Both the position numbers and the translations under genes were made by a program. From NCBI RefSeq assembly GCF_015624425.1, contig NZ_CP049919.1, positions 248,001 through 312,000 on the forward strand: a stretch of 64,000 bases of DNA. The letters run 5' to 3'. The notes under the pieces are model-generated. The model searched no databases. It had not been told where the DNA came from and saw only the letters and a list, made by a program, of their open reading frames with translations. The stretch comes from Roseateles sp. DAIF2 (lineage in GTDB: Bacteria > Pseudomonadota > Gammaproteobacteria > Burkholderiales > Burkholderiaceae_C). Below, in pieces: positions 1-64,000 of this stretch. The first letter of the stretch is position 1. Every line of letters starts with the position of its first letter.

Positions 1-23
1 CGGGCGCTCCTGATGCCGATCAG

Positions 24-164
24 CAGGCTGTCGGAAAACGTCGCGAGGACGGCCAGCTGCTAGGCGCCCGGAGCGCAGGAACCGGAACGTACTTCCTGTA
101 CGTGAGGATTCCGAGCACCGCGCAACGACGCAGATGGCCGCCGCAGTAGTTTTTCGACAGCCTG
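24..164. repeat. 141-bp inverted-repeat (MITE-like) element, copy 1
   Basis: Near-identical to 8920-9060. The ends form a terminal inverted repeat: CAGGCTGTCGGAAAAC on the left pairs with GTTTTTCGACAGCCTG on the right at 15 of 16 positions. The centre carries the perfect hairpin arms ACGTAC and GTACGT. TCAG flanks the element on both sides (20-23 and 165-168), which looks like a 4-bp target duplication. The right copy of TCAG contains the recG stop codon. There is no coding capacity, so it is probably a non-autonomous element moved by a transposase elsewhere. Confidence 0.75.
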
Positions 165-2246
165 TCAGGCCTTCAGGAACTCCGCCTTGCCACCCAGCCA
201 ACGCTCCACCTGGCGCCGGGCGGCGTCCGGGTGCTGGTCCAGCAGGCGCGGCGCGAGTTCGCGCGCGGCTTTCAGCAGCGGCGCATCCTCCTGCAGGTCG
301 GCAAAACGCAGCAGCTCGGCGCCGCTCTGGCGCGAGCCCATGAACTCGCCGGGACCGCGGATATCCAGGTCGCGGCGCGCGATCTCGAATCCGTCGTTGG
401 TCTCGGCCATCGCGCGCAGCCGGTCCTTGCCGGTCGGCGACAGCGGGCCGGTGTAGAGCAGCACGCAGACGCTGGCCTTGGCGCCGCGGCCGACGCGCCC
501 GCGCAGCTGGTGCAGCTGCGAGAGGCCGAAGCGCTCGGCATGCTCGATCACCATCAGGCTGGCGTTCGGCACATCCACGCCGACCTCGATCACCGTGGTC
601 GCCACCAGCACGCTCATCGCGCCGGCGCTGAACTGCGCCATCACCGCGGCCTTCTCGGCGGGCGGCATGCGGCCGTGCAGCAGGCCGACCAGGCGGCCGG
701 GCAGGGCGGCGCTCAGTTCGGCATAGGTCTCGGTGGCGTTCTTCAGGTCCAGGGTCTCGCTCTCCTCGATCAGCGGGCAGACCCAGTAGACCTGCGCGCC
801 CTTGTCGCCGACCTCGTCGCGGATGCGCTCGATCACATTCAGCCGCTTCTCGTCGGCGAACACCTTGGTGACGATCGGCGTGCGCCCGGGCGGCAGCTCG
901 TCGATGGTGCTGACGTCCAGGTCGGCGAAATAGGTCATCGCCAGGGTGCGCGGGATCGGCGTCGCGCTCATCATCAGCAGGTGCGGCTCCAGCGCCTGCG
1001 AAGCCAGCTTCTTGCGCAAGGCCAAACGCTGCGCGACGCCGAAGCGGTGCTGCTCGTCGATGATGGCCAGGCCCAGCTTCTTGAAGCTGACCTTGTCCTC
1101 GATCACCGCATGGGTGCCGATCACCAGCTGGGCCGAGCCGTCGGCCACGGCATCGATCATCTTCTGGCGCGCCTTGCCCTTGACGCTGCCGGTCAGCCAG
1201 GCCACCTTCAGGCCCAGCGGCTCCAGCCAGCCGACCAGCTTGCGGAAATGCTGCTCGGCCAGGATCTCGGTCGGCGCCATCAGCGCGCATTGCCAGCCCG
1301 CGTCGATCGCCACTGCCGCGGCCAGCGCCGCGACCACGGTCTTGCCCGCACCGACATCGCCCTGCAGCAGGCGGTGCATCGGCTGCGGCCGCGCCAGGTT
1401 CTGCGCGATCTCCTCGGCCACGCGCTGCTGGGCGCCGGTCAGGCCGAAGGGCAGGGCGGCCAGCAACTGCTCGTGCAGGCCGCCGGGCCGGGCGCACAGC
1501 GCCGGTGCCTTCAGTCGCGCGCGTTCGCGCTGGGCCTGCAGCTGGCTCAGCTGCTGGGCCAGCAGCTCCTCGAACTTCAGGCGCTGCCAGGCCGGGTGGC
1601 TGTGGTCCTCCAGCTGGGCCAGGCCCAGGCGCGGCGGCGGGTGGTGCAGGAAGTCCAGCGCCTCGCGCAGCGCCGGCAGCTGGCGCGGCACGCTGCCCGG
1701 CGGCAGCAGTTCGGCCAGGTCGGCTCGCCGCAGCCCCGCGGCCACCGCCTTGCGCAGATAGGCCTGCGGCAGGCTGGCGCTGGTCGGGTAGACGGGGGTC
1801 AGGCTTTGCGCCAGCGGCGTGTCTTCGTCCACCGCGCGGAAGCTCGGATGCACCATCTCGCGCCCGAAGAAGCCGCCGCGCAGCTCGCCGCGCACGCGCA
1901 GACGCTGACCCACGCCACAAGTCTTCTGGTGCGAGGGGTAGAAATGGATGAAGCGCAGCAGCAGCTCGTCGCCCGCCTCGTCCTCGATCCGCACGATCAG
2001 CTGGCGCCGGCCGCGCTGCTCGATGCGGCACTCGGTGACGATGCCCTCGCATTGCACCGTGTCGCCCTCGCGCGCCAGGCGCACCGGTGTCAGGCGGGTC
2101 TCGTCCTCGTAGCGCAGCGGCAGATGCAGCGCCAGGTCGATGTCGCGCAGCAGGCCCAGCCGCTCCATGGCCTTCTGCGGCGCGGACTTGCTGGTCTTGG
2201 CGTCGGTGGCGCTGGCTTTGGCAGGACTGGATGAAACCTCAGGCAT
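165..2246 (-). CDS. recG: ATP-dependent DNA helicase RecG
   Basis: RecG is a monomeric superfamily 2 helicase that remodels stalled replication forks and Holliday junctions. The N-terminal wedge/OB region is followed by a helicase core with Walker A (GDVGAGKT), the DEQH box (IIDEQHRFG), motif III (SATPIPRTL) and C-terminal motifs ending in QLRGRVGRG. I start it at the ATG at 2246, giving 693 aa, the usual RecG length. The open frame extends further upstream to 2639, but that stretch is low-complexity and antisense to the neighbouring lipoprotein gene. The stop codon abuts the 141-bp repeat. Identity is very secure. Confidence 0.96.
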   Translation of the reverse strand: MPEVSSSPAKASATDAKTSKSAPQKAMERLGLLRDIDLALHLPLRYEDETRLTPVRLAREGDTVQCEGIVTECRIEQRGRRQLIVRIEDEAGDELLLRFIHFYPSHQKTCGVGQRLRVRGELRGGFFGREMVHPSFRAVDEDTPLAQSLTPVYPTSASLPQAYLRKAVAAGLRRADLAELLPPGSVPRQLPALREALDFLHHPPPRLGLAQLEDHSHPAWQRLKFEELLAQQLSQLQAQRERARLKAPALCARPGGLHEQLLAALPFGLTGAQQRVAEEIAQNLARPQPMHRLLQGDVGAGKTVVAALAAAVAIDAGWQCALMAPTEILAEQHFRKLVGWLEPLGLKVAWLTGSVKGKARQKMIDAVADGSAQLVIGTHAVIEDKVSFKKLGLAIIDEQHRFGVAQRLALRKKLASQALEPHLLMMSATPIPRTLAMTYFADLDVSTIDELPPGRTPIVTKVFADEKRLNVIERIRDEVGDKGAQVYWVCPLIEESETLDLKNATETYAELSAALPGRLVGLLHGRMPPAEKAAVMAQFSAGAMSVLVATTVIEVGVDVPNASLMVIEHAERFGLSQLHQLRGRVGRGAKASVCVLLYTGPLSPTGKDRLRAMAETNDGFEIARRDLDIRGPGEFMGSRQSGAELLRFADLQEDAPLLKAARELAPRLLDQHPDAARRQVERWLGGKAEFLKA

Positions 2247-2364
2247 GGGCGCGATTCTGCCTGCGATCCCCCGGAATCTCGTGGGTTGCCCGGCTCGAAC
2301 ATGATCGAGAAACATGGAAAATCCGCGCTCCAACAAATACCTAGAGGAAGAGGGAGGGCTCGCC

Positions 2365-4719
2365 ATGAGCACGAACCTGTATGAGCGCGCCGGATGGGCC
2401 GGCGTGCTGTTGAGCGCTGCGCTGCTGAGCGCCTGCGGTGGCGGTGGCGACAGCGCCGACCCGGCGCCGCAACCGACGGTGCAACCCACCGCGATCCCGG
2501 ACAACCTGAGCATCACGGCCCCGGCCAGCAGCGATGTGACGGCCGGCACCACGTTCACCAGCAACGCCGCGGCCCTGACCGGCCTGAGCTTCGCCTGGAG
2601 CTTCGGCGATGGCAGCGGCAGCACCGAGGCCAGCCCCAAGCACGACTACGCCAAGGTGGGCGACTACGAGGTCACCCTGCGGGTCAGCAACACCGCCGGC
2701 GCTTCCAAGGAGCTGAAGTACAAGCTCAGCGTCAACAACCGCGCCCATGTGAAGGGCCTGGTCTGCTCCGCGGCCGCCGACAGCGGCTGGTGCTGGCAGC
2801 AGCCCCGCCCCACCGGCACCAGCCGCGAGGACTACTTCTTCCTCGACGCGCAGACCGGTTGGTCGGTGGGCGACAACGGCGAGATCTTCAAGACGGTCGA
2901 TGGCGGCAAGACCTGGGCCCGGCAGGACAGCGGCCTCAGCGCGCGCCTGCTATCCATCGCCTTTGCGGATGCCAACAACGGCTGGGCCGTGGGCAGCTAT
3001 GGCGCCGTGCTGCGCAGCACCGATGGCGGCAAGACCTGGAGCCAGCAGGCCCTGGGCCTGAGCGATTCGGGCCTGCGCGTGCGCGCAATCGACGCCAACA
3101 CCGCGGCGGTCTACTCGATATACGGGTACGGCCGCATGCGCCGCACCACGGATGGCGGCAAAACCTGGGTCGAGCAGGCCTTTGCGCCGACGGAGATCGG
3201 TACCGACGGCACGCTGTGGAGCTTCGACGGCTACACGCTGAAGAAATCCAGCGATGGTGGCGCCACTAGCAGCACCCTGTACTCGGGCGGTTCTTACAGC
3301 GACCGCTTCCAGCTGGTCGACTCCCAGCTGCTCTTCGTGCGCAGCTACAGCTCGACCTGGGACAGTGCGAACAGCCGCTACGTTACCAAGCTGACCTTGC
3401 GCCGCAGCAGCGATGCGGGTGCCAGCTGGACCAGCTACGAGGCCCAGGGCCTGGTCGATGCCGACCTGAGCTACTCCGGCCTGGGCGATGTCAGCTTCCA
3501 GGATGCCGACAAGGGCTTCCTGGTGGCCGGTGCCAACATCTACCGCAGTGCCGATGGTGGCCGCAGCTGGAGCAAGCTCGGCACGCCGGCAAGCGGCAGC
3601 TGGAGCTATAGCAGCGCCAAGATCTTTGCCGGCGGCGTGCTCTATCGCAAGTCCAACGACAACAAGGACCACTTCCTCAGCGAGGATGGCGGCGGCAGCT
3701 GGCTGCGCGTTGCCTCGCCCACCAGCGACGGCATGATCAGCTACAGCCCACGCCGTCTGGGCGCCAAGACCTGGCTCTGGGTCAGTGGCGATCAGGCCTA
3801 TCTGAGTAACGATGGCATGCTCAGCTGGACCCAGGTGGGCGGTGTGAGTCGCGAGGTCGCCCAGCGCTCCCTGGAGGCGGCCTGGTTCTTCGACGCCAAG
3901 CGCGGCCTGGCCCTGAACGCCAGCGGCGAGCTGCAAGAAACTAGCAATGGGGGCCTGGACTGGAGCACCAAGATCAAGAATCTGGTGGCGGCCAACTATG
4001 GCACGAGCGAGTTCCAGTTCACTGCCAATGGCAGCAAGGGTTGGCTGCTGGCAGGTGACAACAGGATCTACCGCAGCAGCGACGGCGGCGCGAGCTGGTC
4101 CACACCGTTGATGGGCCGCTACACCATCGGCGCCTTCCATTTCGTGGACGAGAGCACTGGTTTTGCCAAGGCCTATGACCAGAACGCCAACAAGCATGTG
4201 CTGCTGGCCAGCAGCGATGGCGGTACCACCTGGACGCAGCGGGCCGAACTCACCGCCGAGGGCACTGCCCTGCAGTTCGGCAGTGACAAGAAGGGTGTGA
4301 TCGTGGGCCGCGGTGGTCACATTCTTGCCACCGAGGACGGTGGCAAGACCTGGGTGGCTCGTTTTAGCGGCACTTCGGTCAGCCTGAACCGGGTGCTGTT
4401 CAGCGATGCCAGCACGGCCTGGGCTCTGGGCGAGAGCGGCACGGTGCTGAAGTCCGGCGATGCCGGCCAGACCTGGACCCCGGTGAATGTGGGGGCCACG
4501 CAGCGCCTGAACAGCATCCGCTTCATCGATGCCCAGCAGGGCTGGATCGTGGGCGATGGTGGCACCATCCTCTTGACCCGCGATGGCGGCCGAACCTGGG
4601 TGCCTCAGAACTCGGGCACGCAGAAGTCCTTGCAGCGTGTCTATGCCGTGGATAGCCGCACCGCCTGGATCAGCGGCAACGAAGGCACCCTCCTGGCCAC
4701 AGGTACCGGCGGTCTCTGA
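2365..4719 (+). CDS. Lipoprotein with PKD domain and Ycf48/BNR-type beta-propeller repeats
   Basis: The chosen ATG has a good ribosome site (AGGGAGG, 2351-2357) and opens a lipoprotein signal with lipobox LLSAC followed by a glycine stretch, so the 784-aa product is probably anchored in a membrane facing outward. Residues of about 50-125 form a PKD-like domain (FAWSFGDGS, then DYEVTLRVSN). The rest is many propeller repeats of the kind DGGKTW and GWAVGD, as in Ycf48-like and sialidase-type propellers. The family is often annotated as a photosystem assembly factor, but here a scaffold or exopolysaccharide/protein-binding role is more plausible. The actual ligand is unknown. It is divergent from recG and ends at a strong terminator. 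Confidence 0.8.
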   Translation: MSTNLYERAGWAGVLLSAALLSACGGGGDSADPAPQPTVQPTAIPDNLSITAPASSDVTAGTTFTSNAAALTGLSFAWSFGDGSGSTEASPKHDYAKVGDYEVTLRVSNTAGASKELKYKLSVNNRAHVKGLVCSAAADSGWCWQQPRPTGTSREDYFFLDAQTGWSVGDNGEIFKTVDGGKTWARQDSGLSARLLSIAFADANNGWAVGSYGAVLRSTDGGKTWSQQALGLSDSGLRVRAIDANTAAVYSIYGYGRMRRTTDGGKTWVEQAFAPTEIGTDGTLWSFDGYTLKKSSDGGATSSTLYSGGSYSDRFQLVDSQLLFVRSYSSTWDSANSRYVTKLTLRRSSDAGASWTSYEAQGLVDADLSYSGLGDVSFQDADKGFLVAGANIYRSADGGRSWSKLGTPASGSWSYSSAKIFAGGVLYRKSNDNKDHFLSEDGGGSWLRVASPTSDGMISYSPRRLGAKTWLWVSGDQAYLSNDGMLSWTQVGGVSREVAQRSLEAAWFFDAKRGLALNASGELQETSNGGLDWSTKIKNLVAANYGTSEFQFTANGSKGWLLAGDNRIYRSSDGGASWSTPLMGRYTIGAFHFVDESTGFAKAYDQNANKHVLLASSDGGTTWTQRAELTAEGTALQFGSDKKGVIVGRGGHILATEDGGKTWVARFSGTSVSLNRVLFSDASTAWALGESGTVLKSGDAGQTWTPVNVGATQRLNSIRFIDAQQGWIVGDGGTILLTRDGGRTWVPQNSGTQKSLQRVYAVDSRTAWISGNEGTLLATGTGGL

Positions 4720-4741
4720 GCCCACGACCACTGCTTTGCTG

Positions 4742-4776
4742 AAAGCCGACCCGGCACCCGGGTCGGCTTTTTCTTT
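4742..4776 (+). terminator. Rho-independent terminator of the propeller lipoprotein gene
   Basis: A perfect 13-bp stem (AAAGCCGACCCGG, loop CAC, CCGGGTCGGCTTT) runs directly into TTCTTTTT. It starts 22 bases after the stop codon at 4719. Confidence 0.93.
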
Positions 4777-4794
4777 TTCCGCCAGTAGTCGGCC

Positions 4795-5703
4795 TCAGCC
4801 CGAAGCCCCCTTCAGCAACGCATCCCTCACCCACCCCACCGCCTCGTTCGGCTCATCCGCACACATCAGGAAATAGGGCAGAGGCGCCGGCAGCGACGGC
4901 CCGGGCAGGGGCAACAGCTGGCCGCGCTGCACCGCATCGGCGCAGAGGTCGGTCGGCAGCAGGGCCACGCCGGCGCCCTGCATGCAGGCCTGGGCCGCCA
5001 GATGGACCAGGTTGAAGCGCAGGCCGGGCAGGGGCAGCTCGATCGGCACGCCGGCCTGGGCGAACCATTCCTCGAAGCCGGGCGAGCTCCAGCCGCGGTC
5101 CTCGGCGCTGAGGTGCAGCAGGGGCAGATGCCGCAGCACGTCGGCCGGGCGGGTACGGTGCCGCGGCCGCCCTTGCTGCTCCAGCAGGGCCGGCGCCGCA
5201 TGGGCCTGGAAGGACGCGTTCAACAGCAGATGCTGGGTGTGGCCGGGCAGGTCGGTGCGCCGGTAGTAGAGCGAGAGATCGGCATTCAGCCGGCCGGTGG
5301 AGCGATGCGGTTCGGCCAGCACGCGGATCTCGATCTCGGGGCGCAGCCGGTTCAGCGCGATGACCCGCGGTGTCAGCCAGAGCGTGGCGACGCTGAGCTG
5401 GGCCCGCACGCTGACCACCGGCCGGGCCCGGTGCTCGCGCATCGAGCGGCTGGTGCTGACCAGCCCCTCGAAGGCATCGCGCACGCGCAGCGCATAGTCG
5501 CGCCCCTCGTCGGTCAGGGCCACGCCGTTGGCATGGCGCTGGAACAGCGGCTGGCCCAGCCAATGCTCCAGCTGCTTGACCTGGTGGCTGATCGCCGCCG
5601 CGCTCAGGTGCAGCTCGTTCGCGGCGCGCGCGAAGCTCATGTGGCGGGCCGCGGCCTCGAAGGCGCGCAGGGCGGGCAAGGGCGGGATGCGCTTGTTGTC
5701 CAT
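4795..5703 (-). CDS. LysR-family transcriptional regulator (GcvA-like)
   Basis: The N-terminus holds a winged HTH (ALRAFEAAARHMSFARAANE, then LSAAAISHQVKQLE), and the rest is a LysR substrate-binding domain (GVALLP near the C-terminus). At about 302 aa it has family length. The pattern PPLPALRAFEAAARH is typical of the GcvA-like branch. An in-frame ATG at 5721 would add six residues. The divergent neighbour is the DoxX-like gene at 5867, which may be its target; that is inference from position only. The inducer is unknown. Confidence 0.88.
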   Translation of the reverse strand: MDNKRIPPLPALRAFEAAARHMSFARAANELHLSAAAISHQVKQLEHWLGQPLFQRHANGVALTDEGRDYALRVRDAFEGLVSTSRSMREHRARPVVSVRAQLSVATLWLTPRVIALNRLRPEIEIRVLAEPHRSTGRLNADLSLYYRRTDLPGHTQHLLLNASFQAHAAPALLEQQGRPRHRTRPADVLRHLPLLHLSAEDRGWSSPGFEEWFAQAGVPIELPLPGLRFNLVHLAAQACMQGAGVALLPTDLCADAVQRGQLLPLPGPSLPAPLPYFLMCADEPNEAVGWVRDALLKGASG

Positions 5704-5866
5704 GGCGGCATTGTTGGGCAAGCCGGGCCGCCGCCGCGACCCGCAGGCTCAATCCTGTTAAGCCTGAGCCCTCAGGAGATCCGTTTGCCGCTGAGCCTGC
5801 CCGCGACGGAGGATGGCGGCACGCCGTACTCGTGTCAGCACCAACCCGCCGCTCGTGCCCCTCCTT

Positions 5867-6337
5867 ATGTCCATGCCGCCGAACCTGCTCCAGCCCCTGC
5901 TGCACCCCAGCCCCTCGCACCGCCAGCGCCAGGCCTGGCTGTTGCTGCGGTTAGTCCTGGCCGGGCTGATCGGCATCCATGGCGTGGCGCGGGTCTGGTA
6001 CGGGGCGGTGGCTCCCTTCGGCCAATGGCTGGAGGGTCAGGGCTGGACGCAGGGTCTGGCCATCGCCGTGCTGATCACGGCGCTGGAGATCTGCGGCCCG
6101 CTGCCGCTGGCGCTGGGGCGCTGCCTGGTGCCGCTGTGTCTGGGCTTTGCCGCGTTGTACGCGATGGGCATTGCCCTGGTCCATGCCCAGGCCGGCTGGT
6201 TCGTCGTCGGCCTGGGCCGCAACGGCGCCGAGTACTCGGTGCTGCTGATCGTTTGCCTGCTGCTGCTGGCCTGGCAGTCCGTCCCGCCTCGATCTTCCTT
6301 TTCTTCTTCATCCACAAGCGACTCGAACCCATGCTGA
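5867..6337 (+). CDS. DoxX-like four-helix membrane protein
   Basis: The protein of about 156 aa has four hydrophobic segments, beginning with AWLLLRLVLAGLIGIHGVAR, and includes ALEICGPLPLALG, the pattern of the DoxX/DoxD-like family of small inner-membrane proteins. The function of this family in proteobacteria is poorly defined. The start is uncertain: ATG at 5867, 5873 or upstream at 5813 are all in frame; I prefer 5867. The last codons overlap the start of the next lipoprotein gene, suggesting translational coupling. It lies divergent to a LysR gene. Confidence 0.65.
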   Translation: MSMPPNLLQPLLHPSPSHRQRQAWLLLRLVLAGLIGIHGVARVWYGAVAPFGQWLEGQGWTQGLAIAVLITALEICGPLPLALGRCLVPLCLGFAALYAMGIALVHAQAGWFVVGLGRNGAEYSVLLIVCLLLLAWQSVPPRSSFSSSSTSDSNPC

Positions 6338-6675
6338 GCTTTTCTTCTCCTTCTACCGCCTCCTCCTCCCGGAACCCGATGCCCGCCCGCCTGGGCTCCT
6401 GCGTCCTGCTGCTGCTGGCGGCGGCGCTGCTCGGCGGCTGCTCCAGCATCGCCGGCAGCACGAACATGCTCAGCGATGAACGCCTCGTCGCCGAGGCGGC
6501 CGGCGCGCTGGGCAAGGCGCCGGCCGACCTGAAGCTGCTGTCGCGCCAGACCTCGGGCACCAACACCTACGCGGTGCTGCGCGGCAAGGACGGCAAGGAG
6601 CACAGCTGCACGATCAATGGCGGCAACCTGCTGTCCTTCGGCATGGTGAACCCGCCGAGCTGCCAGCCGCGCTAG
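6331..6675 (+). CDS. Small lipoprotein of unknown function
   Basis: The ATG at 6331 overlaps the stop of the DoxX gene (ATGCTGA), which argues for coupled translation. An alternative ATG at 6379 gives a cleaner lipoprotein signal (MPARLGSCVLLLL, lipobox LLGGC). The mature part is about 75 aa with two further cysteines (HSCTING and PPSCQPR) that could form a disulphide. No family recognised. Up to 114 aa. Confidence 0.7.
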   Translation: MLSFSSPSTASSSRNPMPARLGSCVLLLLAAALLGGCSSIAGSTNMLSDERLVAEAAGALGKAPADLKLLSRQTSGTNTYAVLRGKDGKEHSCTINGGNLLSFGMVNPPSCQPR

Positions 6676-6690
6676 TCGTCGTCGGCCGGG

Positions 6691-7572
6691 TCAGCAGCCG
6701 GCCTTGTCCTTGAGTTCGTCCAGGAAGCGCTGCAGCGCGGCGCGGCTTTCCACGTGTCGGTGGATGCCGCCATGCCCCGCGCGGGGCGCCTCGACCAGCG
6801 TCGCGCATTGCGGGTGCTGCATCCGCTCGACGATGGCGCGGGCGAAACGCGGTGGCGTCACGGGGTCCTGCCCGCCCACCAGCATCAGGGTGGGGCGGCG
6901 CAGCCGCTGCAGGGCCTGGCGGTTGTCGTAGGCCCTGACCGTGTCGGCCAGATGGACGCTGACGAAGGGGCGGCCGTACCAGGGCACCTTGTTGTCGGCC
7001 CAGTACTGAGCATTGGTCAGCGCACCCTCAAGGATCAGCGCGTCCGGGGCCAGGTCTTGCGCCAGATGGGCACCGACGAGGGTGCCCAGCGAATAGCCCC
7101 AGTACACCAGGGGCAGGTCGGCGCCGCCCTGGCGCCGCGCCTCGGCGGCTGCGGCGCGGGCGTCGGCCAGCAGCCGGGCCGTGCCGCCCTCGCCAGCGCT
7201 CAGGCCGGTACCCCGGTAGTCCCAGACCATCAGATGCACCGGCAGTTCGCCGGCCAGGGTGGCCAGCCAGGATGCGTCCTTCTGGACATGGTTGCCCGCG
7301 CCCTGGAAGTAGAGCACCGTGGCCACCGCCCGGGGATGGCGCAGGAACAGGCCGCCCAGGGTCACACCGTCTTCGCTTCCGAATTGCAGCCGTTCCACCT
7401 GCCGCGGCGCGGCCAGCGGCTGGGCCCGCGCCAGCCAGTCCGCGGGCGGGGTGGCGCCGGAGCGGCGGAACATGTCGCCGTCCTTGACCTCGATCGACTG
7501 GCAGCCGGCCAGCGCGGTGACGGCCAGCAGCAGGAGGGCGGGACCCAGGGGGCGGAGCAGCGAAGAACTCAT
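6691..7572 (-). CDS. Alpha/beta-hydrolase lipoprotein
   Basis: The signal sequence ends in lipobox LAGC, so this is a predicted lipoprotein of 293 aa. The fold is alpha/beta hydrolase: a nucleophile elbow GYSLGT, an acid-loop segment (LMLVGGQDPVTPP) and a C-terminal histidine in AGHGG. The order Ser, Asp, His fits a serine esterase or peptidase of the FrsA/YheT-like broad class; the substrate is unknown. I chose ATG 7572 rather than 7578 because GGAAG lies 8 bases upstream of it. It converges on the small lipoprotein gene with a 15-base gap. Confidence 0.8.
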   Translation of the reverse strand: MSSSLLRPLGPALLLLAVTALAGCQSIEVKDGDMFRRSGATPPADWLARAQPLAAPRQVERLQFGSEDGVTLGGLFLRHPRAVATVLYFQGAGNHVQKDASWLATLAGELPVHLMVWDYRGTGLSAGEGGTARLLADARAAAAEARRQGGADLPLVYWGYSLGTLVGAHLAQDLAPDALILEGALTNAQYWADNKVPWYGRPFVSVHLADTVRAYDNRQALQRLRRPTLMLVGGQDPVTPPRFARAIVERMQHPQCATLVEAPRAGHGGIHRHVESRAALQRFLDELKDKAGC

Positions 7573-7688
7573 GGCCATATCTTCCGGTCGGGCATTGAAG
7601 CTAATGAGGAAGCCGCGAGTCTAAACAGGCCCCATGGGACAATCCCTGCCCGTTTGGCACGGGTCCGTCCGGCCCTCAACAGATTCCC

Positions 7689-8765
7689 ATGACCGCAGCT
7701 TCCTCCTCCTCCTCGCCCCGCCATTTCACCGTCAGCGACTTCGATTTCGCGCTGCCGCCCGAGCTGATCGCCCAGCATCCCGCCGCCGAGCGCAGCGCCT
7801 CGCGCCTGCTGGACGGCCGCGCCGTGGTGCCGGTGGACCGGGTGTTCCGCGAGCTGCCCGAGCTGCTGCAGGCCGGCGACCTGCTGGTGTTCAACAACAC
7901 CAAGGTGATCAAGGCGCGGCTGTATGGCGCCAAGGCCAGCGGCGGCGCGGTGGAAGCGCTGGTCGAGCGCGTGCTGCCGGGCACGCGCGAGGTCTGGGCC
8001 CATATGCGCGCCAGCAAGGCGCCCAAGCCGGGCGCCGTCGTGCGCTTTGCCGATGGCGCCTTCGAGGCCGAGGTGCTGGGCCGCTGCGGCCCGGACAACG
8101 GCCTGTTCCACCTGCGCCTGTCGGGCGATCCCTTCGCGCTGCTGGAGCAGCATGGCCATGTGCCGCTGCCGCCCTATATCGAGCATGGCGACAGCGCCGA
8201 CGATGTGCGCCGCTACCAGACCGTGTTCGCCAAGGAACCGGGCGCGGTGGCCGCGCCGACCGCGGCCCTGCATTTCGACGAGGCCCTGCTGGCGCGGCTG
8301 GCGGCGCGCGGCGTCGGCCAGGCCCATGTGACCCTGCATGTGGGCGCCGGCACCTTCCAGCCGGTGCGGGTCGAATCGCTGGCCGAGCACAAGATGCACA
8401 GCGAATGGTTCGAGGTGAGCCAGGCCACGGTGGACGCGATCGCGGCCTGCAAGGCGGCCGGCGGCAAGGTGGTGGCGGTCGGCACCACGACCCTGCGCGC
8501 GCTGGAATCCGCCGCGCGTGGCGGCCAGTTGGCGGCCGGGGCGCGCGAGACCGACATCTTCATCACGCCCGGCTTCGAGTTCCGCGTCGTCGACCGCCTG
8601 GTGACCAACTTCCACCTGCCCAAGAGCACCCTGATGATGCTGGTCTCGGCCTTCGCCGGCTACGAGCACATCATGGCGCTGTACCGTCACGCGATCGAGC
8701 AGCGCTACCGCTTCTTCAGCTATGGCGATGCGATGCTGCTGGAGAGAAGCAGGCCGGCCGGCTGA
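7689..8765 (+). CDS. queA: S-adenosylmethionine:tRNA ribosyltransferase-isomerase QueA
   Basis: QueA transfers the ribosyl moiety of S-adenosylmethionine to preQ1-modified tRNA, making epoxyqueuosine in the wobble position. Family motifs are clear: [19 protein letters not shown] near residue 40, [38 protein letters not shown] and FITPGFEF. At 358 aa it is of normal length; a short serine run near the N-terminus is an addition. Its pathway partner tgt lies 30 kb downstream at 39119, whereas the two are commonly neighbours. Very secure. Confidence 0.97.
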
Positions 8766-8919
8766 AGTCGGCGTGGCCCCTGGTGCGCGAGCCGGCGCGG
8801 CGTGGAGCCGATCTGGCAATGCACGACGTCGATGCGCTTGCTTGCGCAGGCCATAGATCCAGTCGGAGCACGGCGCTTCTTCCAGGAGGACGATGGTGGG
8901 CGAGGCTGAGGCGCTCTCG
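8766..8919. other. Gap after queA without recognisable gene
   Basis: I see no gene, terminator hairpin with T-run, or promoter that I can support in this stretch between queA and repeat copy 2. Confidence 0.5.
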
Positions 8920-9060
8920 CAGGCTGCTGAAAAACGTCGCGAGGACGGCCAGCGGCTAGGCGCCCGGAGCGCAGGAACCGGAACGTACTTCCTGTACGTG
9001 AGGATTCCGAGCACCGCGCAACGACGTAAATGGTCGCCGCAGTAGTTTTTCAGCAGCCTG
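8920..9060. repeat. 141-bp inverted-repeat (MITE-like) element, copy 2
   Basis: This is the second copy of the element at 24-164, differing at only a handful of positions. Its ends, CAGGCTGCTGAAAAAC and GTTTTTCAGCAGCCTG, are perfectly complementary over 16 bp. Where this copy differs from copy 1 (CTG versus TCG), the opposite end carries the matching change. The flanks are CTCG and CTAG (3 of 4 alike). The right end abuts the stop codon of the phosphatase gene. The left boundary may be off by one base. Confidence 0.75.
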
Positions 9061-9390
9061 CTAGTCTTGAGGCAGGAAGCTGCCGACCTTGGCATGTAGC
9101 AGCTTCACCAGCGCGGGATCCATGAATTGGTAGCGGTCCGGAATGTTCAGGCACACGACCCGCTTGCCGCGCAGCCAGGGTTTGAATTCGCTGGACAGTT
9201 TCACCTTGTGCTGGCGCTCCATCACGAAGATCAGGTCGGCCCATTCGACCAGCTCCGGTGTCAGCGGGTTTTCGGCACCGTGATTCAGGCCGGCGGACGC
9301 GCATTCGATGCCGGGGTGCTCGGCAAAGATCTGCTCGGCGGTGGGGCTGCGCCAGCGGTTCAGGCTGCAGAGGAAGAGGACTCGTTGCAT
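9061..9390 (-). CDS. Low-molecular-weight phosphotyrosine phosphatase-like protein
   Basis: The 109-aa protein opens MQRVLFLCSLNRWRSPTAEQ, containing the CX5R-S phosphate-binding loop (C8 to R14) of the low-molecular-weight phosphatase fold. ADLIFVMERQHK fits the following strand. It is shorter than classical enzymes (about 150 aa), and the DPY-type general-acid loop is replaced by NIPDRYQFMDP, as in a small uncharacterised subfamily. Catalysis on protein tyrosine is plausible but unproven. The upstream in-frame ATG at 9468 gives an unlikely leader. The stop lies at the edge of repeat copy 2. Confidence 0.78.
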   Translation of the reverse strand: MQRVLFLCSLNRWRSPTAEQIFAEHPGIECASAGLNHGAENPLTPELVEWADLIFVMERQHKVKLSSEFKPWLRGKRVVCLNIPDRYQFMDPALVKLLHAKVGSFLPQD

Positions 9391-9569
9391 GGCGGTGGGC
9401 CGACTGGTGCTCTCGGGGCAGAAAAAGGGAGGAATGGGAGACCTGGCTCTAGTAACCAGCCTTCCCATATGTCCTAAATATGTGACTTGTTGCGGACGCG
9501 TCCAGGAAATGCCTCCGCCGAGTGAGAGCTGAACTCGGCTAAGCTACCCCTTACAACAGAGGAGGCGCC

Positions 9570-11339
9570 GTGTATATCACACGCATTCGAGTCAAGAATT
9601 TTCGTTCGCTTGTAGACGCAGATATTCTTCCAACGAACTACACGGTACTCGTAGGCCCGAACGATTCTGGAAAGAGCAACGTTCTGCGCGCGCTGAACTT
9701 GTTCTTCAACAATCAGACAGATGTTGGCCAAAGCCTTGTTTTTGATCTCGACTATAGCCAGCAGGCACCAATCAAAGTAAACCGGGCAAAACAGATTGAG
9801 ATTGAGCTCGAGTTTAAACCGCCCAATAACTATACAGACAACCAACCTGTCGTCTGGAAGAAAACTTGGCGGGATGGCCTAAGCACTCCCTACTCGGATG
9901 ATCTTCGTACTGTAGACGGCAGGGAGTTCAGTCCAAGGTCTAAAACGGATTTTTGGGTTCGGCAAATTGGATATGAGTATGTGCCGGCGATTCGAGGGAA
10001 AGAGTTCTTCGCTACCCTAAAGCGTCGGCTGCACAACACTCTCGCTGAAACGATCGCACCTCGTTTAGCCTCGGCATCGGGAAGCTTTCTCGGAAATATC
10101 AGAAAGGAAGTAGGCAACATCGAAGCGGAGGCACGGCGGCTCTTTGCACTCAAGACGGAGTTTGCTCTCCCCAGCGATCTTGGAAGCCTCTTCGAGATAC
10201 TTGACCTTAAGACCGCTGATAAGCATGCGGCAACGCCTCTTCAGAACCGAGGCGACGGGATCCAGGGTCGCCATATTCCGGTCATCCTCCGCTTTCTTGC
10301 AGATCAGAGAAAGACGAATTTCGCGCGTGGCAAACCCCCTCCGGAGACTATCTGGGGCTACGAGGAACCGGAGAACAATCTCGAACTGATCAAGCAGGTG
10401 GATGAGGCTGCCGAGTTCTATCGTTGCTCCAGCACGATTCAGGTATTGCTGACCACCCATTCCCCCGCCTTTTATGGTGTGACGAAGACGCAAGAGAAGG
10501 CCAACACTTGGTTTGCCACGCGGGCCGAAGGGCAAACTGCTTTCAAGAACTCAGCAACACAGCAAGCGCTTGATGAAGGGCTTGGTTTGATGCCATTTGT
10601 CGAGCCCTACCTTCGGGCCGCCGTTCAACAGCGGACGGAGATGCTGCAACAGCTGAAAACGTTGCACTCGCAGTCAATGCATATCGATCGTCCACTCCTT
10701 TGTATGGAGGGTGCGACGGACAAGGAGGTTATTGAAGCCGCCTGCAAGGTACTTTTCCCAGCCCCGCTTCCATTTGAAATTGTCGCGAAGCCGGGAATGG
10801 GTGCTGGCGTTGGTTGGGCGGTTGGCTATGCTACAGCTCGAGCTGTTCTGCCCGATCTGAAGCACAAGACTGCTGTTCTCTTCGATGGTGATGAAGCCGG
10901 CACCGAAGCACGAAAAACTCTGACTGCGCGGTTGAAGGCTGTGGCGAGTGCGGACCGAATCAAGGCTTTCAAGGTTGGTGCGGATAACGCAAACGACGAA
11001 CTTCGCAAAGTTCTCCAGGGCGGCTTTCAGATTTCAGTAGCGCTCGAAGAGATCTGCGGAGTGGATGCATGGAACTACGCTGAATCCAAGGGATGGCTTG
11101 AAGATCGACCTGATGTGGTCAAACAGAATGCGAGCAAGCTAAAAGTCAACGAATCATTTGCAGACTTGGTGGCACGGCGAATTTCAGATGCTGCTTGCAG
11201 GAGGCTGATCCACAAGCGTGTCAGCGGTGAGCGCAAAGGGCAGTTCGCTAAGTACCTTGTGAAGGAGATCGAGAATACAAAACAAGTTCCACCAACTCTT
11301 GAGAAGCTTGTTCGATCGATTCACACGTATTTCAGCTGA
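9570..11339 (+). CDS. OLD-family ATPase/TOPRIM endonuclease, probably defence-related
   Basis: The start is GTG with a strong site (GAGGAGG) just upstream. The 589-aa protein has an ABC/SMC-type ATPase: Walker A GPNDSGKS (29-36), a signature-like segment near 224-240, Walker B in IWGYEEPENN (261-270) and TTHSP (295-299). A C-terminal TOPRIM follows: MEGATDKE (E380) and LFDGDEAG (D439, D441). This is the architecture of OLD (overcoming lysogenization defect) nucleases. No UvrD-like GajB partner is adjacent, so it looks like a stand-alone class 1 OLD rather than Gabija. Codon use is visibly more AT-rich than the flanks, suggesting transfer. Confidence 0.85.
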   Translation: MYITRIRVKNFRSLVDADILPTNYTVLVGPNDSGKSNVLRALNLFFNNQTDVGQSLVFDLDYSQQAPIKVNRAKQIEIELEFKPPNNYTDNQPVVWKKTWRDGLSTPYSDDLRTVDGREFSPRSKTDFWVRQIGYEYVPAIRGKEFFATLKRRLHNTLAETIAPRLASASGSFLGNIRKEVGNIEAEARRLFALKTEFALPSDLGSLFEILDLKTADKHAATPLQNRGDGIQGRHIPVILRFLADQRKTNFARGKPPPETIWGYEEPENNLELIKQVDEAAEFYRCSSTIQVLLTTHSPAFYGVTKTQEKANTWFATRAEGQTAFKNSATQQALDEGLGLMPFVEPYLRAAVQQRTEMLQQLKTLHSQSMHIDRPLLCMEGATDKEVIEAACKVLFPAPLPFEIVAKPGMGAGVGWAVGYATARAVLPDLKHKTAVLFDGDEAGTEARKTLTARLKAVASADRIKAFKVGADNANDELRKVLQGGFQISVALEEICGVDAWNYAESKGWLEDRPDVVKQNASKLKVNESFADLVARRISDAACRRLIHKRVSGERKGQFAKYLVKEIENTKQVPPTLEKLVRSIHTYFS

Positions 11340-11364
11340 TCCCACAGGGGGAAACCAAAGCAAA

Positions 11365-11590
11365 CGGTCACCCGAAGGCGGCCGTTCAGCGCAGAAGCAA
11401 AGAGAGCCTGAACCTCAGACTTTGCTGCCGTCCTCTCCCGTCAGCAACCGCATGCTCCCCTCGCTTTGGCTGTCCGGATTGCACACATCGTCAGTTGCCA
11501 GATCCGGTCTGGTCGGCCGGGGCGAAGGCGGCGCGTCCGGTTTTCCTTTCCATCGACAGGCGCTCCGGCGCATAGCTCAGCTTGGTGCGG
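11365..11590 (-). pseudogene. Decayed argG 3' end with its terminator
   Basis: This stretch matches the 3' end of the intact argG at 32.2-32.5 kb. AACGGTCACCCGAAGGCGGC resembles the argG terminator hairpin at 32207-32232. Further in, the 20 bases TCCATCGACAGGCGCTCCGG are identical to the argG sequence encoding PERLSM, with shared sequence on both sides. The minus-strand reading SYAPERLSM is still visible (TYAPERLSM in intact ArgG), but part is deleted and the frame is lost. It lies between the OLD gene and the ECF42 stop codon, so it may be a scar of integration or duplication. Confidence 0.75.
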
Positions 11591-11593
11591 CCG

Positions 11594-12865
11594 CTAGCTG
11601 GCGGACGCCAGCCCGTTCACCCTCCCTTCGAGAAACGCTAGATCCGCAGCAGACGACGCCAGCTCGCTGGCCCTGAGATACGCCACACGCGCCTCGGCGC
11701 TGCGCCCCTGGCGCGCCAGCAGGTCCGCCTTCGCGGCGAAGAAGGGCTGATAGTCCTTCAGGCCGGCCTCGAGGCGCAGTAACTCCTCCAGCGCCGGCTC
11801 CAGCGCGCCGGCCTCGGCCCGAGCCACCGCGCGGTTCAGGCGCACCACGTCGGTGGGCTCGAAGCGCAGCAGGGTGTCGTAGAGGCAGGCGATCTGGGCC
11901 CAGTCGGAGCCCTCAGCCTCGCCCTCGCAATGGCAGGCGGCGATCGCGGCCTTGATCTGGTGCGGCCCCAGGGCCTGGCGGCGCAGCGCCCGCTCCAGGA
12001 TCGCAATGCCGGCCGTGATCTCGTCGCGGCGCCAGAGGCTGCGATCCTGCTGGCCCAGCGGTACCGTGGTGCGGCCGTCGGCATCGCGGCGCGCGAAGCG
12101 GCGCGCATGGCCCAGCATCAGCGCGGCCAGGCAGCCCTCGACCTCCGCCTCGCCCGGGCGCAGCCGGTCCAGCAGCGCGCACAGGTACAGCGCCTCCTCG
12201 GCCAGGTCCAGGCCGGCCGGGGTGGGACCGGCGCTGTAGCCCGCGTTGAAGATCAGGTAGATGACGGCCAGCACCGCCTCCAGCCGCTGCGGCCAGTCGG
12301 CCGGATCGGGCACCGCGTAGCGGATGCCGGCCGCCGCGATCTTGGCTTTGGCGCGCGACAGGCGCTGGCCCATCGTGGCCTCCTGGTCGAGGAAGGCGCA
12401 GGCGATCTGGGCGGTCGACAGGCCGGCGACCACGCGCAGGGTCAGCGCCACCTGCGACTTCTGCTCCAGCGCCGGATGGCAGCAGCTGAAGATCAGGCGC
12501 AGGCGCTCGTCGGGGATCTCACCGCCCGTGTTCTCGATCTCGCCGGCTTCGTCGCCGGCCAGTACCAACAGGCTGGCGCCGGCCCGCTCGGCCGTCCGCT
12601 GGCTGCGGATGCGGTCCAGCGCCTTGCGATAGGCCACCCGCAGCAGCCAGCCCAGCGGCGACTCGGGAATGATGCCGGCGCGGCCCCAATGGGACAGTGC
12701 CGACAGCATCGCGTCCTGCAAGGCATCCTCCGCCAGCTGGAAGTCTTTCAGCCGCGCGATCAGCGCCGCCATCAGGCGCCCCCGGTCCTCGCGCGCCAGG
12801 CGGTTGAGGGCCTGGGTCACGGCGATGGCGCCGGAGGTGCTGGAGCCGCTGCTGCTACTGCTCAT
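11594..12865 (-). CDS. ECF42-type RNA polymerase sigma factor with C-terminal TPR-like extension
   Basis: Residues of about 25-190 carry sigma regions 2 and 4 (RLKDFQLAEDALQDAMLSA, SPLGWLLRVAYRKALDRIRS, then LSTAQIACAFLDQEATMGQR). A helical extension of about 200 residues follows, rich in tetratricopeptide-like helices (LYDTLLRFEPTDVVRLNRAV). This long extension is the hallmark of group ECF42, in which no anti-sigma factor is used and the extension controls activity. The 423-aa size fits. The gene lies 26 bases behind the YciI/DGPF gene, the standard ECF42 partner, and is probably co-transcribed with it. Confidence 0.92.
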   Translation of the reverse strand: MSSSSSGSSTSGAIAVTQALNRLAREDRGRLMAALIARLKDFQLAEDALQDAMLSALSHWGRAGIIPESPLGWLLRVAYRKALDRIRSQRTAERAGASLLVLAGDEAGEIENTGGEIPDERLRLIFSCCHPALEQKSQVALTLRVVAGLSTAQIACAFLDQEATMGQRLSRAKAKIAAAGIRYAVPDPADWPQRLEAVLAVIYLIFNAGYSAGPTPAGLDLAEEALYLCALLDRLRPGEAEVEGCLAALMLGHARRFARRDADGRTTVPLGQQDRSLWRRDEITAGIAILERALRRQALGPHQIKAAIAACHCEGEAEGSDWAQIACLYDTLLRFEPTDVVRLNRAVARAEAGALEPALEELLRLEAGLKDYQPFFAAKADLLARQGRSAEARVAYLRASELASSAADLAFLEGRVNGLASAS

Positions 12866-12891
12866 CGAGGGTGCGGGCGCGCGTGCTTGCG

Positions 12892-13251
12892 TCAGCCCGC
12901 CGGGTTGTAGTCCATCAGCGGGCGCAGCTCGACCGTGCCGAAGCTGGCCGAGGGCACCAGCGCCGCATATTTCAATGCGGCATCCAGGTCGGGCACCTCG
13001 ATCACGTAATAGCCGCCCAGATGTTCCTTGGTCTCGGCGAAGGGGCCGTCCATGGTCTCCACCTTGGCGCCGCGGATACGCAGCGAGGTCGCGGTCTCCA
13101 CCCCCTGCAGGCCCTCGCCGGAGATCAGCACGCCGTCGGCGTTCATCTTCTCGTTGAGGGCGAAGAAGCCGGCCATCATGGCCTGGAACTCGGGCGTGCC
13201 ATAGGCGGGTTCGAGCCGGGGATCGTTGTAGATCAGCAGCATGTATTTCAT
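12892..13251 (-). CDS. YciI-family (DGPF domain) protein, ECF42 partner
   Basis: The 119-aa protein opens MKYMLLIYND and contains the diagnostic DGPFAETKEHLGGYYVIEVP, the DGPF motif of the YciI-related dimeric alpha/beta-barrel family. These proteins are the conserved targets and neighbours of ECF42 sigma factors; their biochemical activity is unknown. It is the first gene of the leftward pair with the sigma gene. A TGTCGA/CGTC promoter motif lies about 185 bases upstream. Confidence 0.93.
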   Translation of the reverse strand: MKYMLLIYNDPRLEPAYGTPEFQAMMAGFFALNEKMNADGVLISGEGLQGVETATSLRIRGAKVETMDGPFAETKEHLGGYYVIEVPDLDAALKYAALVPSASFGTVELRPLMDYNPAG

Positions 13252-13671
13252 GGGGATGTCTCTCTCATGGTTGGGTGTGATGCGGGCGGGGCGCTCAGGT
13301 CTGACCCCCGTCGCGCTGCGGTGACGGCCATCCGGAGGGACCGCCGGATCGGGGTCTGCGGTAATGCGTGGCGTGCCATGCTGGTTGATGGCCTATCTAT
13401 CGGTGTTCTCCTTGGGTGTGTTCCGACCTGCAAGGACGCCGTCGATCCCCGGATTTCGACATGGCCTCGAAACCTTCTTCTTCTTTCTTCAACCTGCCGG
13501 CCGCCGTCGTCCCGGCCGCTGGCGTGACGCCGCATGATGCCCGTACCGCGGCCCGGCATGGCGGCGCAAACCGGTGAGTGGCTTCCGTCAGAGGCCCGCG
13601 GCCATGCCATCCTGACGGCTGGATCGCAGAATCCCGCAAACAGTCCGGGTAAGGAATAGAAAGAGAAGGTC
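13252..13671. other. 420-bp divergent intergenic region between ECF42 and ECF41 units
   Basis: No convincing gene is present. It holds the putative ECF42 promoter at 13435-13461 (leftward). I see no ECF41-type TGTCAC/CGTC motif ahead of the rightward sigma gene at 13672. Confidence 0.6.
13435..13461 (-). promoter_or_regulatory. Putative ECF42-dependent promoter
   Basis: On the minus strand, TGTCGA (13461-13456) is followed after 17 bases by CGTC (13438-13435). This agrees with the ECF42 consensus I recall (TGTCGA at -35, CGA/TC at -10). It points at the YciI/ECF42 operon, which suggests autoregulation. The leader to the first start codon would be long, about 180 bases. Confidence 0.5.
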
Positions 13672-14619
13672 ATGACGATGATGACGCCAACCGAACGCGC
13701 GCTGCGCTACGACCGTGAACATGCGCGCCCGCTGCGCGCGCTGGCCTACCGCATGCTCGGCTCGCGCGCCGAGGCGGAGGACATCGTGCAGGACGCCTGG
13801 CTGCGCTGGGCCGATGTGGACGAAAGCAGCGTCCAGCATGCCGGCGCCTTCCTGTCGCGCCTGGTGACCAATCTCTGCCTGGACAAGCTCGGCTCCGCCG
13901 CGGCCCGGCGCGAGCAATATGTCGGCGTCTGGCTGCCCGAGCCGCTGCTGGACGAAGAGGCCCTGAGCGACTGGTCGCCCAGCCCCGAGGCCCAGACCGA
14001 GTTCGCGCAGGATGTGTCGCTGGCCTTCCTGCTGACCCTGGAGCGCCTGTCGCCGCTGGAGCGCGCGGCCTTCCTGCTGCACGAGGTGTTCGAGCTGGAC
14101 TTCGACGAGGTGGCGCGGCGCCTGGAGCGCAGCCCGGCCGCCTGCCGCCAGCTGGCCAGCCGCGCGCGCCAGCATGTGAAGGCCGACTATGCGCGCCGCG
14201 AGGTCGAGGCGGAGGAGCGCGAACGCCTGTTCGGCGCCTTCGCCGAGGCGGTGCGCAGCTTCGATGTCGAGGCCCTGGCCCGGGTGCTGACCGAGGACGC
14301 GGTGATGCTGGCCGACGGCGGCGGCAAGGTCAGCGCGGTGCCGCGCCCGCTGCATGGCGGCGCGCTGGTCGCCAAAACCTTCATCGGCTTTGCCCAGCTG
14401 CCGACCAGCCAGGCCTGGCGCCTGCAGCCGGCCCGCATCAACGGCATGCCGGGCTGCCTGATCCTGGACGGCGACAGCGGTCGGCTGGTGCAGACCATCG
14501 CGTTCGCGCCCTCGGCCACCGAGCCGGGCCGCATCGGCGCGATCTATATCCAGCGCAACCCGGACAAGCTGCGCGGCGTGATGGCGGCGCTGGGGCTGCC
14601 GCCGCCACCGCGGGCCTAG
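13672..14619 (+). CDS. ECF41-type sigma factor with SnoaL-like C-terminal domain (first copy)
   Basis: The 315-aa protein has region 2 (RALAYRMLGSRAEAEDIVQD), region 4 (LSPLERAAFLLHEVFELDFD) and a SnoaL/NTF2-like extension. All ECF41 hallmarks are visible: the linker WLPEP, DGGGKV in the extension and the terminal NPDKLR. In this group the extension modulates sigma activity and there is no classical anti-sigma factor. It is followed by an AhpD-like gene whose promoter matches the ECF41 consensus. It is paralogous to the gene at 15337. Confidence 0.94.
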   Translation: MTMMTPTERALRYDREHARPLRALAYRMLGSRAEAEDIVQDAWLRWADVDESSVQHAGAFLSRLVTNLCLDKLGSAAARREQYVGVWLPEPLLDEEALSDWSPSPEAQTEFAQDVSLAFLLTLERLSPLERAAFLLHEVFELDFDEVARRLERSPAACRQLASRARQHVKADYARREVEAEERERLFGAFAEAVRSFDVEALARVLTEDAVMLADGGGKVSAVPRPLHGGALVAKTFIGFAQLPTSQAWRLQPARINGMPGCLILDGDSGRLVQTIAFAPSATEPGRIGAIYIQRNPDKLRGVMAALGLPPPPRA

Positions 14620-14644
14620 TCAGCGCCGCCTTGGGCGGCGGCGA

Positions 14645-14671
14645 TGTCACTTTTTTCCATGCGGCCACGTC
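14645..14671 (+). promoter_or_regulatory. ECF41-dependent promoter of the first AhpD-like gene
   Basis: TGTCAC (14645-14650) and CGTC (14668-14671) stand 17 bases apart, equal to the published ECF41 spacing TGTCACA-N16-CGTC with the last A replaced by T. It begins 26 bases after the first ECF41 stop codon and sits just upstream of the AhpD-like start. The same arrangement recurs at 16332. Confidence 0.75.
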
Positions 14672-14704
14672 TTAGGGGCGTTGATGAACCCGAAGGAGCC
14701 CCGC

Positions 14705-15340
14705 ATGGCCTACCCGACGAACCCCGCCCCCGCCTCCCTCTTCCCGCCCGCGCGGCCGCGTGGCGGCCTGGCCGGGCGCCTCATCGCCGCGCTGCTGCGC
14801 CCGCCGGTGACGGGGCGCATCGCCGCCTTCGAGCGGCGCTACCGCTACCGGATGGACTACGCGCGCCAGCTCTACGACGCCAGCCCCGCCGCCTTCTGGC
14901 AGCTGGCGAAGCTGTTCGGCATTGCCGGCGGCGTGCCGGGCCTGAGCCCGGCGATGCTGGTGGCCGCCAAGTTCGCCGCCACCCGGCGCGAGGACTGCGG
15001 CCCCTGCGCCCAGCTGGTGCTGGACCTGGCGCTGGAGGCCGGCGTGCCGGCCGCTGCGCTGCGCGCGCTGGTCGCCGGTGACGCCACGGCGATGCCCGAG
15101 GACATGCGCCTGGCCTGGCGCTATGCCGAGGCCGCGCTGGCGCGCGATCCCGAGTCCGAAACCCATGCGCGGGCGCTGGGCGAGCGCCTGGGGCCGCAGG
15201 CGGTGGCCGGCGTGGCGCTGGCGCTGAGCGTGGCGCGCACCTTCCCGACCCTGAAGTACGCGCTGGGCCATGGCCGCAGCTGCCAGCGCCTGGTCGTGGG
15301 CGCCGACAATGCCGGCGGCGGGGAGGCGCAGACACGATGA
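14705..15340 (+). CDS. AhpD-like (carboxymuconolactone decarboxylase family) protein
   Basis: The protein is 211 aa from the ATG at 14705, which has GAAGGAG 8-13 bases upstream; in-frame ATG 14684 and TTG 14681 are less likely starts. The motif EDCGPCAQLVLDLALE carries a CxxC pair in the AhpD-type helical fold, which suggests thiol peroxidase or reductase chemistry. Carboxymuconolactone decarboxylase-like proteins are one of the standard partners of ECF41 sigma factors. An ECF41-type promoter precedes it. Its last codons overlap the next sigma gene (ATGATGA), so the two are translationally coupled. Confidence 0.85.
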   Translation: MAYPTNPAPASLFPPARPRGGLAGRLIAALLRPPVTGRIAAFERRYRYRMDYARQLYDASPAAFWQLAKLFGIAGGVPGLSPAMLVAAKFAATRREDCGPCAQLVLDLALEAGVPAAALRALVAGDATAMPEDMRLAWRYAEAALARDPESETHARALGERLGPQAVAGVALALSVARTFPTLKYALGHGRSCQRLVVGADNAGGGEAQTR

Positions 15341-16362
15341 TGAGCAGGGAGCAAGATCAACAAGCACAACAGGATTCAGCAGCCGGCCCGGACGCCGCGC
15401 CGGACCGATCGGCGGCCGCGCGCGCCCGGCGCTTCGACCGCGAGCATGCGCGCTCCCTGCGCGCGCTGGCCTACCGCATGCTCGGTTCGCGCGCCGAGGC
15501 GGAGGACATCGTGCAGGAGGCCTGGTTGCGCTGGGCCGAGGTGAACGAGGGCGAGGTGCGGCATGCCGGCGCCTTCCTGTCGCGCCTGGTCACCAACCTC
15601 TGCCTGGATCGGCTGCGCAGCCCGGCGCAGCAGCGCGAGCTCTATGTCGGCACCTGGCTGCCGGAGCCGCTGGTCGACGATCTGCAGGGTTGGCAGCCCG
15701 ACCCGCAGAGCCAGGCCGAATATGCGCAGGAGCTGTCGCTGGCCTTCATGCTGGCGCTGGAGCGGCTGACGCCGCTGGAGCGCGCCGCCTTCGTGCTGCA
15801 CGACGTGTTCGGGCTGGACTTCGAAGCGGTGGCCGGCCATCTGTCGCGCAGCGTCGCGGCCTGCCGCCAGCTCTCGCTGCGCGCGCGGGCCCATGTGAAG
15901 GCCGGCTATGCGCGGGTCAATCTGGAGGAGGTGGAGCGCCAGCGCCTGCTGCAGGCCTTTCTGTCCGCGCTGGCGAGCGGCGATGTGGACCGCCTGGCCA
16001 AGGTGCTGGCCGACGACGCGGTGCTGCTGGCCGACGGCGGCGGCAAGGTCAACGCCGTGCCCCGGCCGCTGCGGGGCGGCGCGCGCATCGCCAAGACCCT
16101 GGTCGGCTTCTCCAAGCTGGTCGATCTGGGCCAGCTGTGCCTGCAGCTGACACCTATCAATGGCCTGCCCGGCTATGTGCTGTTCGATGCCCGCGGCTGC
16201 GCGATCCAGAGCGTGGCGCTGGCGCCGCGGGCCGGCGACGGGCGGGTGCTGACGATCTATGTGCAGCTCAACCCCGACAAGCTGCGCCACCTGGCGCTGC
16301 CAAAGGATCTGGTGCCGATTTCCGAGCTCGATGTCACAAGCGGCCGGGCCATGTCGTCTTGA
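15337..16362 (+). CDS. ECF41-type sigma factor with SnoaL-like C-terminal domain (second copy)
   Basis: This 341-aa protein is a paralogue of the sigma factor at 13672, sharing RALAYRMLGSRAEAEDIVQ, WLPEP, DGGGKVNAVPRPL and LNPDKL. An N-terminal extension of about 35 residues is unique to this copy. Its start overlaps the AhpD-like stop by four bases. The second ECF41-type promoter lies inside its last codons (16332-16358), reading out into the next AhpD-like gene. The two paralogues may share promoters or discriminate subtly between them; the sequence does not decide this. Confidence 0.94.
   Translation: MMSREQDQQAQQDSAAGPDAAPDRSAAARARRFDREHARSLRALAYRMLGSRAEAEDIVQEAWLRWAEVNEGEVRHAGAFLSRLVTNLCLDRLRSPAQQRELYVGTWLPEPLVDDLQGWQPDPQSQAEYAQELSLAFMLALERLTPLERAAFVLHDVFGLDFEAVAGHLSRSVAACRQLSLRARAHVKAGYARVNLEEVERQRLLQAFLSALASGDVDRLAKVLADDAVLLADGGGKVNAVPRPLRGGARIAKTLVGFSKLVDLGQLCLQLTPINGLPGYVLFDARGCAIQSVALAPRAGDGRVLTIYVQLNPDKLRHLALPKDLVPISELDVTSGRAMSS
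16332..16358 (+). promoter_or_regulatory. ECF41-dependent promoter of the second AhpD gene
   Basis: TGTCACA (16332-16338), 16 bases, CGTC (16355-16358): an exact match to the ECF41 consensus. It lies within the 3' end of the second ECF41 gene, 62 bases before the AhpD-like start. Confidence 0.8.
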
Positions 16363-16419
16363 AGATGTGATCACGAAATTTCCTTCCACATCTTCTTCAC
16401 TTCACGAGAAATCACGACC

Positions 16420-16926
16420 ATGAGCCAGCAACACACCGCGTCTACCGAGCCCCGCATCAACTACATGAAGCAGTCGCCCGAGCTGTTCAAGAAGTTCCTG
16501 GACTTCAGCATGGCCATCGCGGCCGGCGGCAGCATCGAGGCGGGCCTGTCCCATCTGGTGGACATCCGCGCCTCGCAGCTCAACGGCTGCGCCTTCTGCC
16601 TGGACATGCATGTCAAGCAGGCCAAGATCCACGGCGAGCGCGAGCTGCGCCTGCACCATGTCGCGATCTGGCATGAATCGCAGCTGTTCAGCCCCCGCGA
16701 GCGCGCCGCGCTGGCCTGGACCGAGGCCCTGACCCGGCTCGAGGCGAGCGGCGTGTCCGATGTCGTCTACACCGAGGTGCGCGAGCAGTTCAGCGAGAAG
16801 GAGCTGAGCGACCTGACCTTCCGCGTGATGGCGATCAACGGCTGGAACCGCGTCAATGTGGCCTTCCGCAATGTGCCGGGTTCGCAGGACAAGGCCTTTG
16901 GTCTGGACAAGGCCGGCCTCGCCTGA
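16420..16926 (+). CDS. AhpD-family alkylhydroperoxidase/carboxymuconolactone decarboxylase-like protein
   Basis: The 168-aa protein has the AhpD signature NGCAFCLDMHVKQAK, in which the CxxC pair plus the following Asp and His form the redox relay. AERF-type C-terminal residues (INGWNRVNVAFR) also fit the family. Such proteins reduce organic peroxides or act as decarboxylases; the substrate is not evident. It is transcribed from the exact ECF41-type promoter at 16332 and is therefore the most likely direct target of one or both sigma factors. Confidence 0.93.
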   Translation: MSQQHTASTEPRINYMKQSPELFKKFLDFSMAIAAGGSIEAGLSHLVDIRASQLNGCAFCLDMHVKQAKIHGERELRLHHVAIWHESQLFSPRERAALAWTEALTRLEASGVSDVVYTEVREQFSEKELSDLTFRVMAINGWNRVNVAFRNVPGSQDKAFGLDKAGLA

Positions 16927-16931
16927 GGTCC

Positions 16932-18131
16932 TCAGGCCTGCAGACGCAGGCGCGAGCCCACGCACATCAAGCGCATCACGTCCTCCGCGGCGCGCGCCAG
17001 CCAGGGCCGGGAGCGGGCCATCGACTCCTCCAGGGTGCAGGGCCGGTGCACGATGCTGGCGAAGGCGTCGATGCCATGGGCCAGGTTGTCGGTGGCGCCG
17101 CGCCCCAGGGTGCCGGCCAGGGCCACCACCGGCAGGCCCAGCAGCTTGGCGCGGCGCGCCACCTCGGCCGGCACCTTGCCGAAGGGGGTCTGCTCGTCCA
17201 GGCTGCCCTCGGCGGTGATGACCAGGTCGGCGCGCGCCATCAGGGCATCGAGCTCGAGATAGCGCATCACGATGTCGAAGCGCGGGTGCAGGGTTCCGCC
17301 CAGCAGCGCGGCAACACCCGACCCCAGGCCGCCGGAGGCGCCGGAGCCCGGCGCGCCGCCGATCGCGAGGCCGAGGTCGGCCTGGATGCGCGCGGCGTAG
17401 TTCTCCAGCGCCGCCTCCAGCTGCAGCACCTGCTCGGGCGTGGCGCCCTTCTGCGGGCCGAACACGCGGGCCACGCCGCGCTCGCCCAGCAGCTGGTTGT
17501 GCCAGTTGACCGCGGCGTCCAGCTGCACGCGGGCCAGCCTGGGGTCCAGCGCCGCCAGGTCGATGCGCGCCAGGCGCGCCAGCTCGGCGCCGCCGCGGCC
17601 GATCTGGGCGCCGTCGGCGTCGAGCAGCCGGGCGCCCAGGGCCTGGGCCATGCCGGCGCCGCCGTCATTGATGCCCGAATCGCCGCAGCCCAGCAGGATG
17701 CGCTGCGCGCCGGCGTCGAGCGCCGCGCGGATCAGCTCGCCGACGCCATGGCTGGTGGTCAGCATCGGGTTGCGGCGGTCGCGCGGCACCAGGCGCAGGC
17801 CGGCCGCGGCGGCCATCTCGATCACCGCGGTGCGCGGCCCGCTGCCGCCGAGGAAGCCGAAGAAGGCCGGCACCGGATCGCCGACCGGCCCGGTCACCGT
17901 CAGCCGCTGCAACCGACCGCCGGTGGCGCCGACCAGGGCCTCGGTGAAGCCCTCGCCGCCATCGGCCATCGGCGCCTTCAGCAGCACCGCCTCGGGCATC
18001 ACGCGGCGCACGCCGGCGGCGATATGGTCGGCCACCTCCTGGGCGCTCAGGCTCTCCTTGAAGCCCGAGGGCGCGACCAGCACGGTCAAGGGTTGCTGGG
18101 TGTGGGTGATGATGCTTTTCTTCTTGCGCAT
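16932..18131 (-). CDS. glxK: Glycerate kinase, GlxK/GarK family
   Basis: The start MRKKKS at 18131 gives 399 aa, slightly longer than the usual 375-385 because of a basic leader. Family motifs include VLVAPSGFKESLSAQEVADH, ADGGEGF, GCGDSGINDGGAGMAQALG, GGAPGSGASGGLG and ITAEGSLDEQTPFGKVP. This family phosphorylates glycerate with ATP to 2-phosphoglycerate, feeding glyoxylate/tartronate or glucarate breakdown into glycolysis. An SLC13-type carrier gene lies directly upstream on the same strand and may import the substrate. Confidence 0.93.
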   Translation of the reverse strand: MRKKKSIITHTQQPLTVLVAPSGFKESLSAQEVADHIAAGVRRVMPEAVLLKAPMADGGEGFTEALVGATGGRLQRLTVTGPVGDPVPAFFGFLGGSGPRTAVIEMAAAAGLRLVPRDRRNPMLTTSHGVGELIRAALDAGAQRILLGCGDSGINDGGAGMAQALGARLLDADGAQIGRGGAELARLARIDLAALDPRLARVQLDAAVNWHNQLLGERGVARVFGPQKGATPEQVLQLEAALENYAARIQADLGLAIGGAPGSGASGGLGSGVAALLGGTLHPRFDIVMRYLELDALMARADLVITAEGSLDEQTPFGKVPAEVARRAKLLGLPVVALAGTLGRGATDNLAHGIDAFASIVHRPCTLEESMARSRPWLARAAEDVMRLMCVGSRLRLQA

Positions 18132-18253
18132 GATGCGGCTGCTCCCGGTTCGTGGCGCGCGGGTCCCGAATGGCCCGCGCATGTCCAGAGGACGGGCGGG
18201 GCGGCCGGCTATTCCCTGCCGATACGCATCGATACAAAGAAGCAAAGAAAAGC

Positions 18254-19690
18254 TCAGAGACCCTGCAGCGGCCAGACGAACAGCGCGAACAGCCACAGCA
18301 GCGCGGCGAAGGCGGGCGCCAGCAGGGCCGCGAGCTTGAGCAGGTCCCGCGGCGCGCAGCCCGGCCCCTCGGCCCGTGCGAACAGGGCCACCGGCTTGGC
18401 GCTGACCGCCAGGGTCTGGCAGAAGCCGCTGCCCTGCACGCAGACGAAGATCAGCAGCGCCGCCTCGCCGCCGCCGGCCGCGGCCAGCGGCAGCGCCAGG
18501 GTCGGGATCAGCACCACCGCGCGCGCGGTGCGCGAGGTGATCAAGAGATGCGACAGCACCGACAGCAGCGCCGCCGCGCCCAGCAGCCAGGCCGGCGCGG
18601 CGCCGGCCAGCGGCAGCGCCTGCAGCGCCAGGCGCGACAGGGCCTGGGCCGCGCCGCTGTCCAGCAGTGCCTGGCCCATCACCGTGGTCGCCGCCAGGAA
18701 CAGCAGCAGGTTCCACTCCAGCTTCTTCAGCGCCTGCGCCATGCCCATGCCGGTCAGCGGCCGGCAGGTCGCGGCCAGCGCGCCCAGCAGGGCCACCAGG
18801 GTGGCGTCGAGGCCCAGCCAGGGCCCGGCGATCCAGCCGGCGATGCTCAGCGCGGTGACGGCCAGCACGCCGCGCTGCGGTGCGCTGAGCGGCTCGCGCG
18901 GCGGCGCCGGCAGGCTCAGCGGCGCGGCGCGTTCGGCGGCCGTCAGGAACAGGCGCAGGATCAGCTCGGTGGCGCCCAGGCAGGCCAGCAGCGCAAAGGG
19001 CAGGGCCAGCGCCGCCCAGCGCAGGAAGTCGAGCCGAGGGCCGCCGCTGCGCTCGATGAAATCCAGCGCCACCAGATGCGCGCCCGCGCCCAGCAGCGAG
19101 GCGCCGGCCGACAGCAGGATCACGGTGGGGAACAGCAGGGCCAGGGCGCGCGCCAGGCGCGGCCGCTCGAGCGTGCGCGTCAGCGCTAGGAACAGCGGCA
19201 GCAGCAGCGCGGCGCGCGCCGAGGTGGAGGGGATGATGAAGGCGGTGGCCGCGATCACCCAGCAAAGCCGGCGGCACAGCCCGGCGGCGCTGCCGGCGCC
19301 GGTCACCGCGCGCAGCGCCGCGCGCTCGGCCAGGCCGCTGCCCTGCAGCACCGCGGACAGCACGAAGGCGCCCAGCAGCAGCCAGATCAGCTCGCTGCCC
19401 AGGCTGGCATAGAGGGTCTGGGTCGGCACGACGCCGCCGCCGACCAGGGCCAGGCAGGCCAGCAGGGCCACCGGCGTGTCATCCCAGCGCAGCAGGCTCC
19501 AGGCGATCAGCGCCAGCGCGAACACCAGCAGGGCCAGGCGCGCGGTCGGCGCCAGCCCGGGCAGGCCGAGCCAGATGCCGGCGGCGGCGGCCAGGGCCAG
19601 CAGCGCCGCCAGCGCGGGGCGGGTCCAGGCGCACGGCGACGATGGGGAGGAAAGCGCGGACGGCGGGGCGAGGCAGGTTTTGTCGTTCAT
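18254..19690 (-). CDS. SLC13/DASS-family anion permease
   Basis: The 478-aa polytopic protein has about eleven hydrophobic segments. Segments such as SLGSELIWLLLGAFVLSAVL and IIPSTSARAALLLPL resemble the divalent anion:sodium symporter family, whose SNT/STT-like clamps hold substrate and sodium. The family takes up dicarboxylates, sulfate or tartrate-like acids. Sitting 122 bases ahead of glycerate kinase, it could carry glycerate, tartrate or a related acid; this is inference from linkage. Confidence 0.8.
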   Translation of the reverse strand: MNDKTCLAPPSALSSPSSPCAWTRPALAALLALAAAAGIWLGLPGLAPTARLALLVFALALIAWSLLRWDDTPVALLACLALVGGGVVPTQTLYASLGSELIWLLLGAFVLSAVLQGSGLAERAALRAVTGAGSAAGLCRRLCWVIAATAFIIPSTSARAALLLPLFLALTRTLERPRLARALALLFPTVILLSAGASLLGAGAHLVALDFIERSGGPRLDFLRWAALALPFALLACLGATELILRLFLTAAERAAPLSLPAPPREPLSAPQRGVLAVTALSIAGWIAGPWLGLDATLVALLGALAATCRPLTGMGMAQALKKLEWNLLLFLAATTVMGQALLDSGAAQALSRLALQALPLAGAAPAWLLGAAALLSVLSHLLITSRTARAVVLIPTLALPLAAAGGGEAALLIFVCVQGSGFCQTLAVSAKPVALFARAEGPGCAPRDLLKLAALLAPAFAALLWLFALFVWPLQGL

Positions 19691-19750
19691 GCCCCGGCAT
19701 ACGCGCCGCGCCGCGCCTTATTCCATCAATCCCTTATCAATCCATCCGGA

Positions 19751-21091
19751 TCAGGCGCCGCAGGGGCGCTGCTGCGGGTTCATCTGCAGCAGCCCATGGC
19801 CATAGACCGGATCATGGCCCGGCTCGCCCAGGTCCTGGGCCTGGCTCAGCAGCAGGCGCTGCACGGCGGCCGGCGACTGGCCGCGGCGATGCATGAGGGT
19901 GGCGGCCGCAGCGGCGGTGACAAAGGGGGCGGCGAAGGAGGTGCCGCTGCGGGTGTCGATCGCACCGTCGGCATCGGCGGTCGGGAGGTCGACGCCGGGC
20001 GCCGCCAGGTCGACATGGTCGCCACGGCCGGCGCGGTGGTAGACCTCACGGCCCTCGCTGATGGCCGTCACCCCGATCACGCCCTCGTAGGCGGCGGGGT
20101 ACTGCGGCACGGCGCGCGGCCCGCGGTTGCCGACCGCCGCCACCGTCACGATCTGGCGGCGGTGCACCCGCTCCAGCGCCTGTTCCAGCAGCTCGTTGGG
20201 CGCGCCGGCGAAGCTCATATTGATGACGCGGGCGCCCTGCGCGGCGAGCAGGTCCAGCGCGGCCACCAGGTCCCAGGCGTCCATGCGCTCGTCGCCCAGC
20301 CGGCCGCGATGGAAGGCGTCCACCGCGAGCAGGCGCGCGCGCGGCAGCAGGCCGCGCAGCTCCGGCGTCTGGCCTACCAGCAGGCCGGCCACCGCCGTGC
20401 CATGCGCGGGGTCGGAGGCCTGGCGCTTGTTGTCGGCCTGGCGCGGCGGCAGGGCCAGCAGCCGGATCGCGGCGCCTTGCAGCGAGGCATGGCCGGTGTC
20501 GACGCGGGTGTCGATCAGGCCGATGGTCGGCGCAGCCGCCGCGCATTGGCCGGGCCAGGCGATCAGGCGATGCGGCGGCGGCTGATGCTGATGCAGGGCC
20601 GCGGCGCTGCGGGTCTTGCTGTTGCTGCTGCTGCGGTAATGGTGGTTGCGGTCCGCCAGCACCTGGCCGTCGAGCGCGCGCAGCTCGGCCGGGGCATCGC
20701 TCAGCAGCGCGCGCAGCGGCATGCGCAGCAGCGCGACCGAGCCGCCCAGCAGCGCATTCGGGCGCTGGTCCAGCAGCACATAGCCGCGCCGCTGCAGTTC
20801 CGCCAGCTGCGCCGGGCCGAGGCCGGCCGCGATCAGCTCGCGAAAGGCCGCGTCGCCCTGTTGCTGCTGCATCGGCGCGTCGCCGCCGCCATCGCCGCTG
20901 CTGCCGACGCCGCCACTGCCATCGCCGCTGGCGCCGCCATCACCGTCGCCATCGTCCGCCTGGGCGGCGAAGCCGGGCGGAGCGCTGCCGGGCGCCCAGG
21001 GCAGCAGCAAGGGAGTCAGCGTGAGGCCCAGGCAGAGCAGCAGGCGGCGGCACTGGCGGGGCAGCAGGGCAGGGCGGTCGGGTCGAGTCAT
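19751..21091 (-). CDS. Secreted S8-family (subtilisin-like) serine peptidase
   Basis: A signal peptide (LLLCLGLTLTPLLLPW) is followed by a low-complexity Gly/Asp/Ser stretch of about 40 residues. A pro-region and the catalytic domain come next, with Asp in IGLIDTRVDTGH, His in DPAHGTAVAG and Ser in RSGTSFAAPF; the oxyanion Asn lies in VAAVGNRGP. The 446-aa length fits a periplasmic or secreted subtilase. It diverges from an ECF sigma/anti-sigma operon, and both carry the same GGAAT-N16-CGTC motif, so it is probably in that regulon. Whether it cleaves the anti-sigma factor or serves as effector is not shown. Confidence 0.92.
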   Translation of the reverse strand: MTRPDRPALLPRQCRRLLLCLGLTLTPLLLPWAPGSAPPGFAAQADDGDGDGGASGDGSGGVGSSGDGGGDAPMQQQQGDAAFRELIAAGLGPAQLAELQRRGYVLLDQRPNALLGGSVALLRMPLRALLSDAPAELRALDGQVLADRNHHYRSSSNSKTRSAAALHQHQPPPHRLIAWPGQCAAAAPTIGLIDTRVDTGHASLQGAAIRLLALPPRQADNKRQASDPAHGTAVAGLLVGQTPELRGLLPRARLLAVDAFHRGRLGDERMDAWDLVAALDLLAAQGARVINMSFAGAPNELLEQALERVHRRQIVTVAAVGNRGPRAVPQYPAAYEGVIGVTAISEGREVYHRAGRGDHVDLAAPGVDLPTADADGAIDTRSGTSFAAPFVTAAAAATLMHRRGQSPAAVQRLLLSQAQDLGEPGHDPVYGHGLLQMNPQQRPCGA

Positions 21092-21153
21092 GCAGATGAA
21101 GAGTTACGCAATGCGGGGCTGGAGGAAGCCATGAGTCGATAGACTTCTGCCCC

Positions 21154-21178
21154 GACGTCTGGGCGCCGGGTTTATTCC
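21154..21178 (-). promoter_or_regulatory. ECF-type promoter of the S8 peptidase gene
   Basis: Minus strand: GGAATAAA (GGAAT at 21178-21174), 16-base spacer from GGAAT, then CGTC (21157-21154), 63 bases ahead of the peptidase start. The same arrangement occurs at 21204 (plus) and 22718 (plus). Confidence 0.7.
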
Positions 21179-21203
21179 GTAAGTCTAGAGGCGGGCAGAG
21201 GTG

Positions 21204-21228
21204 GGAATAGAAGCGCGGCTTGCGCGTC
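21204..21228 (+). promoter_or_regulatory. ECF-type autoregulatory promoter of the sigma/anti-sigma operon
   Basis: GGAATAGA (GGAAT 21204-21208), 16-base spacer, CGTC (21225-21228), about 40 bases before the sigma factor start. It matches the motifs at 21154-21178 and 22718-22742 in both elements and spacing. Confidence 0.7.
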
Positions 21229-21267
21229 TTCGGGAGCGTTCCCAAGGGAAAAAAGGACAACAAGACC

Positions 21268-21792
21268 ATGCAAGAAGACCTGGGCGCCGCGCTGGTGGCG
21301 GCCCTGCCCCGGCTGCGGCGCTATGCGCTGGCGCTGAGCCGCAGCGGCGATATCGCCGACGATCTGGTGCAGGGCGCCTGCGAGCGCGCGCTGGCCGCGC
21401 GCGGCCCGGCCGATGCCGAGACGCCGCTGCTGGCCTGGCTGTTCACCATCATCCGCAACCTCTGGCTGGACCGGCTGCGCCGCAAGCAGACCGAGGGCGT
21501 GCAGACCGATATCGACGAGCAGGCCGAGCTGCTGAGCGGCGCCGGCAGCGAGGACGAGCGAGTCGATGCGCGGCGCCGGCTCGAGAAGGTGCAGCGGGCG
21601 CTGGAGCGCCTGCCCGGCGAGCAGCGCGAGCTGATGCTGCTGATCTGCGTCGAGGAGCTGTCCTACAAGGAGGCGGCGGCCGTCACCGGCGTGCCGATCG
21701 GCACCGTGATGAGCCGGCTGGCGCGGGCGCGGGTGCGGCTGGCCGAGCTGGCCGGCCTGTCGGGAGCCGCGGCGGCGGCGAGTGCGGCCTGA
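21268..21792 (+). CDS. ECF RNA polymerase sigma factor (RpoE-like)
   Basis: From ATG 21268 (AAGGAC upstream) the protein is 174 aa; the frame extends to 21220 but that leader is unlikely. Region 2 is GDIADDLVQGACERALAARG with LFTIIRNLWLDRLRR. Region 4 is LERLPGEQRELMLLICVEEL, followed by SYKEAAAVTGVPIGTVMSRL. It is the classical two-domain ECF form, unlike the long ECF41/42 factors nearby. It is followed after 18 bases by its anti-sigma gene. Its probable promoter motif occurs three times in the 1.6 kb around it. Confidence 0.95.
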   Translation: MQEDLGAALVAALPRLRRYALALSRSGDIADDLVQGACERALAARGPADAETPLLAWLFTIIRNLWLDRLRRKQTEGVQTDIDEQAELLSGAGSEDERVDARRRLEKVQRALERLPGEQRELMLLICVEELSYKEAAAVTGVPIGTVMSRLARARVRLAELAGLSGAAAAASAA

Positions 21793-21810
21793 GGGCAAGA
21801 AGAAGAGGCA

Positions 21811-22689
21811 ATGGACACAACTATGGACAACAGCAAGACCTGGAGCGACGAGCAGCTTGCCGCCTATGCGGACGGTGCGCTGGACGCCGCGCAAGCGAGC
21901 GCGCTGGAGGCCGCGCTGGAGGCCGATGCGGCGCTGGCCGAGCGCGTGGCCCTGATGTTCGAGACCCGCGAGCTGGGTCGGCAGGCCTTCGACGCCCAGC
22001 TGGACGAGACGCCGGTGCCGGCGGCGCTGCGCGCCTCGGTCGAGGCGATGGTGGCGCAGGACCGGGCGGCGCGTGCGCGCGCCGAGTCGCAGCAGGCGCC
22101 CGCCACGCCGGCGCGCCGGCCCGCTGCCGCCGCGCCCCGCCAGTCCTGGTGGCGCGGGCTGCTGCAGCAGCTGGGCGGTGGTGGTGCCTATGCGCTGCCG
22201 GCCGGGGCGCTGGCCTCGGTGCTGTTCGGCACGCTGGGCTATCTGCTGGGCAGCGGCGGCGGGCTCGGTGGGCGTGATGGCGGCGGCGGTGACGAGCCGG
22301 CCGCGCTGGCGGTGGTCGGCAAGCCCGCGGCACCGGCGCTGGCTGCGCTGCTGGACCGGCTGCCGAGCGGGCAGCAGCAGGCCAACGGTCCGGCGCAGCA
22401 GGCCGTGGTCGTCGCGATGGTGGCGAGCTACCGCGATGCGGGCGGGGCGCTGTGCCGCGACTTCTCGGTCGAGCCCGGCCAGGCGCCCCGGGTGGAAGCG
22501 GTGGCCTGCCGTGCGGGTGAAGCCGGCCCCTGGCAGGTCCGCTTCGCCGCGCTGGCGGAGACCGATGCACAGGGCGGCGGCTTCACGCCGGCCTCGCCGC
22601 ATTCCGCGCTGGACAGCTATCTGGCCAGCATCGGCGCGGGCAAGCCGCTGGACGCGGCGGCGGAACGGGCGGCGCTGGCGGGGAAATGA
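21811..22689 (+). CDS. Transmembrane anti-sigma factor
   Basis: The 292-aa protein has an N-terminal anti-sigma domain (DEQLAAYADGALDAAQASAL) without the zinc-binding HxxxCxxC motif. A proline/alanine linker and one membrane segment (YALPAGALASVLFGTLGYLL) follow, then a periplasmic domain with two cysteines (ALCRDFS and VACRAGE) that could form a disulphide. This topology suits sensing an envelope signal and holding the sigma factor at the membrane. It is co-transcribed with the sigma gene. Confidence 0.88.
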   Translation: MDTTMDNSKTWSDEQLAAYADGALDAAQASALEAALEADAALAERVALMFETRELGRQAFDAQLDETPVPAALRASVEAMVAQDRAARARAESQQAPATPARRPAAAAPRQSWWRGLLQQLGGGGAYALPAGALASVLFGTLGYLLGSGGGLGGRDGGGGDEPAALAVVGKPAAPALAALLDRLPSGQQQANGPAQQAVVVAMVASYRDAGGALCRDFSVEPGQAPRVEAVACRAGEAGPWQVRFAALAETDAQGGGFTPASPHSALDSYLASIGAGKPLDAAAERAALAGK

Positions 22690-22717
22690 TGATGAAGGGG
22701 AAGGGCGGGCCGGCGAT

Positions 22718-22742
22718 GGAATAAATCGCGCGCCTGCACGTC
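22718..22742 (+). promoter_or_regulatory. ECF-type promoter of the lipoprotein gene
   Basis: GGAATAAA (GGAAT 22718-22722), 16-base spacer, CGTC (22739-22742), 76 bases upstream of the lipoprotein start. It is the third occurrence of this motif in the locus. Confidence 0.68.
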
Positions 22743-22817
22743 ACCAGGGCTGGACCGGGCGCCTCCTTGTCGGCGCCGCGGGTGTTTTGCAACCGCATCA
22801 GCCATGAGTGACGATCC

Positions 22818-23303
22818 ATGCTCAGACCCTCTTCAGCCTTCTTCTCTTTCCTCATCTTCCGCGGCGCTCGCGCGGCGGGCCTGCTCCTGGCCGCGCTTGC
22901 GCTTGGCGGCTGTGCCACCGCGCCGCAGCAGGCCGTGCTCTACCCGCGCGCCGCGGATGGCTCCAGCCATGCCGCGGCGGCCAAGGAGCGCGCGGCCAGC
23001 GCCCTGCAGGGCTGCGAGCAGCGGGCGCAGGCCGATGTCGGCCGCAACGAGCGCAGCCTGAGCCGCAAGGAAGGCCGCGCCATGCTGACCGAGGGCCTGT
23101 CCGAGGCGGCCGAGACCGCCACCGCGGGCCTGATCAAGAACTCCGGCAATCTGCTGCGCGGCACCATCGCCGGCGGCGTCGGCGGCCTGGTCGGCGCCGC
23201 GGTCAAGGTCGGCGCCGACTGGAACCAGGCCGACCGGGTCTACGAGAAATATGTCGAGCACTGCATGAAGGAGCGCGGGCATGTGGTGCTGGGGTGGCGC
23301 TGA
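22818..23303 (+). CDS. Lipoprotein with glycine-zipper segment
   Basis: The signal ends in LALGGC, so the 161-aa product is a predicted lipoprotein. A helical basic middle region leads into a glycine-rich hydrophobic segment (GTIAGGVGGLVGAAVKVGAD) of the glycine-zipper type found in envelope stress lipoproteins. The C-terminal part has YEKYVEHCMKERGH, as in small uncharacterised outer-membrane lipoproteins. With its own ECF-type promoter just behind the sigma/anti-sigma pair, it is probably a regulon member; its function is unknown. Confidence 0.82.
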   Translation: MLRPSSAFFSFLIFRGARAAGLLLAALALGGCATAPQQAVLYPRAADGSSHAAAAKERAASALQGCEQRAQADVGRNERSLSRKEGRAMLTEGLSEAAETATAGLIKNSGNLLRGTIAGGVGGLVGAAVKVGADWNQADRVYEKYVEHCMKERGHVVLGWR

Positions 23304-23324
23304 GCCGCGGGCGCAGGCTGCACT

Positions 23325-23951
23325 TCATTCCAGGCGCTCGCCTCGCGCGCAGGCCTCGACCAGCTTGGCCAGCCGCGCCGCGCGGGTCTCGGCCTTCTTG
23401 GCGCTGCAGATCCAGTGCAGCAGGGTCTTGCGGTAGCTGGGCGGTGTGCCCTCGTTGAAGAAGGTCCAGGCCGCCTGGTCGCGCCGGAAAGCGCGCTCCT
23501 CGGCCGGGCTCAGCGCCGCGGCCGCCTGCTGTTGCTGCTGTCGCAGCTGCGGGTCCTGCTCGTAGGAATACACGGCCGAGCGTTCGGCCCTGCGCAGCGC
23601 AAAGGCCGCCAGCCCGGCCGGCGTCATGCGGCCCTCGGCCTGCAGGCGCTCGACCTTGTCGATATTGACCCGGCTCCAGATCGAGCCGGGCCGGCGCGGC
23701 GTGAAGCGGATCTGGTAATGCGCGTCGTCGATGCGCTTGCGCACCCCGTCGATCCAGCCGAAGCACAGCGCCTCGTCGACCGATTCGGGCCAGCGCAGGC
23801 CCACATCGTCGCCGCCGCTTCTTCTTGTTGTGGTCACCTTGCGAAAGCCGACGATCACCTCGGCGGCCGTCGCGGCATGCGCCTGCAGCCAATCGCGCCA
23901 GGCGCGGGCATCGGCGAAGTAGCGTGGCGACGAGCCGCTGGGGTCGGTCAA
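23325..23951 (-). CDS. YdeI/OmpD-associated family protein
   Basis: The 208-aa protein has the family pattern: YFADARAWRDWLQAH at the start, VDEALCFGWIDGVRKRID in the middle and FFNEGTPPSYRKTLLHWI near the C-terminus. The family is often labelled bacteriocin-protection protein after YdeI, but the molecular function is unknown. It overlaps the upstream isochorismatase-like gene by four bases (ATGA), so the two are probably co-translated. Confidence 0.88.
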   Translation of the reverse strand: MTDPSGSSPRYFADARAWRDWLQAHAATAAEVIVGFRKVTTTRRSGGDDVGLRWPESVDEALCFGWIDGVRKRIDDAHYQIRFTPRRPGSIWSRVNIDKVERLQAEGRMTPAGLAAFALRRAERSAVYSYEQDPQLRQQQQQAAAALSPAEERAFRRDQAAWTFFNEGTPPSYRKTLLHWICSAKKAETRAARLAKLVEACARGERLE

Positions 23952-24520
23952 GACGTCACCGCGTCCTGCTTGGCCTTCGCCAGCCGCGCGGCCAGTTCGG
24001 CCGAGGAGGCCAGGCTGGCACCGGCCGCGGCCAGCGTGGCGTTGACCTGGTCGCGGATCTCGGCCGGGCCCTGCTCCTCGGTCGGCCAGGTGCTGTGCCC
24101 GTCCTGCGCCAGCTGTACCCGGTAGCCCAGCTGCAGTGCTGATTGCGTGGCATGGCTGACGCAGTACTCGCTCTGCAGGCCGCAGATCACCAGATCGGTG
24201 AGGCCCTGGGCCTTCAGCCGCGCGTCGAGATCGGTGTTCTCGAAGGCGCTGAACGCGTACTTGCGCAGCGTGCTCTCGCGCTCGCCCTGAGGTTGCAGCG
24301 ATTCATGCAGCTGCCAGTGGACCGAGCCCTCCTCGAAGGGCGCGCGCGGATCGCTCTCGCAATGCTGGACGAAGACGATGGGATGCCCGCCGGCGCGGGC
24401 CGCCTCGACCAGCAACTGCGCGTTGCCGACGAAGCGTTCGGCCGCATCGATCGGCGGGCAGCGGACCCCGTCGAAAGCGCCGCGCTGGATGTCGATGACG
24501 AGAAGGGCTGTGCTGCTCAT
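23948..24520 (-). CDS. Isochorismatase-like cysteine hydrolase
   Basis: The 190-aa protein carries the cysteine hydrolase fold. The catalytic Asp is in ALLVIDIQRGAF, the Lys in LRKYAFSAFENT and the Cys in GLQSEYCVSHAT. These enzymes hydrolyse vinyl ethers (isochorismate) or amides (nicotinamide, carbamoylsarcosine); the substrate cannot be told from sequence. The length is normal. It is the first gene of a two-gene leftward operon with the YdeI-like protein. Confidence 0.92.
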   Translation of the reverse strand: MSSTALLVIDIQRGAFDGVRCPPIDAAERFVGNAQLLVEAARAGGHPIVFVQHCESDPRAPFEEGSVHWQLHESLQPQGERESTLRKYAFSAFENTDLDARLKAQGLTDLVICGLQSEYCVSHATQSALQLGYRVQLAQDGHSTWPTEEQGPAEIRDQVNATLAAAGASLASSAELAARLAKAKQDAVTS

Positions 24521-24678
24521 GATGGGTGGGGGCTCCGAGGTTGGTGGCTGGCGTGGTGATCGTTCGTCTGTTCGATCAAGCGATCAAGGCTTCGCAGTGT
24601 GCGTGGGGCTACCGACAGCGTGGTGGCAGTAGGCGACGCAGCGAAAGATCGCCGGCCCGGCCTGCTTTTTTTTTCTGA

Positions 24679-25077
24679 CTACACCGGCCGATGCTCGGTG
24701 CCGGCACCCGGCGTGATGAAGAGCAGGGTGGTGGGCTGCTCAGTCTTGGCCGTATGCCAGACGCCGCGCGGCACCAGCACATAGGCGCCCACGCTGTCCA
24801 GCGGGATGGCGCGTTCGCCGCCCGGCTCGTCCAGCACCAGGGTGGCCGCGCCGCTGAGCAGCATGACCAGTTCCTCGCCCGCGGGATGGCGCTCCCAGCT
24901 GGACCAGGGCTCGGAGAAGCTGAAGGCCGTCATCAGCCGGCCCTGCTCCAGCTCGGGATAGGCGCCCTGGGCCAGCGCCGGCCAGAAGTCGGCCGTCAGC
25001 GGCCGCAGGGTGGCCCGGCCACCGTCCTGCAGATGCACATAGGCGTGAAGAATGTCTTCGGCTTCCGGATCTGGCAT
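24679..25077 (-). CDS. Cupin-domain protein
   Basis: From ATG 25077 the protein is 132 aa. The single cupin barrel shows motif 1 (WERHPAGEELVMLLSGAATL) and motif 2 (YVLVPRGVWHTAK), with metal ligands H, E and H in the usual places. The function could be enzymatic or sensory; family members with WHTA are often anti-sigma ChrR-like or small oxygenases. The frame extends upstream to 25257 without a good start. Confidence 0.85.
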   Translation of the reverse strand: MPDPEAEDILHAYVHLQDGGRATLRPLTADFWPALAQGAYPELEQGRLMTAFSFSEPWSSWERHPAGEELVMLLSGAATLVLDEPGGERAIPLDSVGAYVLVPRGVWHTAKTEQPTTLLFITPGAGTEHRPV

Positions 25078-25172
25078 GGCGTCTTCTCCCGGCGGTGCTG
25101 GCCGCGCAGTGTCGCTGAAGGCGGATCGGCCCGGGCCGAAAGCCATGGCCCCGACGGCGCGGGCCGCGCTTC

Positions 25173-25478
25173 CTACTCGAACACCGGGCGAAAGAAGCTG
25201 CGCTCGTAGCTGAGGATGCAGCGGGCCTCCTCCGCGTACTTGAAGGCCGCCTGGCATTCCGGATCCGCGAAGGACTTGCGCCGGTAGTCCTCGTAGGCCG
25301 CCAGCGAGGGGAAGGAGAAGGAGGCCAGCGCGATATTGTTGGCGCCCTCCGAGGGCAGCAGATAGCCATGGTGGATGCCGCCGAACTTCCGGACGAGCGG
25401 GATCCAGGTCTTGCCGTAATGCTCGAACTCCCGGAGCTTGCCGGGATCGATCACATAGCGAAGGTGGCAGGTAATCAT
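25173..25478 (-). CDS. NIPSNAP-family protein
   Basis: The 101-aa protein begins MITCHLRYVIDPGKLREFEH and contains GGIHHGYLLPSEG, typical of the NIPSNAP ferredoxin-like dimeric barrel. The molecular role of bacterial members is unknown. The start is ATG 25478; the longer open frame to 25631 runs into the next gene's region. It is part of a run of small leftward genes. Confidence 0.88.
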   Translation of the reverse strand: MITCHLRYVIDPGKLREFEHYGKTWIPLVRKFGGIHHGYLLPSEGANNIALASFSFPSLAAYEDYRRKSFADPECQAAFKYAEEARCILSYERSFFRPVFE

Positions 25479-25549
25479 CGGGTGGACGTTCCTCAGGTGG
25501 TACAGGATGCCGTAGAAGGTGAGTCTATGTCGCAAGCCCAGGGGCTCCG

Positions 25550-25945
25550 TCAGACTGCGGTACTCGCGCCGAGCTTGGCCAGCGGCACCCAGCCGGAGGC
25601 CGCGCCGTTCGGGGTCTCGCACCAGGACCATCCATTCAAGGTCCGGCTGCCCAGCAGCAGGTCGCCTGCCCGCACATCGAGCTCTCTCGCCGTGTAATCC
25701 TCGCGTGCCCGGGCGGTCCTGGTCGTCGTGCTTTTTTCTTCTTCTTCGCCGATGTACTCGATGATCTGCGCCGGCACCCAGCCGCCCTGCTGTCCCGGCG
25801 TTTCGCAGAAGAACCAGTCGTCCCAGCCTTCGGGGCCCTCGTAGCGCTCCCCGACCGAAAGCGGCGCACCCTTGCGGAAGGTGATGGGCTCGGGGTACTC
25901 ACTGCTGTGATCCTGGAGGACGAGGTACTGCTGCACAAGTGCCAT
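25550..25945 (-). CDS. Small protein with two SH3-like domains
   Basis: The 131-aa protein (start ATG 25945) appears to contain two variant SH3 modules. The first spans about residues 10-60 with WDDWFFCETPGQQGGWVPAQ; the second spans about 75-128 with DYTARELDVRAGDLL and WSWCETPNGAASGWVPLAK. The WxWCET/GWVP pattern in both halves suggests an internal duplication. There is no signal peptide, so it is probably cytoplasmic; the ligand is unknown. Confidence 0.78.
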   Translation of the reverse strand: MALVQQYLVLQDHSSEYPEPITFRKGAPLSVGERYEGPEGWDDWFFCETPGQQGGWVPAQIIEYIGEEEEKSTTTRTARAREDYTARELDVRAGDLLLGSRTLNGWSWCETPNGAASGWVPLAKLGASTAV

Positions 25946-26016
25946 GAGGGGGCCGGGTTGAAGAGGTGGTGGGAAAAAACCGTTGCCGGGAATTCTAGAA
26001 AAATGAACTTTCCCAG

Positions 26017-26553
26017 CTATCGAGTCTTGCTCGACGCCAGCACGCAAGCCAGGCTCAGCGAGCGGACCTCGTAGCCCAGCTCGTCCACATAGAGCCGTTG
26101 CGCCGCCTCGTTGAAGGCCCAGACGTTCAGGCGTATCTCGTGCCCGCCCCGGGCCCGGACCCAGTCATGGGCCCGCTGCATCAGCCCGCTGCCGATGCCC
26201 CGGCCGCGATGCTGCGGGGCGACCGAGACGGACCCGACGCGGCCGAAGCGCAGCGGCTGCAGCAGGCTGTGCGACTCCGTGGCCACCGCCACCGTCACGA
26301 AGCCGACCACCTGGCCGTCCAGCTCGGCGACGAAGAGCTGCCGGTCGCCACAGGTCTCGCCATCATCATCGTCGTTGCCGCAGGCCAGCGACGCCGCCCA
26401 ATGCGCCCGGTCGCGCTCGGGTTCCCCGCGGCCCGCGAACACATGGGGATGGGCCTCATGGTGGATGGCGTTCACCTCGTGGCCGAGGGCGCAGATCGCG
26501 GGGAGGTCGTCGGGAGTGGCGGGGCGGATGGAGGCGGGCAGCGGCCAGGTCAT
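26017..26553 (-). CDS. GNAT-family N-acetyltransferase
   Basis: The 178-aa protein has the GNAT acetyl-CoA loop VSVAPQHRGRGIGSGLM, the preceding strand GFVTVAVA and the final strand motif NEAAQRLYVDELGYEV. The acceptor substrate is not predictable. The stop lies 71 bases from the SH3 gene start; the upstream membrane gene ends 6 bases before its start. Confidence 0.9.
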   Translation of the reverse strand: MTWPLPASIRPATPDDLPAICALGHEVNAIHHEAHPHVFAGRGEPERDRAHWAASLACGNDDDDGETCGDRQLFVAELDGQVVGFVTVAVATESHSLLQPLRFGRVGSVSVAPQHRGRGIGSGLMQRAHDWVRARGGHEIRLNVWAFNEAAQRLYVDELGYEVRSLSLACVLASSKTR

Positions 26554-26559
26554 GCGTCG

Positions 26560-26940
26560 TCACCTTGTGAAGCCGAGGTAGAGATGCGCCAGCAGGGCCG
26601 CGCCTGCCAGGCAGCAGCCCAGGTGCAGTGCGATCCAGCGGAAGAGCTGGTAGTGCCGCTCGGTGTTCCTCTTGTCGTAGTGGTCGATGACCTCGGACAG
26701 CAGTACAACTGCCCCGACCAACAGGGCTGCACTCATCAGCCAGGCCGGGCCGCCTTGAAGGATGCCGATGCGCAAGCTACGACCGGTCAGGCTCAAGCGA
26801 TTCGTCAGCAGGCCGAGGATTCCGGTAGACGAGCAAGCCAAGGCCCAGCGCGGCGCACCACAAGCGTTCGTGGAGGGTAAAGAAGTTGGGTGTGGAGGGC
26901 GATGCGGTGGGAGGGGTGCTGGCCGCATCGACGCGTGCAT
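26560..26940 (-). pseudogene. Small membrane protein gene, apparently frameshifted
   Basis: Two overlapping minus-strand frames together make one plausible protein. The upstream frame reads NFFTLHERLWCAALGLGLLV and the downstream frame GILGLLTNRLSLTGRSLRIG followed by two membrane helices (WLMSAALLVGAVVLLSEVID; LHLGCCLAGAALLAHLYLG). A single extra base near 26823 breaks the joint: without it the sequence would read LLVYGILGLLTNRL. It is either a recent pseudogene or a sequencing error. No good start codon is seen in the upstream frame. No family recognised. Confidence 0.5.
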
Positions 26941-26973
26941 GCAGCCCCCTTCGGTGAGATCGTCGCGCCCTTG

Positions 26974-27516
26974 TCACGACCGGGCTCGCGCCAGCGCGCC
27001 GTTGGCGCGGCGTATGAACACCCAGTGCCAGACCCAGAAACCGATGGCCAGCAAGCCCGCGGCCGAGCCCAGCTGGTTCGGGATGAGCGAGACGATCTGC
27101 GCCGAGCACCAGCCAAGACCCGACACCATGCCGAAGGACTTGAAGCCGGCGAGCGCTGCCGGGTTGGTGGCGGCCTCGGCCTTCAACGACCGGGCCACAT
27201 TGGCGACGATGAAGAAGTCCTCGATGAAGTTGTAGGGCAGCAGGAACATCAGCCAGACGCTCTGGGGCCTGACGCCCTTTCTCGACGCGGGCGACACCAG
27301 CTTGAGCGTCTTGATGAGGTCCAGCGCGTAGAAGAGGATCAGCAGCAGGAACACTGCGATGACCAGCGCAGACCCGACCGGGCCGAACATCTGCAACTCG
27401 CCGAGGATGCCGGCGGCGGGGGCGTCCGGGGGCGCGAAGATGAACGGGTAGGCGAGGCCGATCCCGATGGGGATGCTGAGGAGGGCTTTGAGGAGGGTGA
27501 GGGTGACGCTTCTCAC
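26974..27516 (-). CDS. Integral membrane protein of unknown function
   Basis: The protein of about 180 aa has five predicted membrane segments (LLKALLSIPIGIGLAYPFIF; ALVIAVFLLLILFYALDLI; LMFLLPYNFIEDFFIVANVA; LGWCSAQIVSLIPNQLGS; LLAIGFWVWHWVFIRRA). I recognise no family. The likely start is GTG 27516; the longer frame uses TTG 27525. It is in a leftward run of small genes and follows an attC-like gap. Confidence 0.7.
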   Translation of the reverse strand: MRSVTLTLLKALLSIPIGIGLAYPFIFAPPDAPAAGILGELQMFGPVGSALVIAVFLLLILFYALDLIKTLKLVSPASRKGVRPQSVWLMFLLPYNFIEDFFIVANVARSLKAEAATNPAALAGFKSFGMVSGLGWCSAQIVSLIPNQLGSAAGLLAIGFWVWHWVFIRRANGALARARS

Positions 27517-27525
27517 GGCTGGCAA

Positions 27526-27613
27526 TGTTGAGGCTGAACTGCGGGCGGCGACTTGCCGCCATGAGTAGGCTCGAGCAACTGGTTAGCGCGCATTGATCTC
27601 GAGCCGGCTTGAT
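27526..27613 (-). repeat. attC-like palindromic gap (weak)
   Basis: On the minus strand, GCGCTAAC follows shortly after the DUF3592 fragment stop, then the hairpin GGCGGCAAGTCGCCGCC, then an end directly before the next gene's start. The layout resembles an integron attC site, but the 3' core is not a clear GTTRRRY. Low confidence. Confidence 0.3.
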
Positions 27614-27717
27614 TCACGACGATGGACTCTGTGAGTTTGCATATGGGACTAGCAAACTTATCGACGGCAGCTGAGGCTTGTATCGCACCGGCATCTTGCT
27701 GCCAACTGGGTACCGCG
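27614..27717 (-). pseudogene. 3' fragment of a DUF3592-like gene, cut off by IS256
   Basis: Directly beyond the IS end, the minus strand reads RYPVGSKMPVRYKPQLPSIS and stops at 27614. This is the typical C-terminal pattern of DUF3592 proteins (vGs.vpVrY.P..Ps.s). The matching N-terminal part lies on the other side of the element at 29108-29330. The two halves do not join exactly and some residues appear to be lost. Confidence 0.65.
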
Positions 27718-29107
27718 GGGGCTGTCTGAATTTCTGTGTTCGAGGCTCGGTGTAGGGCTCGCCGATTCAGACGAGCCCGCGCCGCATATTACGCGGCAGG
27801 TCAGGTAAATCGCTCGCCGTAGGCGATGGCGAATTGGTTCATGGCCTCCTTCCATTCCTTGGCCGCGCGGCCCCAGTCGGCCGTGATATTGCGCAGCGCC
27901 AGCCACAGGAGCTTGGTAGCGGCATCGTCACTGGGGAAGTGGCCGCGCGTCTTGATGATCTTGCGCAGCCGACTGTGGATGCTCTCGATGGCGTTGGTCG
28001 TGTAGATCACGCGCCGCACGGCTGGGCTGAAGGCGAAGAACGGGATGACCCGATCCCAGGCCCGGCGCCAGGTGGCCGTCACGGTCGGGAACTTCTGGCC
28101 CCAGGCGCTCGCCTCGAAGGCATCGAGTTCGGCCTGGGCCGCGTCAGCACTGGACGCCGTGTAGATTGGCTTCAAGGCCGCCGCCAGGGCCTTGCGGTCC
28201 TTCCAGCTCGCGAAGTCCAGGCTGTTGCGGATCAGGTGCACGATGCAGGTCTGCAGCGTCGTGGCTGGGAACACGGCAGCGAGCGCCTCGGGGATGCCCT
28301 TGAGCCCATCGGTGACGGCAATCAGGATGTCGGCGACTCCTCGGGTCTTCAGATCGTTGAAGACCTTCATCCAGAACTTCGCGCCCTCGGTGTTCTCGAT
28401 CCACAGGCCCAGGATGTCGCGCGTGCCATCGGGCAGCACGCCCAGGGCCAGGTAGATAGCCTTGTTGCGCACCACCGCATCCTCGCGAATCTTCACGCGC
28501 AGAGCGTCGAAGAACACCACCGGATACATCGGCTCCAGCGGCCGGCTCTGCCAGGCCGAGACCTCGGTCATCACGGCATCCGTCACGGAGCTGATGAACT
28601 CGGGGCTGACCTCGGTGCCGTACTGCTCGGCCAGGAAGCCCTGAATCTCGCGCACCGTCATGCCACGCGCGTACATGGCCACGATCTTGTCGTCGAAGCC
28701 GGTGAAGCGCCGCTCGTGCTTGGGGATAAGGATGGGTTCGAACGAGCCGGCGCGGTCGCGCGGCACCTCGATGCGCAACGGACCGTCCTCGGTCAAGACC
28801 GTCTTGGCGGACTTGCCGTTGCGCTGGTTGCCGGCCTCCTCCGGCTTGGCCGTGCCGGGCGGATAGCCCAAGTGGTGCGACAGCTCCGCGCCCAACGCGC
28901 GCTCGATCAGCGCCTTCTTCAGCGCCATGGTCGTGGCGTTGATCTGCTCGGCCGTCATCGGCGTCGAGCCGCCGGTCAGCTGCTCAATGAGTTCCTTGGG
29001 GATCGACGGCAGCGCCGTCATGCCGGCTCCCGCCGGCTTCTTCTTGGTTGGCATAGATGCTCCTGGTCGTCATGCTATGCCTCGCACACAAAAATCCTGA
29101 CAGGCTC
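27718..29107 (-). mobile_element. IS256-family insertion sequence, about 1.39 kb
   Basis: A single transposase gene lies between imperfect terminal inverted repeats of about 29 bp. The left end at 27718 reads GGGGCTGTCTGAATTTCTGT and the right end, read inward from 29107, GAGCCTGTCAGGATTTTTGT; both continue to CGAGGC, with about 22 of 29 positions alike. No 8-9-bp target duplication is visible in the flanks, unlike a simple IS256 insertion. The element interrupts a DUF3592-like gene. Confidence 0.85.
27801..29054 (-). CDS. IS256-family (Mutator-type) transposase
   Basis: The 417-aa protein is full length with the Transposase_mut architecture. It has an N-terminal DNA-binding region (ALGAELSHHLGYPPG), catalytic Asp in VVFFDALRVKIRED and in AVTDGLKGIPEAL, the C/H motif CIVHLIRNSLDFASWKDRK, and a final Glu in YTTNAIESIHSRLRK. 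The frame is intact, so the element may be active. It occupies most of the IS. Confidence 0.96.
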   Translation of the reverse strand: MPTKKKPAGAGMTALPSIPKELIEQLTGGSTPMTAEQINATTMALKKALIERALGAELSHHLGYPPGTAKPEEAGNQRNGKSAKTVLTEDGPLRIEVPRDRAGSFEPILIPKHERRFTGFDDKIVAMYARGMTVREIQGFLAEQYGTEVSPEFISSVTDAVMTEVSAWQSRPLEPMYPVVFFDALRVKIREDAVVRNKAIYLALGVLPDGTRDILGLWIENTEGAKFWMKVFNDLKTRGVADILIAVTDGLKGIPEALAAVFPATTLQTCIVHLIRNSLDFASWKDRKALAAALKPIYTASSADAAQAELDAFEASAWGQKFPTVTATWRRAWDRVIPFFAFSPAVRRVIYTTNAIESIHSRLRKIIKTRGHFPSDDAATKLLWLALRNITADWGRAAKEWKEAMNQFAIAYGERFT

Positions 29108-29330
29108 TCTTTTTGCACTCCACCGGCTTTGTTTTCCCCATCGGAACAAACCGGTAGTGAACAACGTGGACTTCATCGCGCTCATATCCCAGGATCTCGG
29201 CCTCGGCAAGAAGGCCAGTCTCCATCAGGATCTCACGTTCTTTCTGCACGGACTTCGAACTGAGCACGATCAAAGCAATGACAAGGCCAGTGATCGTGAT
29301 GGTGACGAAGATCCATGCAAAGTTGTTCAT
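29108..29330 (-). pseudogene. 5' part of a DUF3592-like gene, truncated by IS256
   Basis: The minus-strand frame opens with a membrane anchor (WIFVTITITGLVIALIVLSS) followed by GLLAEAEILGYERDEVHVVHYRF, the start of a DUF3592-type extracytoplasmic domain. The native reading ends at about 29108; an artificial tail continues into the IS to a stop at 29070. The rest of the gene is at 27614-27717. Function of the family is unknown. Confidence 0.7.
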
Positions 29331-29412
29331 GCGCGCTACCGTTTGAGTTCACCCGAGCGTGTAGGCGTGCGAGGCTTACTGCAGCCCTTCGGGTGCAGTG
29401 AAGTGTCAGACC
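29331..29412 (-). repeat. attC-like site between CPBP and DUF3592 genes
   Basis: Minus strand: GTCTGAC overlaps the CPBP stop, a hairpin follows (CTGCACCC, GAA, GGGCTGCAG), and the end TGAACTCAAACGGTAGCG lies 5 bases before the next ATG. The AACTCAA end resembles the right end of classical attC sites, with a degenerate core. Confidence 0.4.
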
Positions 29413-30221
29413 GCATTGGCCGTCCTCCGAGTGGAGTCAACAAGCAATCGATGCAGAACAAACGCGCCAACCCCAGCGGCCACTGCCGAAGCCAGCCAAG
29501 TGGAAATGCCCACCTCATCCAAGAGCGACCCGCTCCGTGGCCCCTTCAGCTGCTCAAGTACAACGACCGCGGTGTTGACCGCCGCATGCAGCGCTATGCA
29601 GGGCAACAGAGACCTTGATCGCTCGAAGAGCCAGCCGAGCAGAAGGCCAAGCCATAGCGCCAGCAGAAACTGGTAGACGTTCATATGCGCTGCGCCGAAC
29701 AGCAGTGCGGAGTATGAGATCGCCGCCCAGCGCGGATGGCGGTTCAAGAACGCTCGAAGCAAGACTCCGCGAAAGAGCATCTCTTCCAGGATGGGTGCCA
29801 GTACGCAGGTGGCGATTACCGTCGGAAGATTGCCGGCAACCATGCTGGCGAACGCACTCTCCTCCCAACGGGAAAGTGGAAGCAGCCACTCGACGATACC
29901 CATGAGAGCGTGATCAAGAAGCAACACGAGCGGAACGAGCAGAAGAACCGGAGGAACCAAGAGCATCAACGTGGCTGAAGCCGAAGATTTCGTTGAATGC
30001 AGCAGGTTCCCGTAGGTCATGCGGCTGTAGTGCATGACGGACACCAGGACGATGCCATATGCCAGCACCATAACAAGCGGCTGAGCTTGAGCCTCTGTCA
30101 GCCCGGTGAAGTGGCGGAAGTCGTACAGAAGTGCGCTCAACAAGTACTGCAGAAGGAAGTTCGCAAGAAGAAGTAGGGCGGCCTGTGCGACCGAAGGAAA
30201 GTGCTCGTTGCTTGATTGCAT
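29406..30221 (-). CDS. CPBP-family intramembrane metalloprotease
   Basis: The 271-aa polytopic protein has the CPBP (CAAX protease and bacteriocin-processing, Abi) motifs: PILEEMLFRGVLLR (EExxxR), then LLFGAAHMNVYQF and IALHAAVNT supplying further ligands. Six to eight membrane helices are predicted. Family members process peptides or prenylated proteins and some confer bacteriocin immunity; the substrate here is unknown. It lies in a visibly AT-richer run of same-strand genes. Confidence 0.92.
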   Translation of the reverse strand: MQSSNEHFPSVAQAALLLLANFLLQYLLSALLYDFRHFTGLTEAQAQPLVMVLAYGIVLVSVMHYSRMTYGNLLHSTKSSASATLMLLVPPVLLLVPLVLLLDHALMGIVEWLLPLSRWEESAFASMVAGNLPTVIATCVLAPILEEMLFRGVLLRAFLNRHPRWAAISYSALLFGAAHMNVYQFLLALWLGLLLGWLFERSRSLLPCIALHAAVNTAVVVLEQLKGPRSGSLLDEVGISTWLASAVAAGVGAFVLHRLLVDSTRRTANAV

Positions 30222-30245
30222 CTGGGCGGGAACCGTAGCTGCGAG

Positions 30246-30338
30246 GTCTAACTTTCAAGCTCAGTGGACGGCGAAGCAGCCCGCTGCAGCGAAGGGTGAA
30301 GCACCTTGGTCCGACCGCGCGGTCTGGCCTTGGGTGAC
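30246..30338 (-). repeat. attC-like site between 30339 gene and CPBP gene
   Basis: The gap begins at the stop of the upstream gene, contains the palindrome GACCGCGCGGTC and ends in GAGCTTGAAAGTTAGACCTC, whose GTTAGAC fits the attC core GTTRRRY. TAGACCTC recurs at the end of the site at 31093 (and TAGATCTC at 31693). Confidence 0.45.
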
Positions 30339-30644
30339 CTACGGTTCATACGGATCGAAGTACAGGGAGTACGCATTCTCGAATGACTTGCCCAGCCGAT
30401 CTCCTTCAGCCCTGTCGCTGGCGACCACATCGCCCAGTAGGAGCATTGGCTTTGTGTCCGCGCCGGGCGCATGAACTACGTGCTCTACCGTCAATTGGCC
30501 CGTGAAACCTCTGGCGCCAACTGCAGCGAGCGGAAATGCCACCCGCTCTCCAACACGCGGCAACACGACAAACTCCAGTGAGCCGTGTATCCGGCCAACA
30601 GCACTGGTCGAAGTAAGTATCGAAAGATCTAGATCTACGAGCAT
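30339..30644 (-). CDS. Small protein of unknown function
   Basis: The best start is ATG 30644 (MLVDLDLSILTST), giving 101 aa; the frame extends to a TTG at 30662 that overlaps the attC-like core. The protein is beta-rich with alternating hydrophobics (LEFVVLPRVGERVAFPLAAV) and ends in FDPYEP. There is no signal peptide or membrane segment. No family recognised. Codon use is less GC-biased than in the core genes. Confidence 0.6.
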   Translation of the reverse strand: MLVDLDLSILTSTSAVGRIHGSLEFVVLPRVGERVAFPLAAVGARGFTGQLTVEHVVHAPGADTKPMLLLGDVVASDRAEGDRLGKSFENAYSLYFDPYEP

Positions 30645-30664
30645 TCGGCGCTGGATGTTCAACG

Positions 30665-30767
30665 ATTTAACTGAGTCGGGAGTTGCGGCCGGAAATAGAG
30701 GGCCAGATGAAATGGCGGACCGAAGAGGCCAGCCGTCGCCTAGTCGGCTTGAGCGCTGGGGTTAGGC
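30665..30767 (-). repeat. attC-like site between 30762 and 30339 genes
   Basis: Minus strand: GCCTAAC (RYYYAAC core) overlaps the stop codon of the upstream gene and is followed by GCTCAAGCCGAC, the pattern of classical attC left ends. The right side has CAGTTAAAT and CGTTGAAC, both fitting GTTRRRY. The next gene starts about 20 bases on. This is the most classical of the sites. Confidence 0.5.
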
Positions 30768-31088
30768 AACACCTGGCACCTCTTTCCAACTTTCCACGAG
30801 GCCCTCGTAATATCTTTCGGTTTGCTGCTTCACGGACTCGACTGTGGCGACGAACTCATAGTTGCTCGTATTCCAGCCCTGCAACCCGATGATGTTCCAC
30901 GAGTCGTCACAGTGGAGCAAGAGTAAGCTCGAGTCACGATGCAACTTGCAGATTGCGAGGTTCGGCACCGAACCCACGCGTTTGTCGCCCGAGTAGAGAC
31001 GCAGGCGCCCTGTAAAGCGGGCGCTCGCAGGTACAGCCGCGTAGGCCAACACATCAGCATCGTCGAGGAGGCGTGGCGGTGGTGACAT
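30762..31088 (-). CDS. Small protein of unknown function
   Basis: 108 aa, ATG start, no signal peptide. A beta-rich middle (ARFTGRLRLYSGDKRVGSV, then LLLLHCDDSWNIIGLQGW) precedes a C-terminal helix (SVKQQTERYYEGLVESWKEV). It does not match a family I know. It starts 3-5 bases after an attC-like end and stops inside the next, as in a gene cassette. Confidence 0.6.
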   Translation of the reverse strand: MSPPPRLLDDADVLAYAAVPASARFTGRLRLYSGDKRVGSVPNLAICKLHRDSSLLLLHCDDSWNIIGLQGWNTSNYEFVATVESVKQQTERYYEGLVESWKEVPGVA

Positions 31089-31092
31089 TGAG

Positions 31093-31135
31093 GTCTAGCG
31101 TTGAAGGCACGCCCGCTTGATTGACGGGTCGGAGC
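31093..31135 (-). repeat. attC-like site, short form
   Basis: Minus strand gap of 47 bases between genes: CTCCGACCCGTCAATCAAGC near the stop, then CCTTCAACGCTAGACCTCA running straight into the next ATG. The end GCTAGAC differs from GTTRRRY by one base, and TAGACCTC is shared with the site at 30246. Confidence 0.4.
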
Positions 31136-31690
31136 TCACGGTTCCTCAGCCATTCTTTTTACCAAATCGTTAAACCAGAACTGCTTTTCTCCATGTACAG
31201 CAGTGGTTCTAGCCCCCAAAGGGAACACGACATGAGTTGGTGGCCTAACAGTCCAAGTCTCGCGTTTTCCAGGTTCGCCCGTATCGCCAACAATTTCCAT
31301 CGCGCCGCGCCAGTGAGCGATGACGGCTGTTGAGGGGAGCACCGATTTACACCTGGCATGGAACTCAGGAGCAGCTTCGAGAGGGACGTCGATGTAGTCA
31401 CCCAACAGCAAGAGGTATGGAGTGCCAATCTTCAGAGATGGAACGTAGCCGAACTCGATGACGGCCCTGGGCGCTGCGTTCTTGACTGAGTGCACGACGC
31501 GACCCTTGTACCTTGCTCCGCACGGTTTTCCCTTGGCCGAGACCGTACGTCCCTCTACAACTTCCACGACCGCGACGGACTTTGCCTCGACATACAGCTC
31601 CCTGAGGGGGATCGCCACGGGCGGTGATCCCAGCAGCGAGCTGCTTGCAACAAACATTACGACCGCCAGAGCGCGAGCAGGGCTTTTCAC
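31136..31690 (-). CDS. Secreted protein of unknown function
   Basis: The GTG start at 31690 opens a signal peptide (ALAVVMFVASSSLLGSPPVA) of a 184-aa protein. The mature part is predicted beta-rich, with two cysteines (KPCGARYKG and HARCKSVL) that could pair in the periplasm, and VPSLKIGTPYLLLLGDYIDV in the middle. No family recognised. AT-richer than the core genes; cassette-like context. Confidence 0.65.
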   Translation of the reverse strand: MKSPARALAVVMFVASSSLLGSPPVAIPLRELYVEAKSVAVVEVVEGRTVSAKGKPCGARYKGRVVHSVKNAAPRAVIEFGYVPSLKIGTPYLLLLGDYIDVPLEAAPEFHARCKSVLPSTAVIAHWRGAMEIVGDTGEPGKRETWTVRPPTHVVFPLGARTTAVHGEKQFWFNDLVKRMAEEP

Positions 31691-31692
31691 GA

Positions 31693-31763
31693 GATCTAGC
31701 GCTTGAGTTCAACGGAAAGGCCAGCGCAACTGGCGCAAGTCCGCTGCAATGAGAGGTCAGAAG
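31693..31763 (-). repeat. attC-like site between 31764 and 31136 genes
   Basis: Minus strand: TTCTGACC after the stop, an inner hairpin (GCGCCAG, TT, GCGCTGGC), and the end GTTGAACTCAAGCGCTAGAT, very close to the classical right end AACTCAAGCGTTAGATGC with one core substitution. The next gene's GTG follows within 5 bases. Confidence 0.5.
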
Positions 31764-31997
31764 TCATCGCGGTCTGTGAAGAAGAACAAATGATTCCACT
31801 CGCTCCGCCGGAATGTGCAAGACGCCGGCAAAGTCAGTATCAAGAATTACGCCGTCGCCCAAGTAGCTCCACTCCGAGCGCAGGAACTTCGCGGAATACT
31901 CGCCCGCATCAAGGTTCACCTGTACGGTAGCGCGCCCGCCTACAAGCGCAACCTCATCCCCAACACGAAGTTCGGTTCCGTCTGCGTAGCGATTCAT
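31764..31997 (-). CDS. Small protein of unknown function
   Basis: 77 aa, ATG 31997. It begins MNRYADGTELRVGDEVALVG and continues with SEWSYLGDGVILDTDFAGVL, a pattern seen in small SH3-like barrel proteins of unknown role, some encoded near toxins as putative immunity proteins. That association is from memory and not shown here. It is the first gene of the cassette-like run after argG. Confidence 0.6.
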   Translation of the reverse strand: MNRYADGTELRVGDEVALVGGRATVQVNLDAGEYSAKFLRSEWSYLGDGVILDTDFAGVLHIPAERVESFVLLHRPR

Positions 31998-32206
31998 GAC
32001 TTCTAGTTAGCTAGGTAGTAGGGCGACAGTCTTGCCGCATAACACCGGACTTGCCAAGCAGCTACCTGCGACAAGAGCGAGTCTGGATAGGTGCTCGCCA
32101 GTGTGCAGTCGCAGGCCCAGGCGCCGCCCTAGAAAACCTATCCCTCCAAGTGGTGAGTGATGCGACAACCCATTGCGCTGGCATTGCCCATGTGCGGCCG
32201 CAAACA
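31998..32206. other. Gap between cassette-like genes and the argG terminator
   Basis: No gene is supported. GTGTTATGC on the minus strand near 32040 resembles an attC end, but no full site can be drawn. No integron integrase gene or attI site was found here. Confidence 0.4.
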
Positions 32207-32232
32207 AAACGGCCACCCGAAGGTGGCCGTTT
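32207..32232 (-). terminator. argG terminator
   Basis: An 11-bp perfect stem AAACGGCCACC, loop CGAA, GGTGGCCGTTT. On the minus strand it is followed by TTGTTTG. A diverged copy occurs at about 11365-11392 next to the OLD gene. Confidence 0.85.
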
Positions 32233-32278
32233 CTTTCTCATTCATCCATCGTCACGCGAGCAAACGCCCGCGCCAGGG

Positions 32279-33688
<1,410 letters not shown>

Positions 33689-33716
33689 CTATTCTAGGCG
33701 GCGGCTTTGGCGGGCC

Positions 33717-34322
33717 TCAGAGGGCCGGTCCATCCTCGGGCGAAAACCAGCCGATCCGCCCCTGGCCGGCGTCCGAGAGCCGGGCCCGGAAGGCCGCCGC
33801 GGCGTCCTCGGCCAGGGCCAGGCGCATCTCCACCTGGGCCCCATGCCTGACCTCCAGCAGCTGCGCTCCGGCCAGCTCCAGTTCGCGGCGGGCCAGGCCC
33901 TCCAGCGCATAGGGCAAGGTGCAGCGCAGGGTGACCAGGCGCACCAGCGGCACCTTCTCGGCTCCCAGCAGGGCCTGGGCCACCGCATCGGTATAGGCCC
34001 GCACCAGGCCGCCGGCGCCCAGCTTGACGCCGCCGAAGTAGCGCACCACGGTGGCCAGCACGCCCTCCAGATCCTGATGCCGCAGCACCTCCAGCATCGG
34101 CCGGCCGGCGGTGCCGCCGGGCTCGCCGTCGTCGTTGGCGGCGCTCTGCCCGCCGGCCAGCAGGGCCCAGCAGACATGGGCCGCGCCGGGATGTTCGGCG
34201 CGCAGCGCGGCCACCCGCTCCAGCGCCGCCTCGCGCCCGGCGCAGGGCTCGACGCGGCCGAGGAAGCGGCTCTTCTTGATCAGCAGGTCGCTGTCGACGG
34301 GGCGGGCAAGGCTCAGGGGCAT
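33717..34322 (-). CDS. YigZ/IMPACT-family protein
   Basis: The 201-aa protein has the UPF0029/IMPACT N-terminal domain (SRFLGRVEPCAGREAALERV, then SAANDDGEPGGTAGRPMLEV, the signature) and VRYFGGVKLGAGGLVRAYTD. A C-terminal DUF1949-like domain follows. YigZ-type proteins bind nucleic acid or translation factors; the exact role is unknown. Full length. It is upstream of argG on the same strand with an 82-base gap, possibly its own unit. Confidence 0.93.
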   Translation of the reverse strand: MPLSLARPVDSDLLIKKSRFLGRVEPCAGREAALERVAALRAEHPGAAHVCWALLAGGQSAANDDGEPGGTAGRPMLEVLRHQDLEGVLATVVRYFGGVKLGAGGLVRAYTDAVAQALLGAEKVPLVRLVTLRCTLPYALEGLARRELELAGAQLLEVRHGAQVEMRLALAEDAAAAFRARLSDAGQGRIGWFSPEDGPAL

Positions 34323-34365
34323 GGGGCGGCCATTGTCGCCGGGCGCTTCCGGCGCTGGGCCGGGC

Positions 34366-35157
34366 TCAGCGCGGCAGCCGCACCTGGCGCATCATCTCCT
34401 CGCCCAGGTGGCGGGCCAGGATGCGCTCCACCTCGCCCTCCTGCAGCAGCTCCTGCAGCGTGCGCTGCAGCCGGGCGCGGTCGGCCGGATCGACCCGGCG
34501 GCGCGAGATCGCCATCGCGCTGGGCACATCGTCCTGCGGCGCCCAGTCGCGCAGGCTGAACTCGCCCATCCAGCTCCCGTCGCTGGGCCGCAGATTCATC
34601 GGGTGCATCAGCACCAGCTCGACCCGCCCGGCGCGCAGCACGCGCAGCAGCGCATCGAAATCCGCGACCTCGTAGACCCGGCCCTGGCGGCGCAGCCCGT
34701 CCAGCCAGGCATCCAGCATCGGCCCATGGCGGTAGCCGCGCACCACGCCGACGCGCAGCGCGGCATCGGCATTGAACTCGTCGACCGAGTCGATGCGCTG
34801 GGTCAGGGTGCGCGGCAGCAGCACATGGTTGCGGCTGCGCGCATAGGGCGTGAACTCGGCCAGGCGCTTGCGCTCCGGCGTCGGGATCGCCGACAGGGTG
34901 ATGTCCACCCCGCCGCGCTCCATCAGCGCCCAGGTGCGCACCCGCGATTCCATCTGGCCCTCCAGCAGGCAGCCGCTGCGCTGCGCCAGCGCGGCGACCA
35001 GGTCGACATCGATGCCGGCGGGCTTGCCCTCGCCATTCAGGTGGAAGAAGGGGCCGAAGCTGAAATAGCCGACCTTGTAGGGGCCGCAGGCCTGGGCCGG
35101 CGACGCGAGCGCCGCCAGCAGCAGGGGCGTCAGGGCCAGCAGCAGGGCAGCGTGCAT
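34366..35157 (-). CDS. Periplasmic solute-binding protein (SBP_bac_3-like)
   Basis: The signal peptide MHAALLLALTPLLLAALASP (start ATG 35157; 35175 is also in frame) is followed by a family 3 solute-binding fold of about 245 residues (GKPAGIDVDLVAALAQRSGC, then GGVDITLSAIPTPERKRLAE). No ABC permease or ATPase is adjacent. It resembles orphan binding proteins that sense amino acids or act near signalling proteins. The ligand is unknown. Confidence 0.85.
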   Translation of the reverse strand: MHAALLLALTPLLLAALASPAQACGPYKVGYFSFGPFFHLNGEGKPAGIDVDLVAALAQRSGCLLEGQMESRVRTWALMERGGVDITLSAIPTPERKRLAEFTPYARSRNHVLLPRTLTQRIDSVDEFNADAALRVGVVRGYRHGPMLDAWLDGLRRQGRVYEVADFDALLRVLRAGRVELVLMHPMNLRPSDGSWMGEFSLRDWAPQDDVPSAMAISRRRVDPADRARLQRTLQELLQEGEVERILARHLGEEMMRQVRLPR

Positions 35158-35290
35158 CGCGGGGCCGTCATCCATTCCCGGCGGAAGGTGGTCATCATCC
35201 GCCGCCGCTGTGCCCGCGTCATCGGCGCGGGTCTCGCTCCCTGTGCGGCCAGTCTACGGCCGGCATCGACCGGCGGCAATCAATCCGTCG

Positions 35291-36406
35291 TCAGAACGGC
35301 TGCAGCCAGGCCAGGCTCAGCTCGCGCGAGCGCGCCCGCCCGTCCAGGCGGTCCGCGCCCAGGCCCAGCTGCCAGCGTTGCGCGCGCAGCGCCAGGCCGA
35401 GGCGGCGCTCATGCGCATGCCAGCGCAGGCCCCATTGCTTCAGGCCCAGCGGGCCGGGCTCGGCCAGCGGCCAGCTCCAGCCCCATTGCGGCAGCCAGCC
35501 ATAGCCCTGCAGATGATCCAGGCGCAGCTCGGCCAGGCCCAGGTCCGAGCGGTGGCTGGCCTCCAGCTGCCAGCGCTGCCGGCTGCTCTGCGAAAAACTG
35601 CCCTGGGCATAGCGGCCGTTCAGCAGCGGCTTGTAGACCAGGAAGCCGTCGGCGTCGTAGCTCTGGGTCTGCGAGTCGACCTGGTCGAACTCCTGCGGCA
35701 TGCGGCGCCATTGCAGGCGGCCCAGGTCGTGCAGGCCCAGGCCCAGGCACCAGGGCGGCCCGCACCAGCGCAGCTCGGTCTGCAGCAGCAGGCCCAGGCC
35801 GCGGCTGGGGCCACCCTCGTCCATGAAGGGGAAGCGCAGGTTCTCCTGCACCCGCTGACCCTGCAGCGCGAAGCCGTAGGCCTGGGTGGCGGCGCGGTAG
35901 TCGGCCCGGCCGTCCAGCTCGGCCAGGCGCAGGCGGTTCAGCGCCAGCGCCTGCAGCTCGACGCGCGCCGACCAGCCGGCGTCCCGCGCCGCGCCGTCGA
36001 AGGCCTGGCCGAAGTCGCGCGCCAGCGCCAGGCCGGCGCCGGCAAAGCCGCGGTAGTCCAGCTCGACCCGGTACTGGCGATCGCCGTCGGGCCGGGCCTT
36101 GCCCTGCACGTCGCGCACCAGCTGCAGGGTCGACTCGGGCGCGATCGCGACGGCGCTCTGGCGGGCCAGCAGGCTCCAGCGCCAGTCGCCCCGGTGGTAG
36201 GCCAGGCGCAGCTCGTTGTCCTGGCGCACCAGGTTGCGGCCGCCGCGCGGATCCAGCGGCAGGGGGCCGGCGCTGTCCAGCCGGTTCAGCGGCATCGCGT
36301 CGCTGTGGCGCAGGGTCTGCAGCTCCAGGCTCAGCACGTCGTCGGCGCCCTGGGCGCCGGCCGCCAGCGCCAGCAGCAGGCCGGCGGCGATCAGAAGGGA
36401 CTTCAT
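35291..36406 (-). CDS. Predicted outer-membrane beta-barrel protein
   Basis: The 371-aa protein has a signal peptide (MKSLLIAAGLLLALAAGAQG) and a mature region of alternating amphipathic strands rich in Trp, Arg and Leu (LRLAYHRGDWRWSLLARQ; RQRWQLEASHRSDLGLAELR). It ends in LSLAWLQPF with a terminal Phe, as is usual for outer-membrane barrels. No named family recognised. It follows the large lipoprotein gene on the same strand, separated by a strong hairpin. Confidence 0.7.
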   Translation of the reverse strand: MKSLLIAAGLLLALAAGAQGADDVLSLELQTLRHSDAMPLNRLDSAGPLPLDPRGGRNLVRQDNELRLAYHRGDWRWSLLARQSAVAIAPESTLQLVRDVQGKARPDGDRQYRVELDYRGFAGAGLALARDFGQAFDGAARDAGWSARVELQALALNRLRLAELDGRADYRAATQAYGFALQGQRVQENLRFPFMDEGGPSRGLGLLLQTELRWCGPPWCLGLGLHDLGRLQWRRMPQEFDQVDSQTQSYDADGFLVYKPLLNGRYAQGSFSQSSRQRWQLEASHRSDLGLAELRLDHLQGYGWLPQWGWSWPLAEPGPLGLKQWGLRWHAHERRLGLALRAQRWQLGLGADRLDGRARSRELSLAWLQPF

Positions 36407-36426
36407 GGGGACTCCGGAAAAAGGGC

Positions 36427-36456
36427 AGGGCGCCCCGGCCGGAGCCGGGGCGCCCT
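36427..36456 (-). terminator. Hairpin between the large lipoprotein and beta-barrel genes
   Basis: A 13-bp perfect GC-rich stem (AGGGCGCCCCGGC, loop CGGA, GCCGGGGCGCCCT). Leftward it is followed by GCCCTTTTTCC, so it can act as a terminator or attenuator, lowering expression of the barrel gene, or as an mRNA-stabilising structure. Confidence 0.75.
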
Positions 36457-36468
36457 GGAGCCGCGGGC

Positions 36469-40246
<3,778 letters not shown>

Positions 40247-40341
40247 GGCAGGCCGGCCGCGCCGGCCTGGCGCAATCGTTCTAGACCTACGGCGCCCGCC
40301 GCCGGCATGCTCCCTCTCACTTCGAGAAGGGAGTAGTTGCC

Positions 40342-40797
40342 ATGGACTTGCGGATCAACGGCCGGCGCCATGCGGTGGCCGCCGGCTGGCGCGAAGAATC
40401 GCTGCTGCATGTGCTGCGCGAGCACCTGGGCCTGACCGGCAGCAAGTTCGGCTGCGGCCAGGGCCAATGCGGCGCCTGCACGGTGCTGCTGGACGGCGAG
40501 GCCGCGCGCAGCTGCCTGCTGCCGGTGGCCGCCGTCGCGGGGCATGAGATCACCACCATCGAGGGCCTGGGCACGCCCGAGGCGCCGCATCCGCTGCAGC
40601 GCGCCTGGCTGAGCCTGCAGGTGCCGCAATGCGGCTACTGCCAGGCCGGCCAGCTGATGGGCGCGGCCGCGCTGCTGCGCCGCAAGCCGCGACCCGACGC
40701 GGCCGAGATTGATGCGGCGATGGCCGGCCACCTGTGCCGCTGCGGCACCCAGCAGCGCATCCGCCGAGCCATCATGCTGGTGGTGGAACAGGGATGA
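40342..40797 (+). CDS. (2Fe-2S) subunit of a molybdenum hydroxylase (IorA-like)
   Basis: The 151-aa protein has the two cluster motifs of xanthine-oxidase-family small subunits: [15 protein letters not shown] and CGYCQAGQ with CRCG. It passes electrons from the molybdenum site to an acceptor, as in isoquinoline 1-oxidoreductase. GAGAAGGGAG precedes the ATG. The stop overlaps the large-subunit start (ATGA), so the two are coupled. Confidence 0.94.
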
Positions 40798-42923
40798 AGA
40801 GCGGCCTCGCCCAACCCTCGCGCCGCCGCTTTCTGCGGCACAGCGGCGCCGGCCTGACCGTGGCCCTGTTCGCCGGCTGCGCGCTGCCGGTCATCCCGCG
40901 CCGGCCGATGCCCAGCCTGGACGATGCGCTGGGCTGGATACGCCACCAGGACGGCCGCTACCTCCTCTGGGTGCCGCGGATCGAGATGGGGCAGAACATC
41001 CTGAACGGCCTCAAGCGGATCGCCTGCGCGGAGCTGGGCGTGCCCTGGGAACGGGTCGAGCTGCGCCTGCCCAGCACGGCGGACATCGGCCGGGTCAAGG
41101 CCAGCGTCGGCAGCGAGTCGATCAAGGACTATGCGCTGCCGCTGGCCCAGGCCTGCGCGCTGCTGCGCGAGGCGGTGGCGCGCGGCGGGTTCGCGGCGGC
41201 AGCCGAACAGGCGCCGGCCGCGCTGCGCTCGCTGGGGCCAAGCAACGCACTGGCCGGCCTGCCGACGTCGCCGCTGGAGCAGGGCGAGGCCATCGTGACC
41301 GGCCGGCCGCTTTATGTGGCCGATGTGCGCCGGCCCGGCCAGCTGTTCGGCCGCGTGCTGTATGCGCCGCAGTCGCCCGAGTTCGAATCCGCGCCCGGTG
41401 CGCTGGACGAGGCGGCCGCGCGCGCCGTGCCCGGTTTCGTGGCCCTGCTGCGCGATGCGCGCCTGGTCCAGGGACGGGCCCGCGGGCTGGGCCTGGTGGC
41501 GGCCACGCCGGGGGCGCTGGACCGCATCGAGCGGGCCCTGGCCCTGCAATGGCAGATGGCCGAGCCATCGCCCAAGCCGGCCGGCGACTGGGCCGCGGCG
41601 CTGGACGTGGACCTCGCGCTGGCCGCGGGGCGGCGTCTGCCCCATGCGGTGGGCGACGATGCCGGCCCCATCGACCCGGACGGCGCCTGGGACCTGGACC
41701 TGCGCTTCGACATCCCCTCCGCCGCCCATGCGGCGCTGGAGCCGCGCGCGGCGGTGGCCGAGTTCGATGCCGCGCGCGGCGAGCTGCGGCTGTGGGTCGG
41801 CAGCCAGGACGTGTTCTACCAGCGCGACGTGGTGGCGCAGCGCCTGGGCCTGGACGCGGAGAAGGTGCTGGTGCAGGCCTGCCGCGTCGGCGGCGCCTTC
41901 GGCAGCAAGACCATTTGCACCGTGGAGCTGGAGGCGGCGCTGCTGGCCCAGGCCGTGCGGCGGCCGGTCAAGGTGCAATGGACCCGCGCGCAGGAGCTGC
42001 GCCAGGGTTTTCATCGCGCGCCGTCCAGCCACCGCGTGCGGGTGCGGCTGCGGCAGGGCCGGCTGCAGGACTGGTGGCATGCCTTCGTCAGCAGCCACAT
42101 CCTGTTCACCAATGCCGCGATGCCGGTCTGGATGCAGCAGGTCAGCCGGCTGGTCGGCGACGCCGGCGTGGCGCGCGGCGCGCAGCTGCCCTATCGCGCG
42201 GCGCGGCGCGAGACCCGCTTCGCGCTGGTGCGCTTGCCGCTCTTGACCGGACCCTGGCGCGGCCTGGGCGCCGGGTCCAACCATTTCGTCGTCGAGTCGG
42301 TGGTCGACGAATGCGCGCGCCGCCTGGGGCAGGACCCGCTGGCCTTCCGGCTGGCGCATCTGGATGCGGCCGCCTCGCCGCCGCAGGCCCGGCTGGCGCG
42401 GGTGCTGCAGCGGGTGGCGCGGCGCGCGCGCTGGGGCGATGCGCCTCCGGCCCCGGCCCCGGGGGAACGCACGGGCCGCGGCCTGGCCTGCGGCATCTAC
42501 AAGGACATGAGCTATGCCGCCGTGGTCGCGGACGTGGTGGTGGCGGCCAGCGGCGAGGTCCGGGTGACGCGCCTGTGCTGCGCCCATGACTGCGGGCGTG
42601 TGATCGATGCCGAGCAGGTGCGCGCCCAATGCGAGGGCAATCTGGTCTGGGGCCTGGGCATGGTGCTGGTGGAGGCGCTGGCCTTCGACGGGCGCGCGGT
42701 CGGCGCCAGCGGCTTCGCGGATTCACCGATCCCGCGCTGGCATGAGATTCCCCCGCTGGAGATCGAGCTGGTCGACCATGGCGAGCCGCCCAGCGGCGCC
42801 GGAGAGACCGCGATCGTCGCCGCGGGCGCGGCGATCGCCAACGCGATCCGCGCCGCCACCGGCGTGCGCCTGCGTGCGCTGCCCTGCCGGCCCGAATGGC
42901 TGCGTGACAATGAGCGTCGATGA
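40794..42923 (+). CDS. Molybdopterin-binding subunit of a molybdenum hydroxylase (IorB-like)
   Basis: ATG 40794 overlaps the upstream stop and gives 709 aa. The N-terminus carries a Tat signal ([20 protein letters not shown]), so the enzyme is exported folded to the periplasm, as IorB-like enzymes are. Cofactor motifs: [29 protein letters not shown] and the catalytic Glu in [12 protein letters not shown]. Substrates are N-heterocycles or aldehydes; the real one is unknown. It is slightly shorter than typical IorB (about 740). The next gene is an AraC regulator overlapping by four bases. Confidence 0.92.
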
Positions 42924-43927
42924 AGAGGAAGAGCCCGCCAGCCTCCAGCGCTGCGCCGTCCGGCGATTTCGCCAGCGCGGCGATGCTGCGCGTGCTGCGC
43001 CAGGGCCTGCTGGACCTGGGGCTGCCGCCGGGCGCCGCCGATCCGCGCGGCGCCGAGGGGCGCGCCACCGTGCCGCTGGACGACAAGCGCCGCCTGCTGG
43101 CCCATGCGCTGGCGGTGGGCGGCCCGGCATGCCTGGCCCTGCTGGGCCGGGGCGTGCATCGCTTCCGTCATGAGCCGACGCACCGCGCGCTGACCTCGGC
43201 GCGCGATGCCGCCGATCTGTTCGAGCGTTGGGGCCGGCTGGAGCGCTATATCCATTCGCGCCATCGGGTGCGGCTGCTGCGGCTGGAGGCGGGGCAGGCG
43301 CGGCTGCACCATGTGTCGCTGAGTCCACAGACCTCATCACCGCAGCCAGCCGAGAGCCTGGTCGTCGCCGGCCTGCTGGCGGCGCTGCTGGAGGCCTGCG
43401 GCCATCGCGGGGTGCGCTGCGAGATCAACGACGCGGTGCAGGTGTATCCGCGCGTCGACGATGGCGCGGCCCTGGCCCGGGCCATGGCCGTGGGTGCGAC
43501 GGCGGACTGGTGCCTGCGCTGGAGCGGCCATACCGCTCCCGAGACCGAGCCGGCGCCCGCTACCGCCGCGCCGGCCGGCCTGGCCGAGGGCGAGTCCTGG
43601 GCCGGCTGGGTCCGGCAGGTGTTCGATCAACTGGCCGCGCGCCTGCCCTCTCCGCCGGGCATGGACGAGCTGGCGCTGAGCCTGGGTCTGTCGCGGCGCA
43701 GCGCCCAGCGCGAGCTGCAGCGCCAGGGCACCGCGTTCCGGACCCTGCTGGCCGAGGCGCGCTTTCGCAGCGCCGGCTGGTGGCTGCTGCGCAGCGCCGC
43801 GCCGCTGGCGGAGATCGGTTTTCTCTGCGGCTATGCCGACCAGTCGCATTTCGCGCGCGAGTTCCGGCGCCGCAGCGGGCTGCCGCCGGTCGACTATCGC
43901 CGGCACTTTGCGGTGGCGCCACGGTGA
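42920..43927 (+). CDS. AraC-family transcriptional regulator
   Basis: The 335-aa protein has an N-terminal arabinose-binding-like domain of the OruR/ArgR-like type and two C-terminal HTH motifs (MDELALSLGLSRRSAQRELQ; PLAEIGFLCGYADQSHFARE, then FRRRSGLPPVDYRR). It overlaps the hydroxylase gene (ATGA), so it is made from the same mRNA and probably controls this operon, an unusual co-directional position that gives feedback. Confidence 0.92.
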   Translation: MKRKSPPASSAAPSGDFASAAMLRVLRQGLLDLGLPPGAADPRGAEGRATVPLDDKRRLLAHALAVGGPACLALLGRGVHRFRHEPTHRALTSARDAADLFERWGRLERYIHSRHRVRLLRLEAGQARLHHVSLSPQTSSPQPAESLVVAGLLAALLEACGHRGVRCEINDAVQVYPRVDDGAALARAMAVGATADWCLRWSGHTAPETEPAPATAAPAGLAEGESWAGWVRQVFDQLAARLPSPPGMDELALSLGLSRRSAQRELQRQGTAFRTLLAEARFRSAGWWLLRSAAPLAEIGFLCGYADQSHFAREFRRRSGLPPVDYRRHFAVAPR

Positions 43928-44430
43928 TGATGATGAAGCTGGTGATGAAACCGCTGCGCTGGCTGGCCCGCCTGCTGCTGGCCCTGCTCATCCTCTTCGA
44001 GGAATGGGGCTGGGAGCCGCTGCGCCGCGCGATGGCCCGGCTGGCCGCGCGGCTGCCGCTGCGCTGGCTGGAGCGCCGGCTGACGAGGCTGCCGCCCCAT
44101 GCGGCGCTGCTGGTGCTGGTCCTGCCCAGCCTGCTGATCATCCCGATCAAGCTGCTGGCGCTGTGGCTGATCGCCGAGGGCAAGGCGATGCTGGGCGTCG
44201 CCGTGATCGTCGCGGCCAAGCTGGCCGGCACCGCACTGCTGGCCTGGCTGTTTCAGCTGATCCAGCCGGCGCTGCTGCGCCTGGCCTGGTTCGCGCGCCT
44301 GTATGCGCGCTGGAGCGGCTGGAAGGCCGAGCTGCTGGCGTGGGTGCGGGGGAGTGCGGCGTGGCGCGCGGCGCGGGCGATGCGGCAGCGCCTGCGCCGT
44401 GCCTGGCGCCGCCAACGCAAGGAGATCTGA
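43927..44430 (+). CDS. Basic membrane protein of unknown function
   Basis: The start is ATG 43927 overlapping the AraC stop by one base; ATG 43930 and 43933 are also possible. The 167-aa protein has two or three membrane segments (WLARLLLALLILFEEWGWEP; AALLVLVLPSLLIIPIKLLA; AVIVAAKLAGTALLAWLFQL) and a very arginine-rich C-terminal tail. It matches a widespread uncharacterised type of proteobacterial membrane protein. It ends the hydroxylase operon. Confidence 0.72.
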   Translation: MMMKLVMKPLRWLARLLLALLILFEEWGWEPLRRAMARLAARLPLRWLERRLTRLPPHAALLVLVLPSLLIIPIKLLALWLIAEGKAMLGVAVIVAAKLAGTALLAWLFQLIQPALLRLAWFARLYARWSGWKAELLAWVRGSAAWRAARAMRQRLRRAWRRQRKEI

Positions 44431-44515
44431 TCGGCGCGGAGATCCCGCCGACAGCCATCGCTCTTGGTCTTGAGGAGGCCTGTGCGCCATCCCTGATCAA
44501 GACCTGCAGCAAGAA

Positions 44516-46480
44516 TTATGTGGACGACCGCGATCCGCGATAGGCCGCGCCCGGCGTGGCCGTGGGTGCTCCGAGCAGCCCTGCCACACGCTCCCGCAGC
44601 AGCTCCGGCGTCACATCCCGCGCGGCGATCGGTGCGTCCGCGGCGAGCCCCACCCGGCTGAAAAATCCGCGCCGGAAGGGCCGCACCATGGCCTGGCCCT
44701 GCTCGACGCGCGAGAAGAAGGAGCCCCACAGATTGGTCAGCGCCAGCGGCACCACCGGGATGCCGGCGCCGCCCTCGGGCTGCTCCTCCAGGATCTTCAC
44801 CACGCCGCCCTTGAAGGGCTGCAAGCTGCCGTCGCGGGTGATGCCGCCCTCGGGGAAGATGCACAGCAGCTCGCCGTCGTCCAGCACGCGGCGCGCCTCG
44901 CGGAAGGCGGCCTCGTAGGTGGCCTCGTCCTCGTGGCGCGGCGCGATCGGGATCGCCTTGGCCAGGCGGAACATCCAGCCCAGCACCGGCATGCGGAAGA
45001 TGCGGTGATCCATGATGAAGCGGATCGGCCGCGGGCTGGCCGCCATCAGCAGCACCGGGTCGACGAAGGACACATGGTTGCAGACCAGCACGGCCGGGCC
45101 CTTGGTGGGGATGTGCTCGTCGCCACGGATGCGGAAGCGGTAGATGCAGCGCGAGGCGATGAAGGCGACGAAGCGCAGCAGGTACTCGGGCACCAGCATG
45201 AAGATGTAGAAGGCCACCACCGCGTTCGCCAGGCCGACGGCCAGGAACAGCTCGGGGATGCTCAGGCCCGCGCCCAGCAGCGCGCCGGCCAGCAACGAGC
45301 TGGCGATCATGAACAGCGCGTTCAGGATGTTGTTGGCCGCGATGATGCGGGCGCGGTGCGTCGGCTGCGCGCGCAGCTGGATCAGCGCATACATCGGCAC
45401 GCTGTACAGGCCCGCGAACAGGGCCAGCAGGCACAGGTCAAGCAGCACGCGCCAATGCGCGGCCTGGGCCATGAAGGCGCCCAGGCTCAGCGCCGCGGGC
45501 GGGGCCGGTAGGCCGCGCGAGGCGAAGTAGAGGTCGATCGCGAACACGCTCATGCCGATCGCGCCCAGCGGCACCAGGCCGATCTCGACATGGCGGCGCG
45601 ACAGCACCTCGCACAGCAGCGAGCCGACACCGATGCCGACCGAGAACACCACCAGCAGCAAGGACGCGACCTGCTCGTTGCCATGCAGCACCTCCTTGGC
45701 GAAGGCCGGGAAGTTGGCCAGGAACACCGCGCCGAAGAACCACATCCAGGAGATGCCCAGCAGCGAGCGGAACACCGCCAGCTGCTCGCGCGCCAGGCTC
45801 AGGTTGCGCCAGGTTTCGCTGACCGGGTTCCAGTTGATCTTCAAATGCGGGTCGGTGGCCGGGCTGGACGGGATGGCCTGGGCCGTCAGCCGGCCCAGCA
45901 GCGCCAGCGCGAAGCAGGCAATCGCCACATGCTGGGCGCCGACCTGCGGCGTCGCGATCAGCAGGCCGCCGGCCACATTGCCGAGCAGGATCGCGACGAA
46001 GGTGCCCATCTCCACCATGCCGTTGCCGCCGGTCAGCTCGCGCTCGCTCAGCTGCTGCGGCAGGTAGGCGTATTTGACCGGGCCGAACAAGGTCGAGTGC
46101 AGGCCCAGCAGGAACACGCAGGCCAGCAGCGCCGGCACGTGCGTCGCGTGGAAGCCCCAGGCCGCCAGCGCCATGATCGCGATCTCCAGGCTCTTGATGA
46201 AGCGGATCAGCCGCGTCTTGTCATGCTTGTCCGCCAGCTGGCCGCTGGTGGCCGAGAACAGCACGAAGGGCAGGATGAACAGCGCGCCGATCACCAGCCC
46301 GGCCTGCGCCGGCGGCAGCCAGCCCAGCTGCAGCTGGTAGGTGACCAGCACGGTGAAGGCGAACTTGAACAGGTTGTCGTTCGCCGCGCCGAGGAACTGG
46401 GTCCAGAAGAAGGGCGCGAAGCGGCGCTGGCGGAGCAGGGCGAACTGGCTGCTGTGCGGGGCTGAAGGGTCGTGCTGCAT
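44516..46480 (-). CDS. LplT-like MFS transporter fused to a PlsC-type acyltransferase
   Basis: The 654-aa protein has two parts. Residues of about 10-420 are a 12-helix MFS domain of the lysophospholipid transporter type (FFWTQFLGAANDNLFKFAFT, then GPVKYAYLPQQL). Residues of about 440-630 are a 1-acylglycerol-phosphate acyltransferase domain with NHVSFVD (HX4D) and FPEGGITRDG. The fusion could flip lysophospholipids inward and re-acylate them, like E. coli LplT plus Aas, but it lacks the Aas acyl-ACP synthetase domain. Confidence 0.92.
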   Translation of the reverse strand: MQHDPSAPHSSQFALLRQRRFAPFFWTQFLGAANDNLFKFAFTVLVTYQLQLGWLPPAQAGLVIGALFILPFVLFSATSGQLADKHDKTRLIRFIKSLEIAIMALAAWGFHATHVPALLACVFLLGLHSTLFGPVKYAYLPQQLSERELTGGNGMVEMGTFVAILLGNVAGGLLIATPQVGAQHVAIACFALALLGRLTAQAIPSSPATDPHLKINWNPVSETWRNLSLAREQLAVFRSLLGISWMWFFGAVFLANFPAFAKEVLHGNEQVASLLLVVFSVGIGVGSLLCEVLSRRHVEIGLVPLGAIGMSVFAIDLYFASRGLPAPPAALSLGAFMAQAAHWRVLLDLCLLALFAGLYSVPMYALIQLRAQPTHRARIIAANNILNALFMIASSLLAGALLGAGLSIPELFLAVGLANAVVAFYIFMLVPEYLLRFVAFIASRCIYRFRIRGDEHIPTKGPAVLVCNHVSFVDPVLLMAASPRPIRFIMDHRIFRMPVLGWMFRLAKAIPIAPRHEDEATYEAAFREARRVLDDGELLCIFPEGGITRDGSLQPFKGGVVKILEEQPEGGAGIPVVPLALTNLWGSFFSRVEQGQAMVRPFRRGFFSRVGLAADAPIAARDVTPELLRERVAGLLGAPTATPGAAYRGSRSST

Positions 46481-46504
46481 GAGGGAAAGGCTTTCCTCGT
46501 CGGA

Positions 46505-47305
46505 TCAGCGGATGGTTTCGGGCCGCTCGGCCAGGCCGGCGCGGGCCAGCCAGGCGAACATCGAATCGGCGGTGATGGTGTCGATATGGCCGGCGAAGCG
46601 GCGCGCCGAGGGGTGGTCGTCGAAGGCCACATTGGCCATGCCCACGCGCGCGCCCAGGCGCGTCGCGGTGGACAGGCGCAGATCGGTTGGCTGGTAGCCC
46701 TGCGCGCGCGCCCAGGCCTGGGCCTCGGCGCGGTTGCGCGGGGCCGGCGAGGCGGCTGCCAGCGCCAGGGTCTCCAGCGCCCATTGGTTGCTCTGCTGGT
46801 AGGTCTGGCCCCAGGCATAGGCCACCATGCTGTAGCGCGGCTCGTGCAGGGTGGCCGGCCAGCGCGCGTCGCGCAGCAGCGGCAGCAGGCTGCGCTGCAG
46901 CTCGGGGCTCAGGCGCGCATAGGCGGCCTCGTAGCGATGCGGCCGGTCCAGGAAGAATTCGCCCAGGCCCTGGCGGAACAGGTCGGCGCGGGCGGTGCCG
47001 CAATGGTTGAGCTTGTGCACGACGCGCCAGACCGGTGGGCGCGTCGCGTCCCCGCCGTCCTGGCGATAGGCCAGGCCGACATGCGACCACTGCAGCCCGT
47101 ACTTGCCCAGGTCCTGCCCGGCGCGGGCCAGCAGCACCACCTGCGCGCCGCTGGCCTCGAGCCGGCGTGCGGTGAGCTCGGCCAGGTTCATGCCCTGCGT
47201 GATCTGCTCGATCGTCAGCGGCTTGTCCTCGCAGGGCCGGCCGGCCCAGGCGCCGGCGGCGGCCAGCGCCAGCGGGATCATCGCGAGCAGCCGGGGGCTG
47301 TTCAT
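46505..47305 (-). CDS. DUF2145-family secreted protein
   Basis: The protein is 266 aa with a signal peptide (LLAMIPLALAAAGAWAG) ahead of CEDKPLTIEQITQGMNLAEL, the DUF2145 start. GLQWSHVGLAYRQ and VAYAWGQTYQQSNQWALETL are conserved features; Cys, His and Asn residues suggest a hydrolase-like (NlpC/P60-type) fold, but this is not established. The start overlaps the upstream gene by four bases (ATGA). Confidence 0.85.
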   Translation of the reverse strand: MNSPRLLAMIPLALAAAGAWAGRPCEDKPLTIEQITQGMNLAELTARRLEASGAQVVLLARAGQDLGKYGLQWSHVGLAYRQDGGDATRPPVWRVVHKLNHCGTARADLFRQGLGEFFLDRPHRYEAAYARLSPELQRSLLPLLRDARWPATLHEPRYSMVAYAWGQTYQQSNQWALETLALAAASPAPRNRAEAQAWARAQGYQPTDLRLSTATRLGARVGMANVAFDDHPSARRFAGHIDTITADSMFAWLARAGLAERPETIR

Positions 47306-47712
47306 CGGGTGATCTTTTCGTTGTGCAGCAGGGCATCGCCGATGGCATTGGGGACAAAGGCGATGGCCTGGCCGGCTGCCGACAACACATAACCACTGCC
47401 GATCGCGGTGACGATCACCGCGGTGCCGACCGCTTGGCTCGCCTTGCCGGTGAAGCGGACGCTGGCGCGGGCGCCGTCCGAGGCGCGCTCTAGGATCCAG
47501 ACGCTGCCGTCGGCCGAGGCTTCGACCGCGGTGACGCTCAGCGTCGCGCCGGCCGTTAGCAGGGCCACCGGTGCTGCAACCGATACCGCCACCGGCAGCA
47601 GCGAAAGGCCGCTGGCCTCGGAAGCTGTCGACTGGGCCCGGACCGGAGCCTGCAGCGCCGAGGCGAGTATCAGGGCCGACATCGGCGCCCACACCTGTTG
47701 CATCTTCATCAA
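47302..47712 (-). CDS. Secreted protein of unknown function linked to DUF2145
   Basis: 136 aa with signal peptide (WAPMSALILASALQAPVRAQ). The mature part is rich in Ala, Val and Ser with a repeated small beta pattern (VTAVEASADGSVWILERASD) and a C-terminal ALLHNEKITR. It is often found as the upstream partner of DUF2145 genes; I know no function. Its stop overlaps the DUF2145 start. Confidence 0.7.
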   Translation of the reverse strand: MMKMQQVWAPMSALILASALQAPVRAQSTASEASGLSLLPVAVSVAAPVALLTAGATLSVTAVEASADGSVWILERASDGARASVRFTGKASQAVGTAVIVTAIGSGYVLSAAGQAIAFVPNAIGDALLHNEKITR

Positions 47713-47816
47713 GACTGGATTCCGAGTGACGAGGTGGCGTGATCATCGCGTGGCCTGACAGGTTTGCGTAGTTTCATTTGTTGACGGGCTCGCTCGGTGC
47801 ACGCTCAGGTAGCGTT

Positions 47817-49055
47817 TCACGCTACCTGAGCCTCGAAATGCCGGCGCGTCGCGAACACCTCGGCGCGCAAGGCCTGACCCCGCCAGCGCACCGCGCGCTT
47901 CAGCGCCAGGTCGAACAGCAGCGGGTTGTGCTCGCGCAGACGCTCCAGCGGCGCCACCTGGTCCGGCCGCAGCAGCTCCGCGCGCACCAGGCCGCCGAGC
48001 CGGTACAGCGGCCCGACGCCCGGCAGCGGATAGTCCGAGCCATGCAGCAGGCGGCCATGCCAGTCCTGCCGCTCCAGCAGCGCGCGCCAGACCTCGGGCC
48101 GGCGGTTGAACTGGAACAGCGCCGACACGTCGCCCAGCAGCAGGGCATCCCAGGCCGGCTCGTCCATCAGCCGGGCGAACAGCTCGAAGGCCGGCACCGG
48201 GCGCGGTCGCGGCCGGTCCAGGTCCAGCGCCTGGCCCAGCGAGGCGCAATGCGCGGCGATCACGCGCACGCCGCGGGCCAGCGGCGCGCGCAGCAGCAGC
48301 GGGTTGCCCAGTTCCTCGCGGCCGGCGCCGGGCACGGCCTTCTCCTCGCCGCAATGCACGATCAGCGGCAGGCGCGCCGCGGCCAGGCGGTCGTAGAAGG
48401 GGCTCAGGCGCGGGTCGCGCAGATCGATGTTCATGCTGCTGGGCAGCCATTTCAGCGCCACCGCGCCGCCGGCGATCGCCGCCTCCAGCCGTGTCAACGC
48501 ATCCGCGCGGTAGGGATGGATCGAGGCCACCCAGGCGTAGCGCCGCGGCTGGGCGGTGGCGACCCGGCGCGCATAGGCGTCGGGCACATGGAAGGTGGTC
48601 CAGTCCGGCTGCGGCCGGCCCCGCTCGTCATGGGCCTCGTCGAAGGCATAGAGCAGCCAGCGCGCGCCGCTCGGGAAGCCGGCGGCCAGCTCGTCCAGGT
48701 GCTGCAGGTAGGCGCGGTCCACGCTGGGCGCGTCGGCCGGCACGCAGGCGCCGTCCATGATGGCGCGCCGGCGCAGGCTCTCGACCGGATGCCACCACTG
48801 CGTCATCTGCGGGTGGATGCGGCAGCCGCTGCCGGCGTCGCCGGTGCCCAGCAGATGGCAATGCACGTCCCACAGCTGGGCCGGGTCCAGGTCCTGCCAG
48901 CAGGCCTGCAGCAGCGGGTGCTCGCGCAGCTCCAGCGGCAGGCCGCGGCCGCAGGGGTTGCGCAGATAGGAGGAGGCCCGGGCCGGGTCGGTCAGGCTGC
49001 TGAACAGGCCGGCGACGGCGGCCGCGCCGCAGCACAGCAGGTGGCGTCGTTGCAT
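47817..49055 (-). CDS. Amidohydrolase-family metal-dependent hydrolase
   Basis: The 412-aa protein has an N-terminal Tat-like or Sec signal (MQRRHLLCCGAAAVAGLFSS) and a TIM-barrel: WDVHCHLLG (first metal ligands), VALKWLPSSMNID, LPLIVHCGEEKAV, VIAAHCASLGQA and HGSDYPLPGVGP (final Asp). This is the amidohydrolase_2 type that acts on 2-amino-3-carboxymuconate-like substrates; the substrate is unknown. No partner gene is evident. Confidence 0.86.
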   Translation of the reverse strand: MQRRHLLCCGAAAVAGLFSSLTDPARASSYLRNPCGRGLPLELREHPLLQACWQDLDPAQLWDVHCHLLGTGDAGSGCRIHPQMTQWWHPVESLRRRAIMDGACVPADAPSVDRAYLQHLDELAAGFPSGARWLLYAFDEAHDERGRPQPDWTTFHVPDAYARRVATAQPRRYAWVASIHPYRADALTRLEAAIAGGAVALKWLPSSMNIDLRDPRLSPFYDRLAAARLPLIVHCGEEKAVPGAGREELGNPLLLRAPLARGVRVIAAHCASLGQALDLDRPRPRPVPAFELFARLMDEPAWDALLLGDVSALFQFNRRPEVWRALLERQDWHGRLLHGSDYPLPGVGPLYRLGGLVRAELLRPDQVAPLERLREHNPLLFDLALKRAVRWRGQALRAEVFATRRHFEAQVA

Positions 49056-49195
49056 GGTGAAGGTCGAGGGGCGCGGGGCCCGGGAGTCGTGATGGGCCGC
49101 GATGTTCGGCAGCGGCGGCAGCGGCGCCGCGGTTTTTCCCGCGCGGCGGCGGGGCTCGCCGCCGGCGGTGGCGTTTTGCGCTACCGTCGCGGGCC

Positions 49196-49960
49196 ATGAG
49201 CACCCAGACCCTGATCGAGATCATCAAGGCCGAGCTGAAGAGCCGCGGCCTCAGTTATGCCGATGTGGCGCGCGAGCTGGCGCTGTCGGAGTCGGCGGTC
49301 AAGCGCATGTTCGCGCCGGGCGGCGAGATGCCGCTGTCGCGCGTCGACGAGCTGTGCCGCGTGCTGCAGACCGATTTCGCCGCGCTGACGCAGCGCCTGG
49401 GCGAGCGCCGCCAGCTGCGGCGCGAGCTGACCCTGGCGCAGGAGCGCGCGGTGCTGGCCGACCCGAAGCTGCTGCTGACCGCGATCTGCTGCCTGAGCCA
49501 CTGGAGCTTCGAGCAGATCGTCGCCGGCTACCGCATCAGCGAGGCCGAGGCGACCCGCTACCTGGCCGAGCTGGACCGGCTGGGCATCATCGAGCTGAAG
49601 CCGCTGAACCGCTACAAGCTGCAGGTGGCCAAGACCTTCCGCTGGCGGCCGCAGGGGCCGGTGATGAACTTCTTCCGCGAGTCGGTGATGGGCGACTTCT
49701 TCGCCGGCGGTTTCGATGGCGAGGGCGAGGTGCTGAGCCTGGTGCATGGCCAGCTGAGCCATGCGATGGCGCGCGAGCTGGCCGAACGGCTGGAGCGGGT
49801 GGCCGAGGACTTCGCGCGCCAGCATGTGCTGGACCAGAAGCTGCCGGACGCCGAGAAGCGCCGCTACACGATGGTGGTGGGCATGCGCAGCTGGCTGTTC
49901 GAGGCCTTCCGGCACCTGCAGCGCAGCGATCTCACCAGAACTGCCAGTTCCCGGTCCTGA
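49196..49960 (+). CDS. XRE-type helix-turn-helix regulator
   Basis: The 254-aa protein has an N-terminal HTH (LIEIIKAELKSRGLSYADVA, then SESAVKRMFAPGGEMPLSRV). A larger C-terminal domain (ICCLSHWSFEQIVAGYRISE; LNRYKLQVAKTFRWRPQGPV) includes a second winged-helix-like segment. This build is common in uncharacterised proteobacterial regulators. The 3' end overlaps the convergent CAAX-protease-related gene by 29 bases. Confidence 0.85.
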   Translation: MSTQTLIEIIKAELKSRGLSYADVARELALSESAVKRMFAPGGEMPLSRVDELCRVLQTDFAALTQRLGERRQLRRELTLAQERAVLADPKLLLTAICCLSHWSFEQIVAGYRISEAEATRYLAELDRLGIIELKPLNRYKLQVAKTFRWRPQGPVMNFFRESVMGDFFAGGFDGEGEVLSLVHGQLSHAMARELAERLERVAEDFARQHVLDQKLPDAEKRRYTMVVGMRSWLFEAFRHLQRSDLTRTASSRS

Positions 49961-50600
49961 TCACCCAGATGCCCAGCACGCCGTTGGTCACCGCATGGGC
50001 GATCACCGCGGTCCAGAGCTTGCCGGTGCGCATATAGAGCCAGGCATAGGCGAGGCCGGCGACGATGGCGGCCAGCCACAGGGTATGGGCCAGCATGAAG
50101 ACGAAGGTGGAGAGCACCAGGGCCTTCAGCCCGGCGCGGCGCGGGTCGACGCGCTCGAACTGCGGGTCGGCGATCCAGCGCATCAGGAAGCTGCGCCAGA
50201 ACAGCTCCTCCATCACCGGCACCAGCAGGGCCGCGCCGGCCCAGCGCAGCGCCACCAGCGGCCAGATCAGCGCGCCGCTGGCATCCAGCGGCACGAAGCT
50301 GGCGGTCGGGGTCGAGAGCTGCATCCAGGGCGCATCGAGCCGGATCCAGAGCGCGAACACCAGCAGGCCGACCGCGACGCTGAGCAGCAGCTCGCGCCCG
50401 CTCGGCAGGTTCTGGCGCGCCAGCTCGCCGTAGTCGCGCCAGTACCAGACCAGCAGGCCGCCGACCACCAGCACCGACAGGCCGTAGATCCAGCGCGCGT
50501 CGAAGTTGGGCTGCTCCGGCAGGGCGCCGCGCAGCGCCAGCAGGACCATGAAGGCGGCAAAGGGGACGGTGCGGGCGATCGCGGCGGGGCTGAGGGTCAT
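49932..50600 (-). CDS. CAAX prenyl protease-related (CPBP) membrane protein
   Basis: The 222-aa membrane protein has seven or eight helices, EELFWRSFLMRW (EExxxR), FVFMLAHTLW and VIAHAVTNGVLGIW. It resembles the CAAX-protease-related subfamily found with exosortase/PEP-CTERM systems. No exosortase is in this window, so any link would be to a distant locus. Its 3' end overlaps a convergent regulator gene. Confidence 0.85.
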   Translation of the reverse strand: MTLSPAAIARTVPFAAFMVLLALRGALPEQPNFDARWIYGLSVLVVGGLLVWYWRDYGELARQNLPSGRELLLSVAVGLLVFALWIRLDAPWMQLSTPTASFVPLDASGALIWPLVALRWAGAALLVPVMEELFWRSFLMRWIADPQFERVDPRRAGLKALVLSTFVFMLAHTLWLAAIVAGLAYAWLYMRTGKLWTAVIAHAVTNGVLGIWVIRTGNWQFW

Positions 50601-50627
50601 GTCTTGCTCGGCGGTGAAGCCCCGAGC

Positions 50628-51377
50628 TTAGCGCCCTCCCGCGACATCCAGCAGCGTGCCCACCGTGTAGCTGGCCGCATCCGACAGCAGCCAGGCGATC
50701 GCCTCGGCGATCTCGTCGGCGCGGCCCAGGCGCTGGATCGGGATGCCGGCGGCGGCGCCATGGGCGTCCACGCCGCTGCCGCCATGGATCTCGGTGTCGA
50801 TGATGCCGGGGCGCACGCCGTTGACGCGCACGCCCTCGGCGATCACCTCGCGCGCCAGGCCGACGGTCAGGCTGTCGATCGCGCCCTTGCTGGCCGCATA
50901 GTCGACATAGACGCCCGGCGAGCCCAGCTGCGCGGCGCGCGAGCTGAGGTTGACGATCGCGCCGCCGGCGCCGCCATGGCGGGTGCTCATGCGCTTGACC
51001 GCCTCGCGGCAGCACAGCAGGGTGCCGATCACGTTGACGCCGAACAGGCGTTGCCAGCGCGCCAGCTCCATCTGGTCCAGGCGCTGCGCCGGCGCGACGA
51101 TGCCGGCGTTGTTGACCAGGCCTGTCAGCCGGCCCAGCTCGGCATCGAGGCGGGCGAACATGGCCAGCACCTGGCCCTCGTCGGCCACATCGGCCTGCAG
51201 GCAGATCACGCGCCGGCCGGGGTGGGCCGTGCGCAGCTCGGCGGCCAGCGCCTCGGCGGCCGCGCCGTCGCGCGCATAGCCCAGCGCCAGCTCATGCCCG
51301 CGCGCGGCCAGCAGCCGCGCGGTGCCGGCGCCGATGCCGCGGCCGGCGCCGGTGATCAGGGTGATCGGCGGCGCCAT
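50628..51377 (-). CDS. SDR-family NAD(P)-dependent oxidoreductase
   Basis: The 249-aa classical short-chain dehydrogenase has TGAGRGIGAG (cofactor loop), NNAGIV, a Ser in IVNLSSRAA, YxxxK in DYAASKGA, and VNGVRPGIIDTEI. It is FabG-like in layout; the substrate is unknown. It starts one base after the stop of the GGDEF gene, so the two are probably one transcript. Confidence 0.93.
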   Translation of the reverse strand: MAPPITLITGAGRGIGAGTARLLAARGHELALGYARDGAAAEALAAELRTAHPGRRVICLQADVADEGQVLAMFARLDAELGRLTGLVNNAGIVAPAQRLDQMELARWQRLFGVNVIGTLLCCREAVKRMSTRHGGAGGAIVNLSSRAAQLGSPGVYVDYAASKGAIDSLTVGLAREVIAEGVRVNGVRPGIIDTEIHGGSGVDAHGAAAGIPIQRLGRADEIAEAIAWLLSDAASYTVGTLLDVAGGR

Positions 51378-51378
51378 C

Positions 51379-53007
51379 TCAGGCCAGCGCGACGCGGTTG
51401 CGGCCCAGGTGCTTGGCGCGGTACATCGCGCTGTCGGCGCGGGCGATCAGCAGATCGGTGGCGTAGGGCGGGGTGCTGGCCAGGCCGATCGACAGCGTGA
51501 CCTCCAGGCCCGGGGACAGGTCTTGCCAGGGGAAGGCCTCGACCCGGTGGCGCAGCCGCTCGCAGACCTCGAAGGCGCGGTCCGGCACGGTGTCCGGGAA
51601 CAGCACCAGGAACTCCTCGCCGCCGTAGCGCAGCAGCAGGTCGCTGCCGCGGGTGTTGTCGCGCAGCATCTGGGCCAGCTGCTGCAGCACCTTGTCGCCG
51701 ACCGCATGGCCATGGCCGTCGTTGATGTCCTTGAAGCGGTCGGCGTCGATCAGGGCCAGGGTCAGGGCCTGGCCGCTGGCCTCGGCCTCGCGCAGCAGGG
51801 CCGGCATGCGCGACTCCATGCAGCGCCGGTTGCCCAGGCCGGTCAGCGGGTCCTGTTCGACATGCACCTCCAGTGCTGCGGCGCGCGCCTCCTGGCGCTC
51901 GGCGCGCTCGCGCGCCTGCTCGGCCTCCAGCCGGGTGACGAAGAAGCGCGACTGCGCCATCAGCTGGGCGATCGCGCGGCGCCGCTCGATGGCCTGGAAG
52001 ATCTCGAACTGCCGCAGCGCCTGCTCATGGTGGCCCAGCTGCTTGGCGGCGCGGTACAGCGCATGGTGGACGCGCAGCGCGGTGGCGGCCGGGGCGCGGT
52101 CGCCGGCCTCCTGCAGCAGCAGGCGCAGGTCGTCGTAGGCGGCCTCGGGTCGGCCGCGCAGCAGCGCCAGCTCGGCCAGCGAGCAGCGCACGCGCCAGCC
52201 CTGGGCCTCGTAGCCGCGCACGCGCGCCTGGTCCAGGGTCTGCTCCAGCAGCGTCTCGGCCTCCTCCAGCCGGCCGGCATGCAGCAGGGCCTCGCCGAGG
52301 TTGCCCTCGGTCATCACCAGCGCGAAGGGGTCGCCGAAGTCCAGCGCATGCGGCCGCACCTCCTGCGCATAGCGCAGCGCGCCGGCCAGGGCCTCGGCGC
52401 AGGCGGCGTCGTTGCCGCTGTCGCGCAGCAGGTAGAAGGCGCCCAGCGCGACGCCGCAGAGGTTGTTCAGGGTGACCACATGCTCGTAGGGCGAGGCCTG
52501 GCCGCGGATCAGCACCGCGGCCTCGCTCATCAGGCGCTCGGCCTGCCAGGGGTCGCCCATGCGCTCGAAGGTGGCGCCCAGCGCGTTCAACGACATCGCG
52601 ATCAGGCGCAGGTCGCCCAGCTCCTGGGCCACCGCGCAGCCCTCGTTGGCGCTGCGCATCGCGGTGTCGAAGTCGCCGGTCTCGAAGCCGGCCAGGGTCA
52701 TCCAGCGCAGCAGCTCGCAGAGCTCGGGGCTGGCGCCCTGGTTGCGCAGCAGCGGCAGCACCGCCTCGCCGGCGCGGATCAGCGCGGCCAGCGCGCCGCG
52801 GCGGTAGAGAAAGAAGGCGCGCAGCCGGCCGGCCTCGATCTGCTCGGCCACATGGCCCTGGGCGCGCGCCAGGTCCCAGGCGCGCTGGGCCTGGGCCTGG
52901 CCCTCGTCGAGCAGGGACGCGGCCTGGGCCTGACGGGCGGCCGCCAGGCAGGCATTCAGTTCATCGGTGCTGGAACGGACCTCGCCGCTGACGACTGCAT
53001 CTGGCAT
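51379..53007 (-). CDS. Diguanylate cyclase with TPR-like sensor region
   Basis: The 542-aa protein has an N-terminal region of about 370 residues made of tetratricopeptide-like helices (LCELLRWMTLAGFETGDFDT; LAELALLRGRPEAAYDDLRL). A GGDEF domain with the active RYGGEEFLVLFPDT motif and DADRFKDINDGHGHAVGDKV follows, so c-di-GMP synthesis is expected. No transmembrane segment or signal peptide is seen; the sensor is cytoplasmic. The co-directional SDR follows closely. Confidence 0.95.
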   Translation of the reverse strand: MPDAVVSGEVRSSTDELNACLAAARQAQAASLLDEGQAQAQRAWDLARAQGHVAEQIEAGRLRAFFLYRRGALAALIRAGEAVLPLLRNQGASPELCELLRWMTLAGFETGDFDTAMRSANEGCAVAQELGDLRLIAMSLNALGATFERMGDPWQAERLMSEAAVLIRGQASPYEHVVTLNNLCGVALGAFYLLRDSGNDAACAEALAGALRYAQEVRPHALDFGDPFALVMTEGNLGEALLHAGRLEEAETLLEQTLDQARVRGYEAQGWRVRCSLAELALLRGRPEAAYDDLRLLLQEAGDRAPAATALRVHHALYRAAKQLGHHEQALRQFEIFQAIERRRAIAQLMAQSRFFVTRLEAEQARERAERQEARAAALEVHVEQDPLTGLGNRRCMESRMPALLREAEASGQALTLALIDADRFKDINDGHGHAVGDKVLQQLAQMLRDNTRGSDLLLRYGGEEFLVLFPDTVPDRAFEVCERLRHRVEAFPWQDLSPGLEVTLSIGLASTPPYATDLLIARADSAMYRAKHLGRNRVALA

Positions 53008-53124
53008 GAGGGCTGGCTACAACTGGTCACAAAAGGGCAAGGGTAGCGCAAGCGATCCGGCCGGGGCGCTTGCGCTGTGCGTTGCACGCAATTTGTGCGA
53101 ATGTCGCCCAATTGGTGATCGATG

Positions 53125-54651
<1,527 letters not shown>

Positions 54652-54728
54652 GGCGGTCTCCTGGTTCGGTGGTATCGGGCCAGTCTAGGCCGCACCCCGG
54701 GCCCTGCCAATCCGCTTGCGGCGATTTG

Positions 54729-54750
54729 ATTGTTCGATAATCCGAACAAT
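54729..54750. promoter_or_regulatory. Palindrome overlapping the divergent LysR start codon
   Basis: ATTGTTCG, six bases, CGAACAAT: a perfect 8-bp inverted repeat whose right arm overlaps the ATG at 54749. It lies between mmsA and the LysR gene and is a likely binding site of that regulator, placed so that it would repress its own translation start or promoter. Confidence 0.6.
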
Positions 54751-55684
54751 GGAGACCAAGCCGCCGACCCCCGAGCTGCGCAACGAACTGCTGTGGGGCC
54801 AGCTGCATGCGCTGCTGGTGATCGCCCAGCAGGGCAGCTTCACCCGGGCGGCGCAGCGCCTGGGCCTGTCCAAGGCCGCGGTCAGCCAGCGCATCGCCGA
54901 CCTGGAGCGCGCGATGGGCCAGCAGCTGGTGGCGCGCACGACCCGCTCGGTGCGCCTGAACGAGGCCGGCGCGCGCCTGGTCGAGGACACCGAGGCCAGC
55001 TTCGCCCATATCACCCGCAGCCTGGCCGAGGCGCGCGACGCCGCGGGCCAGCCGCGCGGCCTGCTGCGCGTCACCGCGCCGGTCGCCCTGGGCCGCCAGC
55101 ATGTGGCGCCGCAGCTGGAGAGCTTCTTCCGACAGTACCCGGAGATCCGCATCGAGCTTGACCTGTCGGACCGGCTGGTGCCGCTGGCGCAGGAGGGCTT
55201 CGACCTGGCGATCCGCCACACCAGCAGCCCGCCCGACACCCATGTGGCGGTGAAGCTCTGCGCCTCGCGCGCGCTGCTGCTGGCCAGCGGCGCCTACCTG
55301 CGCCGGCATGGCGCGCCCGAGCATCCGGCCGAGCTGGCCCGGCACCAATGCCTGCCCTATCTGCGGCCGGGCCCGGCGGTCTGGCTGTTCGAGAAGCAGG
55401 GCGAGCGGGTCAAGGTGCCGGTGCAGGGGCCGCTGCGCGCCGGTAACAGCGAGGTGCTGCGCGAGGCCGCGCTGGCGGGCATGGGCATCGCGCTGCTGCC
55501 GGACTTCAGCGCGGCGCCGGCGCTGCGCGCGGGGCGGCTGAAGGAGCTGCTGCCCGGCTGGCGGCCGGCCGGCTTCTTCGGCGACGGCATCTACGCGATC
55601 CACCCCTGGAGCAGCGCGACGCCGCGGCCGGTGCGCCTGTTCACCGAGCATCTGAAGGCGGCTCTTGGTGCTGGTTTCGGTTGA
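54749..55684 (+). CDS. LysR-family transcriptional regulator
   Basis: The protein is 311 aa from ATG 54749 (METKPPTPE). The HTH is QGSFTRAAQRLGLSKAAVSQ, and the C-terminal domain is of the LysR substrate-binding type (GNSEVLREAALAGMGIALLP). An in-frame upstream start at 54716 would read through the palindrome and is unlikely. It is divergent from mmsA and may control it. Confidence 0.93.
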   Translation: METKPPTPELRNELLWGQLHALLVIAQQGSFTRAAQRLGLSKAAVSQRIADLERAMGQQLVARTTRSVRLNEAGARLVEDTEASFAHITRSLAEARDAAGQPRGLLRVTAPVALGRQHVAPQLESFFRQYPEIRIELDLSDRLVPLAQEGFDLAIRHTSSPPDTHVAVKLCASRALLLASGAYLRRHGAPEHPAELARHQCLPYLRPGPAVWLFEKQGERVKVPVQGPLRAGNSEVLREAALAGMGIALLPDFSAAPALRAGRLKELLPGWRPAGFFGDGIYAIHPWSSATPRPVRLFTEHLKAALGAGFG

Positions 55685-55703
55685 GGCGGCCGCACAAAAA
55701 AGG

Positions 55704-55731
55704 ACGCCCGACCGGCGAACCGGGCGGGCGT
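55704..55731 (-). terminator. Terminator between LysR and flavodoxin-fold genes
   Basis: GC-rich stem ACGCCCGACCGG, loop region CGAA, CCGGGCGGGCGT with one mismatch. Leftward it is followed by CCTTTTTT, so it mainly terminates the FMN-reductase gene; rightward the T-run is weak. Confidence 0.75.
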
Positions 55732-55834
55732 TTCAAGTCCTTGGAGCTCAAGGACGTCGTTGGGACCGAAGCCCGGCCGACGCCGGGCATGGGGGGCAAT
55801 GTAGGCAAGGCCGTCCGGCCCAGCCATCCCACCC

Positions 55835-56392
55835 TTAGGGGATGGTCCTGAAATGCCCCGGCGCCTGCGCCCAGGCGCTTGCATCTTGTTGCACAGTGTC
55901 CGGCGGACCGCCCTTGCCCCACAGCGGTTCGCGCCAGTCCATCGCCATGAACTCGGCGCTGAGCCGGGCGCTGTCGATGGTCGGCTGGGCCTTGGCGCGG
56001 TCGCCGCTGGTCGTGACCAGCCAGAAGCGCTTGCCGGCCATCCGGGCCTTGAAGTCAAGACCTGGCACCCGCATCCAGGCGCTCCAATGGTCGAGGTAGA
56101 GCTTCACGGTGGCCGGCAGGCTGTACCAGTAGACCGGCGCGACCAGCACCAGATCGCTGGCGGCCAGGGTCGCGTCCAGCAGGCGCTTGGCGTCGCCCTC
56201 GGGCATCGGGTAGCTGCCGACATCGTGGCGCAGATCGGTGAAGGGCGGCAGGCTCAGCCGCGCCAGGTGCTCCCAGCGCTGCTCGGCCGCGGGCGGCAGC
56301 CCCTCGGCGGCGCGGCGCGCCAGGGCCTCGGTATTGCCCAGCACGCCGCTGACGCGGGTGCTGGCGACCAGGAACAGGAAATTGGTGCTCAT
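55835..56392 (-). CDS. Flavodoxin-fold NAD(P)H-dependent oxidoreductase
   Basis: The 185-aa protein begins MSTNFLFLVASTRVSGVLGN, with the FMN phosphate-binding strand-loop, followed by SDLVLVAPVYWYSLPATVKL (isoalloxazine loop) and KRFWLVTTSGD. It fits NAD(P)H:quinone or FMN reductase families. The start is ATG 56392; the longer frame to 56440 is unlikely. Confidence 0.88.
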   Translation of the reverse strand: MSTNFLFLVASTRVSGVLGNTEALARRAAEGLPPAAEQRWEHLARLSLPPFTDLRHDVGSYPMPEGDAKRLLDATLAASDLVLVAPVYWYSLPATVKLYLDHWSAWMRVPGLDFKARMAGKRFWLVTTSGDRAKAQPTIDSARLSAEFMAMDWREPLWGKGGPPDTVQQDASAWAQAPGHFRTIP

Positions 56393-56505
56393 GCCGCCGA
56401 TGATACGAAGCGGCGTGCGATGGCGAGACAATAGGGGCATGAGCAGTCGCCCCCGCCAACCCGCCCGCCCTCAAAACCCCCGTCCAGCCGCTCAGCGAGC
56501 TGGAG

Positions 56506-57162
56506 ATGGGCAAGCTGCAAGACCTGCTCGACGCGCTGCCGGCGCCGCTGGAGCCGCTGGACGTCAGCATGCTGGACGGCTATCTGGTCGGCGTGCTGCT
56601 GCAGCCCAAGGCCGTGCCGGCGCATCAATGGCTGCGCCCCATCCTCGACAGCGAGGGCCGCGAGCTGCCGCCGGGCCTGCAGACCGATCCGATCCTGGCG
56701 CTGTGCAAGCGCCGCCACCAGCAGCTGAACCGCGCGATCGCCGAGCGCCAATGGTTCGACCCCTGGGTGTTCGAGCTCGGCGACGAGGAAGCCGATTTCG
56801 ACGACGACGACGACGACGAGGGCAATCCCTCCGAGGCCCTGCTGCCCTGGGTGGCCGGCTTCGCGCTCGCCACCGAGATCTTCCCCGAGCTGATGCGCCT
56901 GGACGCGGCGCGGCTGCTGGAGCCGCTGGCCGCGCTCTATATGCACCTGGACCCGGACGATCTGGAGGATGCCGACGACCTGCTCGAGGAGATCGAGAGC
57001 CTGGAGCCGCCGGCCGATCTGGAGCAGGCGGTCGAGGCCCTGGTAAGCGCCTGCCTGATGCTGGCCGATGTGTCGCGGCCCCAGCCCGCTCCCGCGGCGG
57101 GCGCCCGGCCGCCGGCCAAGCGCCGCGGCCCGCCCCCGCCGCGCGGCGGCCGGCGCCACTGA
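56506..57162 (+). CDS. UPF0149/YecA-family protein
   Basis: The protein of at least 218 aa shows the YecA-type motif (SMLDGYLVGVLLQPKAVPAH, then WLRPILD), an acidic run (DFDDDDDDEG) and a basic proline-rich tail. Family function is unknown. In-frame codons upstream of ATG 56506 continue the family pattern (PVQPLSELE) but no start exists there: an ATG at 56439 is one base out of frame and TGA at 56440 is in frame. The true N-terminus may be frameshifted in the CCCCC run near 56480. Confidence 0.8.
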   Translation: MGKLQDLLDALPAPLEPLDVSMLDGYLVGVLLQPKAVPAHQWLRPILDSEGRELPPGLQTDPILALCKRRHQQLNRAIAERQWFDPWVFELGDEEADFDDDDDDEGNPSEALLPWVAGFALATEIFPELMRLDAARLLEPLAALYMHLDPDDLEDADDLLEEIESLEPPADLEQAVEALVSACLMLADVSRPQPAPAAGARPPAKRRGPPPPRGGRRH

Positions 57163-57172
57163 AGCCGCGCGC

Positions 57173-59593
57173 TCAGGGCCGGCCGACCTGCCGGCCCATC
57201 CACTCGCTCATCTCGTGGAGCGTGTGACCCAGCGACTCGCGCGCCGCATAGCCATGCGACTCATTGGGCAGCGAGACGAAGCGCACCCGGCCGCCGGTGC
57301 CGGCCAGGGCCTGGTAGAGGCGCTGGCTCTGCATCGGGAAGGTGCCGGGGTTGTTGTCGTCGGCGCCATGGATCAGCAGCAGCGGGGCCTTGATCTTGTC
57401 GGCATACAGGAAGGGTGACAGGCGCAGATAGCTGTCCTGGGCCTCCCACAGGCTGCGGCGCTCGCTCTGGAAACCGAAGGGCGTCAAGGTGCGGTTGTAG
57501 GCGCCGCTGCGCGCGATGCCGGCCTTGAACAGCTGGGTATGGGCCAGCAGATTGGCGGTCATGAAGGCGCCGTAGCTGTGGCCGCCCACCACCATGCGGC
57601 CGCGCTCGGACACGCCCAGCTCGACCGCCTTGTCGATGATGGCCTGGGCGTTCAGCGTGATCTGGGCGATGAAGCTGTCGTTGACGGTCTTGGGGTCGCC
57701 GACCACCGGCATCGTCGCGTCCATCAGCACCACATAGCCGTCCAGCGCCAGCATCACCGGGCTGCTGCCGCCCAGGCTGGTGAAGCGCTGGTCGGAGCCG
57801 CTGATCTGGCCGGCGGTGCCGGCGTCGGTGTATTCCAGCGGATAGGCCCAGACCAGGGTGGGGCGGCGCTCGCCGGCCCGGTAGCCGGGCGGCAGATGCA
57901 GCCAGAAGGACAGCTCGACCCCGTCGGCGCGCTTGAAGCGCACCAGTTCGCGGCGGATCTGGCGCAGCGGCGGCGCCGGGTCGGCCTGGGCGCTGAGCAG
58001 CCGGGTTTCGGCCAGGCCGGCGCCGCTGCGCAGCAGCAGCTGGGGCGGCTCGCTGAAGCTCTCGCGCAGGCTCAGCAGGCGCTCGCCCGCGGTGCCCAGC
58101 GGGGCCAATGGCCGCTCGTAGTACTTCGCGTCATCAGACTGGAAGCGGCGCTGGCTGCTGCCGTCGGCCAGGCTCTGGCGGTCCAGGAAGGGGCGGTCGC
58201 CCGCGGGGCCGGCACCCTGGCCCAGCAGCCAGATCGCGCCCTGGTCGACCCGCACCGCGCTGCGGCCATTGGCCAGCAGGCGCTGCAGCGGCAGGCCCGG
58301 GTCGCGGTAGCGGTCGCGTGAGGAACGTTCGTTCAAGCGCAGCGGCGTGCCGGCGCCGTCCAGCGCCAGCAGCTCGCGGCTGGTCCAGAGGCGGTCGCGG
58401 TCGAACTGGCCGATCAGGGCCTGGCGGCCGTCTTCCAGGAAGTCCAGGCCGGTCAGGCGCGCGGCGCTGCGGTAGATCTCGCGCGCGTCCGCCGCGCGGT
58501 AGGGCGGGTCCAGGCGCAGCAGGCGGTCGCGGTGCTCGGCCTTGCGGCGCGGGTCGCCGCCGTCCAGCGCCTCGACCCAGTAGATCGCCGCATCGGCGGC
58601 CGGCGAAGCCCAGAACTGGCGCGCGCCGCTGACCACGCCGCCGAAGGGCACGTTCTCCTTCAGCGCGATGCGGCCCAGCTCGCGCTGCAGCCGGCCCTGG
58701 GCGTCGCGCAGCTCGACGACGCGCGCGAAGTCGGCCGCGCGCACCCGGTAGCTGAAGGGCTGCAGCAGGCGTTCGGTCAGCAGCAGGCCCTGCGTGCCGG
58801 CCGCGCTGAGCCGGCTGTACAGGCCCGGCTCGCCGAGCTCGCGCGAGGCGCCGCTGGAGAGCGTCACATGGCGCAACACCGAACTCGCGAGGTGTGCGAA
58901 CAGGGCCTCGTCCTGCGGGTTCTCCAGCAGGTCCTGCAGGGTGTATTCGGGCGAGTTGCGGCCCATCGATTCCTGGATCACCGGGCCATTGGGCGCGTCG
59001 AAGCGCGGTGCCGGGCCGTGCCGCTCGGGCACCGCCAGCACCAGGATCTCGTCGGCGCCGAGCCAGACGATCTCGTCCTCCAGCACGGTGTTCAGGCGCA
59101 GCCGCGGGATCTGCAGCAGGCGGCCGCTGGCGACCTCGCCGACCCATAGCTCGACGGCCTGCTCGGTGCGGCGGTTCAGCAGGAAATGCCGGCCATCGGG
59201 CGACCAGCGCAGCTGGTGGAAATCGCCGCCGGCGGGCAGGGCGACGACGCGCTCCGGGCCGATGGGTTGGCCGGCCTCATCGAGCGCCAGCAGGCGCAGC
59301 GACTCGATCTGCGGCAGCTGCTGCGGGCTGTTGGCGGCGGCGTCGATGCGCAGGCCGGCCAGGCGCTCGCTGGGCCGGGCCAGTTCCTGGATCGTGCGGT
59401 GCCGGCGCTGGGTGACCAGGGCCAGGCTGCGCTGGTCCGGCGCCAGCAGATGGCTGGCCAGCGGCGCGGCATCCAGCACCGCGCGGATTGCGGCCGATGG
59501 CTGCTGGTAGCCCGGGGCGGGTGTCGTGGCCAGCGCGGCGGTGGGGCCGAGCAGGGCCAGGGCGAGGATCAGGCGGGACGGTCGGGTCGGCAT
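57173..59593 (-). CDS. Secreted S9-family prolyl oligopeptidase-like peptidase
   Basis: The 806-aa protein has a signal peptide (LILALALLGPTAALA), an N-terminal beta-propeller of about 500 residues and a C-terminal alpha/beta-hydrolase domain: nucleophile GGHSYGAF, acid HGADDNN and His in NESHGY. This is the S9C/S9 dipeptidyl or acylaminoacyl-like peptidase form found in the periplasm. It probably degrades peptides; specificity is unknown. Confidence 0.92.
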   Translation of the reverse strand: MPTRPSRLILALALLGPTAALATTPAPGYQQPSAAIRAVLDAAPLASHLLAPDQRSLALVTQRRHRTIQELARPSERLAGLRIDAAANSPQQLPQIESLRLLALDEAGQPIGPERVVALPAGGDFHQLRWSPDGRHFLLNRRTEQAVELWVGEVASGRLLQIPRLRLNTVLEDEIVWLGADEILVLAVPERHGPAPRFDAPNGPVIQESMGRNSPEYTLQDLLENPQDEALFAHLASSVLRHVTLSSGASRELGEPGLYSRLSAAGTQGLLLTERLLQPFSYRVRAADFARVVELRDAQGRLQRELGRIALKENVPFGGVVSGARQFWASPAADAAIYWVEALDGGDPRRKAEHRDRLLRLDPPYRAADAREIYRSAARLTGLDFLEDGRQALIGQFDRDRLWTSRELLALDGAGTPLRLNERSSRDRYRDPGLPLQRLLANGRSAVRVDQGAIWLLGQGAGPAGDRPFLDRQSLADGSSQRRFQSDDAKYYERPLAPLGTAGERLLSLRESFSEPPQLLLRSGAGLAETRLLSAQADPAPPLRQIRRELVRFKRADGVELSFWLHLPPGYRAGERRPTLVWAYPLEYTDAGTAGQISGSDQRFTSLGGSSPVMLALDGYVVLMDATMPVVGDPKTVNDSFIAQITLNAQAIIDKAVELGVSERGRMVVGGHSYGAFMTANLLAHTQLFKAGIARSGAYNRTLTPFGFQSERRSLWEAQDSYLRLSPFLYADKIKAPLLLIHGADDNNPGTFPMQSQRLYQALAGTGGRVRFVSLPNESHGYAARESLGHTLHEMSEWMGRQVGRP

Positions 59594-59631
59594 GGAGATG
59601 GGCTCGCGCGGTTCGATGAGCGCGCAGCCTA

Positions 59632-59896
59632 GGGCCTGTCACCCAATAGGGCAACCCTGCGCCGGGACTGCAAGGCATGCAGCGCTAGGCGCGGGCTGCA
59701 GGTCGGGGCCATCCCCGACCAAGGGACGTAACGACGCGATGCGTGTCTTGCAGCCCCGGCCCTTCGGGTAGCCCCGCCCAGCGGGCGCACTCGTCGTTGC
59801 AAATGCTCACCGGGGCCCCACCCCGGTTCCGCTTTGCGCCTAGATTGCGCCCGCTGGGCGGGGCTACGCAGGGCTGTCCTATTGGGTGACAGGCCC
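59632..59896. repeat. 265-bp inverted-repeat (MITE-like) element with nested palindrome
   Basis: The 30-bp ends are inverted copies (59632-59661 and 59867-59896, 28 of 30 matching; both begin GGGCCTGTCACCCAATAGG). A second, perfect 21-bp inverted repeat lies inside (59769-59789 and 59846-59866). It fills most of the gap between the S9 peptidase and Hsp70 genes. No target duplication is clear and no ORF is supported. It is unrelated in sequence to the 141-bp element. Confidence 0.75.
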
Positions 59897-59928
59897 TGGG
59901 CGCGGGCCGCCCGTGCCGCCCGGGAGCG

Positions 59929-61227
59929 CTACTGCGCGAACAGCCGCGCCGCGTGCAGGCCCAGGCCGGTGGCGACCGAGGCGAAGCGGTCGCCGCGCAC
60001 GCTCTGCGCGGCGGGGAACTCGGCCGCGATGCGGTCGGCCAGCAGGCGCAGGCCGGTGGAGCCGCCGGTGAAATAGAGCGCGTCGATCTGCTCGGGCTTG
60101 AGGCCGGCCTGGGCCACGGTCTCGCGGCCGGCGCGCGCGATGCGGTCGATGTCGGCCTCCAGCGCGCCGACGGCGACGCCCTCGGACAGCGGCACTTGCA
60201 GGCCGTTCTCGACCAGGCCGAGGTCGATCAGGGTGTCGCCGCCGCCGGAGACCGCGATCTTGGCGTCCTCGGCGCGCGCCGCCAGCTCATGGCCCAGGTG
60301 GTCCTCCAGCACCGTCATCAGGCGGTCGTGATGCAGCGGGTTGCCGTAGAAGCCGCGCATATTGCGCAGCTCGGCGACGCGCTGCGGGCTGTAGACGGTG
60401 TTGATCAGGTGCCAGGTGGCGAGGTCGAAGTAGATGCCGCTGGGCACCTCGCGCGCCGGCTGGCCCGCGCGCTCCGGGCCGAGCGAGCGGTAGCCGAGCT
60501 CGCGCAGGATCGCGGCCAGCTCGATATGGCGGTCGAAGTCGGTGCCGGCGATATGCACGCCATGGTTGGCCAGGATGTCGTCGCGGCGGTCCAGGCGCTG
60601 CATGCGCGCCGGGCCGACGCGCACCACCGAGAAGTCCGAGGTGCCGCCGCCGATGTCGGCCACCAGCACGATGCGCTCGGCGTCGACGCGGCTCTCGTAG
60701 TCGAAGGCCGCGGCGATCGGTTCGTACTGGAAATGCACCTCGCTGAAGCCGACCGCATGGGCGGCCTGCTCGAGCGATTTCTGCGCGGCGGCGTCGCGCG
60801 CCGGCTCCTCGTCGACGAAGAACACCGGCCGGCCCAGCACCACCTTGTTGAGCGGTTCGGGCGCGCCGGCGGCCAGGGCCTGCTTGCGCAGGCGCTTCAG
60901 GTAGCCGGACAGGATGTCGGAGTACTTGACGCCGCGGCCGCCGCCGACATCGGTGGTCTGCTCGATCAGGCCGGAGCCGAGGATGCTCTTCATCGAGCGC
61001 ATCAGCCGGCCGTCGGCGCCCTCGATATAGGCGGCCAGCGCGGCGCGGCCGAAGGCGCGCGGCGGGCCGTCGGCGTCATGGCGGCCCTCGACGAAATAGA
61101 ACACCGCGGTGGGCATGGTCGAATGCCCGGACTCCAGCTCGACCAGGCGCATCGCGCCGCCAGCGGCGGGAATTGCGATCGCGGAATTCGAGGTGCCGAA
61201 ATCGATGGCGCAGAAGGAAGGGCTCAT
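59929..61227 (-). CDS. yegD: Hsp70-family chaperone (YegD-like)
   Basis: The 432-aa protein is an actin-fold ATPase domain only: phosphate loops AIDFGTSNSAIAIP and VLVADIGGGTSDFSVVRV, and FTGGSTGLRLLADRIAAEFP. It lacks the DnaK substrate-binding domain, as is normal for YegD-like proteins. The ATG at 61227 gives a clean N-terminus (MSPSFCAIDFG). The exact role is unknown. It is downstream of dadA by 50 bases and may be co-transcribed. Confidence 0.88.
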   Translation of the reverse strand: MSPSFCAIDFGTSNSAIAIPAAGGAMRLVELESGHSTMPTAVFYFVEGRHDADGPPRAFGRAALAAYIEGADGRLMRSMKSILGSGLIEQTTDVGGGRGVKYSDILSGYLKRLRKQALAAGAPEPLNKVVLGRPVFFVDEEPARDAAAQKSLEQAAHAVGFSEVHFQYEPIAAAFDYESRVDAERIVLVADIGGGTSDFSVVRVGPARMQRLDRRDDILANHGVHIAGTDFDRHIELAAILRELGYRSLGPERAGQPAREVPSGIYFDLATWHLINTVYSPQRVAELRNMRGFYGNPLHHDRLMTVLEDHLGHELAARAEDAKIAVSGGGDTLIDLGLVENGLQVPLSEGVAVGALEADIDRIARAGRETVAQAGLKPEQIDALYFTGGSTGLRLLADRIAAEFPAAQSVRGDRFASVATGLGLHAARLFAQ

Positions 61228-61277
61228 GACAGTCGCACCGCAAAGAGGGGCGCGGATTGTAGCGAGCCCGCCATGAC

Positions 61278-62591
61278 TCAGGCGGTGGCCATGCTGCGGA
61301 TGCGTTTTTCGGGCAGCGCGTCGCCGTAGAAGCCGAAGGCCATGTCGGGCGCGCGGCCGGCCATCAGCTCGGCCAGCGCATGGCCGGAGCCGGCGCCATG
61401 GGTCCAGCCCAGGGTGCCATGGCCGGCGTTGAGCCAGAGGTTCTTGGCCTTCTTGCTGCGGCCGATATAGGGGATGTTGGTCGGCGTGCTGGGGCGCAGG
61501 CCGGTCCAGAAATTGGGCTCGCTGGTGTCGGCGACGCCGGGGAACAGCTCCTCGTAGCGCTTGACCAGCGAGGCACAGCGCGAGCGCGAGGTGGCGCTGT
61601 CCAGGCTGAGGTCGAAGCCGGCCAGCTCGGCGGTGCCGGCAATGCGGATGGTGTCGCCCAGGCGCGAGATCGCGATCTTGCGGCCGTCGTCCAGCAGGCT
61701 GACGACGCTGGCGTCGTCGGGGCGCTTGAGCTTCAGGGTGGCCGAGTAGCCCTTGGCCGGGTAGATGTTCAGGTGCTCGCCCAGCGGCTTCAGCAGCGCC
61801 GGGGTGTAGGAGGCCATCGCGGCGACATAGGCGTCGGCCTTCAGGCTGCGCTTCTGGCCGCTCAGGCGCGAGGCGACCTGGGCGCCGACGATGCTGCCGC
61901 CGGCCTGCTCCAGCGCCAGCACATCGTGCTCCCACAGGAAGGTGGCGCCGCGCTCGGCGCAGAGCTTGGCCAGCTTCTGGGTGAAGATGCGCGCGTCGCC
62001 CGATTCGTCGCTGGGCGTGAAGGTGCCGCCGAACACGCCATGCTGGAAGCTGCGCAGCGCGGGCTCGACCGCCAGCACCTCCTCGCGGTTCAGGATGCGG
62101 CGGTCCACGCCATGGCGCTGCATGATCTCGGCGGCGATCGCGCCGGCCTCGAAATCGGCCTGGCTGGAGAAGAAATGCAGGATGCCGCGCTCCAGGCGCT
62201 CGTACTCGATGCCGGTCTGCGCCACCAGCTCCTTCAGCGAGGCATGGCTGTAGCGGCCCAGCTGCACCAGCTCCTCGACATTGCGCTCGAAGGCGGCGGT
62301 GGTGCATTGGCCCAGGAAGCTCAGGCCCCAGCGCCATTGCGCCGGGTCCAGGCGCGGGCGGAACAGCAGCGGCGAGTCGTCCTTCAGCAGCCACTTGGCC
62401 ACCTTGAAGGGCGCGCCGGCATTGGCCCAGGGTTCGCAGAAGCTGACCGAGATCTGGGCGCCGTTGGCGAAGCTGGTCTCCAGCGCGGCGTCTTCCTGGC
62501 GGTCGACCACCGTGACCTCATGGCCCTGCTCCAGCAGATACCAGGCGGTGCTGACGCCGATGATGCCCGCGCCCAAAACGACAACCTTCAT
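61278..62591 (-). CDS. dadA: D-amino acid dehydrogenase, small subunit
   Basis: DadA oxidises D-alanine and other D-amino acids to keto acids, passing electrons to the respiratory chain. The 437-aa protein begins with a Rossmann FAD motif (VVVLGAGIIGVSTAWYLLEQ) and shows TSFANGAQISVSFCEPWAN and the C-terminal NAGHGTLGWTHGAGSGHALA, all typical. It is followed by the Hsp70 gene and preceded by an amino-acid exporter. Confidence 0.96.
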   Translation of the reverse strand: MKVVVLGAGIIGVSTAWYLLEQGHEVTVVDRQEDAALETSFANGAQISVSFCEPWANAGAPFKVAKWLLKDDSPLLFRPRLDPAQWRWGLSFLGQCTTAAFERNVEELVQLGRYSHASLKELVAQTGIEYERLERGILHFFSSQADFEAGAIAAEIMQRHGVDRRILNREEVLAVEPALRSFQHGVFGGTFTPSDESGDARIFTQKLAKLCAERGATFLWEHDVLALEQAGGSIVGAQVASRLSGQKRSLKADAYVAAMASYTPALLKPLGEHLNIYPAKGYSATLKLKRPDDASVVSLLDDGRKIAISRLGDTIRIAGTAELAGFDLSLDSATSRSRCASLVKRYEELFPGVADTSEPNFWTGLRPSTPTNIPYIGRSKKAKNLWLNAGHGTLGWTHGAGSGHALAELMAGRAPDMAFGFYGDALPEKRIRSMATA

Positions 62592-62613
62592 GACGGCTTC
62601 CTTGTTGTGAATC

Positions 62614-63243
62614 TCACCGGCCCTGCAGCGGGCTCAGCAAGAGTTGTAGACCCAGAACGAACATCAGCAACGCCACGCCGGCATCGATGCTGCGCCACAC
62701 CAGCGGCCGGCGCAATGCCGGCGCCAGCGCGGCGGCGCCGAAGCCCAGCAGCGAGAACCACATCACCGAGGCGATGCTGGCGCCCAGCGCGAAGGCGGGG
62801 CGCGCGTCGACCGGATGCTGGGCGCCGATCGTGCCGAGCAAGACCACCGTGTCCAGATAGACATGGGGGTTCAGATAGGTCATCGCCATCGCGCTGCCCA
62901 GCACCGCGCCGAGGCTGGCGCGGCCGGCCGAGGCCTGCAGGCCGTCGTTGCCGGCCCAGGCGCGCTGCGCGGCACGCAGGCCGTAGAGCAGCAGAAAGGC
63001 CGCGCCGCCATAGCGGAACAGGTTCAGCAGCAGCGGGCTGGCCGAGATCAGCTGGCCCAGCCCGAACACGCCCAGGCAGATCAGGATCACGTCCGAGACG
63101 CTGCACAGGCCCACCACCGGCGCCACATGCTGGCGCAGCAGGCCCTGGCGCAGCACCAGCGCGTTCTGCGCGCCGATGGCCATGATCAGGCTGGCTCCGG
63201 TGAGCCAGCCCTGGCTCAGGGCGGTCAGGTCGCTGGGGAACAT
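62614..63243 (-). CDS. LysE/ArgO-type amino acid exporter
   Basis: The protein is 209 aa (start ATG 63243; the frame to 63276 is also open) with six membrane helices. It shows the family motif MAIGAQNALVLRQGL and AMTYLNPHVYLDTVVLLGTI. It exports lysine and/or arginine in homologues. It is divergent from argP, its usual activator gene, and ends 22 bases before dadA starts. Confidence 0.93.
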   Translation of the reverse strand: MFPSDLTALSQGWLTGASLIMAIGAQNALVLRQGLLRQHVAPVVGLCSVSDVILICLGVFGLGQLISASPLLLNLFRYGGAAFLLLYGLRAAQRAWAGNDGLQASAGRASLGAVLGSAMAMTYLNPHVYLDTVVLLGTIGAQHPVDARPAFALGASIASVMWFSLLGFGAAALAPALRRPLVWRSIDAGVALLMFVLGLQLLLSPLQGR

Positions 63244-63276
63244 GGTGGGGAGGGGCGGGAGGATTCGCGCGGGCAA

Positions 63277-63355
63277 ACTTTGACCCGGATTGTCGGCAGA
63301 GGCCGCTCCGGTATGAAGCAGGATTCATATTTCTCGGAGTACATTAAAGATACTT
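63277..63355. promoter_or_regulatory. Divergent lysE/argO - argP control region
   Basis: The 79-base gap is AT-rich near argP and holds the inverted repeat TTCATA (63324-63329) / TATGAA (63355-63360), the right arm crossing the argP ATG. TACATTAAAGATACT could supply a -10 element. An ArgP binding site is expected here by analogy to E. coli argO; I cannot define it exactly. Confidence 0.45.
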
Positions 63356-64000
63356 ATGAAAGACCTGGACTCCGCCGGACTCGATTGCCTGGCCGCGCTG
63401 GCCGATGAGCGCAGCTTCGAGCGCGCCGCTCAGCGGCTGGCGATCACGCAGAGTGCGGTCTCGCAGCGCCTGCGCAGCCTGGAGGCCCAGGTGGGGCAGC
63501 TGCTGGTGGTGCGCTCGCGTCCCTTGCGCCTGACCGAGGCGGGCAAGGTGCTGCTGCGCTATGCGCGCCAGCTGCAGGCGCTGCGCAGCGATGTGGTGCG
63601 CGAGCTGGGCGCGCGGGTCGCGCCGCATGAGCGCATCGCGATCGCGGTGAACGCCGACAGCCTGGCGACCTGGGTGCTGCCGGCGCTGGACGGCGTGGTG
63701 CAGCAGGGGCTGCGCGAGGGTTTCGGGCTGGAGCTGGTGGTCGACGACCAGGATTTCACCCATGACTGGCTGCGCCAGGGCGAGGTGCTGGGCTGCGTCA
63801 GCACGGTGCGCCAGGCGCTGCGCGGCTGCTTGGTTCAGCCGCTGGGCGTGATGCGCTATGTGGCGGTGGCCAGCCCGGCCTTTCTGCAGGCCCAACTGAG
63901 CGCCGGGCTGACGGCGGCGAACTTCGCCCAGACGCCCTTCCTGGTCTTCAACCGCAAGGACGACACCCAGTCGCAATGGGTCAGCAAGGCCTTCGGCGTG
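63356..64000 (+). CDS. argP: LysR-family regulator ArgP (partial, runs off the window)
   Basis: 215 codons are present, all open. The N-terminal HTH is ERSFERAAQRLAITQSAVSQ, then RLRSLEAQVGQLLVVRSRPL; the effector domain follows (IAIAVNADSLATWVLPALDG), the ArgP/IciA pattern. In E. coli ArgP activates the arginine exporter ArgO in response to arginine and lysine. The divergent LysE/ArgO gene supports the same circuit. The 3' end lies outside the window. Confidence 0.93.
   Translation, partial: MKDLDSAGLDCLAALADERSFERAAQRLAITQSAVSQRLRSLEAQVGQLLVVRSRPLRLTEAGKVLLRYARQLQALRSDVVRELGARVAPHERIAIAVNADSLATWVLPALDGVVQQGLREGFGLELVVDDQDFTHDWLRQGEVLGCVSTVRQALRGCLVQPLGVMRYVAVASPAFLQAQLSAGLTAANFAQTPFLVFNRKDDTQSQWVSKAFGV

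Follow-up and report, generated by a model that had tools for sequence, protein, structure and literature searches.

A probable RpoE6-type ECF26 regulatory island in Roseateles sp. DAIF2 and its candidate target genes in related bacteria

Genes and promoter-like sites at the locus

The window, that is the whole stretch of DNA analysed here, comprises 64,000 nt of Roseateles sp. DAIF2 (NZ_CP049919.1 positions 248,001-312,000) and belongs to a genome of one contig with 6,010,585 bases; all coordinates are window positions. An operon for an ECF sigma factor and a membrane anti-sigma factor lies divergently to the gene of an S8 peptidase, the genes for an anion permease and a glycerate kinase follow behind the latter, and a small lipoprotein is encoded downstream of the anti-sigma gene (Table 1). 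The preliminary description of this DNA had pointed to three copies of GGAATARA-N13-CGTC, with 16 bases between GGAAT and CGTC, placed 40-80 bases before the start codons of the S8, sigma and lipoprotein genes. All three were confirmed as exact matches at the positions claimed, and the start codon lies 63 (S8), 40 (sigma) and 76 bases (lipoprotein) past the CGT; no further exact copy is present in the window. The idea that these three sites delimit a mini-regulon of three members was upheld only in part. The copies are real, but the likely number of promoters is five, as the copies ahead of the permease and glycerate kinase genes had been overlooked.

Table 1. Positions of the genes and predicted promoter sites in the window
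Feature	Position	Strand	Remarks
Glycerate kinase (PF02595)	16935..18131	-	Pfam Gly_kinase E 6.8e-139; likely regulon member
Predicted promoter site of glycerate kinase, GGAATA-N15-CGT	18192..18215	-	60 bases before kinase ATG; absent from the preliminary description
DASS/SLC13-type anion permease	18254..19690	-	CitMHS E 4.7e-21, Na_sulph_symp E 4.7e-18; likely regulon member
Predicted promoter site of permease, GGAATA-N15-CGT	19701..19724	-	10 bases before annotated ATG; absent from the preliminary description
S8 peptidase (subtilase), 446 aa	19751..21091	-	PF00082 E 1.9e-35; SMa0142 orthologue, as judged from sequence
Predicted promoter site of S8, GGAATAAA-N13-CGTC	21154..21178	-	exact match
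Predicted promoter site of sigma/anti-sigma operon, GGAATAGA-N13-CGTC	21204..21228	+	exact match
ECF sigma factor, RpoE6 type (ECF26), 174 aa	21268..21792	+	Sigma70_r2, Sigma70_r4_2; reciprocal best match; tree
Membrane anti-sigma factor	21811..22689	+	zf-HC2-like N-terminal domain, presumed TM helix, C-terminal beta domain
Predicted promoter site of lipoprotein, GGAATAAA-N13-CGTC	22718..22742	+	exact match
Small lipoprotein, glycine-zipper-like stretch	22818..23303	+	lineage-restricted likely regulon member

The sigma factor contains regions 2 and 4 only (Sigma70_r2, Sigma70_r4_2), as expected of ECF26, and no ECF26 group model was among the matches listed for it (best 25 of 96 in one search). 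As judged by eye, the N-terminus of the S8 peptidase resembles a signal sequence, and the protein has an acidic stretch rich in Gly and Asp; its residues D194, H230, N322 and S385 are invariant in 84/84 rows. The permease reached E 9e-29 against TIGR00785 (dass), which is under the cut-off of that model, and the lipoprotein gave no family match at cut-off. The model of the anti-sigma factor, built with 41 sequences (mean pLDDT 79.9), shows a confident N-terminal helical part and a confident C-terminal beta domain, separated by a low-confidence middle in which the presumed TM helix, judged from sequence, is situated. The zf-HC2 domain was found in 27 of the 41 members, with the score of the window protein itself being under the cut-off. 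All 41 rows share the cysteines C210 and C228, which lie on strands of the model that are neighbours in sequence. There is a hint of similarity between the C-terminal domain and Pfam DUF5061 (E 0.0073 in one of the 41 members, E 0.12 for the window protein), and the best hit of a solved-structure profile search with the anti-sigma factor (E 0.12, in a low-complexity stretch) was taken as chance. The window also encodes a second sigma factor at 15337-16362 (+), with a weak SnoaL-like C-terminal match, which we take to resemble the ECF41-type sigmas with a fused regulator.

Motif statistics and conservation in orthologous loci

When up to two mismatches were allowed, the window held 9 matches against 2.39 expected, and none of 100 shuffles reached 9. 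The scan of the whole genome that had been suggested as a check returned four exact copies, three of which belong to this locus; the binomial estimate for three of four copies within 1.6 kb is about 7e-11, and the fourth (L004) is inside a coding-like frame. The count with one mismatch was 25 in the genome and 21 for a reversed-pattern control. Since it barely exceeds the control, single-mismatch matches alone carry little meaning. The relaxed form GGAATA-N15-CGT occurs 26 times in the genome, compared with 3 times for the reversed control, and five of these copies are found within 4.55 kb of the window (binomial 1.6e-11), all of them intergenic and followed by a start codon after 10 to 76 bases. 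The remaining 21 seem to be intragenic: 20 are in coding-like frames according to a GC-position test and one (L005) was judged intragenic by eye. The shortness of the motif, the apparently intragenic and probably random location of these 21 copies and the closeness of the one-mismatch counts to the control might indicate that in this GC-rich genome the three sites match by chance. However, this is contradicted by their clustering, their intergenic placement and the conservation in relatives that is described below. A chance origin was rejected because the motif is both clustered and conserved, and its probability is regarded as negligible. The repeated motif marks a small set of genes that are probably run by one sigma factor.

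The same sites may also be read by a related sigma factor of this genome (G000:C1:4743570, 49% identical), in which case the regulon would be part of a shared ECF26 network and not private. Cross-activation within the ECF26 sigmas of Sinorhizobium meliloti is documented (PMC6180224; PMC10880074), and a foreign ECF26 promoter was activated by RpoE1, RpoE4 and RpoE6, not by RpoE3 (PMC10880074). However, no GGAATA-N15-CGT site was found near the gene of the related sigma, where other spacings were scanned for CGTC only, and the five intergenic sites all surround the window sigma, so a network of this kind appears rather doubtful. Control by the window sigma is the reading preferred here.

Conservation of the motif was evaluated in 90 loci (the window, L066-L073 and L084-L164), with GGAATA-N14/15-CGT as the pattern upstream of each gene. 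It preceded the glycerate kinase gene in all 29 loci having the kinase, window included, the permease gene in 23/29, the DUF6065 gene in 32/37 and the S8 gene in 57/84 loci. Moreover, it was present upstream of the anti-sigma gene, near the end of the sigma gene, in 60/89 loci; this internal promoter was not found in the window. Upstream of sigma the motif was counted in 11/90 loci under strict spacing, and looser spacing adds sites. In 20 first-order shuffles per stretch the rates were 0.000-0.002 for the kinase, permease, DUF6065, S8, anti-sigma and sigma stretches. The corresponding counts on the opposite strand were 0 for the kinase, 6 for the permease (n=29), 1 for DUF6065, 1 for the anti-sigma, 7 for S8 and 58 for sigma. 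The last two values are expected because the promoter of each of these genes lies ahead of the other, the 58 being mostly S8 promoters. The six permease stretches with a motif on both strands, like the short distance of 10 bases between the permease site and the annotated ATG, count against the five-promoter reading. The comparison of loci shows that four of the five kinds of site predicted in the window are conserved in relatives. Conservation at orthologous loci had also been suggested as a check on the motif; variants of it are present there, but the exact CGTC form is not the conserved one. Relatives mostly have CGTT or CGTA in the gap between S8 and sigma, CGTC being rarer than CGTT, and no GGAAT-N15/17-CGTC site was found in that gap of L066-L073. 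The sigma site of 8 family relatives, read by eye, was GGAAT-N16-CGTT/CGTA in four and GGAAG-N17-CGTT in four.

Of 399 family genomes, 9 gave a match to the anti-sigma factor, including the genome of the window itself, with at most 6 candidates scored per genome among the rows listed. S8 is divergent from sigma in 7 of the 8 other family loci, and the eighth, on a 5.3-kb contig, is without an S8 match. In the scan of named genomes, for which the best 80 of 537 confirmed relatives were used, S8 was divergent in 74 loci, located elsewhere in one (L119) and unmatched in five (L086, L100, L102, L107 and L163), of which only L163 ends close upstream. The divergent S8 in 74 of these best 80 loci bears out the proposal that sigma, anti-sigma and S8 form a conserved unit. 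The same trio is carried by pSymA of S. meliloti 1021 (L084), with identities to the window of 55% for sigma, 34% for the anti-sigma and 40% for the divergent serine protease. A reciprocal best match links the window sigma to the RpoE6 locus of S. meliloti 4H41 (175.7 versus next 101.9 bits, and 173.3 versus 86.9). In a midpoint-rooted tree of 62 sigma rows, the S8-linked sigmas fall into one set of 27 rows, 25 of them with S8 (support 96/93), and this set holds both the window sigma and L095; its two rows without S8 are L226, a second sigma of S. meliloti, and the cut-off L163. The S8 label requires three changes on the tree, the flanks of L027-L055 and L226-L233 being shorter than those of most other rows. 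L067 and L085, which stand nearest to the window in the tree, have sites at sigma, S8, permease and kinase and a gene order as in the window. L095 and L084 were taken as RpoE6 on the strength of their layout and of promoters that equal or closely resemble those in PMC6180224. Because the reciprocal best matches, the tree and the gene order agree, the window system is judged to be the orthologue of S. meliloti RpoE6, its anti-sigma and the divergent SMa0142. The tree also places L110, an assembly titled Bacillus subtilis strain SK6B4 that has this proteobacterial module, with Rhizobium; this assembly is probably mislabelled or contaminated.

The proteolytic module proposed in the preliminary description would make S8 a candidate site-1 protease, which cuts the periplasmic domain of the anti-sigma factor and whose induction closes a positive loop. 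The divergent position of S8, often under the same motif as sigma, the invariance of its catalytic residues (84/84) and the folded C-terminal domain in the anti-sigma model are consistent with such a role. However, the five loci without an S8 match do have sigma and anti-sigma, only L163 being cut off nearby, and a self-amplifying site-1 protease would require a separate trigger. This role is considered unlikely. In the reading preferred here, the subtilase would act instead as an envelope or extracellular effector.

Further motif-bearing genes and a possible shared -35 element

Glycerate kinase and permease always occur together: 29 of the 90 loci have both, and the others have neither. The lipoprotein was searched for in 299 genomes from the larger family, with at most 12 candidates scored in each, and homologues at E 1e-4 occurred in 22 other genomes. 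Among the 90 loci the lipoprotein gene, and with it this copy of the motif, was seen in the window alone; the flanks fetched for the 89 others gave no match. Its membership in the proposed mini-regulon is supported by the exact motif upstream, but the lipoprotein, missing from the other flanks, was ruled out as a core member of the regulon. The two best homologues (L166 and L167) adjoin genes of the same permease/kinase pair; the 12 kb read there contained neither a match to sigma or S8 nor a site of the GGAAT type. Since they stand beside this pair without S8, the lipoprotein is linked to the permease and kinase, not to the protease, which suggests that it may serve the permease.

Another group of genes comprises those for secreted-looking proteins that consist largely of NSSS tetrapeptide repeats and are nearly always encoded beside a DUF6065 gene. 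There were 38 NSSS-repeat loci, 33 of them with the ECF26 motif upstream (e.g., L084:10387 (+)). DUF6065 was accompanied by an NSSS-repeat ORF in 36 of 37 loci by rule, and the 37th, taken as L124, also shows one. The NSSS-repeat proteins gave no family at cut-off (one tested in Pfam, two in NCBIfam), the best hit of DUF6065 in a solved-structure profile search had E 0.63, and a literature search found no paper on DUF6065. In the genome of the window itself no DUF6065 match was obtained, in a search run without a positive control. Other motif-preceded genes were observed in Microvirga (L105:7319 (+) and nine further loci), where they follow the anti-sigma gene and the L105 product is a DUF1236 protein, and in Aminobacter (L091:4318 and L101:4335 (-)), where genes of membrane proteins, a DUF4956 protein in L091, adjoin S8.

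With the L071 sigma as the query, 23 of 398 family genomes matched at E <=1e-35. In 20 of the 23 loci (L200-L219), the gap ahead of sigma contains the symmetric pattern AACG-N10-GGAAGAAAATCC-N10-CGTT, in which the 12-mer and the tetrads are fixed by the search pattern, the initial search having sought just GGAA and CGTT/CGTC. Between loci, the mean identity of the two spacers is 45% and 41%. Each of these 20 genomes has a single copy of the 40-bp pattern, the remaining 378 have no copy, and the reversed control gave 0. A divergent S8 gene was matched in 19 of these 20 loci, the exception being L201. Among the remaining three, L220 has no S8 in the flank and retains the sigma-side half only, L221 is a partial sigma match without a site, and L222 has the GGAAT-N16-CGTT form together with S8. 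The pattern looks like one ECF promoter firing both ways from a shared -35, and we know of no description of GGATT as a -35 form of ECF26. No account of a shared -35, or of a link between glycerate kinase/permease and ECF26, was found in the open-licence literature, and earlier work may exist elsewhere. The sister clade would offer a compact, testable case of one ECF promoter read in both directions.

On balance, we lean slightly towards the view that RpoE6-type ECF26 systems across Alpha- and Betaproteobacteria run a conserved programme so far undescribed. Such a programme would combine S8 with two cargoes, namely glycerate kinase with the DASS permease, and DUF6065 with secreted NSSS-repeat proteins, whose maturation may involve DUF6065 and S8. 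Within one clade of Betaproteobacteria, protease and sigma would be transcribed from the single 40-bp symmetric promoter, with the 12-base -35 common to both directions.

Predicted working of the island and comparison with known systems

The most probable reading, to which we assign a probability of roughly 0.8, is that the locus forms an RpoE6-type ECF26 regulatory island, in which a sigma factor held by its anti-sigma would direct RNA polymerase to five local promoters. The membrane anti-sigma would hold sigma until it is inactivated, and the release may work through its periplasmic domain, where the two invariant cysteines stand on neighbouring strands of the model. The freed sigma would then take RNA polymerase to the five GGAATA-N15-CGT sites, the use of each being predicted from its sequence. 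The promoter of its own operon would provide feedback and renewed anti-sigma, and the others would drive subtilase, DASS-type permease, glycerate kinase and lipoprotein. The permease may import glycerate, or an acid related to it, for phosphorylation by the kinase. The locus most likely acts as an autoregulated sigma switch that fires a subtilase, an acid-uptake and phosphorylation pair and a lineage-specific envelope protein.

In the Sigma-E/RseA system, an ECF sigma is retained by an anti-sigma that spans the membrane, has a periplasmic part and is subject to DegS-type site-1 proteolysis. The window resembles Sigma-E/RseA/DegS in its ECF sigma, in an anti-sigma with a presumed TM helix and a predicted periplasmic domain, and in a serine protease that would belong to the circuit. 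Unlike in that system, the protease of the window is a subtilase and likely a member of the regulon.

A closer counterpart is found in S. meliloti: its ECF26 sigma RpoE6 induces SMa0142, a serine protease gene that lies divergently, and the GGAATA/CGTT promoter of this gene has been mapped (PMC6180224). The log FC values upon RpoE6 overexpression were 4.7 for SMa0142, 6.5 for SMa0148 and 3.6 for ecfR6, and GGAATA...CGTT promoters are listed (PMC6180224). Three sites of that work were read in L084, ahead of S8, the DUF6065 gene and the anti-sigma, and the DUF6065 gene of pSymA is SMa0148 by its promoter. The supposition that the motif is an ECF-type promoter agrees with the known ECF26 consensus (-35 GGAAT, -10 CGTC; PMC6527743), and the predicted promoters of the window fit the target form with -35 GGAATA and -10 GT, in CGTC or CGTT (PMC6180224; PMC6527743). 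RpoE6/EcfR6/SMa0142 and the window are alike in the orthologous trio, the GGAATA/CGT motif and a protease gene preceded by it, which in S. meliloti is a target upon RpoE6 overexpression. The module had at first not been recognised as described; however, published work on S. meliloti covers the arrangement, the motif and the induction of the protease by RpoE6. Since the RpoE6 module of ECF26 has already been described (PMC6180224), the sigma/anti-sigma/S8 system itself is of a known kind and not new. The suggested envelope-stress function is not supported either. In S. meliloti, stresses that trigger RpoE2 failed to activate the targets unique to RpoE6, and no role was found for RpoE6 (PMC6180224).

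The two systems also differ. The window sigma has its own copy of the motif, whereas in S. meliloti the promoter of rpoE6 is RpoD-like and that of ecfR6 is internal (PMC6180224). As only 11/90 sigmas have a strict site of their own and the rpoE6 promoter of S. meliloti is of another type, the feedback appears to be lineage-dependent. S. meliloti RpoE1 and RpoE4, which respond to sulfite (PMC3511301; PMC6527743), share with the window the ECF26 group and the -35 GGAAT/-10 CGTC, but their targets, unlike those of the window, include sulfite oxidation genes (PMC6180224; PMC3511301). No glycerate kinase or permease was found in 20 kb of pSymA or among the RpoE6 targets in the accessible parts of PMC6180224. 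The motif-bearing cargo of the window consists of glycerate kinase, permease and lipoprotein, whereas that of pSymA consists of the DUF6065 and NSSS-repeat genes. For RpoE6, whose targets are mapped and for which no role was found (PMC6180224), the cross-species map of the motif offers candidates, namely glycerate kinase with the anion permease, and secreted NSSS-repeat proteins with DUF6065.
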